Below, one piece after another: positions 1 through 54,588 of a stretch of DNA of 54,588 nt (within the stretch, counting starts at the first letter, position 1; each line of letters begins with the position of its first letter). A program made the position numbers and the translations under genes. A model generated the notes under the pieces. The model did no database searches. It was given only the letters and a program-made list of their open reading frames with translations, and was not told the DNA's origin. The stretch lies in contig JAGCGS010000029.1 in NCBI GenBank assembly GCA_017649485.1, positions 1 to 54,588 of the forward strand, given 5' to 3'. This DNA comes from Bacteroidaceae bacterium. Lineage in GTDB: Bacteria; Bacteroidota; Bacteroidia; Bacteroidales; Bacteroidaceae.

Positions 1-1
1 C

Positions 2-601
2 GCTATTCTCGAGTGGAATGAAGCGCTGATAGGCCTCACCGTAGGAGATAAATTAACCCAGGCTTTCTTCATGGCAGTATGTCCTCGTTCGGTAGGCTTT
101 GCCGCTATCGACCCTTTGACTTGGACTACCTCCTCCATGATTGTTTTCTCTGTTCTGATGTGGATAGGCGGTGGCTCTCAATCCACTGCTGGTGGTATTA
201 AGGTTAATACCTTTGCCGTGATGCTCTTGGATTTAAAAGCCATGTTGCGAGGCTCCGAACGAGTTGAGGTGTTTCATAGAGAATTGTCGAAGAACTCTAT
301 TCGTAGGTCCAATGCAACAGTGTTGATGTCGTTGGCAGTGCTTGGACTTGCTATCTTCATCCTCAATATCCTCGAGCCAGAGTTGCCTCTGAGAGCCGTA
401 TTCTATGAATGCCTGGGAGCCTTGAGTACCGACGGCTTCAGTCTGAATGCCACAGCATCGCTACATGATGCAGGTAAGATGTTTATGGTTCCCCTGATGT
501 TCATTGGCCGTCTGGGTATGATTACTATCCTCTTGGGTGTGGTGAAGCAAAAGAAAGTAGTGAACTATCGTTATCCAAGTGGTGAAATAATAATTAACTA
601 A
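2..601 (+). CDS. ktrB: KtrB/TrkH family potassium uptake protein, C-terminal part (5' truncated by window edge)
   Basis: This is the membrane ion-translocating subunit of a Ktr/Trk-type potassium uptake system. The open frame runs to the left edge, so only about 199 C-terminal codons are visible and the start lies outside the window. The signatures of the last two P-loop/membrane repeats are present: CPRSVGF resembles the selectivity-filter segment of the third repeat, and GGGSQSTAGGIKVNTF matches the conserved GG-S-STAGGIK-TT segment of the TrkH/KtrB family. A final hydrophobic helix and a short basic tail follow. The regulatory RCK partner starts 4 bases after the stop, so the two form an operon. 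Family members couple K+ entry to Na+ or H+; the coupling ion cannot be read from this fragment. Confidence 0.9.
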   Translation, partial: AILEWNEALIGLTVGDKLTQAFFMAVCPRSVGFAAIDPLTWTTSSMIVFSVLMWIGGGSQSTAGGIKVNTFAVMLLDLKAMLRGSERVEVFHRELSKNSIRRSNATVLMSLAVLGLAIFILNILEPELPLRAVFYECLGALSTDGFSLNATASLHDAGKMFMVPLMFIGRLGMITILLGVVKQKKVVNYRYPSGEIIIN

Positions 602-605
602 ATAT

Positions 606-1292
606 ATGAAATACATTGTAATCGGTTTAGGAGACTATGGCTATGTATTGGCAGAAGAACTTGCTGCTGTAGGTCATGAGGTGATAGGTGTAGATAAGGA
701 GTCCACACGTGTTGAATCCATTAAAGAGAAGTTGGCTGCAGCTTTCATGATGGATGCCACCGATGAGATGGCGTTGTCAGCCCTTCCTTTACATAATGTA
801 GATGCCGTGATTGTGGCCATTGGTGAGAACTTCGGCGTTTCCGTGCGAGTTACTGCCCTGCTCAAGCAGATGAAGGTTGAGCATATTTTTGCCCGTGCCA
901 ACGATGAGGTGCATCGTTCTGTGCTTCGTGCTTTTAATATTGAGAAACTTCTCTCGCCAGAGGCCGATGCCGCACATAACTTTGTAGAACGGATAGAGTT
1001 TGGTTATGACATAGAGACTTTCCACATAGATAAAGACCACATCGTGGCTAAGTTTAGTGTGCCTGAAAAGCTTGTAGGCTATTCCGTTCCACAGCTTAAT
1101 ATAACTGAAGAGTTTGGTTTGAAGCTCTTGGCAACCATCAGAGGAAAGGTACAGAAAAGCACCTTGGGCATTAACTTTACTGAGCGCAATGTGCTGTTGG
1201 AAATACCTGAAGATTTTGCTCTACAGACCGATGACCAACTTGTCATTTTTGGTAAGTACACAGACTTCCGTCGATTCTGGAATGCTATTTGA
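606..1292 (+). CDS. ktrA: KtrA/TrkA-type potassium channel regulatory subunit (RCK)
   Basis: This is the cytosolic regulatory subunit that gates the adjacent KtrB/TrkH channel in response to bound nucleotide. The 228 residues match a single-unit KtrA: an N-terminal Rossmann-like RCK_N domain (residues 1 to about 125) with the nucleotide motif GLGDYG at 7-12 and an acidic residue ending strand two (VDKE), followed by a TrkA_C domain from about 140. The full TrkA of gamma-proteobacteria is about twice this length because it carries two such units, so this one fits the Ktr arrangement. Spacing of 4 bases from the channel gene implies co-transcription. Family and role are clear; the choice between the Trk and Ktr name is less so. 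Confidence 0.9.
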   Translation: MKYIVIGLGDYGYVLAEELAAVGHEVIGVDKESTRVESIKEKLAAAFMMDATDEMALSALPLHNVDAVIVAIGENFGVSVRVTALLKQMKVEHIFARANDEVHRSVLRAFNIEKLLSPEADAAHNFVERIEFGYDIETFHIDKDHIVAKFSVPEKLVGYSVPQLNITEEFGLKLLATIRGKVQKSTLGINFTERNVLLEIPEDFALQTDDQLVIFGKYTDFRRFWNAI

Positions 1293-1386
1293 TAAGAAAA
1301 ATATAAGATGTTAGTAGGGTTGAATACTGTTAATAGTGGCAATTTGAATTTGAAAGAGTGTTGTTTTGAAAAAATGTTGTAAAAAA

Positions 1387-1418
1387 TTTGCGTATCACAA
1401 AACTTTGCCCTACATTTG
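1387..1418 (+). promoter_or_regulatory. Bacteroidetes-type promoter for tRNA-Ser
   Basis: A TTTG at 1387-1390 is followed after 20 bases by TACATTTG at 1411-1418, matching the Bacteroidetes -33 TTTG / -7 TAnnTTTG consensus. It lies 27 bases ahead of the mature tRNA-Ser 5' end. Confidence 0.75.
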
Positions 1419-1445
1419 CACCGCATTTGAGCGCAAGTGCGGATT

Positions 1446-1532
1446 GGAAGTTTGGGTGAGTGGCTGAAACCAGCAGTTTGCTAAACTGCCGTACGGGTAA
1501 CCGTACCGGGGGTTCGAATCCCCCAGCTTCCG
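1446..1532 (+). tRNA. tRNA-Ser (anticodon GCU)
   Basis: The 87-nt class II tRNA has a 7-bp acceptor stem (GGAAGTT with AGCTTCC), an anticodon stem 1473-1477/1485-1489 with loop TTGCTAA, anticodon GCT at 1480-1482, a long variable arm (ACGGGTAACCGT) and a T arm with GGTTCGAATCC. The anticodon reads AGC/AGU serine codons. CCA is not encoded. A good promoter lies just upstream. Confidence 0.95.
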
Positions 1533-1800
1533 CAAATGTGTGCAGATCACCGGAGATGAAATCGCTCCATTCCCCCCAACAAATTTTCTATATATTTGCT
1601 AATTCCTGTACATGACGCTTGCATCTATACTGGACTTTGAAGTATCTTTGTGCCAATTTTAACGCTCCCGCCTGTGTATAACCAGAAAAAGCCGTGCTAT
1701 CTTTGCAGACGGCACGGCTATTACATTTATGCAAAAGGATCTTTAACTTCTCTGCTATTCTAGCAAAAACAGCTTCGTTGCACCATAACACCGTTGCGCC
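1533..1800. other. Non-coding gap after tRNA-Ser
   Basis: No convincing gene is visible. Short open frames here lack recognisable protein features. The one notable structure is a hairpin at 1690-1719 (AGCCGTGC pairing with GCACGGCT), whose loop contains TATCTTTG, a possible -7 box. This may be a terminator or a small unannotated RNA; neither is supported further. Confidence 0.4.
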
Positions 1801-2014
1801 ATCACTGAAATATATTATTTGCTCAGAGCAAATGCCTCAATTAGTCGGAGCGAACGGCTTAATTAGTCGGAACAATTGACCTGGGGGTTCTCCGTTCGGA
1901 CGGATTTGTAATCCGTCCGCATTGATTATAAGGATTTGTAATCCGACAATATTTTTTACGCATTATAAATGCTCATATTCATTACGTTCGGATTGCAAAT
2001 TCGAACGAACGGAG
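1801..2014 (+). repeat. 214-bp palindrome-rich dispersed repeat, copy 1
   Basis: This stretch recurs, reverse-complemented and with the same length, at 42440-42653. I count about 10 substitutions over 214 aligned positions and no gaps, mostly transitions. It contains internal palindromes, including a perfect 23-nt one at 1897-1919 built around GGATTTGTAATCC and another around CGTTCGGATTGCAAATTCG near its right end. It has no coding capacity and no obvious target-site duplication. It may be a non-autonomous element or a structured intergenic repeat of this lineage. Confidence 0.9.
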
Positions 2015-2017
2015 ATC

Positions 2018-2033
2018 GTCAATGGTCAATGGT
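2018..2033. repeat. Two heptamers of the TCAATGG/TTGACCA type
   Basis: GTCAATGGTCAATGGT is two tandem copies of the heptamer that forms a 13-unit array inside nudC (24408-24498), read here on the other strand. Confidence 0.7.
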
Positions 2034-2073
2034 AAAATGTATGGGTATGGACCCATTTACATCTAAATAAAGA

Positions 2074-2094
2074 AGGGGAGCTTGAAACTCCCCT
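2074..2094 (-). terminator. Intrinsic terminator after the esterase gene
   Basis: A 7-bp stem, AGGGGAG (2074-2080) with CTCCCCT (2088-2094), sits directly after the stop codon of the minus-strand esterase/HAD gene. On that strand it is followed by CTTTATTT. The plus strand also has a T-run after it, so it could act in both directions. Confidence 0.75.
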
Positions 2095-2098
2095 CTTT

Positions 2099-3106
2099 TT
2101 ATTGTCCTCCCAATCTATCAAAAAATTCCATAACATCCTCCCAGGTTCTGTAAGGATCCTTCCCAAATTGGATATGTGTGCCCATAAAGGCACCAGTGCC
2201 GAAAGAGGTGTGCGCATCAATCAGATAATCGCCATAGCTCAGGTTCTTGTGGTTCGAGAGAATCAGGCGGTTATAAGCCGGTACTCCCAGCCATTGCTCC
2301 ACCCATCGCACTTGCTCAGCCCATGATTCTGGTTCATTGTAAGACGCAGAGGCTAAGATATAAATGTCATAAACTGCAGCCAACTTATGGAATGCCTTAA
2401 CAGCTGTTTCCATCGGTTTGCCGTCAGCTTTGCGCAGCGTATCTTCTATGCTGATGTAGAGGATAGGCCTTTCGCGATGTTCCTGACGGTCATCAACCCA
2501 TTGCACCACAGGCAATACACTGCGTACCAGCACATGGTCGTTGAGGTAATGACCGCCGTCGAATCTGATGGCTTGTGGGTAATGCTGCGTAAACAGGTCG
2601 AAGGTGTGCACCAGGTCATCGTGTATGCCATAGAGGGCAAACACACGGCTCCGTTCTTCATCGTTCACCCCCACAAAACAATGACCCGACACTTCCCTAA
2701 ACTCGTTCTGTAAAACCTTGTTTACCAAGAAGTCCTTGGCTCCGTCCTGACGGGGATTGCTGAAAGTAACCCTTCCCATCATATTATGCTCTGCCATAGT
2801 GTCGGCAATCTGGAAGGCAGGGTTCACAAGCAGACGGTCGAAGCCGTAAAGCATCTCGGTGTACATACCACCCATCGACGAGCCAATGATCATATCTGGT
2901 TTCTCCGTTTTGCAAATATTGTGCAGCAGTTCCATCGCTTCGGTTGGGCGGACGGGCAAGTCTGGTGAAATGACTGTCGCATTAGGAAGCAAGATACGTA
3001 AGCCTCTTGCAGAACCTGTTGCTCCTGATGAACCAAATCCATGGACATAGAGTATTTTTTTGCCGACCATTAAGTCCGGTCTTTTTTCTTGGGTGTTTTC
3101 TTCCAT
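2099..3106 (-). CDS. YqiA/YcfP-type alpha/beta hydrolase fused to a degenerate HAD (5'-nucleotidase-like) domain
   Basis: A two-domain protein of 335 residues. Residues 15-210 are a UPF0227 (YqiA/YcfP) type alpha/beta hydrolase: the oxyanion segment VHGFGSSG at 21-28, nucleophile Ser77 in GSSMGG, a candidate acid at D163/D164 and His186 in GGHYLND. Residues 215-325 resemble the 5'(3')-deoxyribonucleotidase HAD family, with ILASAS as motif II, Lys287 as motif III and DYLIDAH as motif IV. The family's motif I DxD appears as SIE in LYISIEDTL, so both catalytic aspartates seem lost and this half may be non-catalytic. The separate esterase at 31405-31992 is a paralogue of the first half only. An alternative start at Met13 would leave both domains intact. 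It is the last gene of a minus-strand cluster. Confidence 0.8.
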   Translation of the reverse strand: MEENTQEKRPDLMVGKKILYVHGFGSSGATGSARGLRILLPNATVISPDLPVRPTEAMELLHNICKTEKPDMIIGSSMGGMYTEMLYGFDRLLVNPAFQIADTMAEHNMMGRVTFSNPRQDGAKDFLVNKVLQNEFREVSGHCFVGVNDEERSRVFALYGIHDDLVHTFDLFTQHYPQAIRFDGGHYLNDHVLVRSVLPVVQWVDDRQEHRERPILYISIEDTLRKADGKPMETAVKAFHKLAAVYDIYILASASYNEPESWAEQVRWVEQWLGVPAYNRLILSNHKNLSYGDYLIDAHTSFGTGAFMGTHIQFGKDPYRTWEDVMEFFDRLGGQ

Positions 3107-3124
3107 TAAATAAATAAGGTGTTA

Positions 3125-3727
3125 TTAGATTGAACAAAAGAATGTAACCAGGAAAGGAACACTGAAATCTACACAGAATCCATGAAAGAGCGAGAGTACC
3201 ATGAACTGCTGTCCGCAGGTGCGGGTTATGATGGGTAGAGTGGTGTCCATAGTTGTGGCACCGCCTGAAGAAATGGGGGCGAGGGTACCAAACCAGCGTA
3301 TCATCAGTGGCGCACCAATCAGGGTGATAATCTCTCGTGCAATGTTTGCCAACAAAGCTACAGTGCCCAATTCGGCTCCCTTGTATTGCGTAATAAGGAT
3401 ACTTGACAGCGAGTAGTAGGCGAAACCGGAACCTGTTGCCAGGCAGTCGGCGACACTGCGATGGGGGAGCAGCAGACTAACCAGCAGACTTCCTGCTAAC
3501 GTGCCGGCTATGGTCAATACTGGCAGCCAAGCCAACTTTGGGTTCAATGCCCGAAACCGTTGCCAGGCGGTAGGGTCGTTGCCTACGCTGAAGCCTACAC
3601 TCACCAGCAGCGCACACAAAGCATAAAAACTGATGTCGCTTTGGGCAATATCGGCAGATATCAAGCCTGTATAGCCACTAATGACGCCTGCTATGAAGAA
3701 CGCGATGATGATGAGGCTACCTTTCAT
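3125..3727 (-). CDS. lysO: LysO-type lysine exporter, C-terminal half
   Basis: This is a 200-residue integral membrane protein corresponding to the C-terminal two thirds of the LysO (YbjE, DUF340) L-lysine exporter. Several hydrophobic helices and the conserved GSGFAYYSLSSIL region are visible, along with a glycine-rich segment (ISSGGATTMDTTLP). In E. coli one protein of about 299 residues does this job; here the family is split over two frames of 94 and 200 residues with an 11-base overlap. The overlap suggests translational coupling and a two-chain transporter rather than a broken gene, because both halves keep proper starts and intact helices. Confidence 0.8.
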   Translation of the reverse strand: MKGSLIIIAFFIAGVISGYTGLISADIAQSDISFYALCALLVSVGFSVGNDPTAWQRFRALNPKLAWLPVLTIAGTLAGSLLVSLLLPHRSVADCLATGSGFAYYSLSSILITQYKGAELGTVALLANIAREIITLIGAPLMIRWFGTLAPISSGGATTMDTTLPIITRTCGQQFMVLSLFHGFCVDFSVPFLVTFFCSI

Positions 3728-4001
3728 GTTCGTCTTTAGGTTGTCTGTTTACATACTTCCAAAGTAGCCAGGCGGTAACGAGGCTTCCTGTAGTGGCAAA
3801 GACGGTAATTAGCAGCGCCTCCAGTCCCAGTGAATCCAGACTGTTGATAATCTGTTCGTTGCTCCCGATGTTAAGCCCTAATAAAAACAATAGTGCCCAT
3901 ATCAGCACCGTAGTAACCTGCTGTACATGCGCTACCTGCCACTTTCGTAACAAGTATCCGCACAGGATACCACTAAACATCATAAGCACTACTGTCAGCA
4001 T
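3717..4001 (-). CDS. LysO-type lysine exporter, N-terminal half
   Basis: A 94-residue membrane protein with three hydrophobic stretches (about 1-19, 28-47, 60-82). It matches the N-terminal part of LysO/DUF340, including the LLFLLGLNIGSN segment. It ends within the start of the C-terminal half (11-base overlap), so the two are made together. It starts 4 bases after the dehydrogenase stop. The charged tail KDEHER is probably cytoplasmic. Confidence 0.75.
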   Translation of the reverse strand: MLTVVLMMFSGILCGYLLRKWQVAHVQQVTTVLIWALLFLLGLNIGSNEQIINSLDSLGLEALLITVFATTGSLVTAWLLWKYVNRQPKDEHER

Positions 4002-4005
4002 AACA

Positions 4006-4962
4006 CTAATTCACTACATTCACGGGCTTCCCCTCAATAAATGCCTTCACATTACCAACCAGGATTTCCATCAGTCTTACGCGAGCCTCTTGGGTTGCCC
4101 ATGCGATATGAGGTGTAATGTAACAGTTTTTAGCGGTGAGCAAAGGATTGTCAGGGGTAGGAGGCTCTGTTTCCAATACATCCATGCCGGCAGCCATAAT
4201 CTGTCCCTTGTTCAGCGCTTCTGCCAGGTCTGCCGCATTTACCACAGGCCCACGGCTTGTATTGATGATGATTGCATTGGGTTTCATTAGACGCAGACGT
4301 TCGGCATTCACCAGGTTCTTGGTAGAAGGGGTAAGTGGACAATGCAGACTGATAATGTCGCAATTGCGGAACAGGTCATCTAGCTCCATCTTCTTAATTT
4401 CAGGGGGCAGTTGGAACTCCGACTTTGAAGTGAATGCATATACATCCATACCAAAGCCGATGGCGATGCGTGCGGTGGCAGAGCCCGTGTTTCCCAGTCC
4501 TATGATACCGATTTTTTTTCCAGCCAACTCATACAATGGTGTGTCCATGAAACAGAAGTCCAGGCTCTTCACCCATGCTTGTTCGTGACTGATCTTATAC
4601 GCATAATCTCCTACATGGTTGTAAATGTTTAAGATATGGGCATATACCATCTGCGCCACTGAGTTTGTACTGTAGGCAGGAATGTTGGTCACCGTCACAC
4701 CATGTGCCTTGGCAGCCTCACAGTCAACGACGTTATAACCAGTAGCAATCACACCGATGTATTTCAGTTTGGGCAGCTGATCGAAATGTTCAGCCTTGAA
4801 GCATACTTTGTTAGTTAATACAATGTCAGCATCTGCTACACGTTCAAGCATTTCCTCTGGTGCAGTGCGATCGTAAATGGTGCACTCACCCAATGCATGC
4901 AATTCGTTCCAAGATAAATCGCCAGGGTTACCTGGATATCCGTCTAATACTACTATCTTCAT
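4006..4962 (-). CDS. D-2-hydroxyacid dehydrogenase (glycerate dehydrogenase-like)
   Basis: An NAD-dependent D-isomer-specific 2-hydroxyacid dehydrogenase of 318 residues, the usual length. The N-terminal substrate domain includes YIGVIATGYNVVD. The Rossmann motif GLGNTG lies at 155-160. The three catalytic residues sit in NTSRGP (Arg), ETEPP (Glu) and PHIAW (His). It most resembles glycerate/hydroxypyruvate reductases (HprA type), which would interconvert glycerate and hydroxypyruvate, but substrate specificity in this family cannot be fixed from sequence alone. It sits between rarA and the split lysO genes on the same strand. Confidence 0.85.
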   Translation of the reverse strand: MKIVVLDGYPGNPGDLSWNELHALGECTIYDRTAPEEMLERVADADIVLTNKVCFKAEHFDQLPKLKYIGVIATGYNVVDCEAAKAHGVTVTNIPAYSTNSVAQMVYAHILNIYNHVGDYAYKISHEQAWVKSLDFCFMDTPLYELAGKKIGIIGLGNTGSATARIAIGFGMDVYAFTSKSEFQLPPEIKKMELDDLFRNCDIISLHCPLTPSTKNLVNAERLRLMKPNAIIINTSRGPVVNAADLAEALNKGQIMAAGMDVLETEPPTPDNPLLTAKNCYITPHIAWATQEARVRLMEILVGNVKAFIEGKPVNVVN

Positions 4963-4970
4963 GTTCTTAT

Positions 4971-5020
4971 ATTAATGGGTTTAATGGGATTAATGGGTTT
5001 TGTGATCAATGGTCAATGGT
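4971..5020. repeat. Short tandem repeats between rarA and the dehydrogenase
   Basis: Three tandem nonamers of the form WTTAATGGG (4971-4997) are followed by TCAATGGTCAATGGT (5006-5020), two heptamers of the family seen in nudC. The array runs over the last few codons of rarA. Confidence 0.7.
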
Positions 5021-6278
5021 TCTCTCCCCACAAAGCTTTCATCCGTTCCTTATGCCTATCCTCTGCTGGGTTTGGTTGTGGCTCCCAAAAATGTTTACCT
5101 AGAAGGGCATCAGGCAGATATTGTTGTTTGATGAAATGTCCTGGGTAGTCATGGGCATACTTGTAGTCAGTGCCATAGCCAAGATCTTTCATCAGTTGGG
5201 TAGGGGAGTTGCGAAGGTGTAGCGGTACAGGCTGGTTACCAGACCTCTTCACCTCCTCCAGTGCGTTGCCAATAGCGAGGTATGCCGAGTTGCTTTTCGG
5301 ACTTGTAGCCAAGTAGATGGCTGTTTCTGCCAGTGGGATACGTCCTTCCGGCCAGCCTATCTTCATTAGTGTGTCAAAACAAGCGTTTGCCAACAACAGG
5401 GCATTAGGGTTAGCCAAGCCGATATCCTCGGCAGCCAAAATCACCAAACGACGGGCGATAAAGGCAGGGTCTTCACCTCCTTCAACCATACGAGCCAGCC
5501 AATAAACAGCGGCATCTGGGTCACTGCCTCGGATGCTCTTGATAAATGCAGAGATAATGTCGTAGTGCATCTCTCCGTCTTTGTCGTAAGCCAATGGATT
5601 CTGCTGTATGCGTTTCGCCACCAGTTCGTTGGTTATCACCACAGGATCGTGCTGTTCTGCCTGCACCACCAGTTCCAAGATATTCAGCAACTTACGAGCA
5701 TCGCCACCACTGAAGCGAAGCAGGTCAGTAGTATCCTTTAGCACTATCTGCCTTTTTTTCAGTTCAGTATCTGTATGGATGGCCCTATCTAACAGTTCCA
5801 ATAGGTCTTCCTTTTCCAGCGACTGTAGCGTATAAACCTGACAGCGAGATAACAAGGGGCGTATCACCTCAAATGACGGATTCTCGGTGGTGGCACCGAT
5901 GAGTGTTACAACGCCCTGCTCTACAGCCCCCAGCAGCGAGTCTTGCTGCGACTTGCTGAAGCGATGTATCTCATCGATAAACAGAATGGGACTTGCTTGT
6001 GAGAAGAAACGTGCGTGTTTGGCGCGATCGATTACCTCGCGTACGTCTTTTACGCCACTGGTCACTGCGCTGAGCGTATAAAAGGGAGTCTCTAATTTGT
6101 GGGCAATGATCTGTGCCAGCGTAGTCTTACCTACACCCGGCGGCCCCCACATAATGAAAGAGGAGATTTCCCCTTTATCAATCATTTGTCGCAGCACAGC
6201 CCCCTGTCCAACCAGATGTTTCTGGCCGATATACTCATCAAGAGTCTGTGGGCGTAGTCTTTCAGCTAACGGTTGCAT
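5013..6278 (-). CDS. rarA: Replication-associated recombination protein A (RarA/MgsA), AAA+ ATPase
   Basis: A clamp-loader-related AAA+ ATPase of 421 residues that acts at stalled replication forks. The Walker A motif GPPGVGKTT is at 45-53, Walker B reads LFIDEIHRF, sensor 1 lies in IGATTENPSFE, and the arginine finger region follows (LLSRC). The C-terminal half matches the MgsA/RarA tetramerisation region (GSDPDAAVYWLARM). Length and motif order are those of bacterial RarA. The extreme C-terminus overlaps a short intergenic-type tandem repeat at 5013-5020. It is preceded by DUF5686 on the same strand across a 39-bp gap that also carries heptamer repeats. Confidence 0.95.
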   Translation of the reverse strand: MQPLAERLRPQTLDEYIGQKHLVGQGAVLRQMIDKGEISSFIMWGPPGVGKTTLAQIIAHKLETPFYTLSAVTSGVKDVREVIDRAKHARFFSQASPILFIDEIHRFSKSQQDSLLGAVEQGVVTLIGATTENPSFEVIRPLLSRCQVYTLQSLEKEDLLELLDRAIHTDTELKKRQIVLKDTTDLLRFSGGDARKLLNILELVVQAEQHDPVVITNELVAKRIQQNPLAYDKDGEMHYDIISAFIKSIRGSDPDAAVYWLARMVEGGEDPAFIARRLVILAAEDIGLANPNALLLANACFDTLMKIGWPEGRIPLAETAIYLATSPKSNSAYLAIGNALEEVKRSGNQPVPLHLRNSPTQLMKDLGYGTDYKYAHDYPGHFIKQQYLPDALLGKHFWEPQPNPAEDRHKERMKALWGENH

Positions 6279-6289
6279 AATTTTATGTT

Positions 6290-6317
6290 CAACGGTTAAT
6301 CGTCAATGGTCCAATGG
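6290..6317. repeat. Degenerate heptamer repeat between DUF5686 and rarA
   Basis: The gap holds four imperfect heptamers related to TCAATGG/TTAACGG, the same family as the nudC array. It ends exactly at the DUF5686 stop codon. Confidence 0.55.
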
Positions 6318-8912
6318 CTAAAACTCCATCAACACCATAAACCTAAAGCCATCTTTATGGGTACCTGGCTCGTCAAGATATGTGAGACGTCTCACATATT
6401 CCACATGGAACAGCTTGAAGATATTATAAATACCAAAGCTCACTTCCACGTAGGGCTTTTTCGAATCCATTAGGAAGCTGGCTGGTCTGTCGTTACGCAT
6501 AGGGAAGACAAATAAATCCTCATTACCAGCCTTGTAAGGATTGTTCTTGTCGGTTAGTGTTCCCCACATGGCACGTACGCAGAACATCTCACGCCATTTT
6601 AAATGCTTGATGAGTGGTATGCGGTTGAACAGTTTACCGTTCATGTTGTATTTCAAGAACAATGCGGCATAACGGTCGTTCAGGAATTCCATATTCTTGA
6701 TTAATCCAAATGCCTCTTGGTCGTACATCATAATGTATGACAGGTTAGCAATGGGGATATTCAGCATTGGGAACGGCACTTTGTTCCACTGGGCACCTGC
6801 ACGTCCGATGATATTCAAGTGTCCCCATGAACCCATCCAGAAGCGCTTACGCATGCTGAACTCAGTGATGTTGAAGTTGTAGTCGCCTCCCAATCCCTTG
6901 AAACCAAAGGTATGGGTAAGAGTGTAAACAGGCGCATCAAGAGTGATGGGACGACGGCGCTGTTTGGTGTTAACAAACGATTCGCCAGGAGCATAGCGCA
7001 AGGTTATTGCCAGCTCGTTGGTGGTCAAATCTTTCACAGGTGTGTTCTGCTCACTCAACTCTCCAGGCACAGGACCATCGTTCTTGAAATAAGCCAGTGT
7101 ACCTACAGGTTCATCGTTTCGGTGTCGGGCTTGCGCCTTCACAGAGAAACCCGAAAGCGTTTCCAGTTCATAGGTCATTTCGGCGTTACGGGTGTACATC
7201 ATCTGATCCATCTTAGTCCATCGCATACCCACGAACATATTATCCTTATCAGTATCTAAGTACTTGTCGCTGGGCGACATCACGTCGTATTGATATTTAA
7301 ACTGAATGTAATGTTTGGGGTATTCCCAGAGCATGAACTCGCGTGGCAGAAATGAATAAGCCAGTTCGCCTTTATACATCCATTTGTGATCCTTGAAACC
7401 ATAAGCCCCATAGCCGCTTAGGAACCAATGCTTGCTCATGTTGGCAGTGGTCATGGCACTTAAACGCACGCGCGGTCCATTTACGAAATTACTCGTTATG
7501 ATGGTATTTATAGGTCCCAAATCGACCTTGCTCGGATGCTTTCGGTCACCCAACTCGATGTAATTCTCAATCAAGGCTTTCGCAGCGAAAATGGCATATT
7601 TGAATCCAGGAATCTGCTCCAGTCGGTTCATGAACACATCCATTGAACTCTCTTGCCTTGTCAATGGTTCGTGACGTACCTCAGCCCAGAACTCATCAGT
7701 CTTATTCATCATATCCACTTCCTTGATGACATCTCCTCTCAGTCGGAACAGTCGTGGCTCTATCGGGTCGAACTTATACTCTGAATAGCGAGTAGTACGT
7801 TCCACTTCCAAACCCTGGATAGCCGATGCCAACTTCAACTGTACCGTCATATCATCGTTGGTTAGCACCCAACTACTGTCGGGCATCTGTTCGTATTCCT
7901 GCTGTATCACCATGTCTTCCACAAAGTTCACCGCCGTCTTTTTCGGCAAGTTCATGATACAGCGTTTCACGGCATACGAAGAGTCGCGTGCTACATACAA
8001 GTGGCCAGTAAAGCCTGGATCCATTGGGTTAGCAGGCACAAATGTCAGGTGGATACACTCTGTCTTATCCAGCATCAATGTGTCTTCTAAGTAATACTGG
8101 TAGAACGAGATAGCTCCCCTACCTATGGGACTTACGAAGCGACGTGAGAGCAGGTTGATGTCGTCATCGTAAATATTCACATCCTTGAACACGTCCGCCA
8201 AGACGGTTCCTATCATGTCGCCAGTACTGAAAAACTCCTCGATGCCTGATGAGTTGTAACCATCGATAATTTCTTTCTTACTTTCAGGGTCTTTGCGGTA
8301 GATGGTGCGTGAAGCTGTTTCCTTGATGGAGATAGGCAGGATCAGTTTACCAGTTTTCTCGGATTCCTCTATCTGGTCTTTGAAGAATGAGAATTTCTTA
8401 TAGATACCTTTCTCCATTTTTTCAGCTGTTATGTCATTGATGGACATACGCATCTTCTGGTACTTGCGATATTCATAGAAGTCGTTCGTTTCCAATTTAA
8501 GACCCTTCTTCTTCTCGATGACTTTTCGCATGAAAATAACAGCAGGATTCTCTCTGCGGCGATAGCGTTCGCGTCCTGGTCTTACCGTCACCTCTGCTAT
8601 TTGGATATCAGCGGGTTTCAACTTAAGCGTCACTTCACGGGTAGCAGTAGTAATCTTCACTTTTTTTGTCTCATAACCGATGGCTGAGAATGTCAGCTCT
8701 GTCCATCCCCTACGGGCATGGTTGTCCACCTCATATTCACCGTCACCATTCGTTACGCTTCCCGACCCTTTGCCTTCATACTGCACGGTCACATACAATA
8801 GTGGCTCATTAGTTAGTGAGTCTGTCACCACACCCTTGATTTTCTGGCCGGATGCAGGCGTGCATATTCCGAAGACTGCCGCTAAGATAAAAACTATATA
8901 AAAATGCTTCAT
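6318..8912 (-). CDS. DUF5686 outer-membrane protein with N-terminal carboxypeptidase-regulatory-like domain
   Basis: An 864-residue cell-envelope protein. Residues 1-22 are a signal peptide. Residues 23-105 form a CarboxypepD_reg-like beta-sandwich (IKGVVTDSLTNEPLLYVTV, then GYE and TLKLKP), as found on many Bacteroidetes outer-membrane proteins. The rest matches the DUF5686 family, with the conserved IFMRKVIEKK start and alternating aromatic beta-strands to the C-terminus, ending in the aromatic residue Phe. This suggests an outer-membrane barrel of unknown function. It overlaps wecB by 4 bases, so the two are translationally coupled. Confidence 0.85.
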   Translation of the reverse strand: MKHFYIVFILAAVFGICTPASGQKIKGVVTDSLTNEPLLYVTVQYEGKGSGSVTNGDGEYEVDNHARRGWTELTFSAIGYETKKVKITTATREVTLKLKPADIQIAEVTVRPGRERYRRRENPAVIFMRKVIEKKKGLKLETNDFYEYRKYQKMRMSINDITAEKMEKGIYKKFSFFKDQIEESEKTGKLILPISIKETASRTIYRKDPESKKEIIDGYNSSGIEEFFSTGDMIGTVLADVFKDVNIYDDDINLLSRRFVSPIGRGAISFYQYYLEDTLMLDKTECIHLTFVPANPMDPGFTGHLYVARDSSYAVKRCIMNLPKKTAVNFVEDMVIQQEYEQMPDSSWVLTNDDMTVQLKLASAIQGLEVERTTRYSEYKFDPIEPRLFRLRGDVIKEVDMMNKTDEFWAEVRHEPLTRQESSMDVFMNRLEQIPGFKYAIFAAKALIENYIELGDRKHPSKVDLGPINTIITSNFVNGPRVRLSAMTTANMSKHWFLSGYGAYGFKDHKWMYKGELAYSFLPREFMLWEYPKHYIQFKYQYDVMSPSDKYLDTDKDNMFVGMRWTKMDQMMYTRNAEMTYELETLSGFSVKAQARHRNDEPVGTLAYFKNDGPVPGELSEQNTPVKDLTTNELAITLRYAPGESFVNTKQRRRPITLDAPVYTLTHTFGFKGLGGDYNFNITEFSMRKRFWMGSWGHLNIIGRAGAQWNKVPFPMLNIPIANLSYIMMYDQEAFGLIKNMEFLNDRYAALFLKYNMNGKLFNRIPLIKHLKWREMFCVRAMWGTLTDKNNPYKAGNEDLFVFPMRNDRPASFLMDSKKPYVEVSFGIYNIFKLFHVEYVRRLTYLDEPGTHKDGFRFMVLMEF

Positions 8913-10006
8913 TTCTTGTCAAAACTTTCAACTAAGACTTGCACAATACGTTCAGCTGTACGTCCATCCCAGCGGTCAGGAAGGGTGGCGTGTTTCCATT
9001 CCCCCTGCATCAGCTTATCTAAAGCTGCTGCCAAAGCAAACGTATTCTCACCCACCAGTTCATTTGTGCCTATGCGCCAGGTCTCTGGATGCTCTGCATA
9101 AGTGTTCAGTGTGATGCAAGGAACATCCAGGAATGTTGCCTCTTCTGCAATATTGCCAGAATCCGTTACTATACCCTTTGCCTGATTAATCAAAAATCCG
9201 AAGTGCAGGTAACTTTGCGATGGTAAGATGTGCAGGTTAGGTGCGTTCAGATCCAGTTGTTTCAGTGCCTCCTCTACATAACCATGCAATGGAGCTACGA
9301 TAGGCAGTCCATTGGCCTTTCGCACCACTGTCTCCATAAGTGACTTCAGCACAGGTTTATTTCGCAGTAAGTCGCGTCGGTTTAGCGTCAGCAGCAGGTA
9401 ATTGCCTTTGCGCAACCCCATGCTGTCGAACCACATTGGCTGAAGTAGCCGGTGACGGTTATAGCGGATAGTGTCAATCAATATATTGCCCACATAGTGT
9501 ATATATTCAGGAATCATGCCCTCTTGGTTCAGGTTTCTGTTTGCCACCATACCAGCGGTAAACAAGAAGTCGGAAATGGCATCCACGATGGTACGGTTCA
9601 CCTCGCGTGGCATATTCATGTCGAATGAGCGTGTGCCTGCAATCACGTGCTCTACTTTCAGTCCTCTCTTTTTTGCCACAATCGAGCAGCTCATGGTAGA
9701 AGCCAAGTCGTCAACTACCAATACCACATGGGCAGGGTGAGCATCGAGCTCCATCTCAAAAGCCAGCATAATAGCAGCTGATACCTCGCTTTGTCCTCCT
9801 TCCTTGACGTTCAGGTATCCATCGGGCTCTCGGATATCAAGGTCAGAAAACAGCGAAGCATCCAAACTGGGGTCACCTTTCGGACCCGTGTAAATCAGGC
9901 GGTAAGAAATGTCTTTGCCGCTGCTGTGAGCAGCGTTGATGGCACGACAAATGGGCGCAATCTTCATAAAGTTAGGACGTGCACCCGAAACAATTGTTAC
10001 CTTCAT
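8909..10006 (-). CDS. wecB: UDP-N-acetylglucosamine 2-epimerase (non-hydrolysing)
   Basis: Converts UDP-GlcNAc to UDP-ManNAc for surface polysaccharide synthesis. The 365 residues fit the family. The N-terminus SGARPNFMKIAPI is the Bacteroidetes variant of the GTRPE-IK-AP motif, and the C-terminal UDP-binding segment reads TDSGNIAEEA. It is the first gene of the minus-strand cluster, preceded by a -7 box TATGTTTG at 10034-10041, and its stop overlaps the start of the DUF5686 gene. Confidence 0.9.
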   Translation of the reverse strand: MKVTIVSGARPNFMKIAPICRAINAAHSSGKDISYRLIYTGPKGDPSLDASLFSDLDIREPDGYLNVKEGGQSEVSAAIMLAFEMELDAHPAHVVLVVDDLASTMSCSIVAKKRGLKVEHVIAGTRSFDMNMPREVNRTIVDAISDFLFTAGMVANRNLNQEGMIPEYIHYVGNILIDTIRYNRHRLLQPMWFDSMGLRKGNYLLLTLNRRDLLRNKPVLKSLMETVVRKANGLPIVAPLHGYVEEALKQLDLNAPNLHILPSQSYLHFGFLINQAKGIVTDSGNIAEEATFLDVPCITLNTYAEHPETWRIGTNELVGENTFALAAALDKLMQGEWKHATLPDRWDGRTAERIVQVLVESFDKK

Positions 10007-10033
10007 TTCCTAATTCTTTGTATTATTAATGTG

Positions 10034-10041
10034 CAAACATA
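10034..10041 (-). promoter_or_regulatory. -7 box for the wecB cluster
   Basis: TATGTTTG on the minus strand, 27 bases upstream of the wecB start, matches TAnnTTTG. A convincing -33 element was not identified. Confidence 0.55.
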
Positions 10042-10126
10042 CAAATAATAATTATTATAACTGCAATACTGCAAGCCTTAAACTTCTTTTTTTAATTCTT
10101 TTTAGGAATGAGGGGTTAAATAAACT

Positions 10127-10142
10127 CTCCCCTTTGGGGGAG
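10127..10142. other. Small hairpin in the wecB / secreted-protein intergenic region
   Basis: CTCCCC and GGGGAG form a 6-bp stem with a four-base loop. No T-run follows, so terminator function is doubtful. The remainder of 10042-10257 shows nothing else of note. Confidence 0.4.
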
Positions 10143-10257
10143 ATTGCCAAAAGGAAGCCAATACTTTTGCACGAGGTTAATCTATGTTGAGGGAATGGAA
10201 AATGTACTGGGAATAAAAAAAAGAAAAATAGTTTATGATGAATAAATAAAAATGTTG

Positions 10258-10265
10258 TATTTTTG
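10258..10265 (+). promoter_or_regulatory. -7 box for the secreted protein / HprK-like / PqqD cassette
   Basis: TATTTTTG lies 22 bases before the chosen ATG at 10288 and matches TAnnTTTG. No clear -33 TTTG at the expected spacing. Confidence 0.55.
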
Positions 10266-10287
10266 CAAAGAAAAGTGATTGTTGAGA

Positions 10288-11937
10288 ATGAGTGATATGA
10301 GGAATTTTGATAAATTGCAAACGCTTAAGTGTTTGGGCTGGATGGTGGTGATGATGATTACTGCCATTACATCTTGGTCACAAGTGGTCATGACACCTAC
10401 CACTACTACGTGGTCGGGCGAGTACACAGTCTCGGGAGATGTCACAATTGATGGTAGTGGTAATCCTTCAGTGAGGCTTGAAGATGATACAACCATTAAT
10501 CTCAATGAAGGTGCTACGTTTACTGTCAACGGACGTGTTGATCTTTATGGCGCAGGTGATACCTCTGGCAATCATTCCCTTACCATCACAGGCAGTGGAA
10601 CTATGATTGTCAACTCCTCATCTGCATCAGGTTGCATTAGCGGTTTAGATTGTACGTTGATTATCAATGGCGGCAATGTTAATTTAAATTATACTGGTAT
10701 TGAAGAAAACGTATATGCCGCTCCTGTTGATGTTGTCATCAGTGGAGGGAGTCTGTTTACAAACAAGAGGATTAATGGACTTCTTAATGATTTCATCATC
10801 GCCGATGGCAAGTATTATAAGGATGAAACGACAGGTAAGTGCTACATTGGTACTCTATCCTTAAAAGAAAAGGAAGAAATCATTGCTCATAGCTTTGTAG
10901 AGACCACAAAGGATGAATACAATAGCAACAACTGGCCACATGATGTAACAGCCTCTGTGGATAGTGGAATAGTTGAGATATGGGCATTTATCGGTACTGG
11001 TATCAATACAGATTTACCTGAAGGCTCGATAGCTGTTGCTCCTGATACAAAAGTGGAGTTGAGCATTGAACCGAAAATTGGTTATAAGGTTATGTCTGTT
11101 ACGGTGAAGTGTACTGATAATACAATTATTGATGTTGCTTATAATGCTGACAGTGATGACTATAGTTTCACGATGCCAAAATCCGACGTAAAAGTGAACG
11201 TGACTACAGACGAAGCCAACTATCCGGAACTTCCACTTACTTGGAATGGAAATGTGGCTACTCATACTTTTGACATAAAATATGCTATCTATTCATTTAC
11301 TCCTTCGCAGGATGGTTATTATGCCTTCGGTAACGATAAGCCAAGTGATGTTGATATTTATGTTTTTGATCAGACCTCGGACTTAAAATCCTCTTCAAAT
11401 GGCTATGCGTTAGCTGCGGGTAAAACATATTATATTAATATTTATCCCCAAACGGAGAATGATTCTGGCACCTTTGTCCTAACAGTAACATATACACCTC
11501 CAACTGATTTTACTCTTACAGCTAATAAAGCTACCTTGAATGGTGTTCCAAAGTTTTGGGCAACGTTCTATCATCCTTCTTTTAGCTATCAGCTGCCAGA
11601 CGGAGCTTTGGCACTTTATATGAAAAGCGATCATGCACTTTATTTGGTGGGTGATGATGGTAGCGTTATTCCTGCTAATACTCCAGTTATCATTATGAAG
11701 GAAATAGGTGGCGAGGCTGATTCGGTTAATGTTGAGCTGACAGCTTTACAAAACAACCCTGATATTACGGTGGATGACAACTATCTGCATGGTACGGCGT
11801 ATAATACGGATGTTTCCACTTTATCTTTAGAAGATGATAAAAATGTGTACGTGATGAGTAAAGATGGAGATAGCGTTTGTTTTAAAGCTTATACAAATAT
11901 AATCCCTGCATATAAGGCATATTATGTGGAAGAATAG
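10288..11937 (+). CDS. Secreted multidomain protein, first gene of the HprK-like/peptidase/PqqD cassette
   Basis: I do not recognise a named family. The chosen ATG gives 549 residues; a TTG three codons upstream is a poorer start. The N-terminus carries a signal peptide (hydrophobic LGWMVVMMITAITS, then SWSQ). Residues to about 170 are rich in short Gly/Asn/Thr beta-strands (TISG-, IING-, VISG-) resembling right-handed beta-helix repeats. Around 240-270 YSFTMPKSDVKVNV matches the Listeria-Bacteroides/InlB B-repeat type. About 275-370 looks like a pre-peptidase C-terminal domain (YSFTPSQDGYYAF, then AAGKTYYINIYP). The C-terminal part (FWATFYHPSFSYQLPDG, ending PAYKAYYVEE) resembles tails common in Prevotella secreted proteins. 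The next gene starts 11 bases later, suggesting an operon. Confidence 0.75.
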   Translation: MSDMRNFDKLQTLKCLGWMVVMMITAITSWSQVVMTPTTTTWSGEYTVSGDVTIDGSGNPSVRLEDDTTINLNEGATFTVNGRVDLYGAGDTSGNHSLTITGSGTMIVNSSSASGCISGLDCTLIINGGNVNLNYTGIEENVYAAPVDVVISGGSLFTNKRINGLLNDFIIADGKYYKDETTGKCYIGTLSLKEKEEIIAHSFVETTKDEYNSNNWPHDVTASVDSGIVEIWAFIGTGINTDLPEGSIAVAPDTKVELSIEPKIGYKVMSVTVKCTDNTIIDVAYNADSDDYSFTMPKSDVKVNVTTDEANYPELPLTWNGNVATHTFDIKYAIYSFTPSQDGYYAFGNDKPSDVDIYVFDQTSDLKSSSNGYALAAGKTYYINIYPQTENDSGTFVLTVTYTPPTDFTLTANKATLNGVPKFWATFYHPSFSYQLPDGALALYMKSDHALYLVGDDGSVIPANTPVIIMKEIGGEADSVNVELTALQNNPDITVDDNYLHGTAYNTDVSTLSLEDDKNVYVMSKDGDSVCFKAYTNIIPAYKAYYVEE

Positions 11938-11948
11938 GTTATAAAAAG

Positions 11949-12809
11949 ATGAAAAAAACAAGATATTATCAAGTGGCAGATCATGTGTTCGTGGTAGATG
12001 CCGAAGAAAGACTTTTCGAACTGATGTACAATTACGAGCCTTTCAGTTGTGAGGCTGTGAACCAAGTGGCATTTTCGTTGTCCATCGGCGAAGGCGAGTC
12101 ACTTGATTATGTTGAAGAAATCAGACAAGATGATGAAGGACAAGAGATTGTGTGCGGCCATACCTCGGAAGGCAATCCTGTATTTGCATTCTCTTTATTG
12201 CAGCTGGCTGCTGGTTGGCTGGTATGTAGAGCTGACTACTTTGAGGCTCAACTTTTCACTACCGGTTACGAACAGAAGTTTGCCGTAGACAATGCTTTAA
12301 TGGTTTTGTTTGCTTTGGCAACAGCCAGGCAGAATACAGCTTTGTTCCATGCTTCGACTGTGATGAAAGATGGCATAAGCTATCTGTTTCTTGGACAGAG
12401 CGGTACTGGCAAGAGTACGCATTCGGCATTATGGCTACGATATATTGATGGAACTGAATTGGTTAACGATGACAATCCTGTGGTGAGAATTACACCTGAA
12501 GGCAAAGCTATTGTCTATGGTTCACCTTGGAGCGGCAAGACTCCTTGTTATCGGAATGTGAGTTACCCTATCGGTGGTATGGTACAATTGAGCCAGGCAC
12601 CTTATAATAGCATCAGGCGTCTGGGTGGTGTTGAGGCGTATGTGTTTTTGATGTTAAGCATTAGCGGAAAACGGTGGGACAAAGGCATTGCCGACGGATT
12701 ACACCAAACAGAGAATTGGTTGGCAACGCATGTGCCTACATGGTTTTTGGAATGCTTACCCAATGAGGAAGCTGCAAAATTATGCAGATTGACAATTGAG
12801 CATGGATGA
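11949..12809 (+). CDS. HPr-kinase-like P-loop protein
   Basis: A 286-residue protein related to the kinase domain of HprK/P and PEP carboxykinase-like proteins. The P-loop GQSGTGKST lies at 149-157, a metal-binding NDDNP at 173-177, and the GSPWSGK loop at 191-197. The N-terminal 110 residues do not resemble the regulatory domain of true HPr kinase, and no HPr gene is nearby. Such short homologues occur in RiPP clusters; one in lasso peptide clusters phosphorylates the precursor peptide, so a peptide or protein kinase role is possible here. It overlaps the next gene by 8 bases. The substrate is unknown. Confidence 0.8.
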   Translation: MKKTRYYQVADHVFVVDAEERLFELMYNYEPFSCEAVNQVAFSLSIGEGESLDYVEEIRQDDEGQEIVCGHTSEGNPVFAFSLLQLAAGWLVCRADYFEAQLFTTGYEQKFAVDNALMVLFALATARQNTALFHASTVMKDGISYLFLGQSGTGKSTHSALWLRYIDGTELVNDDNPVVRITPEGKAIVYGSPWSGKTPCYRNVSYPIGGMVQLSQAPYNSIRRLGGVEAYVFLMLSISGKRWDKGIADGLHQTENWLATHVPTWFLECLPNEEAAKLCRLTIEHG

Positions 12810-13227
12810 CATAGTTATAATACAGGAAGCTATCAAGTTGGTAGAGGAGGGCGTGAGTGTGACGCTACCTGTTCGAGGTAATAGTATGCTGCCCTTTATC
12901 ATTGGCGATCAGGAAAGCGTAGTGCTGCAAAAGCCGGAACAGCCTAAAGTGGGTGATGTGGTGTTGGCATGGGTGGATGGCTATCGCTATGTGATTCATC
13001 GCATAATCCGTGTGGAAGGTGAAAAGATAACGTTGATGGGAGATGGTAACCTTGTGTACGGCGAGCATTGTACCATAGACGAAGTGAAGGCTATGGTGAC
13101 ACATGTGGTAACAGCTGACGGGCATACCTATTATTTGTATGGCTGGTGGCGGCGATGTGCTGTAAAGATTTGGTGGTTATTGAAACCTTTTAGAAAGTAT
13201 TTATTAGCAATATATAGACGATTATGA
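12802..13227 (+). CDS. S24/S26-type serine peptidase-like protein
   Basis: A 141-residue protein with the fold signature of the signal peptidase/LexA clan. The nucleophile region is RGNSMLPFI (Ser28). The second catalytic position reads YVIHRI (His66), where bacterial signal peptidase I has Lys; a Ser-His pair is the form seen in SipW/ER-type enzymes. There is no N-terminal transmembrane helix, but residues 110-141 form an aromatic and basic hydrophobic tail that may contact the membrane. The ATG at 12802 is preferred over an upstream TTG. It overlaps the HprK-like gene by 8 bases and the PqqD gene by 4. It may mature a peptide or protein modified by its neighbours. Confidence 0.75.
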   Translation: MDDIVIIQEAIKLVEEGVSVTLPVRGNSMLPFIIGDQESVVLQKPEQPKVGDVVLAWVDGYRYVIHRIIRVEGEKITLMGDGNLVYGEHCTIDEVKAMVTHVVTADGHTYYLYGWWRRCAVKIWWLLKPFRKYLLAIYRRL

Positions 13228-13496
13228 AACTGAAAAAAGGATTTGTTTTGCGCGAAGTGTGCGGAGAACAGGTAATTATGGGTGAAGGCCTCGGTGCCAT
13301 AAACTTTGGACGTTTGTTATGCCTCAATGAAACATCAGCTTGGCTGTGGAAACAAGCTTCTGAGATGGGAGAGTTTACCATCGACTCTTTGACCGACAGG
13401 CTGACAGAGGAATATGATGTGTCGGTAGCAGAAGCAAAGGCAGATGTGGAGGGTATTGTTTCCGAGTGGCAGCAAGTGGGAGTGGTGGATTTATAA
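13224..13496 (+). CDS. PqqD-like protein (RiPP recognition element fold)
   Basis: A 90-residue protein of the PqqD family, which binds leader peptides of ribosomally made, modified peptides and presents them to a modifying enzyme. The order of elements fits: N-terminal beta strands (GFVLREVCGEQVIM), the LCLNETSAWLWKQA segment and C-terminal helices with DVEGIVSEWQQVGVV. It is the last gene of the cassette and overlaps the peptidase gene by 4 bases (ATGA). No radical SAM enzyme, cyclase, transporter or obvious short precursor is adjacent. Confidence 0.8.
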   Translation: MKLKKGFVLREVCGEQVIMGEGLGAINFGRLLCLNETSAWLWKQASEMGEFTIDSLTDRLTEEYDVSVAEAKADVEGIVSEWQQVGVVDL

Positions 13497-13577
13497 CCTT
13501 TGACATACTAAGTTCTACACCGTATGCTTTACGGCAAAAAAAATGACAAAAAGTTAGGATGTAATAAAATAAAGTTG

Positions 13578-13585
13578 TATCTTTG
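13578..13585 (+). promoter_or_regulatory. -7 box for the carboxyltransferase gene
   Basis: TATCTTTG lies 43 bases before the start codon at 13629. Confidence 0.55.
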
Positions 13586-13628
13586 CGCTAATTTAGATAA
13601 ATAGGTAAAAATTTAAAGTAAAGATAAT

Positions 13629-15401
13629 ATGAAGAAAGAAATCAAATTCAGTCTCGTTTATCGTGACATGTTTCAGTCATCGGGTAAGTTCCAGCCGCGT
13701 GTTGACCAGTTGGTTCGCATTGCCCCAGTCATCATCGATATGGGTTGCTTCGATCGTGTGGAGACCAATGGTGGTGCTTTCGAACAGGTGAACTTGATGT
13801 ATGGCGAAAACCCCAATACGGCTGTACGCGCGTTTACAAAACCTTTTAACGAGGTAGGTATCAAGACTCACATGCTCGATCGTGGTTTGAATGCTTTGCG
13901 TATGTACCCTTGTCCAGTGGATGTGCGCAAGCTGATGTACAAGGTAAAGCATGCTCAAGGTGTTGACATAACCCGTATTTTTGATGGCTTGAACGATGCC
14001 AACAATATCATTCCTTCTATTAAATATGCGAAAGAAGGCGGTATGACCCCACAGGCTACATTGTGTATCACTTACTCTCCTGTTCATACCGTAGAATATT
14101 ATACTAAACTGGCTGATAAGTTGATCGAGGCTGGTGCAGAAGAAATCTGCTTAAAGGATATGGCAGGTATCGGTCGTCCATGGTCGCTGGGGCAGTTGAC
14201 AAAGAACATCAAAGAACGTCATCCTGAGATCATTATTCAGTATCACGGCCACAGTGGTCCTGGTCTCTCTGTAGCTTCTATGTTAGAGGTGGCTGAGGCT
14301 GGTGCTGATGTACTGGACGTAGCTATTGAGCCACTGTCTTGGGGTAAGGTTCATCCAGATGTAATCACCATTCAGGCGATGCTAAAAGATGCCGGCTTCC
14401 AGGTGAAGGATATTAACATGAAGGCTTATATGGAGGCTCGCGCTTTGACACAAGAATTCATCGAAGACTTCTTGGGCTATTTCATGGATCCTACAAACAA
14501 GCATATGTCATCACTGCTTTTGAAGTGTGGTCTGCCAGGTGGTATGATGGGTTCTATGATGGCTGATATGAAAGGTATGATGCCTGTAATCAATATGTCG
14601 CTGAAGGCTCAAGGTAAACCTGAGATGACTCTTGATGAAGTGGTAGTCCGTCTGTTCGACGAGGTAGAATATGTATGGCCAAAGGTTGGCTATCCTCCAT
14701 TGGTGACTCCTTTCAGCCAGTATGTGAAGAACATTGCGCTGATGAACATCTTGGCAGAGGCTCAGGGCAAGCCACGTTACAGTCTGCTTACTGACAAGAG
14801 CATCTGGGGTATGATTCTCGGCAAGAGTGGTCAGTTGCCTGGTGAGGTGGCTCCAGAAATCAAGGAGCTTGCTAAAGAGCAAGGTTTGGAATTCTTTACT
14901 GGCGACGTACAGTCACTCTATCCTGACAATATGGATGTCTTCCGCAAGGAGATGGAAGAGAATGGCTGGGAGACTGGTCCTGACGATGAAGAATTGTTTG
15001 AGTTTGCTATGCATCCAGAACAGTATCGTCCTTTCAAGAGTGGTGTGGCTAAGCAGCGTTTCGAGGCTGACGTTCAGAAAGCAAAGGATGCTAGGATGGC
15101 TAAGTTAGGCTTCAAGCCAGAGGATATCCTGAAGATGAAGCGTGCGAAAGCTGAACCTATCACAGCTTCTGTCAATGGCCAGATTTTCTGGGAGATTGAC
15201 GTAGTGAATGCTTCAATGGCTCCCGCTATTGGTACGAACTACAAAGAAGGTGACCACTTCTGCTATATCACTACTTTGTGGGGTGAGCAGGCTGAAGTGA
15301 AATCTAACTTCACTGGAAAGATCATTGAAGTGTGCGCACAGCAGGGTGCTACCGTAAATAAGGGCGATGTGCTGGCATACATTGAGAGAGCTCAAGATTG
15401 A
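13629..15401 (+). CDS. OadA-like carboxyltransferase with a C-terminal biotinyl-type domain lacking the biotin lysine
   Basis: A 590-residue homologue of the alpha subunit of oxaloacetate decarboxylase, pyruvate carboxylase and transcarboxylase 5S. The TIM-barrel carboxyltransferase domain keeps its metal and catalytic residues: RDMFQS at 12-17, Lys176 in CLKDMAG, and His206/His208 in YHGHSG. After a linker, residues about 528-590 have the shape of a biotinyl/lipoyl domain, but where the family has A-M-K-M the sequence reads LWGEQ, with Gly552 at the lysine position. Biotin therefore probably cannot be attached here, and a separate biotin carrier would be needed, as in transcarboxylase. A terminator separates it from nqrA. 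Confidence 0.8.
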   Translation: MKKEIKFSLVYRDMFQSSGKFQPRVDQLVRIAPVIIDMGCFDRVETNGGAFEQVNLMYGENPNTAVRAFTKPFNEVGIKTHMLDRGLNALRMYPCPVDVRKLMYKVKHAQGVDITRIFDGLNDANNIIPSIKYAKEGGMTPQATLCITYSPVHTVEYYTKLADKLIEAGAEEICLKDMAGIGRPWSLGQLTKNIKERHPEIIIQYHGHSGPGLSVASMLEVAEAGADVLDVAIEPLSWGKVHPDVITIQAMLKDAGFQVKDINMKAYMEARALTQEFIEDFLGYFMDPTNKHMSSLLLKCGLPGGMMGSMMADMKGMMPVINMSLKAQGKPEMTLDEVVVRLFDEVEYVWPKVGYPPLVTPFSQYVKNIALMNILAEAQGKPRYSLLTDKSIWGMILGKSGQLPGEVAPEIKELAKEQGLEFFTGDVQSLYPDNMDVFRKEMEENGWETGPDDEELFEFAMHPEQYRPFKSGVAKQRFEADVQKAKDARMAKLGFKPEDILKMKRAKAEPITASVNGQIFWEIDVVNASMAPAIGTNYKEGDHFCYITTLWGEQAEVKSNFTGKIIEVCAQQGATVNKGDVLAYIERAQD

Positions 15402-15424
15402 CAATTAGCAAATTAATATTTACA

Positions 15425-15464
15425 GTAAGCCTCATTGCCTTTGGTTGTGGGGCTTACTTTTTTT
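15425..15464 (+). terminator. Intrinsic terminator after the carboxyltransferase gene
   Basis: GTAAGCC (15425-15431) pairs with GGCTTAC (15451-15457), followed by a seven-T run. It marks the carboxyltransferase as a unit separate from nqr. Confidence 0.85.
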
Positions 15465-15580
15465 GTGGTGTTATGTAAACGAAGGTCACATTTGTGGCAG
15501 TATTTTATCTAAAAGATAAAGAAACGAGGTTATTGTGGAAAATAAAACGCAATAACTTCGTTTTTTTGTCAAATATTCGT

Positions 15581-15588
15581 TAATTTTG
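15581..15588 (+). promoter_or_regulatory. -7 box of the nqr operon promoter
   Basis: TAATTTTG lies 36 bases ahead of the nqrA ATG at 15625. No upstream TTTG is placed at the ideal 19-21 base spacing. Confidence 0.6.
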
Positions 15589-15624
15589 CAAAGATTATCG
15601 GAAACTAATTATTTATATAATCGC

Positions 15625-16977
15625 ATGGCAAATGTAATTAAATTACGCAAAGGCCTCGACATCAACCTGAAAGGTAAACCGGCCCAAGAAGTAATTACAG
15701 TACCAGCATCGGATGCATACTCTCTTGTACCCGATGATTTTACTGGAGTTACTCCCAAGGTGGTGGTGAAAGAGCAGGCTCGTGTCTTGGCAGGGGAGCC
15801 CTTGTTTATCGACAAGAATCATCCCGAAGTGAAATTTGTTTCGCCAGTAAGTGGCGTTGTTGCAAGCGTTGAGCGAGGTGCCCGTCGTAAGGTGATGAAC
15901 ATCATTGTGACTCCAGACAAGGAGCTGCAGTATGCTGATTTCGGCAAGAAGAATGTAGCTGCCCTCAAAGCTGAGGACGTGAAGGCTGAGTTGCTGGAAG
16001 CAGGTCTGTTTGCTTTCTTCCGTCAGCGTCCTTATGATGTGATTGCCAATCCAGACGATGCACCACGAGCTATTTTCGTGTCTGCTTTTGACAGCGCTCC
16101 TTTGGCTCCAGACTTTGAGCTGCAGTTGAAAGGGGAGGAAGACAACTTCCAGACAGGTCTCGATGCTTTGGCAAAGATAGCTAAGACTTACTTAGGCGTA
16201 AGTGTAAAACAGAAAGCTGCTGCGCTGACGCAGGCTAAAGGTGTAACCATCTCCGTATTCGATGGTCCTCATCCTGCAGGAAACGTAGGTGTGCAAATTA
16301 ACCATGTGGCTCCTGTAAATAAGGGAGAGGTGGTTTGGACAATCGGTGCAGAAGCTGTGATTTTTATCGGTCGTCTGTTCAATACAGGTAAGGTAGATCT
16401 GACACGTACCGTAGCGCTGACGGGTTCTGAGTTTGTAAAGCCTTGCTATGTAAAGATGCTGCTGGGCGCGAAGCTTGACAACATTTTTAAGGGTCATGTT
16501 ACTACAGACAAGACCTTGCGCTACATCAGTGGCAATGTGCTGACTGGTAAGCAGGTGAGTGCTGAAGGTGGCTACCTGGGCGCTTTCCATAGTCAACTCA
16601 CCGTCATTCCAGAAGGTAATGACGTGCATGAGATATTTGGCTGGATTATGCCTCGTATCAATGACTTCAGTACCAGCCGTTCTTATTTCAGCTGGCTACA
16701 AGGAAAGAAAGAGTATGTGATGGATGCACGCATCAAGGGTGGTGAACGTCACATGATTATGTCAGGCGAATACGACAGTGTTTTGCCAATGGACATCTAT
16801 CCTGAGTACTTGGTGAAAGCTATCATCGCTGGCGACATCGACAAGATGGAGGCGTTGGGCATCTATGAGGTAGCTCCAGAAGACTTTGCTCTCTGTGAGT
16901 TCGTATGTTCTTCTAAGGTTGAGGTGCAACGTATCGTTCGTGAGGGACTCGATGCACTTCGTGCTGAAATGGCGTAA
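15625..16977 (+). CDS. nqrA: Na+-translocating NADH:quinone reductase subunit A
   Basis: A peripheral cytoplasmic subunit of the sodium-pumping NADH:quinone oxidoreductase, associated with the quinone-binding region. The ATG giving MANVIKLRKGLDINL was chosen; an in-frame TTG 39 bases upstream overlaps the promoter. The 450 residues match the family, with the typical N-terminal KLRKGLDINLKGKP and the C-terminal CEFVCSSKVEVQRIVREGLD. It is the first of six genes in the standard nqrA-F order. Confidence 0.95.
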   Translation: MANVIKLRKGLDINLKGKPAQEVITVPASDAYSLVPDDFTGVTPKVVVKEQARVLAGEPLFIDKNHPEVKFVSPVSGVVASVERGARRKVMNIIVTPDKELQYADFGKKNVAALKAEDVKAELLEAGLFAFFRQRPYDVIANPDDAPRAIFVSAFDSAPLAPDFELQLKGEEDNFQTGLDALAKIAKTYLGVSVKQKAAALTQAKGVTISVFDGPHPAGNVGVQINHVAPVNKGEVVWTIGAEAVIFIGRLFNTGKVDLTRTVALTGSEFVKPCYVKMLLGAKLDNIFKGHVTTDKTLRYISGNVLTGKQVSAEGGYLGAFHSQLTVIPEGNDVHEIFGWIMPRINDFSTSRSYFSWLQGKKEYVMDARIKGGERHMIMSGEYDSVLPMDIYPEYLVKAIIAGDIDKMEALGIYEVAPEDFALCEFVCSSKVEVQRIVREGLDALRAEMA

Positions 16978-17006
16978 TTAATAACTCAAAAACTCAAAAA
17001 ATAAAA

Positions 17007-18173
17007 ATGAGCGCGTTAAGAAATTATCTGGATAAGATAAAGCCGAACTTCGAGGAAGGCGGCAAATTACACGCATTTCGCTCTGTGTTTGACGGCTTCG
17101 AGACATTCCTGTATGTGCCGGCAACCACATCGAAATCCGGAACGCATATCCATGATGCCATTGACAGCAAACGAATCATGTCATTGGTGGTGATTGCCTT
17201 GATTCCGGCCATGTTGTTCGGTATGTACAATGTGGGCTATCAGCATTTCCATGCTACAGGTGCAGAGGGTGACTTCTGGGCTATGTTCTTCTATGGTTTC
17301 CTGGCAGTACTGCCTAAAATCATAGTTTCTTATGTTGTAGGTCTTGGCATTGAGTTCACTGTGGCACAGTGGAAGAATGAGGAGATACAGGAAGGTTTCC
17401 TGGTATCTGGTATCTTGATCCCGCTGATTGTGCCAATTGAATGTCCGCTTTGGATACTGGCCATTGCAACTGCTTTTGCTGTTATTTTCGCAAAAGAAGT
17501 GTTTGGCGGTACGGGTATGAATGTATTCAACGTAGCGTTGATTACCCGTGCATTCCTGTTCTTCGCTTATCCTACCAAGATGTCTGGCGACACTGTTTGG
17601 GTGTCTGGTGACAGCATCTTAGGTTTGGGTAAGACTGTGGATGGCCTCACGGTGGCTACTCCATTAGGTCAAGCAGCAACAGGTTTGGATGTCACTTATG
17701 AGTTCTCTGATATGGTGACAGGTTTCATTCCTGGCTCAATTGGTGAGACCAGCGTTATTGCTATCGCCATTGGTGCAGTGATTCTGTTGTGGACAGGCGT
17801 TGCCAGCTGGAAAACCATGCTGAGCGTGTTTGTGGGTGGTGGCTTGATGGCATGGGTATTCAATATAGCAGGCATGGACAATAATATGGTGGCTAACCTA
17901 CCTTGGTACGAACATTTGGTATTGGGTGGCTTCTGCTTCGGTGCCGTATTTATGGCTACTGATCCGGTAACCTCAGCCCGCACTGAATGTGGCAAGTATA
18001 TTTATGGCTTCCTCATTGGTGTTGTGGCAATTGTTATCCGTGTATTGAACCCTGGTTATCCAGAAGGCATGATGCTTGCCATCCTGTTGATGAATATCTT
18101 CGCTCCGCTGATTGACTACTATGTGGTTCAGAGCAATATCAGCAAGCGCGAGAAACGAGTTGCTAAAGTCTAA
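17007..18173 (+). CDS. nqrB: Na+-translocating NADH:quinone reductase subunit B
   Basis: An integral membrane subunit carrying covalent FMN and part of the sodium path. The 388 residues contain about ten hydrophobic helices after a cytoplasmic N-terminal region. The conserved FGGTGMNVFNVALITRAF segment is present. Thr248 in the GSIGETS segment is the likely FMN attachment site. ApbE (43632-44666) would supply the flavin transferase. It starts 29 bases after nqrA. Confidence 0.95.
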   Translation: MSALRNYLDKIKPNFEEGGKLHAFRSVFDGFETFLYVPATTSKSGTHIHDAIDSKRIMSLVVIALIPAMLFGMYNVGYQHFHATGAEGDFWAMFFYGFLAVLPKIIVSYVVGLGIEFTVAQWKNEEIQEGFLVSGILIPLIVPIECPLWILAIATAFAVIFAKEVFGGTGMNVFNVALITRAFLFFAYPTKMSGDTVWVSGDSILGLGKTVDGLTVATPLGQAATGLDVTYEFSDMVTGFIPGSIGETSVIAIAIGAVILLWTGVASWKTMLSVFVGGGLMAWVFNIAGMDNNMVANLPWYEHLVLGGFCFGAVFMATDPVTSARTECGKYIYGFLIGVVAIVIRVLNPGYPEGMMLAILLMNIFAPLIDYYVVQSNISKREKRVAKV

Positions 18174-18194
18174 CAATTAATACCGTTTAAGAAA

Positions 18195-18872
18195 ATGAAT
18201 ACCAATAGTAACAGTTATACTATCATTTATGCTGCGGTAATGGTTGTTATTGTAGCATTTCTGCTGTCGTTTGTTCACTCTGCATTCAGCAGCCGTCAGG
18301 AGGCTAATGTTGAGTTGGACACCAAGAAGCAGATTCTGTATGCGCTGAACGTGCGCGAGTCTGCTGACGCTGCGGCCGACTATGATAAGTACATCAAGGC
18401 TGACAAGTTGTTCCAAAATGGACAGCTTTCTGATTATTCAGGCAAGTTTGTGACCAGCTTCGAGAATGATTATAAGAAGAACGGTCAGCTGCATGTGTTC
18501 GAGGCTGAGATAGACGGTCAGAAGAAGTATGTGTTCCCTGTGTTTGGCGCAGGTCTGTGGGGCGCTATATGGGGTTATGTGGCACTGAACGAAGATAAGG
18601 ACACCGTGTATGGTACTTATTTCTCTCATGCCAGTGAAACTCCGGGCTTGGGTGCTGAGATTCAGAGCTATGCTGCTTTCCAGCAGCAGTTTGAGGGCAA
18701 GAAAGTGCTGAAAGGCAGCGATGTTGCCCTGGAGGTTGTTAAGAGTGGTCAGGCAAAGGGTGACATTAACAAGGTGGATGGCATCTCTGGTGGTACCATG
18801 ACCTCTAATGGCGTTGATGCCATGCTGAAGGACTGCTTGAACAATTACAAGGCTTTTTTAACCAATAAATAA
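18195..18872 (+). CDS. nqrC: Na+-translocating NADH:quinone reductase subunit C
   Basis: A 225-residue subunit with one N-terminal membrane anchor (about 9-30) and a periplasmic flavin domain. The FMN-bearing motif reads DGISGGTMTS, with Thr201 as the predicted phosphoester site for ApbE-transferred FMN. The conserved ETPGLGAEI segment is also present. It lies between nqrB and nqrD. Confidence 0.95.
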   Translation: MNTNSNSYTIIYAAVMVVIVAFLLSFVHSAFSSRQEANVELDTKKQILYALNVRESADAAADYDKYIKADKLFQNGQLSDYSGKFVTSFENDYKKNGQLHVFEAEIDGQKKYVFPVFGAGLWGAIWGYVALNEDKDTVYGTYFSHASETPGLGAEIQSYAAFQQQFEGKKVLKGSDVALEVVKSGQAKGDINKVDGISGGTMTSNGVDAMLKDCLNNYKAFLTNK

Positions 18873-18886
18873 GAGGAGGAAAGAAT

Positions 18887-19522
18887 ATGTCAGCATTATT
18901 TTCAGCAAAGAATAAAGAAGTGTTCATGACTCCTCTTGGCTTGAACAACCCTGTTACCATACAGGTGCTGGGTATCTGTTCAGCTTTGGCCGTGTCCAGC
19001 AAGTTGGAGCCTGCCATTGTGATGGGTTTGGCTGTGACAGTTATCACAGCTTTTGCCAATGTGGTGATTTCTCTGCTCCGTAAGACAGTTCCCAATCGTA
19101 TCCGCATCATCGTTCAGTTGGTGGTGGTTGCGAGCTTGGTGACTATCGTGAGTGAGATTCTGAAAGCGTTTGCTTACGATGTGAGCGTTCAGCTGTCAGT
19201 GTATGTGGGTCTGATCATTACCAATTGTATCTTGATGGGTCGTCTGGAGGCATTTGCTATGCAGAACGGTCCTTGGGAGTCGTTCCTCGACGGCGTTGGT
19301 AACGGTCTGGGTTATGCTAAGATTCTGGTGATTGTAGCTGTGTTCCGTGAGATCCTCGGCTCAGGCACCCTTCTTGGCTTCAACCTGTTGAACTATGATT
19401 GGATTAAGGATTTGGGTTACATCAACAACGGTCTGATGGTAATGTCACCGATGGCACTGATTATCGTGGCTTGCATCATCTGGTACCAGCGTGCCCACCA
19501 TAAGGAATTGCAAGAAAAGTAA
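18887..19522 (+). CDS. nqrD: Na+-translocating NADH:quinone reductase subunit D
   Basis: A 211-residue integral membrane subunit with six predicted helices. NqrD and NqrE form a pseudo-symmetric pair that binds an iron centre between them in the known structures. Characteristic segments are GLNNPVTIQVLGICSALAVS near the start and TNCILMGRLEAFA in the middle, which supplies the cysteine expected near the iron site. It lies 14 bases after nqrC. Confidence 0.95.
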   Translation: MSALFSAKNKEVFMTPLGLNNPVTIQVLGICSALAVSSKLEPAIVMGLAVTVITAFANVVISLLRKTVPNRIRIIVQLVVVASLVTIVSEILKAFAYDVSVQLSVYVGLIITNCILMGRLEAFAMQNGPWESFLDGVGNGLGYAKILVIVAVFREILGSGTLLGFNLLNYDWIKDLGYINNGLMVMSPMALIIVACIIWYQRAHHKELQEK

Positions 19523-19535
19523 AAATTGAAAGAGT

Positions 19536-20162
19536 ATGGAACATTTCTTTAGCTTAATCGTCCGCTCTATTTTCGTGGACAATATGATATTTGCATTCTT
19601 CCTGGGTATGTGCTCTTACCTGGCCGTATCAAAGAATGTAAAGACTGCTTTGGGCTTGGGTGCTGCTGTTACCTTCGTGCTGCTTGTTACCCTGCCTGTG
19701 AACTACCTGCTTCAAACTTACGTGTTGTCAGAAGGTGCTTTGATACCAGGTGTTGACCTGAGTTTTCTCTGTCTCATCCTTTTCATTGCCGTGATTGCAG
19801 CTATCGTACAGATAGTGGAGATGGTAGTGGAACGTTTCAGCCCTTCGCTTTACAATGCGCTGGGTATCTTCCTGCCGCTGATTGCTGTGAACTGTGCCAT
19901 CATGGGTGCTTCTCTGTTCATGCAGCAGCGTATAGGTTTGAACCCCAGTGACCCTAAGTATATCGGTGGTGTGGTTGACGCACTGGGTTATGCCCTGGGT
20001 TCTGGTATTGGTTGGCTGCTCGCTATCGTTGGCTTGGCTGCCATTCGTGAAAAGATGGCTTACTCTGATGTACCTGCTCCTCTCAAGGGACTGGGCATCA
20101 CGTTCATCGTGGTAGGCTTGATGGCTATGGGCTTTATGTGCTTCTCTGGTTTGAAACTCTAA
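19536..20162 (+). CDS. nqrE: Na+-translocating NADH:quinone reductase subunit E
   Basis: A 208-residue integral membrane subunit homologous to NqrD and RnfA. It begins with the conserved [23 protein letters not shown] segment and has [11 protein letters not shown] in the middle, with cysteines positioned as in the family. It starts 13 bases after nqrD. Confidence 0.95.
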
Positions 20163-20180
20163 AAAGGAAAGGAATATACA

Positions 20181-21449
20181 ATGAATATGAATTTAATATT
20201 AGCGAGCATTGGGGTATTCCTTGTAGTCATCCTGCTGCTTGTCATTATCCTGCTGGTGGCCAAGTATTACTTGGTACCTTCAGGCAATGTGAAGATTACT
20301 ATCAATGGTGGCGATAAGGTGCTCGATGTGGAGTCGGGCAGCACTTTGCTCAATACATTGGTGACTAACGATGTTCACCTCCCTTCTGCCTGCGGTGGTA
20401 AGGGCTCTTGCGGACAGTGCAAGGTACAGGTGCTCGAAGGTGGCGGTGAGATACTGCCTTCTGAGACCTCACACTTCACCCGTAAGCAGCAGCAAGACCA
20501 CTGGCGTCTGGGCTGCCAGGTTAAGGTGAAGAACGACCTGTCTATTAAGATTCCTGAAAGCATTTTGGGCGTTAAGGAATATGAGTGTACTGTGGTATCC
20601 AACAAGAACGTGGCTTCGTTCATCAAGGAGTTCATCGTACAGCTGCCTCCTGGTGAGCACATGGACTTCATTCCTGGTTCATACGCACAGATTCAGATTC
20701 CTACGTATGACATGGACTATGATAAAGACATCGACAAGGAGTCTTTGGGTGAGTACCTGCCTGCATGGGAAAAGTTCGGTCTGTTTACCTTGAAGTGCAA
20801 GAACGATACGCCAACCATCCGTGCTTACTCTATGGCTAACTATCCTGCTGAGGGTGACCGCTTCATGCTGACAGTGCGTATTGCTACGCCTCCGTTTAAG
20901 CCAAAACCACAGGTGGGCTTCATGGACGTTAGTCCTGGTATCGCTTCTTCTTACATCTTCAGCCTCAAGCCAGGCGACAAGGTGAAGATGAGTGGCCCTT
21001 ACGGTGAGTTCCATCCTATCTTCGACTCTAAGCGTGAGATGATCTGGGTTGGTGGTGGCGCCGGTATGGCTCCGTTGCGTGCACAGATTATGCACATGTG
21101 CAAGACATTGAATACACGTGACCGTGAGATGCACTACTTCTATGGCGCACGTGCTTTGAACGAGGTGTTCTATCTGGATGACTTCCTCGGATTGGAGAAG
21201 GACTTCCCGAACTTCCACTTCCACTTGGCACTCGACCGTCCGGATCCAGCTGCCGATGCTGCAGGAGCGAAATATACCGCTGGCTTCGTTCATCAGGTAA
21301 TGTTCAACGACTACCTGAAGGATCACGAGGCTCCAGAAGATATCGAATACTACATGTGCGGTCCTGGCCCGATGTCAAAGGCTGTAGAAGGTCTGCTCTA
21401 CGATCTGGGCGTTCCTGCTCAGAACTTGATGTTCGATAACTTTGCTTAA
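20181..21449 (+). CDS. nqrF: Na+-translocating NADH:quinone reductase subunit F
   Basis: The NADH-oxidising entry subunit, 422 residues. An N-terminal membrane helix (about 5-28) is followed by a plant-type [2Fe-2S] ferredoxin domain with Cys71, Cys77, Cys80 and Cys112. A ferredoxin reductase module follows, with the FAD-binding RAYSMANYP and an NADH-binding domain (WVGGGAGMAPLRAQI, YYMCGPGPM). It is the last gene of the operon, followed by a strong terminator. Confidence 0.97.
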   Translation: MNMNLILASIGVFLVVILLLVIILLVAKYYLVPSGNVKITINGGDKVLDVESGSTLLNTLVTNDVHLPSACGGKGSCGQCKVQVLEGGGEILPSETSHFTRKQQQDHWRLGCQVKVKNDLSIKIPESILGVKEYECTVVSNKNVASFIKEFIVQLPPGEHMDFIPGSYAQIQIPTYDMDYDKDIDKESLGEYLPAWEKFGLFTLKCKNDTPTIRAYSMANYPAEGDRFMLTVRIATPPFKPKPQVGFMDVSPGIASSYIFSLKPGDKVKMSGPYGEFHPIFDSKREMIWVGGGAGMAPLRAQIMHMCKTLNTRDREMHYFYGARALNEVFYLDDFLGLEKDFPNFHFHLALDRPDPAADAAGAKYTAGFVHQVMFNDYLKDHEAPEDIEYYMCGPGPMSKAVEGLLYDLGVPAQNLMFDNFA

Positions 21450-21469
21450 AGCGAAAGTGTATTAATATG

Positions 21470-21505
21470 AATAGGGATGTGCCCAAAAGCACATCCCTAT
21501 TTTAT
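21470..21505 (+). terminator. Intrinsic terminator of the nqr operon
   Basis: A perfect 13-bp stem (21470-21482 with 21489-21501), a six-base loop and a T-rich tail, 20 bases after the nqrF stop. Confidence 0.95.
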
Positions 21506-21572
21506 TATTGCTATTAGTGGTGGTAGCGTTGCCCATCTCTCTTTCGAAAGCTTCCTATTCCTCTTTTGAATA

Positions 21573-21860
21573 TCTCCTATCACCCGTCGCAGTATCTCCT
21601 ATGGGGGTATAGGAGATATTCCGTTCATGCAAAGGAGATATTGCGACGACCCATAGCAAAGCCTCCGACGAGTGATAGGAGGCATTCCTTTGATTATTGC
21701 CCAAATTCCCATAGGTTTTTGTCTCCTAACCCTATGGTTTGGCACTGCTTAACCTAAGGGTTGTGACATGCTAACCTATACATTAGTAATGTCTCGACCT
21801 ACACATTAGTATGATGTAGGGCTTCAATATACTAATGTCTCGGCCTACAACATACTATGT
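21573..21860. repeat. Palindrome-dense non-coding region between nqrF and the TIM-barrel gene
   Basis: The whole 21506-21929 gap has no supportable gene but several nested inverted repeats. TATCTCCTAT (21593-21602) pairs with ATAGGAGATA (21609-21618). A flanking 15-mer (21586-21600) pairs with 21633-21647 with one mismatch. ACATTAGTAT (21803-21812) pairs with ATACTAATGT (21829-21838). ACAACATA/CTATGTTGT forms another. TCTCGACCTACA and TCTCGGCCTACA are near-direct repeats. The pattern suggests a mosaic of small structured elements. Confidence 0.7.
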
Positions 21861-21929
21861 TGTAAATACACCGTAGTTAAGCTTGCTATAAATCACATGA
21901 TGCTATAACGCAGCAACACCCACATTCAT

Positions 21930-23807
21930 TCATTTGATGCGGAAAGCCCTGAACGAATGAGGAGGGATTGTCACCTTCACAACAGTCTCCTGACGGTTCT
22001 CCCTCGGGTGTCCGTTTACAGGCGTGAAGTTGCGCTTCTCGCCGTTGATATTCTCCCCTGAGGCGATGTCAGAAAGCCCATTGCCCTTGTCAAGCACAAA
22101 TGACACCTCAACAGGTGTATCATGGAATGAGTGAACGGCAAAGGTACCGTTGTCATAGTTGAAGAACGCCACCTGCGACGGACCCTCCATATAAACGCCC
22201 AAGTCACGAGAGGCAGTCTTTCGAATCAAGTTCAGTGCCTGATCAGGCAAAGCATACAAGTGACTGTGATTGTCGGGAATCACCCACACATAGATGTTAC
22301 CTTCAGAGAATACGCTGTGGTGCAACAATGGCCATCCGTTGCCATAATCCAGCGTAGAAATCATCTCCCACGAATCGTTGGTGAAGTAAGTAAATACAGG
22401 AATGGTCATCGGCACCTCCGTCTTGAGGGCAGGCCCACGATTGCCAAAAGGACCAGCCGTCACCACCGTGTCGATAGTAGCCTTGCGGCCAGTAGCCTGC
22501 ATCTCGAAGATACCCTTGATGCCCTTGTCCTGCATTGCCGCATAGAAGCCCGAAGTCACCACAATGTCGCCCCCTTTCTTCAGGTGCGCCTTCATCTTGG
22601 CAATGATGTTGGGGTCGGCAGCAGCAGCCTCAGTCAGCAACACCATGTTACCCTCAGCAGGGAACTCAGGCACAATCTCAACAGGCACACCTGCCATACC
22701 CATATAGTTGTGCAGAAACTCCTCACCCTCAGCATTGTAAGGCTTGTAGGCAGGAATGCTCTTTGGCTGTCCCAATGCCCCTAACACAGCATCAATCTTC
22801 TGGTAAGCATATTCCGCCACACGCCCCCAGGTAGGTTCGCTCACACCACGCTTGGCCGATTCAGCACGCAGGTCGTCCAGGTCAAGTGTCGGCCCATATT
22901 GTGCCCACGGGCGATCCACAGTGCGGAACGGACGCGCCATGCTAGAATAGTTGAACAGCGTTATTTCAGGCGTCTTGGCAAAGAGTGTCAGCCAGAGCTG
23001 TTCAGCAAAGAGATCAGGGTAGGAGGCCCCGCCCGTATCCACCCATCCGCCTAAGTTGTGTTGCGGACGGATATTCTCGAAATAACGGATAATGCCATAG
23101 CTCTCATACGCCTGCAAGTGCTGTTCGCTGGTGTGGTCACGCGTCTCGGTGCCCGTATATACGCCATCGAAGGTATAAGGACCGCGAGCCAGGTCGAAGC
23201 CCAGGCCATAGAAATGGTCATACCAGTTAGGATATTTCACAATCACCTTGCAGTTAGGGTTCACCTTGTGAGCAGGCCCCACGATGTAGTCACGAGCCAC
23301 ACGCTCCAGCAGGTCAGAGCGGAAGTCGCCCCACGACCTGTCCCCCTTCGCCTCAATGCACAAGTCATCCTTGCAGTTGGTGAAATAATAGTCATCCAGC
23401 ACTATCTCGTCAAAGCGCGCCGCCGTACGCTCAATCACATCCTTGATGATGGCCAGATGCTCAGGGTTGCTGTAGCAGAAGCTCTCCCAACGCTGGCGCA
23501 CGCCCCCACGCCAGTTGTAGGTGATGCCACCAGAGATTTGAATACCTTTTGAGCGGAAGAACTTGATGGCAGCGTCTAACGCCTTGTCGTCCGAGTACGT
23601 CATATCACGAAACGTCTCGATATACACCTTGTCCAGTTTCAGGTTTTTGGAGAATTCGTTCCACGACTTTTCCCAGTTCTCCACTGTGCCTATGCGGTTC
23701 ACGTCCCCCGCCATGATGTAGGCAGTAGCCCTGAAGTTGTTGTATTGTCCAGCCAGCACACCCAATGAAAGGAGCAAGGCCGTTACTAACAGAAAAAGTT
23801 TTTTCAT
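21930..23807 (-). CDS. Secreted protein with a probable TIM-barrel (glycosidase-like) domain, function unknown
   Basis: A 625-residue protein with a clear signal peptide (MKKLFLLVTALLLSLGVLAG). Residues about 25-330 read like a (beta/alpha)8 glycosidase-type barrel: strand-end segments such as VYIETFRD, ISGGITYNW, EIVLDDYYFTNC and VIVKYPNWYD carry acidic and aromatic residues. The pair in VLDDYYF and the later EN in RYFENIRP are candidate catalytic carboxylates. Residues about 380-500 look like a class I glutamine amidotransferase-like alpha/beta domain (VLLTEAAAADP, VVTSGFYAAM), and a C-terminal beta-sandwich ends in PHSFRAFRIK. I cannot name a CAZy family. It is transcribed alone. Confidence 0.7.
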   Translation of the reverse strand: MKKLFLLVTALLLSLGVLAGQYNNFRATAYIMAGDVNRIGTVENWEKSWNEFSKNLKLDKVYIETFRDMTYSDDKALDAAIKFFRSKGIQISGGITYNWRGGVRQRWESFCYSNPEHLAIIKDVIERTAARFDEIVLDDYYFTNCKDDLCIEAKGDRSWGDFRSDLLERVARDYIVGPAHKVNPNCKVIVKYPNWYDHFYGLGFDLARGPYTFDGVYTGTETRDHTSEQHLQAYESYGIIRYFENIRPQHNLGGWVDTGGASYPDLFAEQLWLTLFAKTPEITLFNYSSMARPFRTVDRPWAQYGPTLDLDDLRAESAKRGVSEPTWGRVAEYAYQKIDAVLGALGQPKSIPAYKPYNAEGEEFLHNYMGMAGVPVEIVPEFPAEGNMVLLTEAAAADPNIIAKMKAHLKKGGDIVVTSGFYAAMQDKGIKGIFEMQATGRKATIDTVVTAGPFGNRGPALKTEVPMTIPVFTYFTNDSWEMISTLDYGNGWPLLHHSVFSEGNIYVWVIPDNHSHLYALPDQALNLIRKTASRDLGVYMEGPSQVAFFNYDNGTFAVHSFHDTPVEVSFVLDKGNGLSDIASGENINGEKRNFTPVNGHPRENRQETVVKVTIPPHSFRAFRIK

Positions 23808-23831
23808 ATTAATGTGTTATTTAAGGTTGAT

Positions 23832-24671
23832 TTATCTTTCATGCGTTAACCACCAGTCTATCAGCTTGCGGGCGATGCTCATTTTCTGGGGGATGTGGGG
23901 AAGGTTATCCTTGCGATAGAAAGCGCCGGCACTCAGTTCATCTTCTTGCAGCTTGATGGTGCCGCTGTCATATTCTGCAGTAAAGCCCACCATCAGTCCG
24001 CTGGGATAGGGCCATGTCTGGCTGCCAAAGTAGCGCAGGTTCTTGATGGTAAGCCCCGTTTCCTCCATCACCTCACGATGCACGCATTGCTCCAGACTTT
24101 CGCCAGCTTCCAAAAAACCAGCTACCAGTCCATAGTAGTTGCGTTTGAAGGCTCGGTTGTGTACCAGCAGAATTTCATCGCCCTTTTGAATCAATACGAT
24201 GATGGCAGTGGCGATAGGAGGATACATTTCCAGCCCGCACTTGGGGCATTTCTTCATGATGGGCGTTTCCTGTACGGTAGGCACACCACAGGTGGGGCAG
24301 TAGCGACTGTGATTGTCCCAATAAAGTATTTGAGAAGCCTTGCCACCACATAGATAGTCCTCAAAGGGAATGTAGTTGAAGGAATCCCTCAACCCAATTA
24401 GCTTCCTTTGACCGTTGACCGTTGACCATTGACCATTGACCATTGACCGTTGACCGTTGACCGTTGACGATTGACCGTTGGTGATTGACTGTTGAATGTC
24501 AATGTCTTCTATCTCAAATGTCTTCACCTTAGTGCCATTATTCATGGTCACCTCATGCACCTTATGCCCCTCTGGTACAGCCACTGGAGGTTCTTCGCTT
24601 TCAGGTACCCTCAGATTGCCATCTTGTTCCTCCAACAGCAACTGCCCATTATGGAATATAAACCATTTCAT
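23832..24671 (-). CDS. nudC: NADH pyrophosphatase (NudC, Nudix hydrolase) with an inserted repeat-encoded linker
   Basis: Hydrolyses NAD(H) to NMN(H) and AMP, and in other bacteria removes NAD caps from RNA. The 279 residues exceed the E. coli enzyme by about 20. The zinc ribbon has Cys125, Cys128, Cys142 and Cys145. The Nudix box at about 185-207 (GFLEAGESLEQCVHREVMEE) is complete, and the NudC-specific SQTWPYPSGLMVGF follows. Residues about 58-88 are encoded by a 13-unit heptamer array and read as repeats of STVNGQR/SMVNGQW between the N-terminal domain and the zinc ribbon, which probably form a flexible loop. It overlaps mltG by 4 bases. Confidence 0.92.
   Translation of the reverse strand: MKWFIFHNGQLLLEEQDGNLRVPESEEPPVAVPEGHKVHEVTMNNGTKVKTFEIEDIDIQQSITNGQSSTVNGQRSMVNGQWSTVNGQRKLIGLRDSFNYIPFEDYLCGGKASQILYWDNHSRYCPTCGVPTVQETPIMKKCPKCGLEMYPPIATAIIVLIQKGDEILLVHNRAFKRNYYGLVAGFLEAGESLEQCVHREVMEETGLTIKNLRYFGSQTWPYPSGLMVGFTAEYDSGTIKLQEDELSAGAFYRKDNLPHIPQKMSIARKLIDWWLTHER
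24408..24498 (-). repeat. Array of 13 heptamers inside nudC
   Basis: Thirteen contiguous 7-bp units on the plus strand, mostly TTGACCG or TTGACCA, with the last units degenerate (TTGGTGA, TTGACTG, TTGAATG). Because 7 is not a multiple of 3, three heptamers (21 bp) encode one 7-residue period, and gain or loss of a single unit would shift the nudC frame. The same motif occurs in two or four copies at 2018, 5006 and 6290. Confidence 0.95.
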
Positions 24672-25705
24672 CTGCTGATTCTACGTTTGTTCAAGGCAGC
24701 CCAGTAGCGCTGCGCATTGTTCAGGTGCTCACGATAGGTGGCGGCAAAGTTGTGTGTGCCTGAGAAATCCTCCTTGGCGCACATATAGAGGTAATTATGA
24801 TGTGCATAGTTTAACACTGCATCCAGTCCCACCACTGATGGAATACGTATTGGACCAGGGGGTAAGCCCTTGTGCAGATAGGTGTTGTAGGGTGACTCAA
24901 CATTCAGATCAGAGTTGAGGATGCGACGGATGCCAAACTCCTGCAGGGCAAACTTGATGGTAGGGTCGGCCTGTAGCGGCATACCTATGCGCAGTCGGTT
25001 GTAGTACAAGCCTGCCACCGAAGGTTTTTCACCATTGTTGTTGGTCTCTTCCTCTACTATAGAAGCCAGTGTTGCTACCTCGTTTTCTGTCAGTCCCATC
25101 TCTTTCGCCTTTGCTGTGCGATTAGTGTTCCAGAACCGTTTGTGCTCGGTCTGCATTCGCTCAAAAAACTCATCCACCGATATGTCCCAATACATCTCGT
25201 AGGTCTCGGGAATAAACAGGGCAGGCATGGTTTCCTTCGTATAACCCATCTTTACCTGAAAAGCCGAGTCGTACATCAGTGTAGCAATCTCCACCGAGTC
25301 AATCATCAGTTGGTGACCCACCTGTCCGGCTAAGCGTTTCATGGTACGGGCACTGTTGATGGTAATGTTCATGGGTGTCTGGTAGCCTCGCCAGATGCGG
25401 CTGAACACATGATAGACACTCTCGCCATTGCGAATCTCATAACGTCCTGTACGGATGCTTTCAGGATAATGGCGATAGTCGCTCATCCACTTAAACCCGT
25501 GGAAGTTCTTCACATTGCCTACCTGCTGCACCTTCACATACACAGAGTCGGCTGTGTCGTCACGGTCAATATAGACGTATGCTGTTTGCTGTGGGAAGAA
25601 CTGCGGTGCCATGAAGTAGTAATAAGCCGCACCGCCGATGGCACAAGCCATCAGTACCAAGGCGACAAATACGCCGAGAAGGATGTGTATAGTGCGTTTC
25701 TTCAT
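24668..25705 (-). CDS. mltG: Endolytic murein transglycosylase MltG
   Basis: An inner-membrane lytic transglycosylase that cuts nascent glycan strands. The 345 residues include a single N-terminal membrane helix (about 8-33), a LysM-like region and the YceG catalytic domain. The catalytic glutamate lies in ASIVEEETNN (Glu218-220), followed by the conserved GLYYNRLRIGMPLQADPT and the LPPGPIRIPS segment. It is first in an operon with nudC (4-base overlap) and starts 11 bases downstream of tRNA-Thr on the same strand, so it may be co-transcribed with it. Confidence 0.93.
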   Translation of the reverse strand: MKKRTIHILLGVFVALVLMACAIGGAAYYYFMAPQFFPQQTAYVYIDRDDTADSVYVKVQQVGNVKNFHGFKWMSDYRHYPESIRTGRYEIRNGESVYHVFSRIWRGYQTPMNITINSARTMKRLAGQVGHQLMIDSVEIATLMYDSAFQVKMGYTKETMPALFIPETYEMYWDISVDEFFERMQTEHKRFWNTNRTAKAKEMGLTENEVATLASIVEEETNNNGEKPSVAGLYYNRLRIGMPLQADPTIKFALQEFGIRRILNSDLNVESPYNTYLHKGLPPGPIRIPSVVGLDAVLNYAHHNYLYMCAKEDFSGTHNFAATYREHLNNAQRYWAALNKRRISR

Positions 25706-25716
25706 TGCGAGTATTG

Positions 25717-25789
25717 AGCCACTTGCCAGACTTGAACTGGCGACCTACGCGTTACGAATGCGTTGCTCTACCGACTGAGCTAAAGTGGC
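25717..25789 (-). tRNA. tRNA-Thr (anticodon CGU)
   Basis: The 73-nt tRNA on the minus strand has a perfect 7-bp acceptor stem (GCCACTT/AAGTGGC), D arm AGCTCAGTCGGTAGAGC, anticodon CGT (complement at 25754-25756) in a TTCGTAA loop, and T arm CAGTTCAAGTCTG. The top pair of the anticodon stem next to the loop is A-C. CCA is not encoded. Confidence 0.93.
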
Positions 25790-25820
25790 GATGCATGAGC
25801 TTCTATCGCTTTTGCGACTG

Positions 25821-25850
25821 CAAAGGTACTGCTTTATTTGGAATGACAAA
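25821..25850 (-). promoter_or_regulatory. Promoter of tRNA-Thr(CGU), possibly also mltG-nudC
   Basis: On the minus strand TACCTTTG (25821-25828) matches the -7 box, with TTTG (25847-25850) 18 bases upstream as a possible -33 element. Confidence 0.65.
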
Positions 25851-25892
25851 AAGAATTCCTCCTTTTTTTGCGAAAAAAGCTCATGCTCTTAT

Positions 25893-27161
25893 TTATTTTA
25901 TAATGCTATTAATACGGCTCTGATAGAACTGACGGAAATCACTCCATTTATAATAGGGGAACATGTCTGTTGGTACAGGCAATTTGGCCTCGTCGCCATT
26001 CAGTAAGCACTTTACCAGAACATCATCAGCTCCCTTCTTGCCACGATAGAACACCAGCTGAATGTTAGAAGCCTTGCAGGTTTCCCAGTTCTGGTAGATA
26101 TTCTTCACCTCATACGGATCTTCAGGATCAAGGTCGGCACCGTTAATGCCCATCAATACTGTCAGTGGACCGATGCAGGTGTCATGCCCAAAGCGCAGGT
26201 CAGAGATATGGTCACTGCTGCCATTGATGGCGGCGTCTGCTTTCTTCAAAATATCTTCCAAGATAGGTATCATGTTATACTGTCCAGCAAATACCCATGA
26301 GTACGAACCTAAGTTCGACTGTTCCCAACGATCCACAATCTCCTGGTCGCTAATGATATTACCCATCATGCCCACATGATTAATACTGGGTAACGAGGTA
26401 TAGAGATTGATAAGGTTATTGCCCAGCGTTTCAGGTCTGCCAGGTAAACCCTCAGTGCTGGTGAACACACGCTGGACAATCTTCTCAGGCAGAGAGTTGT
26501 CGCTTTGGAACTTGTCTCGGTTGCTCTCATATCGAGGCCTGTCAGGTCTGGGGAAGTTATGTTTCACAGGATTCTGTCCGTCAGTAGGCACCACACCATC
26601 CAAAGTAAAGCGCGATGACTGCTCACGTATTTCGATTTCTGGGTTGCATTGTACTAACTCTTGGCAGAATGCCGCCATGCTGATGACACATCGGCCAGAT
26701 AATGATGAAATGGCCAGTACTTTGCCGCCTTTCTTGAATACCTGCGGGAAGTTGTTGTACATCGTTCGGGCTATAAACTGGTGCTGATCCCATCCTAATT
26801 GTGTCAGCTCACTCACACCGGTCATCAGCTCTTGCTTGGCTGTCATGAACTTGCCATAGAAAGCCTCGCCCTCTTGAGTTAGCTGGTGCCTGTTATGGGC
26901 AGTGGTCAGTAAGGTATCCAGATCCTTGTAAAGTTGGTCACTCCAATAGTAGCGGGAACCATGACGGGCATAATGACTGATATAAAAAGGCTTGTAGCCT
27001 TTGGGTGCCTTCGTCAACTTACTTACTTTCTGCTCATAAGGATAATCGTTTCCGTATGCTTTCCACGGGTCAGCCTTCAATTGGTCGAAAGCATCATTGC
27101 CTTGTGCCCATGAAGCCAAGGCAAAGATTGCCATAAAGAGAGTAATGAGATGTCTTTTCAT
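25893..27161 (-). CDS. Secreted histidine acid phosphatase (MINPP/phytase-like)
   Basis: A 422-residue exported protein with a signal peptide (MKRHLITLFMAIFALASWAQ). The branch-2 histidine phosphatase signature RHGSR is at 66-70 and the second active-site motif reads FGHDT (His326, Asp327). MINPP-type enzymes have HAE at this place whereas acid phosphatases and phytases of the HD type have HD, so a phosphomonoesterase or phytase acting on inositol phosphates or other organic phosphates is likely. It has its own promoter (TATATTTG at 27188-27195). Confidence 0.82.
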   Translation of the reverse strand: MKRHLITLFMAIFALASWAQGNDAFDQLKADPWKAYGNDYPYEQKVSKLTKAPKGYKPFYISHYARHGSRYYWSDQLYKDLDTLLTTAHNRHQLTQEGEAFYGKFMTAKQELMTGVSELTQLGWDQHQFIARTMYNNFPQVFKKGGKVLAISSLSGRCVISMAAFCQELVQCNPEIEIREQSSRFTLDGVVPTDGQNPVKHNFPRPDRPRYESNRDKFQSDNSLPEKIVQRVFTSTEGLPGRPETLGNNLINLYTSLPSINHVGMMGNIISDQEIVDRWEQSNLGSYSWVFAGQYNMIPILEDILKKADAAINGSSDHISDLRFGHDTCIGPLTVLMGINGADLDPEDPYEVKNIYQNWETCKASNIQLVFYRGKKGADDVLVKCLLNGDEAKLPVPTDMFPYYKWSDFRQFYQSRINSIIK

Positions 27162-27187
27162 ATCGCTTTTTTATTAATTATTGTGTG

Positions 27188-27226
27188 CAAATATAGAAAG
27201 ATTTCCAAACAAATGTGCTATTTTTG
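27188..27226. promoter_or_regulatory. Divergent -7 boxes between the phosphatase and acetyltransferase genes
   Basis: TATATTTG on the minus strand (27188-27195) faces the phosphatase. TATTTTTG on the plus strand (27219-27226) faces the acetyltransferase 24 bases before its ATG. Confidence 0.6.
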
Positions 27227-27249
27227 CAGGAAATTATCAGTATGATTGT

Positions 27250-28038
27250 ATGATAGAGCTAACATTTCATAGGGAAAGTGTTTGCATGGGTGATGATGCT
27301 GGTAACGGAATCCAGCATATAATGATGCCAGATGATGCAGTACTTGAAGACTTGATTCATGTGATTCTTCATGGAGGCTGTGGCAATGAGTGGCCAATCC
27401 CATATACGGGTGGTCATGCTATGTGGGCGTTAAAGTCAAATATAGGCATATTGGCTTATTTGTGCGATGATGCTGAATTGGTTCTTTATGCCGAGATAGA
27501 CAGAAAGACTCCTCTGAAAGGTCTTGGATTGGTGAGTACTTTTGGAGCTCGCATAGAAGAAAAAGACTTTTTTGATGTGGCTGATTATGATGATATTGAT
27601 GATTTGATCCGTTTAAGAATAGCATTTCTTACGGAAGACTCTGGCACTCTGACACAATCTCAGCAGATAAGTATTGAACGGCAGTTATCACCCTATTTTG
27701 AGCGTAATCTGGGCAATAGGCTGGTGGCTTTCGTGGCGAAAGACAAGGGTAAGATTGTGTCAGTAGCCTATCTGCTTATCATCGAGATGCCCGCCAATTT
27801 GAGACTTCCAAGCGGACTGTTTGGAGAAGTTTTGAACGTTTATACTGAAAGAGAATATCGTGGCAAGGGATTGTGTACTAAATTGCTGAAGAATCTTTTG
27901 GAATACGCTAAGGCTAAAGGTTTGGGCTGTGTTGACTTAAGTGCAACAGATAAAGGTTATCCCATTTATAAAAGATTAGGTTTTGTTGACAAAATCTCTA
28001 AATATAGAGACATGAGAATTAATATAAACGAAAGGTAA
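27250..28038 (+). CDS. GNAT-family acetyltransferase with an unrecognised N-terminal domain
   Basis: A 262-residue protein from the chosen ATG (MIELTFHRESV); an upstream in-frame TTG overlaps the promoter and was rejected. Residues 1 to about 92 form a beta-rich, acidic domain with a conserved-looking GGCGNEWPIPYTGG segment that I cannot assign. The C-terminal part, from about 100, is a GNAT acyltransferase: YTEREYRGKGLCTKLLKNLL is the acetyl-CoA-binding motif A and YPIYKRLGF is motif B. The substrate is unknown. The TfoX-like gene starts 7 bases later, so they form an operon. Confidence 0.8.
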   Translation: MIELTFHRESVCMGDDAGNGIQHIMMPDDAVLEDLIHVILHGGCGNEWPIPYTGGHAMWALKSNIGILAYLCDDAELVLYAEIDRKTPLKGLGLVSTFGARIEEKDFFDVADYDDIDDLIRLRIAFLTEDSGTLTQSQQISIERQLSPYFERNLGNRLVAFVAKDKGKIVSVAYLLIIEMPANLRLPSGLFGEVLNVYTEREYRGKGLCTKLLKNLLEYAKAKGLGCVDLSATDKGYPIYKRLGFVDKISKYRDMRININER

Positions 28039-28045
28039 AGATATA

Positions 28046-28375
28046 ATGGCAAGCAATAAAGAATTTGTTCAATACATAGTAGACCAGTGTGCAGGTGCAG
28101 GAGAAATAACTGCCAAGAAGATGTTCGGGGATTATGGCATTTATTGTAATGGCAAAATCTTTGGCTTGATCTGCGATGATAGATTCTATGTAAAGCCCAC
28201 CGAGGCAGGTCTGGCATTATTGAAAACTATAGACCTGCGTCCACCTTACGAGGGAGCAAAAGATTATTATTATATAGACGATGTAGATGATCATGATTAT
28301 CTTTCTCGTTTAGTACGTGCAACATACAAAGAACTACTTGAACCAAAACCGAAGAAGGGAGGGAAACAAAAATGA
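28046..28375 (+). CDS. TfoX/Sxy N-terminal domain protein
   Basis: A 109-residue protein consisting of just the TfoX_N domain, with the characteristic KKMFGDYGIYCNGKIFGL and the later YYYIDDVDD. In E. coli and Haemophilus the full-length Sxy/TfoX promotes competence gene expression. The stand-alone domain is common in Bacteroidetes and has no established role. It ends in a lysine-rich tail that overlaps the DUF1294 start by 4 bases. Confidence 0.85.
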   Translation: MASNKEFVQYIVDQCAGAGEITAKKMFGDYGIYCNGKIFGLICDDRFYVKPTEAGLALLKTIDLRPPYEGAKDYYYIDDVDDHDYLSRLVRATYKELLEPKPKKGGKQK

Positions 28376-28659
28376 CACAAATACTGACCTTAGCCATCAT
28401 TTACCTTACTGTCATCAATGTGATAACGTTCTTTGTATATGGCATCGATAAGTTTAAGGCCAAACGTGCCAAATGGAGAATACCAGAAGCCTCATTACTC
28501 CTATTGGCTTTTATTGGTGGCAGCATAGGTGCTTGGTTAGGTATGAATGTTTGGCATCACAAGACCTTGCACAAGAAGTTTAAGTATGGCATTCCCTTAA
28601 TTTTGTTAGTCCATATTGCTGTAGCTGTTTTCTTGTATTGGAAAGTCTGTTTCAATTGA
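28372..28659 (+). CDS. DUF1294 small membrane protein
   Basis: A 95-residue membrane protein with two or three helices and the DUF1294 hallmarks YGIDKFKAKRAKWRIPE and GGSIGAWLGMNVWHHKT. Function is unknown. It is translationally coupled to the TfoX-like gene. Confidence 0.85.
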   Translation: MTQILTLAIIYLTVINVITFFVYGIDKFKAKRAKWRIPEASLLLLAFIGGSIGAWLGMNVWHHKTLHKKFKYGIPLILLVHIAVAVFLYWKVCFN

Positions 28660-28705
28660 TTTCTGTTCACTGGCGATAAAACGATGAGTTTTTTTGTTTT
28701 ATTTT

Positions 28706-28737
28706 TTTGTCTATTTGATAGAATTGTTCTACTTTTG
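28706..28737 (+). promoter_or_regulatory. Promoter of the porin/symporter operon
   Basis: TTTG at 28706-28709, 20 bases, then TACTTTTG at 28730-28737. This is a full match to the Bacteroidetes consensus, 40 bases ahead of the porin start. Confidence 0.8.
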
Positions 28738-28776
28738 CCGTCGAATAGTTTTTATTGATACAAAATTTTTGACAAA

Positions 28777-29862
28777 ATGAAAATTTACACATGCAAATGG
28801 AGAGTGCTGGCAGTGATGATATCACTCACAACAAGTCTGTCAGTAATGTCCCAGCAAAGCCAAGGTGAGCCCGATTGGATGGCAGATCTTACCTCACGTA
28901 TTACCTTAAATGGTTATGCCCAGGGTGGCTGGAGTTATCAAAACCCGAATGGCAAAGACCAAAACGCTTTTAACCTAAAGCGAACCCTACTTTGGGCAAA
29001 GGCAAGAATCACTGATAGATGGTCATTTCTGTTCATGCACGACTTTTCAAGTGTGGTTCAGGAGTTCTATACTGACTTCCGGGTAACAAAAGGTAATGAG
29101 ATGACGGTGCGTTTAGGCCAGTTCAAGCATTCTTACTCCATGGAGAATCCTCTGTCACCTACGCAGTTGGAGTTGATTGATGTCTATTCCCAAGCTGTAT
29201 TATATCTTGCAGGTGAAGGTCCCGACCCCTTACAAGGTGTAAACTATGGTCGCGATATGGGTATAGAAATATATGGTGACTTGGCGGAAGGCTTGCTCCA
29301 TTACGAACTCGCTTTGATGAGCGGACAAGGCATAAATCGCAAAGATCAGAATAATCAGAAGGACTTTATAGCTAAGCTGGAACTTCGTCCTATCGATGGG
29401 CTACGTTTAGTAGCATCGGGATATCTGGGTACAGGAAATGCGGTAGGTACAGCCGCTTGGAATCCTGACATACAGATTGGTGACAACTACAAGCGTAATC
29501 GTTATAGTGTCGGTGCAGAGTATAAGACTCAAGCCTATACTGGCAGTAAATACAAGGAGGCACGTCCCGCTTCCATCCGTGCTGAATGGCTGGGAGGTGA
29601 AGATGGTAAGGTAGGCTCAAGAGGTGGGTACATCACCACCAGTATCCCTGTGGTGGATGCCCTCGATGTAGTGGCAAGTGCTGAAACTTATGATCGCAAT
29701 ACCAAGGTGGAAGGATGGGATCAGACCAACCTCACCATTGGACTGCAGTACTGGTTTTACAAGAAGTGCCGCATGCAACTGCAATACACTCGTTGCCTTT
29801 TAGGCGATCAATTAGGAAAAGATTATAATTGGCTTCAAGCTCAAGTTCAAGTAGCATTCTAA
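28777..29862 (+). CDS. Outer-membrane porin (OprO/OprP-like)
   Basis: A 361-residue beta-barrel porin with a signal peptide ending near SVMSQQ. Alternating amphipathic strands run from ITLNGYAQGGWSY to the C-terminal AQVQVAF, which ends in Phe as outer-membrane barrels do. The FNLKRTLLWAKARITDRW and RLGQFKHSYSMENPLSP segments are like those of the phosphate-selective porin O/P family. The symporter gene follows after 4 bases, so this channel may feed it across the outer membrane. The solute is unknown. Confidence 0.8.
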   Translation: MKIYTCKWRVLAVMISLTTSLSVMSQQSQGEPDWMADLTSRITLNGYAQGGWSYQNPNGKDQNAFNLKRTLLWAKARITDRWSFLFMHDFSSVVQEFYTDFRVTKGNEMTVRLGQFKHSYSMENPLSPTQLELIDVYSQAVLYLAGEGPDPLQGVNYGRDMGIEIYGDLAEGLLHYELALMSGQGINRKDQNNQKDFIAKLELRPIDGLRLVASGYLGTGNAVGTAAWNPDIQIGDNYKRNRYSVGAEYKTQAYTGSKYKEARPASIRAEWLGGEDGKVGSRGGYITTSIPVVDALDVVASAETYDRNTKVEGWDQTNLTIGLQYWFYKKCRMQLQYTRCLLGDQLGKDYNWLQAQVQVAF

Positions 29863-29866
29863 GATT

Positions 29867-31408
29867 ATGGTAATAAAAGTTTTATTGACGATTGTTTTTT
29901 TGGCTGTTATGATAGGAGTGGGTATTTATACCCGCAAACAGGCCAGTAGTGTGGAAGGTTTCGTATTGGGTGGTCGTGCTGTAGGCCCATGGCTAACGGC
30001 ATTTGCTTTCGGAACTAGTTATTTCTCAGCTGTGGTATTTGTAGGCTATGCTGGTCAGTTCGGATGGAAATATGGTTTGTCTTCGGCGTGGATAGGTATT
30101 GGCAATGCTGTGATAGGTTCTCTGTTGGCATGGCTATTGTTGGGACGACGTACCAAGCTGATGACGCAGCATATTGAGAGTAGAACCATGCCAGATTTCT
30201 TCGGTACCCGTTTTGCAGATCAAGGTTTGCGTGTGGCAGCGTCCATTATAGCTTTTGTCTTTCTCATCCCTTATACCGCTGGTGTATATAAAGGCATCTC
30301 GACACTCTTCGAGATGGGCTTCGGCATTCCATACGAATATTGTGTTATCATCATGGCTATCCTAACCGCTGTCTATGTTATTTTAGGTGGCTACAAGGCT
30401 ACAGCCATGAATGATTTTATTCAAGGTATTATTATGCTCTTTGGCATTGTGGCTGTGATCATTGCTGTGATTGCCGCACAAGGTGGACTCACCGAAGCAG
30501 TATCCAAACTTTCCGTACTCCCAGCAGATGGTAGCACCGAGGCGGGTTCTGGTGGTTTCACTTCACTCTTTGGACCTGATCCTTGGGGACTTCTGGGTGT
30601 TGTAGTCCTTACTTCATTAGGTACGATGGGCTTACCTCAGATGGTTGGTAAGTTCTATTCCATTACTGACGAGAGTGCCATTAAACGTGGTACCATTATC
30701 TCCACAGTCTTCGCATTCATTGTGGCTGGAGGTTGTTATTTCTTAGGCGGATTCGGACGCCTTTACGACCCTGTGGTAGTGAACGGTAAAATCGCCTTTG
30801 ACTCCATCGTACCTGCTATGCTCGTAACACTGCCTGATGCACTCATCGCTCTTGTGGTCCTATTAGTGCTTTCTGCTTCTATGTCAACATTAGCATCTTT
30901 GGTGCTTACTTCATCCAGTACTATGACACTTGACCTCATCTATCGTGACAAGAAATCTCTTCCAGGAGAGGTTGAAGAGGGTAGCATCGATGATATCGTG
31001 TCCGAGAAGATTGAACGTCGCAAAGTGGTGGTAATGCGTGTGTTAATCATGTTCTTTATCGCTATTTCTTTGTTGATAGCCCTCAATCCTCCTACCTTTA
31101 TCGCCCAACTTATGGGTATCTCGTGGGGCGCTTTGGCTGGGGCTTTCTTAGCACCGTTTATGTTGGGCCTATACTCTCGTAGTGTTACTACTTCTTCTGT
31201 ATGGGCTTGCTTCATTTGGGGTGTTGGTCTCACGGTAGTCAACATGCTTATTGGCAACCCTATCAACCCTATCAATTGCGGTGCTATAGCCATGGTAGGC
31301 GGTTTCCCTGTAGTTTGGATTGTGAGCCTTTTTACCAAGAAGCTGCCTAAGAACTTGGTGGATACGATCTTTGAGTGTTATGCTCACCCCAAACACGAGA
31401 GCGTATGA
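29867..31408 (+). CDS. Sodium:solute symporter (SSF family)
   Basis: A 513-residue inner-membrane symporter with about 13 predicted helices. The family signatures VEGFVLGGRAVGPWLTAFAF near the start, GGYKATAMNDFIQG in the middle and SASMSTLASLVLTSSS toward the end match the SSF/PutP superfamily, including the Na+-site serine/threonine-rich helix. The substrate (amino acid, sugar or organic acid) cannot be read. It depends on a sodium gradient such as that built by the NQR pump in this window. It overlaps the following esterase gene by 4 bases. Confidence 0.88.
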   Translation: MVIKVLLTIVFLAVMIGVGIYTRKQASSVEGFVLGGRAVGPWLTAFAFGTSYFSAVVFVGYAGQFGWKYGLSSAWIGIGNAVIGSLLAWLLLGRRTKLMTQHIESRTMPDFFGTRFADQGLRVAASIIAFVFLIPYTAGVYKGISTLFEMGFGIPYEYCVIIMAILTAVYVILGGYKATAMNDFIQGIIMLFGIVAVIIAVIAAQGGLTEAVSKLSVLPADGSTEAGSGGFTSLFGPDPWGLLGVVVLTSLGTMGLPQMVGKFYSITDESAIKRGTIISTVFAFIVAGGCYFLGGFGRLYDPVVVNGKIAFDSIVPAMLVTLPDALIALVVLLVLSASMSTLASLVLTSSSTMTLDLIYRDKKSLPGEVEEGSIDDIVSEKIERRKVVVMRVLIMFFIAISLLIALNPPTFIAQLMGISWGALAGAFLAPFMLGLYSRSVTTSSVWACFIWGVGLTVVNMLIGNPINPINCGAIAMVGGFPVVWIVSLFTKKLPKNLVDTIFECYAHPKHESV

Positions 31409-31992
31409 AGAAGATATTGTTCCTGCATGGTTTCTTTGCCAGTGGCCAATGTATTCCATCTTTGGCATTGCAGGAGGCATTAGCTGGCAAAGTTCATGTG
31501 TTGGCACCTGATTTGTCTATACATCCTCAGGAGTCTTTGGAACTCATTAAAAATATTATTAAACAGGAAAAACCAGATTTGCTGATAGGCAATAGTTGTG
31601 GTGCATTCTATGCCCAAATGGTGGCATCTATAACTGGACTGTCAGCCTTGTTAGGCAATCCGCATTTCAAAATGTCGAGTTTCCTAATGCAGCGGGTGGG
31701 GGAGCATCAGTTTAAATCGCCACGAAGGGATGGTAACCAGCAGTTTGTGATTGATGAGAATTTGATTGCTGAGTTTACTAAAATGGAAGCTGTTCAGTTC
31801 AAAAACTGCAATCCTTTGTTTAAGGATCGAGTCTGGGGGATATTTGGTGAACAGGATACCTTGGCACACTTTGAGCCACTGTTCTTGGAACATTACAGTC
31901 AGTCGTTCCACTTTCCGGGAGGGCATACACCCACAGCAGATGAGGTCAAAAACTGGTATGTGCCATTGGCAGAGAAAATGTTGAACATCTAA
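31405..31992 (+). CDS. YqiA/YcfP-type alpha/beta hydrolase
   Basis: A 195-residue esterase-like protein. The ATG overlapping the symporter stop (ATGA at 31405) was chosen over an upstream TTG. It has FLHGFFASG at the oxyanion position, nucleophile Ser in GNSCGAFYAQ, the acid in GEQDTLAHF and the histidine in FPGGHTPT. It is a paralogue of the N-terminal half of the fusion at 2099-3106. The biological substrate is unknown. Confidence 0.8.
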   Translation: MKKILFLHGFFASGQCIPSLALQEALAGKVHVLAPDLSIHPQESLELIKNIIKQEKPDLLIGNSCGAFYAQMVASITGLSALLGNPHFKMSSFLMQRVGEHQFKSPRRDGNQQFVIDENLIAEFTKMEAVQFKNCNPLFKDRVWGIFGEQDTLAHFEPLFLEHYSQSFHFPGGHTPTADEVKNWYVPLAEKMLNI

Positions 31993-32003
31993 AATAAACA
32001 ATT

Positions 32004-32567
32004 ATGAAAAGTTTTGAAGCTAAACCGTGGATACTTCCACAACCAGTGCTGATTATCGGCACGTATGATAAAGATGGTAAGCCGAATGCTATGAATGCCG
32101 CGTGGGGCGGGCAATGGGATATGCGTGAAATCATGATTTCATTAGGCTCTCATGCTACTACTGATAACCTAGCTTTAAATCCAGAGTTTACAGTTGCTTT
32201 CGCTAATGTTGAGACAATGGTTGCTGCGGACTATGTAGGTATTGTAAGTGGTAGGAATGTGCCTGATAAGGTGGAAAAGACTGGGTGGACTATAGAAAAA
32301 GCTCCACATGTTAATGCTCCTGTATTCACAGATTTCCCATTGACCATGGAATGTCGTGTTGCCCAGAAAATTGATGAGACTGCGACAGGTTATTATATGG
32401 TTGCAGAAATTGTAAATGTTTTGTGCAAAGAGGAGTACTTGGCTGAAGATGGCTACCCCAATGTGGAGAAAATGGGATTGATTACTTTTGATCCCGTACA
32501 CCATAATTATATACAACTCGGAAACAGTGTTGGTAATGCTTTCTCTATTGGCAAACAATTGAAATAG
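32004..32567 (+). CDS. Flavin reductase-like (FMN-binding split barrel) protein
   Basis: A 187-residue flavoprotein of the DIM6/NTAB flavin reductase family. The start KPWILPQPVLIIGTYD and the segment NAMNAAWGGQWD, followed by TDNLALNPEFTVAF, are typical, as is the late GNSVGNAFSIGK. It probably binds FMN and reduces flavins or small electrophiles. A damaged nitroreductase gene follows after 6 bases. Confidence 0.87.
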   Translation: MKSFEAKPWILPQPVLIIGTYDKDGKPNAMNAAWGGQWDMREIMISLGSHATTDNLALNPEFTVAFANVETMVAADYVGIVSGRNVPDKVEKTGWTIEKAPHVNAPVFTDFPLTMECRVAQKIDETATGYYMVAEIVNVLCKEEYLAEDGYPNVEKMGLITFDPVHHNYIQLGNSVGNAFSIGKQLK

Positions 32568-32573
32568 ATCAGA

Positions 32574-33260
32574 ATGACAATTCAAGAAGCTATTAAAGCC
32601 CGTCACAGTGTGAGGGCTTATAAAGAACAACCTTTATCAGCAGATGTTGTTAAGGTGCTTGAAGAGGAGATTGCATCTGTAAACCGTCAAGGTAATTTAC
32701 ATATTCAGATTATTCTTGACGAGCCAAAAGCTTTTCAATGACCGTTGGCAAAGTATGGAAAGTTCAGAGGGGTAGGCAATTATCTGGTTATGGCAGGTAA
32801 GATGGCTGATGACTTAGATGAACGTATCGGCTACTATGGAGAGCATCTGGTGCTGTTGGCACAGATGCTTGGCTTGAATACTTGTTGGGCGGGACTCAGT
32901 TATTCGAAGGTGCCAGGAACTTATGTGTTGGATAAAGATGAGAAGATTGCCTGCTATATTGCCCTTGGCTATGGCGAAACTCAAGGGGTAACACATAGAA
33001 TCAAGACTGTGGAACAAGTGAGTAATATTAGTAACAATACACCCGCTTGGTTCTTAAAGGGTGTTGAGGCAGCCCTATTAGCTCCTACAGCGGTGAATCA
33101 GCAGAAGTTCTCATTTGAGTATGTCGGCGTGGATAACGGGATTCACCAAGTGATTGCTCGTAAAGGTTTTTCATTGATAGGCTATACTCAGATGGATTTG
33201 GGCATCGCGAAGTATCACTTTGAAATTGGAGCTGGCAAAGAGAACTTTAAGTGGATATAA
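32574..33260 (+). pseudogene. Nitroreductase family gene interrupted by an in-frame TGA
   Basis: Reading from the ATG at 32574 gives MTIQEAIKARHSVRAY, the classic nitroreductase start, through codon 55. A TGA follows at 32739-32741, after which the same frame continues without a shift as PLAKYGKFRGVGNYLVMAGK, GEHLVLLAQMLGLNTCW and on to 33260. The restored protein would have 228 residues, the normal length for this FMN-dependent oxidoreductase family. A single nonsense substitution is the simplest explanation. Readthrough or a sequencing error are alternatives, and I see no clear SECIS-like hairpin. The downstream part could start internally but would lack the FMN-binding N-terminus. Confidence 0.82.
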
Positions 33261-33281
33261 TAATCAATAAATCATATAAAT

Positions 33282-33575
33282 ATGAAGTTTGTAATAACAG
33301 CTTATGATGGAGAAGGAAAACTGGATAAGAGGATGGAGGTACGCCCTCGTCACTTTGAAGGTATGGAGAAAATGAAAGAACACACGATTTGTGCTGGTGC
33401 TATATTAGATGAGAATGGCAAGATGAAAGGTTCTGTTCTAGTCATGGAGTTTCAGAACCGTGTGGAACTGGACAATTATCTCGCTAACGAACCATATATA
33501 CAGGAGCATGTATGGGAGAAGGTTGTTGTTGAGCGGATGAATGTAGCTATCCTTAACGGTGAGATGCAAAAGTAA
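33282..33575 (+). CDS. YciI-like protein
   Basis: A 97-residue YCII-family protein, a small ferredoxin-like fold dimer. The conserved histidine lies in RPRHFEGMEKMKE and the acidic segment in LANEPYIQEHVWEKV. Enzymatic activity has been shown only for some members. It lies 21 bases after the damaged nitroreductase, in the same direction. Confidence 0.82.
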   Translation: MKFVITAYDGEGKLDKRMEVRPRHFEGMEKMKEHTICAGAILDENGKMKGSVLVMEFQNRVELDNYLANEPYIQEHVWEKVVVERMNVAILNGEMQK

Positions 33576-33661
33576 ATAGATTAAACTTTGAAACTTGTCG
33601 AATATACTAAGCAATAATGGCAAGATATGCATTCTTAAAAAGTATATGAGAAGATTCTCGC

Positions 33662-34030
33662 ATGATGGAACTGAAAGTTATTGATATTGTTTTTTCTGTC
33701 TGCAAGGTCGAGAATTTTTCGGAGGTTGACCTCAATGAACAGTTTGTATTTACAGGAAGTACAGATGAAGAACATTCCCTTGTATGTCCTGTAAATGTTG
33801 TGCCTAATAACACGATAGAGCGTAATGACGGATGGAAAGCTTTTAGAGTCGAGGGAGTGCTTGATTTCTCCATCATCGGTATCCTCTCTATGATTTCGAC
33901 TTGTCTTGCAGAAAACAAAATCAGTATTTTCACCATATCGACCTTTAATACAGATTATATTCTTACAAAATCAGAAGACTTTGAACGGGCTATCGGAGTA
34001 TTAAGAAGAGAAGGCTATACAGTATTATAG
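33662..34030 (+). CDS. ACT-domain protein
   Basis: A 122-residue protein made of tandem ACT-like folds of the type found in CASTOR/DUF2241-like proteins. It starts with LKVIDIVFSVCKV and contains FRVEGVLDFSIIGILSMIST and the ISTFNTDYILTKSEDFERAI segment typical of these ligand-binding domains. It probably senses an amino acid or similar small molecule. A second ATG one codon later is an equal start. Operators for the next gene lie immediately downstream. Confidence 0.8.
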   Translation: MMELKVIDIVFSVCKVENFSEVDLNEQFVFTGSTDEEHSLVCPVNVVPNNTIERNDGWKAFRVEGVLDFSIIGILSMISTCLAENKISIFTISTFNTDYILTKSEDFERAIGVLRREGYTVL

Positions 34031-34056
34031 TTTATGATGGCTCATCGGGAATAATA

Positions 34057-34152
34057 ATATCGCAAGCGATATATTGTTAAACATAATTAATGTTTAGGAT
34101 AAATCACTTGCGATATGAATTATTCTCCTTAATTTTGTATCGTAAACGATAT
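34057..34152 (+). promoter_or_regulatory. Three 16-bp palindromic operators upstream of the peroxidase gene
   Basis: Three sites share the layout ATATCGY-AA-RCGATAT. Site 1 (34057-34072) is a perfect 7-2-7 palindrome. Site 2 (34101-34116) has a degenerate left arm, AAATCAC-TT-GCGATAT. Site 3 (34137-34152) is GTATCGT-AA-ACGATAT and begins on the last base of the -7 box. The MarR/OhrR-type regulator encoded two genes on is the natural candidate to bind them, with site 3 blocking transcription start. Confidence 0.85.
34130..34137 (+). promoter_or_regulatory. -7 box of the peroxidase/OhrR operon
   Basis: TAATTTTG lies directly before palindromic site 3 and 42 bases before the peroxidase start. 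Confidence 0.65.
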
Positions 34153-34178
34153 AAATAACAAATACATATTTTTAGGAA

Positions 34179-34721
34179 ATGCAAAAGATTTATGATTTTA
34201 AGGCTCTTTCGAGCAAAGGTAAGGAGGTTGATTTCTCTGATTTTAAAGGTAAAGTGTTGCTGATAGTGAATACAGCAAGTAAGTGTGGCTTTACTCCTCA
34301 GTTCGCAGGATTAGAGAAACTGAACCAGAAATATAAGGATTCGGGATTAGTAGTAATTGGATTTCCCTGTAATCAATTCAAGGAGCAGGATCCTGGAACT
34401 GACACACAGATAGAGGAGTTTTGCCAACTGAACTATGGGGTGACATTTCAGATTATGAAAAAGACAGATGTGAACGGTCCTGCAGCTGAGCCCATCTTTG
34501 AGTACTTGAAGTCACAGGCTCCATCTGAGGAGTATCATGGTCTGAAATCCAAGGCTGCAGTAGCTCTCTTCAAAGTTATCAGCAAGAGTGTGGAAAAGCC
34601 AGGCGACATTATGTGGAACTTCACAAAATTCCTCATTTCGAAAGATGGTGAGACTATCAAACGATATGCTCCTACCACCGAACCCAAGGACTTGGAGAAG
34701 GATATTGAAAAAATGCTTTAA
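34179..34721 (+). CDS. gpx: Glutathione peroxidase-family thiol peroxidase
   Basis: A 180-residue member of the glutathione peroxidase family that reduces organic and hydrogen peroxides. The peroxidatic cysteine lies in NTASKCGFTPQ, where animal enzymes have selenocysteine. The Gln of FPCNQF and the Trp-Asn of WNFTKF complete the catalytic set. Bacterial Cys-type members usually use thioredoxin rather than glutathione. It is followed after 3 bases by an OhrR-like regulator and preceded by three operators, so peroxide-inducible expression is likely. Confidence 0.93.
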   Translation: MQKIYDFKALSSKGKEVDFSDFKGKVLLIVNTASKCGFTPQFAGLEKLNQKYKDSGLVVIGFPCNQFKEQDPGTDTQIEEFCQLNYGVTFQIMKKTDVNGPAAEPIFEYLKSQAPSEEYHGLKSKAAVALFKVISKSVEKPGDIMWNFTKFLISKDGETIKRYAPTTEPKDLEKDIEKML

Positions 34722-34724
34722 ACT

Positions 34725-35165
34725 ATGCACACAGAGTTGAAGCTTGACAATCAGATATGCTTTCGCCTTTATACAGCGGCGAGGTTGATTACCCAAGCAT
34801 ATACACCGATGCTATCAGAGTTAGGTATAACCTATCCGCAATACCTCGTGATGATGGTGCTTTGGGAGGAAGATTGCCAACCTGTGAACATCATAGCTCA
34901 CCGATTGCTTTTAGAGACAAATACCGTGACTCCACTGCTACAACGAATGGAGAAGTTAGGCTTAATTGTACGCAATAAGGGTGAGCAAGACAAGCGTCAG
35001 CAGATAGTCAGTCTGACAAAGAAGGGTAGAGACTTGGAAGAGAAGGCATACAACTCTATTCCTGCTGGTATGGGTGAGGAGTTGAATGCATGTCCTTTAC
35101 GGTTAGAAGATTATGAGAATTTAGCAAAAGAATTAGACTCTATAATTGAAACACTAAAGAAATAA
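34725..35165 (+). CDS. ohrR: OhrR-like MarR-family peroxide-sensing repressor
   Basis: A 146-residue winged-helix MarR protein. The N-terminal LDNQICFRLYTAAR matches the OhrR signature with the redox-active cysteine (Cys12), and ITYPQYLVMMVLWEE and the KRQQIVSLTKKGR wing are typical. OhrR senses organic hydroperoxides through that cysteine and releases DNA when it is oxidised. It is co-transcribed with the peroxidase and probably autoregulates the operon through the 34057-34152 sites. Confidence 0.9.
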   Translation: MHTELKLDNQICFRLYTAARLITQAYTPMLSELGITYPQYLVMMVLWEEDCQPVNIIAHRLLLETNTVTPLLQRMEKLGLIVRNKGEQDKRQQIVSLTKKGRDLEEKAYNSIPAGMGEELNACPLRLEDYENLAKELDSIIETLKK

Positions 35166-35187
35166 CAATTTAAATTATAAGATTATT

Positions 35188-35370
35188 ATGGCACAATCTT
35201 GTGAAAATTGCAAACTGAGAGCTTATTATGACAAGAATCCTAAGTCGGTATTGGGGCGTATATGGCGGTGGCACATTAACTTCTGCCCTGGGTGGAAAGG
35301 ATATTTCACTAGCCAAAGTGACGAGAAGAAAGCAGAATTACGTGAAAAGTATAACTTCTCGAAGTATTAA
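35188..35370 (+). CDS. Small cysteine- and tryptophan-rich hypothetical protein
   Basis: A 60-residue protein with CENC near the start, a third cysteine in NFCPGW and many aromatic and basic residues (GRIWRWHINF). It starts 22 bases after ohrR in the same direction. I do not recognise a named family. The CxxC plus later Cys could bind a metal. Its position suggests co-expression with the peroxide-response genes. Confidence 0.6.
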   Translation: MAQSCENCKLRAYYDKNPKSVLGRIWRWHINFCPGWKGYFTSQSDEKKAELREKYNFSKY

Positions 35371-35522
35371 ATGCTTTTATCAGAGATAATTGATATTACA
35401 TGAATAGAGCAAGAATGCAGAAGTAGTTAATGTATCAGGAAAAGGCGGCTATCTGTTTATTCTTTCATATATGTATCAGACCAACTCTTGTCAGTACCTC
35501 AAAAGTGTAGTTTAAACAAAAA

Positions 35523-36062
35523 ATGAATATTCTGACTGAAATACAGATTGAGTCAACCGACACTGACAAGCAGATAAAGCAGCTATATCAGACGGCATTT
35601 CCAGAAGATGAGCAAATCCCTTGGGATGATCTGATGCGACTTGTGGAGGAAATGCCGCTGAACTTCACTGCTTACTACGATAGAGAAGTCTTCATAGGTT
35701 TCACCATTGTCTATCCCCGTGAGTCTTTCAACTGGTTTTGGTACTTTGCAGTGCGTGAGGAGTTGAGAGGCAAAGGCTATGGTCAGAGGATACTAACTCT
35801 GTTGATCGAAAGATATAAGGGACAGACTACTGTTTTGGACATGGAAAGTCCGACGCAAGTCTGTGAAAACATAGAACAACGCAAACGCCGTCACAACTTC
35901 TATCTCCGTAATGGGTTCAGGGACACAAATGTCTATCGTAACTACAATGACATTACCATGACTATTATGATGAATGGACCTGGTACATTTACTTTACAGG
36001 ATTGGGACAACATCACCAATGAACTGAAACGATTCTGGTGGCCAGAAGATATCGAGGAATAA
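35523..36062 (+). CDS. GNAT-family acetyltransferase
   Basis: A 179-residue acetyltransferase. The acetyl-CoA loop lies in REELRGKGYGQRILTLLI, preceded by the WFWYFAV strand, and HNFYLRNGF is the C-terminal motif. Family members of this type acetylate small amines or peptide termini; the substrate is unknown. The 152-base gap before it (35371-35522) holds no recognisable gene. It converges with mnmE, leaving only 15 bases between stops. Confidence 0.8.
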   Translation: MNILTEIQIESTDTDKQIKQLYQTAFPEDEQIPWDDLMRLVEEMPLNFTAYYDREVFIGFTIVYPRESFNWFWYFAVREELRGKGYGQRILTLLIERYKGQTTVLDMESPTQVCENIEQRKRRHNFYLRNGFRDTNVYRNYNDITMTIMMNGPGTFTLQDWDNITNELKRFWWPEDIEE

Positions 36063-36077
36063 ATAAACGAAGAAGGT

Positions 36078-37460
36078 TTACTTTCCCACGCAAAAGTGCT
36101 TAAAGATGAATTGTAGTGTGTTGTCTGTGGTTACTTCGCCTACGATGTCGCTGAGGTGATGGATGCATTCACGGATATCTTGCGCCAGGAAGTCGCCGCT
36201 GATGTTCATATCCATGCCTTGCTGAACACGACGGATGGCTTCGAGGGCATGGGTAAGAGCCTCATAATGGCGTGCATTGGTGACAATCACATCGGCCTGG
36301 GTGATCTCAGGTAGGTGGGCACATTGCACCAAAAGTTGCCTTAATTCATCCAAGTGAGAGCCTTTCTTGGCAGAGATGGCTATGTGCTGACAGCCAGCAG
36401 TAGGGGTAGGCAAGTCTGCCGACAAATCTTCTTTGTTATATACTAAGATGAGCTGCTTGTCCTTGCAAAGGGGGAGTATCTGCGCTTCTAATTCTATATA
36501 TTGCCGAACAGCACAGGTAGCGTCGAGCATCCATAGCACAATACTGGCTTGGTCAATCTTTTGGAAAGTACGTTCTATGCCCATACTCTCAATCTCATCG
36601 GTAGTCTGTCGGATACCTGCCGTATCAATAAAGCGGAATGTAATACCTTGAATGTTGATGGTATCTTCTATAACATCACGTGTTGTGCCACTGATTTCGC
36701 TTACAATGGCACGTTCTTCACCTAATAAGGCATTAAGCAAAGTGCTCTTTCCTGCATTGGTCTCACCGATAATGGCTACAGGAACCCCATGCTTGATGGC
36801 ATTACCCACCTCGAAGGAATCAACTAAATGAGCTATTACCTGCTCAATATGGCTTGCTAAAGATTGAAGTTCTGTGCGGTCGGCAAACTCTATGTCTTCA
36901 TGGTCACTGAAATCGAGTTCCAGCTCAATCAAAGCCGTAAACTTCAGTAGTTCATCCCGCAGTTCTGTCAGCTTCTGACTAAATCCCCCTCTCATCTGAT
37001 TCATTGCCAAACGATGGGTAGCTGCCGATGAGGCTGCTATCAGATCTGCCACAGCTTCTGCCTGACTCAAATCCATCTTGCCATTCAGGAAAGCGCGTTG
37101 GGTGTATTCTCCAGGCTGAGCTAATCGGCAACCTTGCTTTATCAGTAGCTGAATAACTTGTTGCAGGATATAGGAAGACCCATGACAGGCAATCTCCGTG
37201 CTGTCCTCACCTGTGTAGGAATGGGGGGACTTATAAAGACTAACCATCACCTCGTCCACCAACTCTCCCTCTTCATTGATAATGCTGCCATAGGTCAGAG
37301 AATAAGGCTGGCAATCTTCCAACTTCTTGCCTGCCTTGATGGGGCGGAAGATGCTGGAGGTATAGGCAATGGCATGTGATCCGCTGACGCGAATCACACC
37401 AATGGCTCCACCTTGGGCTGTGGCAATGGCGCAGATGGTGTCTTCCTGACTGTAACTCAT
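36078..37460 (-). CDS. mnmE: tRNA modification GTPase MnmE
   Basis: With MnmG it installs the carboxymethylaminomethyl group at wobble uridine 34 of certain tRNAs. The 460 residues have the N-terminal folate-binding TrmE domain (starting YSQEDTICAIATAQGGAIGV), a helical domain and an inserted G domain with GETNAGKST (G1), DTAG (G3) and NKED (G4). The C-terminus ends HFCVGK, which carries the conserved cysteine motif. It is the last gene of a six-gene minus-strand operon and overlaps msrC by 4 bases. Confidence 0.97.
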   Translation of the reverse strand: MSYSQEDTICAIATAQGGAIGVIRVSGSHAIAYTSSIFRPIKAGKKLEDCQPYSLTYGSIINEEGELVDEVMVSLYKSPHSYTGEDSTEIACHGSSYILQQVIQLLIKQGCRLAQPGEYTQRAFLNGKMDLSQAEAVADLIAASSAATHRLAMNQMRGGFSQKLTELRDELLKFTALIELELDFSDHEDIEFADRTELQSLASHIEQVIAHLVDSFEVGNAIKHGVPVAIIGETNAGKSTLLNALLGEERAIVSEISGTTRDVIEDTINIQGITFRFIDTAGIRQTTDEIESMGIERTFQKIDQASIVLWMLDATCAVRQYIELEAQILPLCKDKQLILVYNKEDLSADLPTPTAGCQHIAISAKKGSHLDELRQLLVQCAHLPEITQADVIVTNARHYEALTHALEAIRRVQQGMDMNISGDFLAQDIRECIHHLSDIVGEVTTDNTLQFIFKHFCVGK

Positions 37461-37945
37461 CTGTACAGCGTTTTGATGATGATATCCACCAACTTCTCCA
37501 AATAAAGTTGATCGGTTTCATCAAAGGTGGCCAACTCATCACTGTCAATATCCAACACACCTTTCAACTCGCCATTTACATTGATGGGAACCACAATTTC
37601 AGATCGTGACAATGAACTGCAGGCTATGTGTCCTGGAAACTGCTCTACATCAGGCACCACCTGTGTCTTATTTTCTTTCCAGGCAGTGCCACATACCCCT
37701 CTGCCATATTTGATGACAGAGCAGGCCATAGATCCCTGGAATGGACCCAGTATTAGCTGGTTATCCCTAACTAAGTAGAAACCAACCCAAAAGAAGCCAA
37801 ACACCTCTTTCAAGGCGGCACTCACATTGGCAAGCAGAGATACTTCATAGGTCTCGCCTTCTATGCAGGGAGTAACCTGCTCCAGAAACTGCTGGTAGCG
37901 CCCAGCTTTGTCATGGGCGGTTATGTTGAAGTTTACTTCACTCAT
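37457..37945 (-). CDS. msrC: Free methionine-(R)-sulfoxide reductase (GAF domain)
   Basis: A 162-residue GAF-domain enzyme that reduces free Met-R-sulfoxide. The three active-site cysteines are Cys75, Cys85 and Cys109, with the same 10- and 24-residue spacing as in E. coli fRMsr (84, 94, 118). The segments GRGVCGTAW and VVPINVNGELKGVLDIDS are characteristic. It overlaps both neighbours by 4 bases. Confidence 0.93.
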   Translation of the reverse strand: MSEVNFNITAHDKAGRYQQFLEQVTPCIEGETYEVSLLANVSAALKEVFGFFWVGFYLVRDNQLILGPFQGSMACSVIKYGRGVCGTAWKENKTQVVPDVEQFPGHIACSSLSRSEIVVPINVNGELKGVLDIDSDELATFDETDQLYLEKLVDIIIKTLYR

Positions 37946-38823
37946 ATTCTGTCTAACACTGTCTTTATCAGACTGTCAATTGTATTCTTGTAACCTGTAT
38001 CTATTTCCTTGATCAGGCGGTTGGCAATGATCAGGCAAACGGTAGTAGCCTTATGTCCCATCAGTTTGCCCATGCCAGCCACTGCCGAGCTTTCCATCTC
38101 GAAGTTGGTGATATGCAGCCCGTCGTACTCAAACGATTCAATCTTTTCGTTTTGGTGAGGGTCGGCAGGTTGCAGGCGCACGTCTCGTCCTTGCGGACCA
38201 TAGAATCCGTTGCCTGCGATGGTAATGCCCTTCACCATATCATCTGCAGCTACGCGGTTCACCAATTCTTCATCGGCATGAATGGCGTATGCGGCAGGAG
38301 CACAGAGCGTTCCGCTCCATCCCATGTGGTTGAGGAAGGCACGTTCCATGGGCAGGTCGCAAACGTCATTTCGGCCTGCATAGAAATTCAGTACCCCATC
38401 AAAGCCAATGGATCGGGCAGAGCATACATAGGTACCCACAGGTGTATTGGGTTGCAAACCACCACTGGTACCAATGCGTACAATCTCCAGTTGCCTGATT
38501 TCATCTTTTACCTCACGTGTAGTGAAATCCACATTGACCAAAGCATCCAACTCTGTCATCACGATATCAATGTTGTCGCATCCTATACCGGTGGAGACAC
38601 AGCTGATGCGCTTGCCCTGATAAGTGCCTGTGATGGTACGGAACTCACGACTTTGCACATCGCATTCCACTTGGTCGAAATGACTTGCAACCAAAGGAAC
38701 CCTGCCAGGGTCGCCCACCAGGATAATCTTCTCGGCTAACTGCCCAGGTTTCACATGCAGGTGAAATACGCTACCGTCTTCGTTGATAGGTAACTCAGAG
38801 GGGGCAATGTATTTCTTTTTCAT
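37942..38823 (-). CDS. Nucleoside phosphorylase (uridine phosphorylase-like)
   Basis: A 293-residue NP-I family phosphorylase. GDPGR (37-41) binds phosphate, GTSGG carries the central glycine loop, and NFEMESSAV contains the ribose-binding Glu-Met-Glu. The uracil-site segment GFYGPQGRDVRL suggests uridine phosphorylase, which converts uridine and phosphate to uracil and ribose-1-phosphate. It is coupled to msrC by a 4-base overlap and starts 3 bases after floA. Confidence 0.88.
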   Translation of the reverse strand: MKKKYIAPSELPINEDGSVFHLHVKPGQLAEKIILVGDPGRVPLVASHFDQVECDVQSREFRTITGTYQGKRISCVSTGIGCDNIDIVMTELDALVNVDFTTREVKDEIRQLEIVRIGTSGGLQPNTPVGTYVCSARSIGFDGVLNFYAGRNDVCDLPMERAFLNHMGWSGTLCAPAAYAIHADEELVNRVAADDMVKGITIAGNGFYGPQGRDVRLQPADPHQNEKIESFEYDGLHITNFEMESSAVAGMGKLMGHKATTVCLIIANRLIKEIDTGYKNTIDSLIKTVLDRI

Positions 38824-38826
38824 AGT

Positions 38827-39816
38827 TTATTTTTGTTGGGGATTAGTAACTGGCTTAGCAATATTCTCTCGCATAGAGGTGTCTGCCTCAATGTTCTTCA
38901 TGCGATAGTAATCCATGATGCCCAGGTTGCCACTGCGGAAAGCTTCCGCCATAGCCTTTGGCACTTCTGCCTCTGCCTCAATCACCTTGGCACGTGCTTC
39001 CTGTGCCTTGGCCTTCATCTCTTGCTCGTTGGCAACAGCCATAGCACGGCGTTCCTCTGCCTTAGCCTGTGCAATATTCTTATCGGCGTTGGCTTGGTCA
39101 ATCTGCAGGGTAGCACCGATGTTCTTACCGATGTCAATGTCGGCAATGTCGATGGAAAGAATCTCGAATGCTGTTCCAGCATCCAAACCCTTGCTCAACA
39201 CCAACTTAGAGATTGAGTCGGGATTCTCCAACACTTGCTTGTGGTTCGTTGCCGAGCCGATGCTGGACACAATGCCTTCACCTACGCGGGCCAGTACGGT
39301 GTCCTCGCCTGCGCCACCCACCAACTGGCGGATGTTGGCACGCACGGTAACACGAGCCTTGGCAATCATCTGGATACCGTCTTTCGCTACGGCACTCACG
39401 GGAGGAGTGTCAATCACCTTGGGGTTTACTGACATCTGCACTGCCTCAAACACATCTCGACCTGCCAGGTCGATGGCAGTAGCCATCTGGAAAGGCAGTT
39501 CTATGTTGGCCTTGTTGGCAGACACCAGGGCATGAACCACCCGTTCGACATGTCCTCCAGCCAAGTAGTGTGCTTCCAGTCCATCACGGGTGATGTTCTT
39601 CAAACCAGCCTTGTGTGCCTCAATCAAGGCTGGAACGATAACGTATGGAGGAACATTACGGATGCGCATCAGAAACAGCTGCAGCAAAGAGATGTTTACG
39701 CCAGATACCTTGGCACTGAGCCAAAGGAAGAAAGGAACGTAGTGGAAGAATATCACCAGGAATATGATGACCGCCACTACCAAAAACGCTGTAAAATAGA
39801 ATGATTCAATTTCCAT
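38827..39816 (-). CDS. floA: Flotillin-like protein FloA
   Basis: A 329-residue membrane scaffold of the FloA (YqfA, UPF0365) family that organises functional membrane microdomains. An N-terminal membrane segment (about 10-35) is followed by the SPFH-type domain ([28 protein letters not shown]) and a C-terminal Ala/Glu-rich coiled coil ([20 protein letters not shown]). It is paired with an NfeD gene 3 bases upstream, the usual arrangement. Confidence 0.95.
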
Positions 39817-39819
39817 ATC

Positions 39820-40293
39820 TTATAAGTTTTTTATTTCTTGTACGATGATTTCATTATCTGACACACGAGTCACCACCACAGGGGTTTTCTCGTTGAGGAA
39901 GCCGCTGGCAGACCTAACCTCCACCAAATGACCATTGATATCAGCATTGCCTATCAATGCCAGTCGGGTGACGGCAAATCCTTTATCGCCCACCTTAACC
40001 TGAGCAGCTACAGATCTGTCAACGGTGGATGCCACGTCTTCGGTCAGAGCCACTTTGTCCAGTGTCTTGGATTTCATGAAGGTTATGAGTATGCACGAGC
40101 CCAGAATCAGGGCGATGATCAGGGTGATGATGCCTGCCAAGGCGCTGATGTTTACAAAGGCATAGGACACAGCCCACACCAGGCAGAAGGCTGATAATAT
40201 GGCTGCCAGGCTACTGCCAGGTATTAAAAACAGCTCTACTAATAATAGCAGTAAGGCTGAAATTACAAGTGCTACGATGAATAGTATTCCCAT
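39820..40293 (-). CDS. NfeD-family membrane protein
   Basis: A 157-residue short NfeD protein: three or four membrane helices followed by an OB-fold domain (about 95-155; VGDKGFAVTRLALIGNADING, then VVTRVSDNEIIV). Short NfeD proteins accompany flotillins or stomatins in many bacteria. It lies immediately upstream of floA in the same operon. Confidence 0.9.
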   Translation of the reverse strand: MGILFIVALVISALLLLLVELFLIPGSSLAAILSAFCLVWAVSYAFVNISALAGIITLIIALILGSCILITFMKSKTLDKVALTEDVASTVDRSVAAQVKVGDKGFAVTRLALIGNADINGHLVEVRSASGFLNEKTPVVVTRVSDNEIIVQEIKNL

Positions 40294-40315
40294 TTTTGTT
40301 TTTACGGTTTATTGT

Positions 40316-41743
40316 TTAAGGTTTTTCCAACTTTCTCACTTCTTTTGCCGCAAGCAGCATCTGTTCGTACAACTCCTGCTCTCGCTGTTCTGCTTGCAGG
40401 ATGATACTGCCCATTTGTTCCTTGAAACTGGCGTTGCCAGATGCATATTGCTCTCTATACTGGTACAGCTTCACCTGTTGTTCCAGGTATGTCTGCTCTA
40501 CTTGGCGATAGTGTTCAAAAGCCAAACGGGCTTGGGCTGACTTAAAGTCAGAAAGCTGATAATAAGTGAGGTTGTCGTTAATTACGAACACAAACTCCCT
40601 GTTGGATGTTGTGGCAGCCGAAGCGTCATCCACAGCAGCCAGCCGGCGTTGTGCGTCACGCACTTCTGCCTGGTCTGCCCAAGTGTCCCTGATGGCGTGT
40701 ATCTGAGCCAGTCTTGCCAATTTTGTGGCATCGGTATTCTCAAAACTATATACCGATTTTGTCTCGTTCGGTATGAAAACATAGATGCACACCTTGCCTG
40801 CAGGCTGGTAGCGGTCGGTGGCGAACCACCCCAGGTTGTTGAACTCATCGATGGCATACATATAGTCGTTATAGGGCGAGTTGAAAGGCATGCCGATGTT
40901 CTCAGGAGTAAAATAGGTGTCGTCAGAAGGGTCGTGACGCGTCACAAAGATGTCGTAGCCACCGAACGACTCCTCTCCATCAGAGGCAAAATAGATGGTT
41001 ATACCATCGGGCAGCACAAACGGATAGGCGGTGTTGCTGCCCGCCTCGTTGATGTTGTCGGGCAAGATGGTGGGTTCCGACCACTGTCCGCTTAGCTTCT
41101 GTGCAGTCAGCAGCGAGAGGGTAGAGTCGTTAGGCAACTTCTGGCTGTAATAAAGCTTGTCACCCAAACCTGTTATAAACAGGGCATTGCCATCATTCTG
41201 CCTGCCAAAGAACTGTTGTGTGGTCAGCAGATTGCCAGCATCGGCACCCAGGTTGTAGTGGCTCACGAAATCGGCTTTATCCACCACGATGCTGTCTATG
41301 ATGGTCACCTGCTCCACGCCACGTATCATCCTTAGTCCGTTGTGACTCTTCTCCAGCAAATCCTCTGCTTCCGGCGATGTCCTGCGTCGCTTCTGCAGGT
41401 CGGATATGTATGTTTCCAGCGTGTTAACAGCCTCCTCAAACAAGTACAGCGAGTTGCACGCCTCTGCCAGGAACAGCTGACTGTCTTGTGCCTTCCGTTT
41501 CACGGCAGTCTGCAGATAGGGCAGGGCTTCGGCAGCATCGCCTGTACGCAAGGCACACACGCCATACCACAGGTTAAAGTTGGCATTCGTGGGTGTTGCC
41601 TTCACCAACTTCTCAAAAGCTGGCTTCGCTTCGGCATAGTTGCCGTCGGCATACAGCTTGCGAGCCTCGGTCAGTGTTTGTGCCGAAAGCGTTAAGGTAG
41701 TGATGCTTAGCCAGAGCAACAATATGATTTTTCTCATCATCAT
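40316..41743 (-). CDS. Secreted TPR and WD40-like (PD40) repeat protein
   Basis: A 475-residue exported protein. The ATG of MMMRKIILLLWL was chosen because the upstream GTG at 41767 would lie upstream of the transcription start predicted from the -7 box at 41770-41777. The signal peptide ends at TLSAQ. TPR motifs cover about 20-120, and PD40/WD40-like beta-propeller blades follow (ALFITGLGDKLYYSQ, TIYFASDGEESFGGYDIF, NNLGWFATDRYQPAG). The C-terminal 100 residues are a glutamine-rich coiled coil. The N-terminal architecture resembles PorE/OmpA-linked proteins but has no OmpA domain. It heads the nfeD-floA-phosphorylase-msrC-mnmE operon. Confidence 0.82.
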   Translation of the reverse strand: MMMRKIILLLWLSITTLTLSAQTLTEARKLYADGNYAEAKPAFEKLVKATPTNANFNLWYGVCALRTGDAAEALPYLQTAVKRKAQDSQLFLAEACNSLYLFEEAVNTLETYISDLQKRRRTSPEAEDLLEKSHNGLRMIRGVEQVTIIDSIVVDKADFVSHYNLGADAGNLLTTQQFFGRQNDGNALFITGLGDKLYYSQKLPNDSTLSLLTAQKLSGQWSEPTILPDNINEAGSNTAYPFVLPDGITIYFASDGEESFGGYDIFVTRHDPSDDTYFTPENIGMPFNSPYNDYMYAIDEFNNLGWFATDRYQPAGKVCIYVFIPNETKSVYSFENTDATKLARLAQIHAIRDTWADQAEVRDAQRRLAAVDDASAATTSNREFVFVINDNLTYYQLSDFKSAQARLAFEHYRQVEQTYLEQQVKLYQYREQYASGNASFKEQMGSIILQAEQREQELYEQMLLAAKEVRKLEKP

Positions 41744-41769
41744 GGTCAAAAAAACAAAGCTTGACACTC

Positions 41770-41817
41770 CAAAAATACAAATAAAATGAATATAATCCGA
41801 TTTTTTGCGTAATTTTG
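41770..41817. promoter_or_regulatory. Divergent -7 boxes between the TPR/PD40 and DUF486 genes
   Basis: TATTTTTG on the minus strand (41770-41777) serves the TPR operon. TAATTTTG on the plus strand (41810-41817) serves the DUF486 gene 24 bases before its start. Confidence 0.65.
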
Positions 41818-41840
41818 TGCCCGATTTTATAAAGATTAAG

Positions 41841-42209
41841 ATGAAAGCACTTTATACCATATTATTATTAATAGTCTCTAACATCTTCATGACTTTCGCT
41901 TGGTATGGTCATTTGAAGTTGCAGGAGATGAAGATTTCCACCTCCTGGCCGCTGTTTGCGGTGATTTTGTTGAGCTGGAGTTTGGCTTTTTTCGAGTACT
42001 GCTGCCAAGTGCCTGCCAACCGCATCGGCTTTCACGAAAATGGCGGCCCTTTCTCACTGATGCAGCTCAAGGTCATTCAGGAAGCCATCACGCTGATTAT
42101 CTTCACTGTCTTTACCACCGTGCTTTTCAAGGGTGAGTCATTGCATTGGAATCATATGGCAGCTTTCCTCTGCCTGGTTTTGGCGGTTTATTTAGTGTTT
42201 TTGAAATAG
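41841..42209 (+). CDS. DUF486 (DMT-like) small membrane protein
   Basis: A 122-residue protein with four predicted membrane helices. The ATG of MKALYTILLLIVSN was chosen; the longer frame begins inside the promoter. The segments FAWYGHLK, WSLAFFEYCCQVPANRIG and FSLMQLKVIQEAITL are hallmarks of DUF486, a half-size relative of drug/metabolite transporters. Function is unknown. It is transcribed alone. Confidence 0.88.
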   Translation: MKALYTILLLIVSNIFMTFAWYGHLKLQEMKISTSWPLFAVILLSWSLAFFEYCCQVPANRIGFHENGGPFSLMQLKVIQEAITLIIFTVFTTVLFKGESLHWNHMAAFLCLVLAVYLVFLK

Positions 42210-42281
42210 CCACTTTGCTGATTTCTGCTACATGGCAAGTGCTGATTAGTATTAGTAGTCAGCATTAAGCGAGCAAGATAA

Positions 42282-42309
42282 AAGGGTTGTCCCAAGCGGG
42301 GCAGCCCTT
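42282..42309 (+). other. Long-stem hairpin downstream of the DUF486 gene
   Basis: AAGGGTTGTCCC pairs over 12 positions, including G-U pairs, with GGGGCAGCCCTT. It may end DUF486 transcription, although the following bases are not T-rich. Confidence 0.55.
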
Positions 42310-42439
42310 CATGTCTTTATCACCTTCTTTATAGGTAGATGGACCCGTGACCCATCGCATTACAAATGCTTATATTCAACACGTTCGGATTTAAATAAAT
42401 CGCTCACGCTCGGTATAGTACAAGGCTTAACTCTGCTCT

Positions 42440-42653
42440 CTCCGTTCGTTCGGATTTGCAATCCGAACGTAATGAATATGAGCATTTATAATGCGTAAAA
42501 AATATTGTCGGATTACAAATCCTTATAATCGATGCGGACGGATTGCAAATCCGTCCGAACGGAGAGCCCCCAGGTCTATTGCTCCGACTAATTAAGCCAT
42601 TCGCTCCGATTAATTAAGGCATTTGCTCGGAGCAAATAATATATTTCAGTGAT
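42440..42653 (-). repeat. 214-bp palindrome-rich dispersed repeat, copy 2 (inverted)
   Basis: The reverse complement matches 1801-2014 end to end with about 10 substitutions and no gaps. It occupies most of the 42210-42896 gap, which has no supportable gene. Partly similar sequence (CACGTTCGGATTTAAA) sits on its left side near 42390, perhaps a decayed extra unit. Confidence 0.9.
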
Positions 42654-42747
42654 GATGTCAAGCACGCCTTTATAGTGAACAAAGGTTAAATATTTGTCTT
42701 TCCTGAAAATAAATCAACTTTTATAGTAGTAATGCCAAATATTGTCG

Positions 42748-42755
42748 TACCTTTG
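42748..42755 (+). promoter_or_regulatory. -7 box ahead of the orphan gene
   Basis: TACCTTTG matches TAnnTTTG but lies 141 bases before the ATG at 42897, implying a long 5' leader. That leader contains an imperfect inverted repeat around AGGCCTGCTTGGC. Confidence 0.5.
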
Positions 42756-42896
42756 CTGCCAATCTTAATAATAAGAACGGCTGTGCGCCTTCTCTTAACA
42801 TACTTACCAGGCCTGCTTGGCAATTAGGTTTCGACAAAACGCCCATCTTTTTTTAGAGGTAAGTAGAGTAAAAACAACTTAAAAATTTAGAAAGTT

Positions 42897-43454
42897 ATGA
42901 TTATTTTAAAGAAGGATTTTGATAGATATATCAATGATTTGATGGGCTTAAACGAAAAATTCTCAGAGTGTTTTGGGCATAAAGAAAAGACCGCCGGCTG
43001 GCTGTCCAACTATACCAAGAAGAAGCCCTATACCGGCAAGGGCAGCCTCATTAGCATAAAGTTTTCCAACAGTCGAAGCGGTGAGGTGCTGTACTATTGC
43101 CTGGATGACAGGGAGGTTATTCAGCTATGTACCGTACTTTTTGCTAATATCGGGTCACATCAGGTCTCTGTTTCAAGAGTGCTGTTCGATTTAGGCTGCA
43201 ACAGGCTTATGGAAGATCAGGGCATAAATTTCGATGTCCAGGAAGACTGGGACATTAACCTTATTATAAAGGGTAATTATGAGGCGAAAGAAAAGGAGGA
43301 ATACGACCTTTCCCATCTCTCTACCGTTCAGTGCTTTACCATCGAGAACCTGATGAACGACTTTTTGAAGGCTCCTTCTAGAGGTCTCAACATCGCCCAG
43401 CTGATCACAGAGGAATACATGCTTTTGCTCAAATTCGAGTTGGGAGCAGCCTGA
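42897..43454 (+). CDS. Orphan protein of unknown function
   Basis: A 185-residue soluble protein I do not recognise. It has no signal peptide or membrane helix. It is acidic toward the C-terminus and contains the segments AGWLSNYTKKKPYTG, SIKFSNSRSGEVLYYCLDD and LITEEYMLLLKFELGAA, with about five cysteines scattered rather than in pairs. Codon use looks like a real gene, and a -7 box precedes it by a long leader. It stands alone between a dispersed repeat and a terminator, a setting typical of recently acquired or lineage-restricted genes. Confidence 0.65.
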   Translation: MIILKKDFDRYINDLMGLNEKFSECFGHKEKTAGWLSNYTKKKPYTGKGSLISIKFSNSRSGEVLYYCLDDREVIQLCTVLFANIGSHQVSVSRVLFDLGCNRLMEDQGINFDVQEDWDINLIIKGNYEAKEKEEYDLSHLSTVQCFTIENLMNDFLKAPSRGLNIAQLITEEYMLLLKFELGAA

Positions 43455-43506
43455 AGCAACCGTTATAAACCTTTCGGGAGCAACCCCTAAGGTACAGGAT
43501 GCCTGC

Positions 43507-43533
43507 CAGCCCATACTTTAAGTGTGGGCTGGA
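43507..43533 (+). other. Hairpin after the orphan gene
   Basis: CCAGCCCA and TGGGCTGG form a perfect 8-bp stem, extended by inner pairs, 52 bases after the orphan stop. No T-run follows. Confidence 0.5.
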
Positions 43534-43573
43534 GGTCTCAGCTGCTCATCCTTCAATAAGAACACACCAAACA

Positions 43574-43604
43574 AAAAGGTTGACACCCAAAGTGCCAACC
43601 TTTT
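43574..43604 (-). terminator. Bidirectional terminator between the orphan gene and apbE
   Basis: A 13-position stem (43574-43586 with 43592-43604; one A-C mismatch) is flanked by A-rich and T-rich ends. On the minus strand it gives a T-run after the apbE operon; on the plus strand it ends the orphan gene transcript. Confidence 0.8.
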
Positions 43605-43631
43605 GTTGTATTCACTCAAAGTGTCTTTTTT

Positions 43632-44666
43632 TCACTTCGTTACAAACTTCTTCATGCCATCAGTCATGTATGTCTTATAATTGCCATTCTCGTCGCCATA
43701 AATGAAATAAGCTTCCAGCTCGGAGTGCTGCTCTACCAAAGCGCTGGCACGCTCTAAGCCCATCACCATGAAAGCTGTGGCATAGGCATCGGCTGTCATA
43801 CAATCCTTGGCTATGACGGTGGAACTCAAGATGCTGTGCTGCACAGGATAGCCTGTCTTAGGGTCGATGGTGTGGGCGTATTTCATGCCATCCCTAAAGT
43901 AGAAGTTGCGATAGTTGCCGCTGGTAGCTATGCCTGAGTTGGTGATTTTTAGAATAGTCTGCAGATCTTGGTTGCGGCTTTCGGGGTCATCGTCAGGCTT
44001 GCTGATTCCTATTCGCCATAGTTCACCAGAGGGGTTGGCTCCCGACACTACCACCTCGCCACCAATATCCACCATAAAGTTCTGCACTCCTTCGCCTCTC
44101 AACAGGTCGGCAATGAAATCCACGGCATATCCCTTGGCGATGGCACTGCAATCCAGTGTGATACGAGGGTCTTGCTTTACTACCTTGCCTTCTGGAGTGA
44201 GATGAACCTTCTGCCAGCCGACAATCTGCAGCAGACTGTCTATCTTGGCTTTGTCGGGATTGGCATTCTCCGACTTGGTGAATCCGAAGCCCCAGGCATT
44301 GACCAGCGGAGCCACGGTGATGTCGAAGCTGCCATCGGTGCTTTCAGATATTTTCATGGCTTGGCGGAATACATTGACAAACAGGCTGTCGGCAATGACA
44401 TCCTCGTTTTGGTTAATGCGGCTGATTACGGAGGTGTCGTTAAACATCGACAGTGAAGCATCGAAGAGGAGCAATCGTTTGTCGATATCTAATTTCAAAG
44501 ATTTGTCATGTTCATAGGTAATGCTGTACATGGTTCCGAATATCAAGCCTTTGTCATTGTGATAGGATCTACCTTCACCCCATGAAATGATTCCGTTCTG
44601 GCGGAGCAGTATCAATGCCGTTCCTGCAACCAAGAGGATTAACCAGAGGTAATTACTCTTTTTCAT
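43632..44666 (-). CDS. apbE: FAD:protein FMN transferase (ApbE)
   Basis: An exported, membrane-anchored flavin transferase that attaches FMN from FAD to a threonine of target proteins such as NqrB and NqrC. The 344 residues begin with one membrane helix (about 6-24). Conserved family segments are GTMYSITYEHD, ALDCS-like ITLDCSAIAKGYAVD, MVDIGGEVVVSGANP, HTIDPKTGYPVQ and the metal-site region MTADAYATAFMVMG. It is the last gene of a minus-strand operon and overlaps mntP by 4 bases. Confidence 0.95.
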   Translation of the reverse strand: MKKSNYLWLILLVAGTALILLRQNGIISWGEGRSYHNDKGLIFGTMYSITYEHDKSLKLDIDKRLLLFDASLSMFNDTSVISRINQNEDVIADSLFVNVFRQAMKISESTDGSFDITVAPLVNAWGFGFTKSENANPDKAKIDSLLQIVGWQKVHLTPEGKVVKQDPRITLDCSAIAKGYAVDFIADLLRGEGVQNFMVDIGGEVVVSGANPSGELWRIGISKPDDDPESRNQDLQTILKITNSGIATSGNYRNFYFRDGMKYAHTIDPKTGYPVQHSILSSTVIAKDCMTADAYATAFMVMGLERASALVEQHSELEAYFIYGDENGNYKTYMTDGMKKFVTK

Positions 44667-45244
44667 AAAAGTCCTAAATGTTCAATTAATATCTTTATCC
44701 CAATCAGCACGAGGATGATGCCTCCAACCAATTCGGGTTTCAACTTCTTTTCAATGCGTTTGCCAAACGTTACTCCTAAATAAAGTCCCAAGAGAGAAAA
44801 CATTAGCGACACAAATCCGATGACTACCATAGGATAGGCTATGCTACTGAACTCGTTGTTGTTCAGACAGGCAAACGAGATGCCTATTGCCAAAGCGTCG
44901 ATACTTGTGGCAACGGCTAATGTTAGTATCATCCATGCTGAGGAAGGGTTGAAGTGGCGTTCCTCATCGTTGCCCGATAACCCATCCTTGATCATCTTGC
45001 CGCCTATTATCGCCAAGAGTCCGAAAGCTATCCAGTGGTCCACACTCTCCACCCAACCATTGAAGTAGATGAATGCTATCCAACCGATGGCGCACATCAT
45101 GCCTTGAAACCAACCGAAGCTCAGTGCCATAGGCAACATGTTGCTCCATACATACCTCTTTTGCATAATGCCGCTTGCGATGGAAACCGCAAAGCAGTCC
45201 ATGGCGAGGCTCACTGCTATCAACCAGATATCTAACTCACTCAT
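44663..45244 (-). CDS. mntP: Manganese efflux pump MntP
   Basis: A 193-residue inner-membrane protein with six helices that exports Mn2+. The conserved acidic motifs AMDCFAVSIASG in helix 1 and TSIDALAIGISFA in the fourth helix are the family's metal-binding pairs. It overlaps the preceding DUF6048-like gene by 4 bases and apbE by 4. Confidence 0.95.
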   Translation of the reverse strand: MSELDIWLIAVSLAMDCFAVSIASGIMQKRYVWSNMLPMALSFGWFQGMMCAIGWIAFIYFNGWVESVDHWIAFGLLAIIGGKMIKDGLSGNDEERHFNPSSAWMILTLAVATSIDALAIGISFACLNNNEFSSIAYPMVVIGFVSLMFSLLGLYLGVTFGKRIEKKLKPELVGGIILVLIGIKILIEHLGLL

Positions 45245-46008
45245 TTAAGCTGATAAATAACAGAATAGGTGATACCTGTGTTGTTGGAGTCGTAGCGACC
45301 GAACCCCGGTATATAGTATGGGTCTCCAAATTCGTCGATGGAGGCCTTCAGCTTGTGCTTTATCCTGAGCATGATTCCCATCTTGATGCGTTTGCTGATA
45401 TTCGCCCTCAAGCCAACGGTAAATTCCACCCAGTGCATGGTGTGGCTCATACCCTCGTGAACATAGTTGGAGGTGTCGCCCCAAATGTGGTCGGTCAAGT
45501 TGGTTTCATCAGCTCCACCTGTATATTCAGGATTCAACATGTCGGGAACCACTACATCATATTTGCCAGAGCTGAACCCATATCTAAGACCTACCAGCAG
45601 GAGGTTGCCATGCGCCTTTTTCCAGAAAGTGTTGTAATCGATGCCCAAACGGAAGTAGGGGGCTGACGACTTGATGCTTACATCGTAGTCATTGATGGCT
45701 TTACCTCCTCCAAATCCCACCTCCACAGTTGGGAAGTAGCGGTTGTAGAGGTTTACATCCACCATAGCTTCGGCAGACATGAAGTCGGAGCCAAAGGCTT
45801 TGATTATAGGTGAAAGGATATCTACACCCACATCGATTCCATTCATCAGCGGATAGGTTACCTCCGGCAAAGTCTTTTCCCGTTTCTTCTTCTGCTGCTG
45901 TGAAGATTGTCTGTTGTTTCTCTGCTGTCCTTGTACCGGTAAAGGAGCTACGAAAGCCAACAGCAGCAAGAAACTAATAATATATTTTGATATTCTCTTT
46001 ATCATCAT
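45241..46008 (-). CDS. DUF6048-like outer-membrane-associated protein
   Basis: A 255-residue exported protein with a signal peptide (ISFLLLLAFVAPLPVQGQ), a basic glutamine-rich linker (RNNRQSSQQQKKKREK) and a series of amphipathic beta strands (VEVGFGGGKAINDYDVSIKS, PYFRLGIDYNTFWKK, TVGLRANISKRIKMGIMLRI). This fits a small outer-membrane barrel of the kind annotated DUF6048 in Bacteroidetes. It overlaps the preceding lipoprotein gene by 35 bases and mntP by 4. Confidence 0.7.
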   Translation of the reverse strand: MMIKRISKYIISFLLLLAFVAPLPVQGQQRNNRQSSQQQKKKREKTLPEVTYPLMNGIDVGVDILSPIIKAFGSDFMSAEAMVDVNLYNRYFPTVEVGFGGGKAINDYDVSIKSSAPYFRLGIDYNTFWKKAHGNLLLVGLRYGFSSGKYDVVVPDMLNPEYTGGADETNLTDHIWGDTSNYVHEGMSHTMHWVEFTVGLRANISKRIKMGIMLRIKHKLKASIDEFGDPYYIPGFGRYDSNNTGITYSVIYQLK

Positions 46009-46492
46009 TCAAGGTAGCTGTTGGATTAACGATAACTATAGAGTCGAGTACATGGGTGGTGTATCGTAGGTCGGTCACTTCCTGCTTCACCACGAAGTTA
46101 CAGTCTAATGTCAGGAAATAGGGGGTGTTGTGATGACGGAACACCAATGTGTCTTTGTCGTTATGCTGGGGCAGCGTATCGCCTTCATGAAACGTATAGC
46201 TAAATACCAGTGTGGTTTCCTCAACGTTGGTACGCAGGGGCAATCTCAATGACGATACATCTAAGTCGTTATTGATGATAATAGAGTCGGTTCCGAAGGC
46301 ATAGACCGTCAGCGAGTCTAAAGAGTAAGACGTTTCCCATACTGCTGAGTCGGTCTTGATAACAGTCAGAATCTTGGCTGCCAACATGTGGCGTTCATTG
46401 CCGGAACAATCATCGTCTTCTGTACAGGAAATGATGCTGGCAATCAGGCTACCACATAATATGAATAATATGAATGGAATTATCTTCCTCAT
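45974..46492 (-). CDS. DUF6452-like lipoprotein
   Basis: A 172-residue predicted lipoprotein: a hydrophobic N-terminus followed by the lipobox-like SIISC and an acidic CTEDDDC. Beta-strand-rich sequence follows (SLDSLTVYAFGTDS, LRLPLRTNVEETTLVFSYTF). It is usually found next to the DUF6048-type gene in this order, consistent with an envelope complex of unknown role. The long 35-base overlap with the next gene suggests tight coupling. Confidence 0.7.
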   Translation of the reverse strand: MRKIIPFILFILCGSLIASIISCTEDDDCSGNERHMLAAKILTVIKTDSAVWETSYSLDSLTVYAFGTDSIIINNDLDVSSLRLPLRTNVEETTLVFSYTFHEGDTLPQHNDKDTLVFRHHNTPYFLTLDCNFVVKQEVTDLRYTTHVLDSIVIVNPTATLNDDKENIKIYY

Positions 46493-47439
46493 AATGTCTT
46501 TTCGATTTGGTATTTATTTCTTTCCTCACTATTGCGTGAAATCAATTCACCCAAGAAGCCTGCCACAAACAGTTGTGTACCGATAATCATGGCTGTCAGG
46601 GCTAAATAGAAATATGGTGAGTCTGTCACTAACCTGTGAGGCAGGTTGTTTAGGATGTAGTAAAGCTTATGCCCACCAACAATCATCACTGATATCAAAC
46701 CTATCAGGAACATGAGCGAGCCCAATGTGCCAAACAGGTGCATGGGTTGTACGCCAAAGGTGGAGAGAAACCACAATGTCAGCAGATCTAAGTATCCGTT
46801 AACGAAACGGTTCAGTCCGAACTTGGTTTTGCCGTACTTGCGAGCCTGATGTTGCACCACCTTCTCTCCAATCTTGGTGAATCCGGCATTCTTAGCCAGC
46901 CAGGGAATATAGCGATGCATCTCGCCATAAACCTCAATATTCTTCACCACCTCTTTTCGGTAAGCCTTTAACCCACAGTTGAAATCGTGCAGATTATGGA
47001 TGCCACTGGCTTTCCTTGCCGTAGCGTTGAAAAGCTTGGTAGGCAGTGTCTTGGATAGTGGGTCATAGCGTTTCTTCTTCCATCCGCTCACCAGGTCATA
47101 TCCCTCATTCTTAATCATCTCATAGAGAGCAGGTATTTCATCAGGGGAGTCCTGCAGGTCGGCATCCATGGTAATAACGACATCACCCTGAGTAGCCTTA
47201 AATCCACAGAACAGGGCAGGGGATTTGCCGTAGTTACGGCGGAACTTGATGCCTTTAACTTCGGGATTTGCCTGCTGTAAGTTCTCAATTACTTGCCAAG
47301 ACCCGTCATTTGAGCCATCATCCACAAAGATAACCTCGTAACTATGATGATTGGCTTCCATTACTTGCTTAATCCAAGCATGCAATTCTGGCAGTGATTC
47401 TGCCTCATTATATAATGGTATTACAACACTTATATCCAT
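46489..47439 (-). CDS. GT2 glycosyltransferase (dolichol-phosphate mannosyltransferase/GtrB-like)
   Basis: A 316-residue membrane glycosyltransferase. The N-terminal GT-A domain has SVVIPLYNEAESLPEL, the nucleotide-binding DDGSNDGS and the metal-binding DADLQDSPDE. Two C-terminal membrane helices follow (about 230-255 and 270-295), as in undecaprenyl-phosphate glycosyltransferases of the DPM1/GtrB type. It probably transfers a sugar from a nucleotide to polyprenyl phosphate for envelope glycans. It overlaps the next gene by 4 bases. Confidence 0.9.
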   Translation of the reverse strand: MDISVVIPLYNEAESLPELHAWIKQVMEANHHSYEVIFVDDGSNDGSWQVIENLQQANPEVKGIKFRRNYGKSPALFCGFKATQGDVVITMDADLQDSPDEIPALYEMIKNEGYDLVSGWKKKRYDPLSKTLPTKLFNATARKASGIHNLHDFNCGLKAYRKEVVKNIEVYGEMHRYIPWLAKNAGFTKIGEKVVQHQARKYGKTKFGLNRFVNGYLDLLTLWFLSTFGVQPMHLFGTLGSLMFLIGLISVMIVGGHKLYYILNNLPHRLVTDSPYFYLALTAMIIGTQLFVAGFLGELISRNSEERNKYQIEKTL

Positions 47440-47444
47440 GACAG

Positions 47445-47987
47445 TTATTGTTCTTTTTTTATTTTTCGTTTGGCAATCAGGGCAGTTGGCAGTGCCATCA
47501 GCAATCCGTAGAACATGTTCTGGCTCACTAGCTGCAGGGTGATATCTACAGGATTTAAGAGGGAATATGTGTCAATAGCCAATTGATATTGCTCTACATA
47601 TTTATCCATACCAGGCAAAGGACTCTCCTTCACCGTATCAAACATATCCTGCAGCCTCTCCAGCACAAAGCCGTGGTCGATGAACTGGAAATAAATCAGA
47701 TGCCCCACTGAGGTCAGCAGAGAGGCATACATATACATAAACAGGCAGAAGGTAAAGGCGTGGATGAAGCCAATGCTGCCATTGTTGTTGGAGTATCTGT
47801 CGCGATATAGGCACAGTAGGTGGTGGCCAATGAAAGGTACAAACAAGGTGAGTACGCCAAACACCAGCATAAAAAAGGACATAGACATGCCTAATGGGAA
47901 GAAAATGAACTTTAAAATCCAGTATGTTCCCATGATGGTACCTGCAGCCATTGAGACCCTTTGCAAATTCTTTCTGTCTTCTATCAT
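47445..47987 (-). CDS. DUF4199 membrane protein
   Basis: A 180-residue inner-membrane protein with four predicted helices and a polar extracytoplasmic loop between about 105 and 145, matching the DUF4199 family common in Bacteroidetes. Function is unknown. It is the first gene of the operon that continues through the GT2 gene to apbE, with a -7 box TATCTTTG (48011-48018, minus). Confidence 0.8.
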   Translation of the reverse strand: MIEDRKNLQRVSMAAGTIMGTYWILKFIFFPLGMSMSFFMLVFGVLTLFVPFIGHHLLCLYRDRYSNNNGSIGFIHAFTFCLFMYMYASLLTSVGHLIYFQFIDHGFVLERLQDMFDTVKESPLPGMDKYVEQYQLAIDTYSLLNPVDITLQLVSQNMFYGLLMALPTALIAKRKIKKEQ

Positions 47988-48010
47988 ACGATGATTGTGT
48001 CTTTAGGGGG

Positions 48011-48018
48011 CAAAGATA
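48011..48018 (-). promoter_or_regulatory. -7 box of the DUF4199-to-apbE operon
   Basis: TATCTTTG on the minus strand lies 23 bases before the DUF4199 start. Confidence 0.6.
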
Positions 48019-48061
48019 TAAAAAAGTTGGCAATATTTATTGCAGAATTGAAAAATAGTTG

Positions 48062-48069
48062 TACCTTTG
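48062..48069 (+). promoter_or_regulatory. -7 box for the SRP RNA / tRNA-Thr transcript
   Basis: TACCTTTG lies 25 bases before the predicted SRP RNA stem, matching TAnnTTTG. Confidence 0.65.
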
Positions 48070-48094
48070 CACTCGCTTTTCAGAAAAAGCACAC

Positions 48095-48190
48095 GGGCAA
48101 GTCCTATACGGCCAGCTCCTTGTGAATCCCCCAGGGCTTGACCGCAGCAAGGGCAGCAGGTTGTAGCGGCGCGATATAGCAAGCTTGCCC
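48095..48190 (+). ncRNA. ffs: Signal recognition particle RNA (4.5S-type, ffs)
   Basis: This is a small SRP RNA that scaffolds Ffh. The closing stem GGGCAAG (48095-48101) pairs with CTTGCCC (48184-48190). The interior matches Bacteroidetes ffs genes: the segments GGCCAGCTCCTTG, CCCCCAGGGC-TTGACC and GCAGCAAGGGCAGC form domain IV, followed by GTAGCGGCGCGATATAG. It has a promoter just upstream and is followed after 4 bases by tRNA-Thr, so the two may be one transcript. End coordinates are approximate. Confidence 0.85.
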
Positions 48191-48194
48191 ACCC

Positions 48195-48268
48195 GCCTCT
48201 TTAGCTCAGTTGGCCAGAGCACGTGATTTGTAATCTCGGGGTCGTTGGTTCGAATCCGACAAGAGGCT
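48195..48268 (+). tRNA. tRNA-Thr (anticodon UGU)
   Basis: The 74-nt tRNA has acceptor stem GCCTCTT/AAGAGGC, D arm AGCTCAGTTGGCCAGAGC, anticodon stem CGTGA/TCTCG (one A-T/G-rich stem with a mismatch) and loop TTTGTAA giving anticodon TGT, and T arm GTTGGTTCGAATCCGAC. CCA is not encoded. It lies 4 bases after ffs. Its 3' end is duplicated downstream. Confidence 0.93.
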
Positions 48269-48333
48269 CAAACGTAAATCTCCAAATGGTCTTGAAAGCT
48301 CGCTTTCAGAAGCCATTTGGAGATTTACGTTTG
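48269..48333 (+). repeat. 65-nt near-perfect hairpin abutting tRNA-Thr
   Basis: A perfect 21-nt inverted repeat (48269-48289 with 48313-48333; arm begins CAAACGTAAATCTCC) encloses a second inner stem GAAAGC/GCTTTC. It begins at the base after the tRNA discriminator. It could be a processing or termination signal, but the stem is far longer than a normal terminator and has no T-run. Confidence 0.9.
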
Positions 48334-48361
48334 ATAGCCTCCCGCTGGTAGGCGGATATCC

Positions 48362-48377
48362 AATCCGACAAGAGGCT
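48362..48377 (+). repeat. 16-bp direct copy of the tRNA-Thr 3' end
   Basis: AATCCGACAAGAGGCT repeats exactly the last 16 bases of tRNA-Thr (48253-48268), 109 bp downstream, and is itself embedded in a CGGATATCC inverted pair. Duplicated tRNA 3' ends are the usual footprint of site-specific integration. Confidence 0.85.
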
Positions 48378-48443
48378 ATTCGGATATCCTATTTCTCATC
48401 ACACTGATGAAAGGCAGTAATCCCGCATTTGAGATGCTCTTTC

Positions 48444-48508
48444 CTCGCTCTAACCATACCTTAGAGTATGCTTAGAGTATGTTTAGAGCGAGAGAAGAGC
48501 GAGAGAAG
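48444..48508. repeat. Four 11-bp tandem units with an inverted flank
   Basis: Units at 48461-48471, 48472-48482, 48483-48493 and 48494-48504 read TTAGAGTATGC, TTAGAGTATGT, TTAGAGCGAGA, GAAGAGCGAGA. CTCGCTCTAA (48444-48453) is the inverse of 48483-48492. No gene is visible in 48378-48690. Confidence 0.8.
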
Positions 48509-48690
48509 TCCCTGCCAGTAGCCTTTTTTGGATAGTTATTTTTTATTTAATAGTATGTTCCTTGTAGGCTTTAAAGGCGAAAATGCCGCAGAACATCTGA
48601 GTTACCCAAGTCAACAACAATCAGAAATCCCTGTTATTGGGGGGCAAGTGGGTTAGACCTTTGGAATTGTTTTAGCTGCCTTAGCCAAAA

Positions 48691-48713
48691 AAAGGTTGCT
48701 CATTTGAGCAACC
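48691..48713 (-). terminator. Intrinsic terminator after rny
   Basis: GGTTGCTC (48694-48701) pairs with GAGCAACC (48706-48713). On the minus strand a run of T residues follows. It lies 10 bases after the rny stop. Confidence 0.9.
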
Positions 48714-48722
48714 CTCTTTAAA

Positions 48723-50258
48723 TCACTTCGCATAGCTTACTGCTCGCGTTTCTCGTATTACGGTAATCTTCACCTGTCCTGGATAAGTCATTTCATCCTG
48801 AATCTTCTTAGCGATTTCTGCTGACAGGCTCTCTGTTTGCTTGTCGTCAATCTTGTCTGCACCGACAATGACGCGAAGCTCACGACCTGCCTGGATAGCG
48901 TAAGTCTTTGTCACACCAGGATAGGAAGCTGCCAAAGTTTCCAAGTCATTCAGTCGCTTAATGTAAGCCTCAACAATTTCTCGACGTGCACCTGGACGAG
49001 CACCGGATATGGCATCACAAACCTGTACGATAGGAGCCAACAAGGTAGTCATCTCCACTTCATCGTGGTGTGCTCCGATGGCATTGCAGATATCAGGTTT
49101 CTCCTTAAACTTCTCTGCCAACTTCATACCCAAGATTGCGTGTGGCAATTCAGGCTCGTCATCAGGAACCTTTCCTATATCATGCAGCAAACCAGCGCGG
49201 CGAGCTTTCTTGGGATTCAACCCCAGCTCCGTTGCCATAACAGCACAGAGGTTAGCAGTTTCACGTGCATGCTGTAGCAGGTTCTGTCCGTATGAAGAAC
49301 GATATTTCATCTTACCGATGATACGAATCATTTCCGGATGCAAGCCATGGATACCCAAGTCGATGGTGGTGCGCTTACCAGTTTCCACGATTTCGTCTTC
49401 CACCTGTTTACGAACCTTGGCAACCACCTCCTCGATGCGAGCCGGATGGATTCGTCCGTCTGTAACCAACTGGTGCAAAGCCAAGCGGGCTATCTCACGG
49501 CGTACAGGATCGAAAGCAGAGAGAACGATAGATTCGGGTGTGTCGTCCACGATAATTTCCACACCAGTAGCAGCTTCCAAGGCACGGATATTACGTCCCT
49601 CACGGCCAATGATACGTCCCTTGATTTCATCGGAATCGATGTGGAACACCGTCACAGAGTTCTCTACTGCTGTTTCTGTAGCTACACGCTGAATTGTTTG
49701 TACAACAATGCGTTTTGCCTCTTTGTTGGCATTCATTTTCGCATCATCCATGATCTCATTGATATAGGACTGAGCCTGCATCTTTGCTTCTTCCTTCAGG
49801 GACTCAATCATACGTTCCTTGGCTTCTTCAGCAGATAGGCCAGAAATAGCCTCCAACTTTACGATTTCCTGTTGCTGGAGTTTGTCTAATTCTTCTTTCT
49901 TCTTTTCAATGATACCCAGCTGGTTAGTGAGGTTCTCACGGATAGCGTCATTTTCAACTTTCTTGTGCTGCAAGTCTTCCTGACGCTGGTTCAATACCAT
50001 TTCACGCTGCTTAAGTTTGTTTTCCACCTGCTGGATTTTTTGGTTGCGCTGAGCTACCTCTTTCTCTAACTCAGCTTTCTTGTTCAGGAATTTCTCCTTT
50101 ACCTCCAGCAGCTTGTTTTTCTTGATAACCTCAGCTTCGGCATTAGCCTCTTTCAGTATGGTTTCAACCTTAGATTTCAGAATATTCTTCTGAATAAAGA
50201 ACATGATGGCTAAACCAATCAACAAGCCAATCACGCAGAATACTATATTTACTACCAT
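48723..50258 (-). CDS. rny: Ribonuclease Y
   Basis: A membrane-anchored endoribonuclease initiating mRNA decay. The 511 residues have the family's full layout: an N-terminal membrane helix (about 4-22), a long charged coiled coil (about 25-200), a KH RNA-binding domain containing [13 protein letters not shown], and an HD domain with [12 protein letters not shown] and [10 protein letters not shown]. It lies downstream of zapA with a 107-base gap that contains a hairpin. Confidence 0.97.
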
Positions 50259-50286
50259 AGTCGTTTAAATAAAATATATAAATAAA

Positions 50287-50338
50287 ACGCACTGCAAACG
50301 CGCTTGTTCCCATGGGGTCAAGCAAGTCAACAGTGCGT
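50287..50338 (-). other. Structured hairpin in the zapA-rny gap
   Basis: ACGCACTG (50287-50294) pairs perfectly with CAGTGCGT (50331-50338). An inner stem GCTTG (50302-50306) with CAAGC (50319-50323) encloses a loop, leaving an internal bulge. On the minus strand an AT-rich tail follows. It may be a zapA terminator or an rny leader structure. Confidence 0.55.
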
Positions 50339-50365
50339 GGATTTCAAAATTATATCTATCAGGCC

Positions 50366-50656
50366 TTATTGGTTAATGCGTTCATTCACCAACTGAGCCA
50401 GTTCTTGAATCTTTTCCGTATAAGGCGTTGTCTCATTGCGTACTTTTTCCTTTAGTCCCTCAAGCGACAGTTGGTAAGCCACCATCTGTAGAATGCGCAC
50501 TTCAGGCAATTCTGGGTAATGCTCCTTATACGCGTTTGTCAAGTTATCAACCTTTTTGGCAGCTTTGCGTACCGTTTCCTCCTCCTTTCTGGGAATCGTT
50601 AATGGGAACGGATTGTTGCCAATGGTCAATTGTATTTTTATCATATCATCGTCCAT
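50366..50656 (-). CDS. zapA: Cell division protein ZapA
   Basis: A 96-residue ZapA homologue that binds and bundles FtsZ. The ATG at 50656 (MDDDMIKIQLTI) was preferred to a GTG three codons upstream. The N-terminal beta strands and PFPLTIPRKEEETVRKAAK, followed by the ILQMVAYQLSLE helix and a C-terminal coiled coil, fit the family. It is preceded by a coiled-coil protein gene and followed by rny. Confidence 0.88.
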   Translation of the reverse strand: MDDDMIKIQLTIGNNPFPLTIPRKEEETVRKAAKKVDNLTNAYKEHYPELPEVRILQMVAYQLSLEGLKEKVRNETTPYTEKIQELAQLVNERINQ

Positions 50657-50668
50657 ACATCTCACGTT

Positions 50669-50965
50669 TTATGATTGGTTCAACATAGCGATGCATTTGT
50701 CGACTTCACGCACTATTTTTGACAATCTCTGCTTGGTTTGGCGCACATCTGCACCATCCAGGCTCATTGCCATAGCAGACTTGAGGTTCACATAAGATTG
50801 ATTCAATGTGTCATAGTCAGTACGCAACTTCCCTATAGCTTCTTCTTTATCTTGTAGAAGTCGCTGTAGTTCGGCATAGTCACGCCTCAGTTTATCATAC
50901 AGATAAATCAGATGGCGAAGGCTCGTCTCGAAGTCACTGAGCTGTCTTTTCTCTTCGTCTGTCAT
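50669..50965 (-). CDS. Small coiled-coil protein upstream of zapA
   Basis: A 98-residue protein that is almost wholly helical and heptad-patterned (YLYDKLRRDYAELQRLLQDK, then EEAIGKLRTDYDTLNQSYV), with no signal or membrane segment. It resembles ZapB-type coiled coils in size and character but not in clear sequence. Adjacency to zapA (12 bases) and a shared promoter (TAATTTTG, minus, 50986-50993) suggest a ZapA partner. Confidence 0.75.
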   Translation of the reverse strand: MTDEEKRQLSDFETSLRHLIYLYDKLRRDYAELQRLLQDKEEAIGKLRTDYDTLNQSYVNLKSAMAMSLDGADVRQTKQRLSKIVREVDKCIAMLNQS

Positions 50966-50985
50966 TTACTACACCTAATTTGCCA

Positions 50986-50993
50986 CAAAATTA
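50986..50993 (-). promoter_or_regulatory. -7 box of the coiled-coil/zapA/rny cluster
   Basis: TAATTTTG on the minus strand lies 20 bases ahead of the coiled-coil gene. Confidence 0.6.
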
Positions 50994-51085
50994 CAACTTT
51001 CTACTATTTTACCAAATTAAAGTTGATAAAAAGTTTTAGAAACATGTTTTTTTTTCTTTGTTCTGTTTTTTTATCTGCAAATAAC

Positions 51086-51116
51086 TTGGTTCAAAAATAA
51101 TAATTTTGTACATTTG
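51086..51116 (+). promoter_or_regulatory. Promoter of the lutABC operon
   Basis: TTG at 51086-51088 and TACATTTG at 51109-51116, separated by 20 bases, match the -33/-7 pair. An overlapping TAATTTTG at 51101-51108 is an alternative -7. Confidence 0.75.
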
Positions 51117-51153
51117 CGATAATAAGACAGAGCAATAAAAAAACTTAAATCTA

Positions 51154-51900
51154 ATGCGTATGAAAATAGGATTGTTTATCCCCTGTTACATCAACGCTGT
51201 CTATCCCGAGGTTGGGGTTGCTTCCTACAAGCTGCTTAAAAGTTTGGGGTTAGATGTTGATTATCCTGAAGATCAGACTTGTTGTGGGCAGCCAATGGCT
51301 AATGCGGGTTTTGAGAAAGATTCGCAAAAGCTGGCACTGACATTCGAGGAGAAGTTTAGGGACTATGATGTAGTGGTGGGGCCTTCAGCCAGTTGTGTGG
51401 CGTTTGTGAAATGTAACTATCCAACTATCTTGAAGCCTACAGGTCATAAATGCGAGAGTGTTGGTAAGATTTATGACATCTGTGAATTCATCCATGATGT
51501 GGTGAAACCTGAGAAATTACAGGCTACCTTCCCACATAAAGTGAGCATTCATAATAGTTGCCATGGTGTACGCGAGTTGGGCCTTTCCAGACCTTCTGAA
51601 ATAGGACTGCCTTATTTCAATAAGCTTCGCGATTTGCTCAGCCTGGTGAATGGCATCGAGATTTTCGAGCCAGAGCATCCGGATGAATGTTGCGGTTTTG
51701 GTGGCATGTTTGCTGTTGAAGAACCAGAAGTGTCAATCTGCATGGGTCAGGACAAAGTGAAATATCACATGGCTACTACTGCAGAGTATATTACTGGTGC
51801 TGATAGTTCCTGCCTGATGCACATGCAGGGCATTATAGACCGTGAGCACCTGCCAATTAAGACTATTCACATTGTTCAAATCTTAGCAGCCGGATTATGA
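51154..51900 (+). CDS. lutA: Lactate utilisation Fe-S protein LutA (YkgE)
   Basis: The subunit of the LutABC L-lactate oxidation complex with two CCG (DUF224) domains. The 248 residues carry LFIPCYIN, DQTCCGQPMANAG, HNSCHGVRELG and PDECCGFGGMF, the paired cysteine-rich motifs that bind Fe-S clusters. Met1 or Met3 could start translation. It overlaps lutB by 4 bases (ATGA). Confidence 0.95.
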   Translation: MRMKIGLFIPCYINAVYPEVGVASYKLLKSLGLDVDYPEDQTCCGQPMANAGFEKDSQKLALTFEEKFRDYDVVVGPSASCVAFVKCNYPTILKPTGHKCESVGKIYDICEFIHDVVKPEKLQATFPHKVSIHNSCHGVRELGLSRPSEIGLPYFNKLRDLLSLVNGIEIFEPEHPDECCGFGGMFAVEEPEVSICMGQDKVKYHMATTAEYITGADSSCLMHMQGIIDREHLPIKTIHIVQILAAGL

Positions 51901-53279
51901 GTACGAAACATTCTATAGCTGCGGCCAAGTTTTTGAAAGACCGCAATAAAGTGAATCACCACAACCAGACATTCTGGTCGGTGCGTGTGAAACGAGATAA
52001 GATGAGAGATGATGTTCCTGAATGGGAGGAATTGCGCCAAATGGCAAGCGAACTGAAGCTCTATTCCAATAGTCATCTGGATGAACTGTTGCTGGAGTTT
52101 GAGAAGAATGCCACCGCTAATGGTGCTATTGTTCATTGGGCTAAGGATGCCGAAGAGTATCGCGACATCATATTTGGTATTCTCAAGAGTCATGATGTAA
52201 AGAGTTTCGTAAAGAGCAAGTCTATGCTATCTGAGGAATGCGAGCTCGACCCATTCCTCTTATCCAAAGGCATTGATACTATTGAAACTGACCTTGGTGA
52301 ACGCATCCTTCAACTTATGAAGTTGCCACCCAGTCATATCGTGATGCCAGCTATCCATATTACAAAAGAACAAGTAGGTGAAACATTTAGGGAGAAGATG
52401 GATGCTGAGCCAGGCAACAATGATCCAACCTATTTGACTCATGTGGCTCGTCGCAATTTGCGTAACCTATTTTTGCATGCAGACGCAGCCATGACTGGTG
52501 CCAACTTTGCCATTGCTTCCACAGGTGACTGTGTGGTATGCACCAACGAGGGTAATGCTGATATGGGTATGTCGAGTCCCAAGCTGAATATCACAGCTTT
52601 CGGTATAGATAAGATTGTGCCGAACCAAGAGGCAATGGGGGTGTTTACCCGTCTGTTGGCTCGTTGTGGTACTGGTCAGCCCACTACTACCTACACCTCT
52701 CACTTCCGTGGACCTCGTGAGGGTGGGGAATACCATATTATTATTGTGGATAACGGCAGAAGCCAGATTCTGGGTCAGCCCGACCACTATAAACTATTGA
52801 ACTGTTTGCGATGCGGTGCCTGCATGAACACTTGTCCTGTTTATCGTCGCACAGGTGGTTACTCATATACTTACTTCATTCCTGGTCCTGTGGGTATTAA
52901 CCTTGGTATGGCTCATAACCCTGATAAGTATTTCGACAATGTTTCTGCATGCTCATTGTGTCTTAGCTGCACAAATGTATGCCCTATGAAGATTGACTTG
53001 GGCGAGCAGATTTATAAGTGGCGTCAGAAGTTGGAGTCTTTGGGTCATGAGAACAAGGAGAAGAAACTCATGTCTAAGGGTTTGAAGTTTATCTTCGAGC
53101 ACCAGGGTTTGTACGAAACTGCCCTTACTATGGCTCCTTTAGCTAATGGTATGCCTCGTTTCATGCTTTATAATGGATTGAACGCTTGGGGCAAGGGACA
53201 TGACATGATGAAGTTCCCGAAGGAATCATTCAACAAGATGTGGAAGAATAATAAGGTTCAAGGAAAGGAGGACAAATAA
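51897..53279 (+). CDS. lutB: Lactate utilisation Fe-S protein LutB (YkgF)
   Basis: The 460-residue central subunit of L-lactate oxidation. An N-terminal LUD domain (GANFAIASTGDCVVCTNEGN) is followed by two [4Fe-4S] ferredoxin motifs, CLRCGACMNTCP and CSLCLSCTNVCP, then a C-terminal helical region. It lies between lutA (4-base overlap) and lutC (1-base gap), the standard order. Confidence 0.95.
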   Translation: MSTKHSIAAAKFLKDRNKVNHHNQTFWSVRVKRDKMRDDVPEWEELRQMASELKLYSNSHLDELLLEFEKNATANGAIVHWAKDAEEYRDIIFGILKSHDVKSFVKSKSMLSEECELDPFLLSKGIDTIETDLGERILQLMKLPPSHIVMPAIHITKEQVGETFREKMDAEPGNNDPTYLTHVARRNLRNLFLHADAAMTGANFAIASTGDCVVCTNEGNADMGMSSPKLNITAFGIDKIVPNQEAMGVFTRLLARCGTGQPTTTYTSHFRGPREGGEYHIIIVDNGRSQILGQPDHYKLLNCLRCGACMNTCPVYRRTGGYSYTYFIPGPVGINLGMAHNPDKYFDNVSACSLCLSCTNVCPMKIDLGEQIYKWRQKLESLGHENKEKKLMSKGLKFIFEHQGLYETALTMAPLANGMPRFMLYNGLNAWGKGHDMMKFPKESFNKMWKNNKVQGKEDK

Positions 53280-53280
53280 A

Positions 53281-53862
53281 ATGAGTAGCAGAGACGAAAT
53301 AATAGCTTCTGTCAAGAAAAACACCTTGCAGAGATTTGACTATCCCACGTGGAAAGTTAATGCCGTGCAGTATCCTGATCTTGTGAAACAATTCATCAGC
53401 ATCAGTGCTGCTGTGGGTGGCGAAGCTGTGGAACTGCCTGAAGGAATGGATGTGAACGAGTATATTCTGAAGCGTTATCCCAATATGAATGCTATTGCCA
53501 GCAATATGCCTGAGATAACTTGTGCTACGATGAACCCAGATGATGTAGAGGTGGCACAAGAGTTAAACGGTACAGACTTGGCCGTAGTAAAGGGTGAGAT
53601 TGGCGTAGCAGAGAATGGCTGTGTATGGATACCTCAGACGGTAAAGCATAAAATTATATATTTTATTGCTGAGCGTCTTGTCATTATTTTAGAGAAGAAG
53701 AACTTGGTTAACAACATGGCTGAAGCGTACGCTAAGATAGAAAAAATGCCGAAGTATAATTTCGCCACTTTCATCTCTGGTCCTTCCAAGACAGCTGATA
53801 TTGAGCAGACCTTAGTAAAGGGTGCTCATGGTGCTATGGAGGCATTGGTAATTCTAATCTAA
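53281..53862 (+). CDS. lutC: Lactate utilisation protein LutC (LUD domain)
   Basis: The 193-residue third subunit of the lactate oxidation complex, made of a single LUD domain. The segment GEIGVAENGCVWI and the C-terminal FISGPSKTADIEQTLVKGAHG are typical. It ends the lutABC operon at a bidirectional terminator. Confidence 0.92.
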   Translation: MSSRDEIIASVKKNTLQRFDYPTWKVNAVQYPDLVKQFISISAAVGGEAVELPEGMDVNEYILKRYPNMNAIASNMPEITCATMNPDDVEVAQELNGTDLAVVKGEIGVAENGCVWIPQTVKHKIIYFIAERLVIILEKKNLVNNMAEAYAKIEKMPKYNFATFISGPSKTADIEQTLVKGAHGAMEALVILI

Positions 53863-53884
53863 AAATGCAATTTGCATAAATAAA

Positions 53885-53920
53885 GTAAGATGGGAGGTTC
53901 TATTGAGCCTCCCATCTTAC
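53885..53920 (+). terminator. Terminator shared by lutABC and the convergent permease gene
   Basis: A perfect 13-bp stem (53885-53897 with 53908-53920), extendable by weaker inner pairs, lies between two convergent stop codons. The T-rich tail on each side is short, but stem strength and position support termination in both directions. Confidence 0.8.
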
Positions 53921-53925
53921 TTCTG

Positions 53926-54588
53926 TTACATCCCGAAGTACACCATTAGGCCACCAATGATGATATACAACAGAGCATAAGGAATTGCCGACTTCATAAT
54001 CTCACCATCCTTACCCTGCATATCGCAAGAAGCAGTAGCAATGGCGATGCTTTGAGGAGAAATCATCTTACCACCTGTAGCACCTGTGGTGTTCGCAGCA
54101 ACCAACCAGTTACTCTCTCCTGAGCCTAAAGGATAACCCATCTGTGCCGCTACATTCGCTTGTAACTTGGCAAACAGGATGTTGGAAGATGTGTCACTAC
54201 CAGTTACAAAGGTACCTATGGCTCCAATCAGGGGAGCGAATAGTGGATACAAACCTCCCGTTGCACCTGCCAAAGCATTCGCAATCTCTGTAATCATACC
54301 AGCATGGTTCATGATTGAAGCCAAAGATACCAAACTGATAATAGTTACCATCGTCTTGTTAAGGTTTACTGTAGTCTTTGCAAGCAATGCCATCAAACGT
54401 TTGAAGCTCACACCCTGAATCAGTCCTCCAATGATGGTACCTAAGAAAAGCATCAAGCCGGCATTGGATATCCAACCGAAGGAGAAAGTAGTGCCAATTT
54501 CAGGTAGATGGAGCTTAGTCACCAAGTGGGTAGTAAGGAACTCACGAACAGGAGGTACCATCGGTCCTGAAACCAAAATAAATAATAA
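53926..54588 (-). CDS. lldP: L-lactate permease (LldP family), C-terminal part (truncated by window edge)
   Basis: The C-terminal 220 residues of an LldP/LctP-type lactate transporter; the frame stays open to the right edge, so the N-terminus is outside the window. Several membrane helices are visible, with the family segments FVTGSDTSSNILFAKLQ, AANTTGATGGKMISPQSIAI and a C-terminal helix. It faces lutABC across a shared terminator, and together they would import and oxidise L-lactate. Confidence 0.93.
   Translation of the reverse strand, partial: LLFILVSGPMVPPVREFLTTHLVTKLHLPEIGTTFSFGWISNAGLMLFLGTIIGGLIQGVSFKRLMALLAKTTVNLNKTMVTIISLVSLASIMNHAGMITEIANALAGATGGLYPLFAPLIGAIGTFVTGSDTSSNILFAKLQANVAAQMGYPLGSGESNWLVAANTTGATGGKMISPQSIAIATASCDMQGKDGEIMKSAIPYALLYIIIGGLMVYFGM

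Follow-up and report, generated by a model that had tools for sequence, protein, structure and literature searches.

Kinases are paired with PqqD-type proteins in ScmC/ScmD-type systems, and TfuB1 and TfuA belong to a lasso peptide pathway. Two published studies describe lasso clusters in which K, N and D genes are found together with a precursor that has a YxxPxL leader (PMC10368454; PMC8498205). A survey of the rumen called lasso clusters by PF13471 plus Asn_synthase (or by two named models), a rule that the system described here would escape; the same survey also had an RRE rule, which might flag the PqqD protein (PMC13289728).

In this analysis of a 54,588-nucleotide stretch of DNA from a member of the Bacteroidaceae, here called the window, we have examined a kinase, a peptidase and a PqqD-like protein that are encoded together downstream of a secreted protein (SEC). 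We consider that this trio probably forms half of a system divided between two loci, the task of which is to mature short, ribosomally made peptides whose precursors are encoded elsewhere in the genome. Sequence-based support comes from a conserved operon, a precursor peptide family, the co-occurrence of that family with the kinase and the finding of no lasso B2 protein above the cut-off in kinase-bearing genomes. We found no description of this gene combination among the titles and abstract openings listed from the open-licence literature, and an earlier description elsewhere is possible. The features of the locus are as follows.

Positions 10258 to 10265, plus strand: possible Bacteroidota -7 box, TATTTTTG, a weak call from the motif only.
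Positions 10288 to 11937, plus strand: SEC, an exported-looking protein of 549 amino acids from the ATG at 10288, an open reading frame call with a hydrophobic N terminus.
Positions 11949 to 12809, plus strand: HprK/PEPCK-type P-loop kinase homologue (K-like), 286 amino acids, from the open reading frame, motifs and alignment.
Positions 12802 to 13227, plus strand: S24/S26-like Ser-His peptidase, proposed leader peptidase, 141 amino acids, from Pfam and alignment.
Positions 13224 to 13496, plus strand: putative PqqD-like leader-binding protein (RiPP recognition element, B1-like), 90 amino acids, from Pfam and a best PDB match to TfuB1.

The listing of open reading frames bore out the earlier note's account of four plus-strand genes, with overlaps of 8 and 4 bases between the kinase, peptidase and PqqD genes; SEC and the kinase gene are separated by 11 bases. 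The GQSGTGKST and NDDNP motifs of the kinase and the Ser28/His66 pair of the peptidase were likewise all present. The octamer proposed as a -7 box is found where it was claimed to be, but the case for its being a promoter is weak, since the window has 35 copies of TAnnTTTG on its plus strand alone and the pattern TTG-N20-TAnnTTTG had no match at this box. Minus-strand open reading frames over the peptidase and PqqD genes, read as antisense, appeared as families F5, F7 and F8 in gene clustering; gene-family counts were made with a frame-wise profile search in place of the clustering that contained them.

Residues G152, G154, K155, S156, T157 and D175 of the kinase are invariant among 29 aligned sequences. 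Against HprK/PEPCK-type models (Pfam and NCBIfam-type), the kinase gave only matches that fell below every curated cut-off. Its scores for HPr kinase/phosphatase were 15.8 bits with TIGR00679 (cut-off, 240) and 11.7 bits with PF07475 (cut-off, 33.3), and assignment to SynChlorMet (ScmC) or to HprK-related kinase A (TIGR04352) was rejected at 18.6 and 17.8 bits (cut-offs, 125 and 200). The peptidase matched Peptidase_S24 (PF00717) at 31.1 bits (cut-off, 23.3) and scored 28.2 bits with TIGR02227, below the cut-off of 47; Ser28 and His66 are invariant among 20 aligned sequences. The family match and this residue pair place it with the S24 and signal peptidase I-like peptidases, and catalysis is predicted. 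The PqqD protein matched PF05402 at 48.7 bits (cut-off, 23.4), and a search of the PDB with its profile at E<=0.1 returned TfuB1 (6jx3_B) as the best match, the lasso PqqD chaperone 9x90_B and no others. By family, it is a PqqD-like protein that resembles lasso B1, with leader binding predicted.

The kinase, peptidase and PqqD genes form a conserved operon of Bacteroidales and Fibrobacter. The kinase loci compared were the best 80 of 583 confirmed loci and are therefore biased to close relatives. Among 65 related loci with enough downstream sequence, a PqqD gene was present at 59, a peptidase gene at 54, a gene for an ABC exporter of about 540 amino acids at 49 and an NTP_transf_5 gene at 15. 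The earlier note's statement that there is no transporter is thus true locally but does not extend to those 49 loci, nor to a second kinase locus in the window's own genome (G000), which lies on contig C40 with ABC exporter and nucleotidyltransferase genes. The window peptidase is the sole copy found in G000, which is 83% complete; the nearest relative, G013, also has one copy, and its nucleotidyltransferase and exporter genes lie on contig C17. It follows that the two loci complement each other in these genomes. A radical SAM family, one member of which was tested with Pfam, adjoins precursor, PqqD and kinase genes at three loci (L079, L085 and L095), and a gene judged to be radical-SAM-like by its CxxxCxxC motif only lies beside a precursor and a PqqD gene at L120. 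Relatives of the host bacterium come from the rumen.

Accompanying the operon is a family of short peptides with the leader YxxPx(M/V/L)xV...LLx(A/G/S)(S/T) followed by a variable core; no Pfam or NCBIfam model matched the precursors tested. In an alignment of 41 precursors the Pro is invariant, Tyr is present in at least 90% and the Leu position is mostly Met, Val or Leu; in the residue counts Pro is found in 79/79 by construction, the counts being anchored on it. In the comparison of close pairs, which included 74 of the 79 precursors, the leader was more alike than the core in 11/11 (mean identities, 0.94 and 0.45). Ser or Thr occupies one of positions 18 to 21 after the Tyr in 74 of 76 precursors, core and boundary counts having been made on 76 because 3 of the 79 had no clean anchor. 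Against the PDB at E<=5, the precursor profile had a single, weak match (E=0.1), the TfuA leader, chain A of 6jx3. The conserved leader, the variable core and the genes for a leader-binding protein and modifying enzymes conform to the general pattern of RiPPs, with modification putative, and the family carries a lasso-type YxxPxL leader, although no member is encoded in the window. There, the profile retrieved none of the open reading frames of 22 to 140 amino acids at E<=0.01, in agreement with the earlier note, and a hidden precursor there was rejected. The earlier note had also pointed to a RiPP or lasso resemblance and to a distant peptide as a possible substrate; both suggestions held, in that peptides with lasso-type leaders co-occur with the kinase and the window's own genome encodes six of them, all on contigs other than this one and all with a lipoprotein-like gene no more than about 210 bp away.

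Within the fetched flanks of the best 80 of 583 kinase loci, precursors were found at 27 loci and not at the remaining 53; there were 36 precursor open reading frames, compared with 2.6 expected from the density in the window's own genome, or about 6 if the densest isolate genome (19 in about 3.5 Mb) is taken as the reference. Nineteen of the 36 are no more than 300 bp away from the cassette, and 15 of those 19 share its strand. Across 149 genomes of the genus, the kinase was detected in 39 of 42 precursor-bearing genomes, compared with 67 of 149 overall (p=2e-14), and in 34 of 37 (p=1e-12) after the five genomes whose precursors had entered the profile were left out. The kinase was not detected in 3 precursor-bearing genomes, and 28 of the 67 kinase-bearing genomes had no precursor at E<=0.01. 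Order-wide, over 183 genera and with at most 8 preliminary candidates scored per genome, the counts were 12/15 and 41/295 (p=4e-9). The control gene cas1 showed no link (p=0.62 and 0.47). These p values are too small, since the genomes are related, and a missing gene may be unassembled, since many genomes are incomplete. The kinase is present in the genomes of five named isolates, in each of which the precursor profile has between 2 and 19 matches (E<=0.05): Segatella baroniae B14 and DSM 16972, Prevotella sp. tf2-5, Prevotella sp. MA2016 and Prevotella aff. ruminicola Tc2-24.

The earlier note had raised the idea that the trio modifies, processes or presents SEC, encoded directly upstream. 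The gap is 11 bases and co-transcription may occur, G013 has a SEC homologue (46% identity) upstream of its version of this locus, and exported proteins are over-represented next to precursors. However, that homologue is the only other one at 81 kinase loci (the window and the best 80 of 583, within fetched flanks), and some 7.3 kb of sequence, with lipoprotein-like genes, a nucleotidyltransferase gene and a precursor, separates it from the kinase gene. Other genes precede the cassette elsewhere, such as what we take to be valyl-tRNA synthetase at L087, L089, L093 and L098; moreover, the last 150 residues of SEC match four other places in its own genome. SEC as a whole had no Pfam match above the cut-off. 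SEC rarely adjoins the cassette and was rejected as the substrate; it is probably not the substrate, and we regard this explanation as very unlikely. What does exist is a general link of the system to exported proteins, via the precursors. By our own hydrophobicity and lipobox rules (not SignalP), 60 of 79 precursors adjoin an exported-looking, same-strand gene within 300 bp; of the others, 10 have only 5'-cut neighbors and are unscorable, 8 have no exported neighbor and 1 has no neighbor. By the lipobox rule, 32 of 79 have a lipoprotein-like neighbor (14 unscorable, 32 other, 1 none), compared with a baseline of 90/945. The figure of 60 of 79 would also suit accessory or regulatory peptides of surface-protein operons, linked to the kinase through surface-protein control, but the leader/core split, the TfuA leader match and the PqqD and radical SAM partners are typical of RiPPs and make this highly improbable.

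It is similarly improbable that this is a true lasso pathway whose cyclase and B2 protein are encoded elsewhere or have diverged past recognition. A lasso-type leader, a B1-like PqqD, an HprK-like kinase, NTP_transf_5 and an ABC exporter are all present, and five sub-cut-off PF13471 matches, in open frames of 273 to 452 amino acids, all occur in kinase-bearing genomes. Nevertheless, of the 149 genomes of the genus, only G039, a genome without the kinase, had a match to the B2 family PF13471 above the cut-off, and there was no match in G000. Asn_synthase (PF00733) matches occurred in 7 of 7 genomes checked, with one long frame (555 to 604 amino acids) each in G000, G013 and G441 to G444 and only a weak match in G445. 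The sole long frame of G000 (555 amino acids) and that of G013 lie on contigs with no kinase or precursor match, the one in G443 is about 156 kb from the precursors, and short, weak matches in 229-amino-acid frames lie about 20 kb (G000, C40) and 18 kb (G013, C17) from the second kinase; no Asn-synthetase-like cyclase was found in the cluster. Nor do the cores show regular ring-forming residues: with the core taken to start two residues past the boundary Ser/Thr, Gly1 is present in 15/76 and Asp/Glu at positions 7 to 9 in 24/76. A canonical lasso pathway was rejected on B2 and core residues. The earlier note had reasoned that SEC would be a chance neighbor if homologous trios always occurred with a cyclase and a short precursor and never with SEC; short precursors do occur with such trios, but no lasso protease or cyclase was found with them. 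Finally, the window locus might be a decayed, nonfunctional remnant that lost its precursor, lipoprotein-like and nucleotidyltransferase block. In G013 a block of about 7.3 kb separates SEC from the kinase gene, and the window has no counterpart of it (by loss here or gain in G013); nucleotidyltransferase and exporter genes are also missing from the window locus. Decay is nonetheless unlikely: all three reading frames are intact and their starts overlap, the active-site residues are conserved, and the genome, in which no other peptidase copy was found, still has six precursors and a second kinase locus.

We read the two loci together as a system with a lasso-like leader, PqqD, kinase, nucleotidyltransferase, exporter and LexA/signal-peptidase-like protease, in which no lasso cyclase was found. 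The trio is assumed to act in trans because the window lacks a precursor. Precursors encoded on other contigs would be bound by the PqqD-like protein through their YxxPx(M/L/V) leader, and the HprK-like kinase would phosphorylate a peptide Ser/Thr, which may be a core residue or the conserved one where leader and core meet. Cleavage at the hydrophobic pair and two small residues of LLx(A/G/S)(S/T) would fall to the Ser-His peptidase, in place of B2. At the second locus (C40), the nucleotidyltransferase may decorate the product and the ABC exporter may export it. This product would be a short phospho- or phosphoglyco-peptide, probably linear, and the exported surface protein usually co-encoded with the precursor is its likely partner, receptor, carrier or immunity protein.

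More tentatively, these systems may represent a distinct RiPP class in Bacteroidota and Fibrobacter, in which a kinase and a signal-peptidase-like protease act on precursors with a lasso-type leader to give short, linear phospho- or phosphoglyco-peptides. Each peptide would serve the particular surface lipoprotein or adhesin that is encoded with it, and one or a few cassettes would act in trans on all the different peptides of a genome, which would number from one to about twenty. If so, scattered PqqD, HprK and S24 genes and unannotated short open reading frames in rumen and gut Bacteroidota would be accounted for, and peptide modification would be tied to proteins of the cell surface, through which the bacteria may interact with fibre, hosts or rivals.

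The lasso clusters with K and N genes (paeninodin, pseudomycoidin and bsf of Bradymonas) resemble this system in their YxxPxL-like leader, discrete PqqD-like B1, HprK-like kinase, nucleotidyltransferase and ABC exporter. They differ in that here no B2 exceeds the cut-off alongside the kinase, no dedicated Asn-synthetase-like cyclase was found, an S24/S26-like Ser-His protease gene is present instead, cores lack regular ring-forming residues and precursors are dispersed beside surface-protein genes. Leader spacing is also longer: from Tyr to the boundary is 15 residues in lasso leaders (-17 to -2) and about 20 here. Radical SAM RiPPs with PqqD partners resemble four kinase loci (L079, L085, L095 and L120), whereas no radical SAM gene adjoins the window trio and none was recognized in most related loci. 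The SynChlorMet cassette (ScmC/ScmD) and HprK-related kinase A share the kinase and PqqD-type families, although scores are far below their cut-offs. TfuB1 and the TfuA leader (PDB 6jx3) are, respectively, the best PDB match of the PqqD profile and the sole one of the precursor profile, but the system would have no more than the recognition step in common with them.

Four plus-strand genes stand in a row in the window, the last three overlapping by 8 and 4 bases, an arrangement that the earlier note had read from the sequence and that the open reading frames of the window bear out:

10288-11937, plus strand, SEC, the gene for an exported-looking protein
11949-12809, plus strand, kinase (HprK and PEPCK models, mainly over the P-loop part, all below cut-off)
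12802-13227, plus strand, peptidase (Peptidase_S24 above the Pfam cut-off)
13224-13496, plus strand, PqqD protein (PqqD family above the Pfam cut-off)

The P-loop residues and Asp175 of the kinase are invariant among 29 aligned sequences, as is the Ser28-His66 pair noticed in the peptidase among 20. The kinase, peptidase and PqqD genes, here called the cassette, recur well beyond this genome. In the best 80 of 583 loci confirmed by a kinase scan of the genome collection, which are titled Prevotella, Segatella, other Bacteroidales or Fibrobacter and come mostly from ruminant metagenome-assembled genomes (MAGs), profile searches of all frames gave the recurrent order kinase, peptidase, PqqD and ABC exporter, with an NTP_transf_5 gene (PF14907; 140.2 bits against a cut-off of 31.2 for the one member tested) before or within it. 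In 65 of these 80 loci, the sequence extends 3.5 kb or more past the kinase; among them, PqqD was found in 59, the peptidase in 54, the ABC exporter in 49, NTP_transf_5 in 15 and the complete four-gene set in 46, while 16 lacked the exporter; the profiles were built partly from the same loci, which favors detection but cannot give rise to the gene order. In four Prevotella loci (L087, L089, L093 and L098), the cassette lies directly 3' of a gene that we take to encode valyl-tRNA synthetase, and this spot is possibly a preferred cassette site. Seven loci titled Fibrobacter (L077, L081, L082, L084, L086, L088 and L106) carry kinase relatives of 52 to 57% identity and one to three copies each of the precursor gene described below, mostly downstream of a large exported-looking protein; taking the MAG titles as given, this suggests transfer of the cassette between phyla in the rumen.

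Clustering of small open reading frames near cassettes yielded one peptide family in 11 loci, together with a variant rich in Cys in three loci with radical SAM genes. Iterated profiles extended it to 43 frames in 33 loci, and after further loci were fetched, the set comprised 79 distinct sequences, for which no Pfam match (5 tested) or NCBIfam match (10 tested) was found. These putative precursors have a leader of the form YxxPx(M/V/L)xV...LLx(A/G/S)(S/T), followed by a variable core. Across 41 aligned precursors, the leader Pro never varies, and at least 90% have the Tyr. Of 76 anchored precursors, 74 have Ser or Thr at one of positions 18 to 21 past the leader Tyr (overall Ser/Thr frequency, 0.13); a hydrophobic pair precedes this boundary residue in 92% and 75%, and the remainder past it has a median of 16 residues (range, 3 to 64). 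Leader identity reached 80% or more in 11 pairs of precursors; in every one of them, the core was less conserved than the leader (mean, 0.45 versus 0.94), although core identity was still at least 0.88 in three. Locus L170 carries three tandem paralogues whose leaders are nearly or fully identical up to MIAAS and whose cores differ. An acidic stretch that may serve as a second recognition element, S-D/E-LE...DILT, recurs in similar form at the end of the longer precursors of L141, L142, L122, L154 and L156. A radical-SAM-like gene adjoins precursor and PqqD in four loci, called by clustering in L079, L085 and L095 (one member Pfam-tested) and by motif only in L120, where the precursor match is weak (E = 0.0016); in the former three, the precursor core is Cys-rich.

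The precursors and the cassette are associated both within loci and across genomes. In the best 80 of 583 loci, 36 precursor frames lie near the cassette in 27 loci, where the density in the own genome would predict 2.6; 19 of the 36, in 16 loci, are within 300 bp, four on the opposite strand. Among 149 genomes of the genus, which possibly overlap with the named MAGs of the 80 loci, 67 have the kinase, 42 the precursor and 39 both (P = 2e-14, with genomes treated as independent, though related). With the five genomes whose loci and rows had entered the precursor profile removed (G000, the own genome; G006; G013, its nearest relative; G045; and G123), the kinase is present in 34 of 37 precursor-bearing genomes (P = 1e-12), and in 17 of 18 when only precursor matches at E ≤ 1e-4 are counted (P = 2e-6), kinship being ignored in both. 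Of 295 genomes from 183 genera of the order, 41 have the kinase (E ≤ 1e-10), 15 the precursor and 12 both (P = 4e-9); once the own genome is excluded, the kinase is present in 11 of 14 precursor-bearing genomes (P = 2e-8), again with kinship ignored. The control gene cas1, present in 71 of the 149 genus genomes, showed no association with kinase (P = 0.62) or precursor (P = 0.47) under the same treatment of kinship. Each of the five isolate genomes with the cassette has between 2 and 19 precursor matches at E ≤ 0.05; chance may account for the weakest of them.

The precursors also keep company with surface proteins. By our own sequence rule for exported-looking proteins, 60 of the 79 have such a neighbor on the same strand within 300 bp (10 unknown, 8 not and 1 without a neighbor), and exported-looking products account for 57 of 85 testable precursor-neighbor genes (18 more were cut) versus 234 of 945 other genes (P = 8e-15). 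This bias places the link to a secreted protein, which the earlier note had drawn through SEC, at the level of the precursor family and not with SEC itself. A Pfam scan of ten exported-looking proteins from precursor gene runs, most of them direct neighbors, gave BspA-type leucine-rich repeats in two, with a third just below the cut-off, other leucine-rich repeats in one and Peptidase_M64 in one; for the remaining five, nothing in Pfam matched at E ≤ 0.01.

The draft genome that contains the window, as contig C37, spans 2.6 Mb and is 83% complete. Its precursor matches number six (E = 3e-10 to 2e-4), two each on C3 and C31 and one each on C9 and C40, the C40 sequence being itself a row of the profile. 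None falls on C37, in line with the earlier observation that no small precursor is visible locally. All six have, within about 210 bp, a same-strand gene with a lipoprotein-like N terminus, as judged by eye. A second kinase, with 44% identity to the one in the window, lies on contig C40, which has PqqD, NTP_transf_5 and an ABC exporter on the opposite strand, without a peptidase; at E ≤ 1, the peptidase profile detected no copy in this genome beyond that of the window and none in G013 beyond its orthologue, and since the assemblies are 83% and 89% complete, a further copy may be unassembled. The window and C40 loci thus appear complementary, and the C20 and C17 loci of G013 likewise. In G013, a SEC homologue (46%) is followed by lipoprotein-like genes, a precursor, another lipoprotein-like gene, NTP_transf_5, kinase, peptidase, PqqD and the same downstream genes as in the window; the roughly 7.3 kb that separate SEC from kinase in G013 are absent from the window, and loss in the window lineage is the tentatively favored reading.

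At the C40 locus (L115), the run of surface-protein genes past the precursor includes one for a lipoprotein-like Peptidase_M64 protein (1894-3912; 60 bits against 26). At 9812-10710, PqqD overlaps a sugar-transferase-like gene, followed by glycosyltransferase-like genes (by eye), so peptide and polysaccharide genes may adjoin there. A further PqqD-like match in this genome (22.4 bits, just under the cut-off) lies at a contig end (L004, C21:101108-103951), next to a member of radical SAM cluster F12.

Around the observed genes, with their order, conservation and co-occurrence, we propose a scheme in which PqqD would bind the precursor leader, the kinase would phosphorylate a Ser or Thr, the peptidase would cut at LLx(A/G/S)(S/T) and C40 would supply the nucleotidyltransferase (NTase) and exporter. 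In sequence, the peptidase shows kinship with the models for LexA and signal peptidase, and the cut is placed there because signal peptidases prefer small residues at that point. A description of this gene combination was not found in the titles and abstract starts of the open-licence literature, and the accessible text of a survey of Bacteroidales RiPPs mentions PqqD a single time, among its references (PMC10352776). We judge the system to come close to a RiPP class of its own.

Lasso peptides are the nearest comparison, and the system as observed falls outside the lasso class: in the genomes searched, neither a PF13471 lasso protease above cut-off nor a long cyclase frame was found with the cassette, and the core positions of its precursors do not fit a lasso ring. 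PF13471 had no match in G000; of the 149 genus genomes, G039 alone scored above the cut-off, and it is without the kinase. Five weaker matches below the cut-off, over 43 to 62 positions in open frames of 273 to 452 residues, are all in kinase-bearing genomes. G000 has a single long Asn_synthase frame (555 residues), on C54, where neither kinase nor precursor matched, and the same holds for the contig of the long frame in G013. Isolates G441 to G444 have one such frame each (G445, a weak match only), that of G443 sharing a contig with precursors about 156 kb away. From their length and number, these frames are read as ordinary asparagine synthetase.

The likeness to lasso systems lies in recognition. 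Searched against PDB sequences, the PqqD profile gave just two matches at E ≤ 0.1, TfuB1 (6jx3_B, E = 9e-5) and 9x90_B, a lasso PqqD chaperone (E = 0.02), and the single match of the precursor profile at E ≤ 5 was TfuA-Leader (6jx3 chain A, E = 0.1), weak alone. That two separate profiles match two chains of one structure is the best evidence that the cassette PqqD would read the precursor leader. In lasso clusters, YxxPxL spans positions -17 to -12, Thr is usually at -2, and genes K, N and D occur; a kinase of the system studied there phosphorylates the precursor peptide, and leader removal and phosphorylation were largely unaffected by single swaps of the leader Tyr, Pro or Leu (PMC10368454). 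An NTase is described as placing one or two hexoses on a phosphorylated lasso peptide in vivo (PMC8498205). Where the lasso clusters of these accounts combine a YxxPxL leader, a kinase and an NTase, the system described here has a similar leader, an HprK-like kinase and NTP_transf_5.
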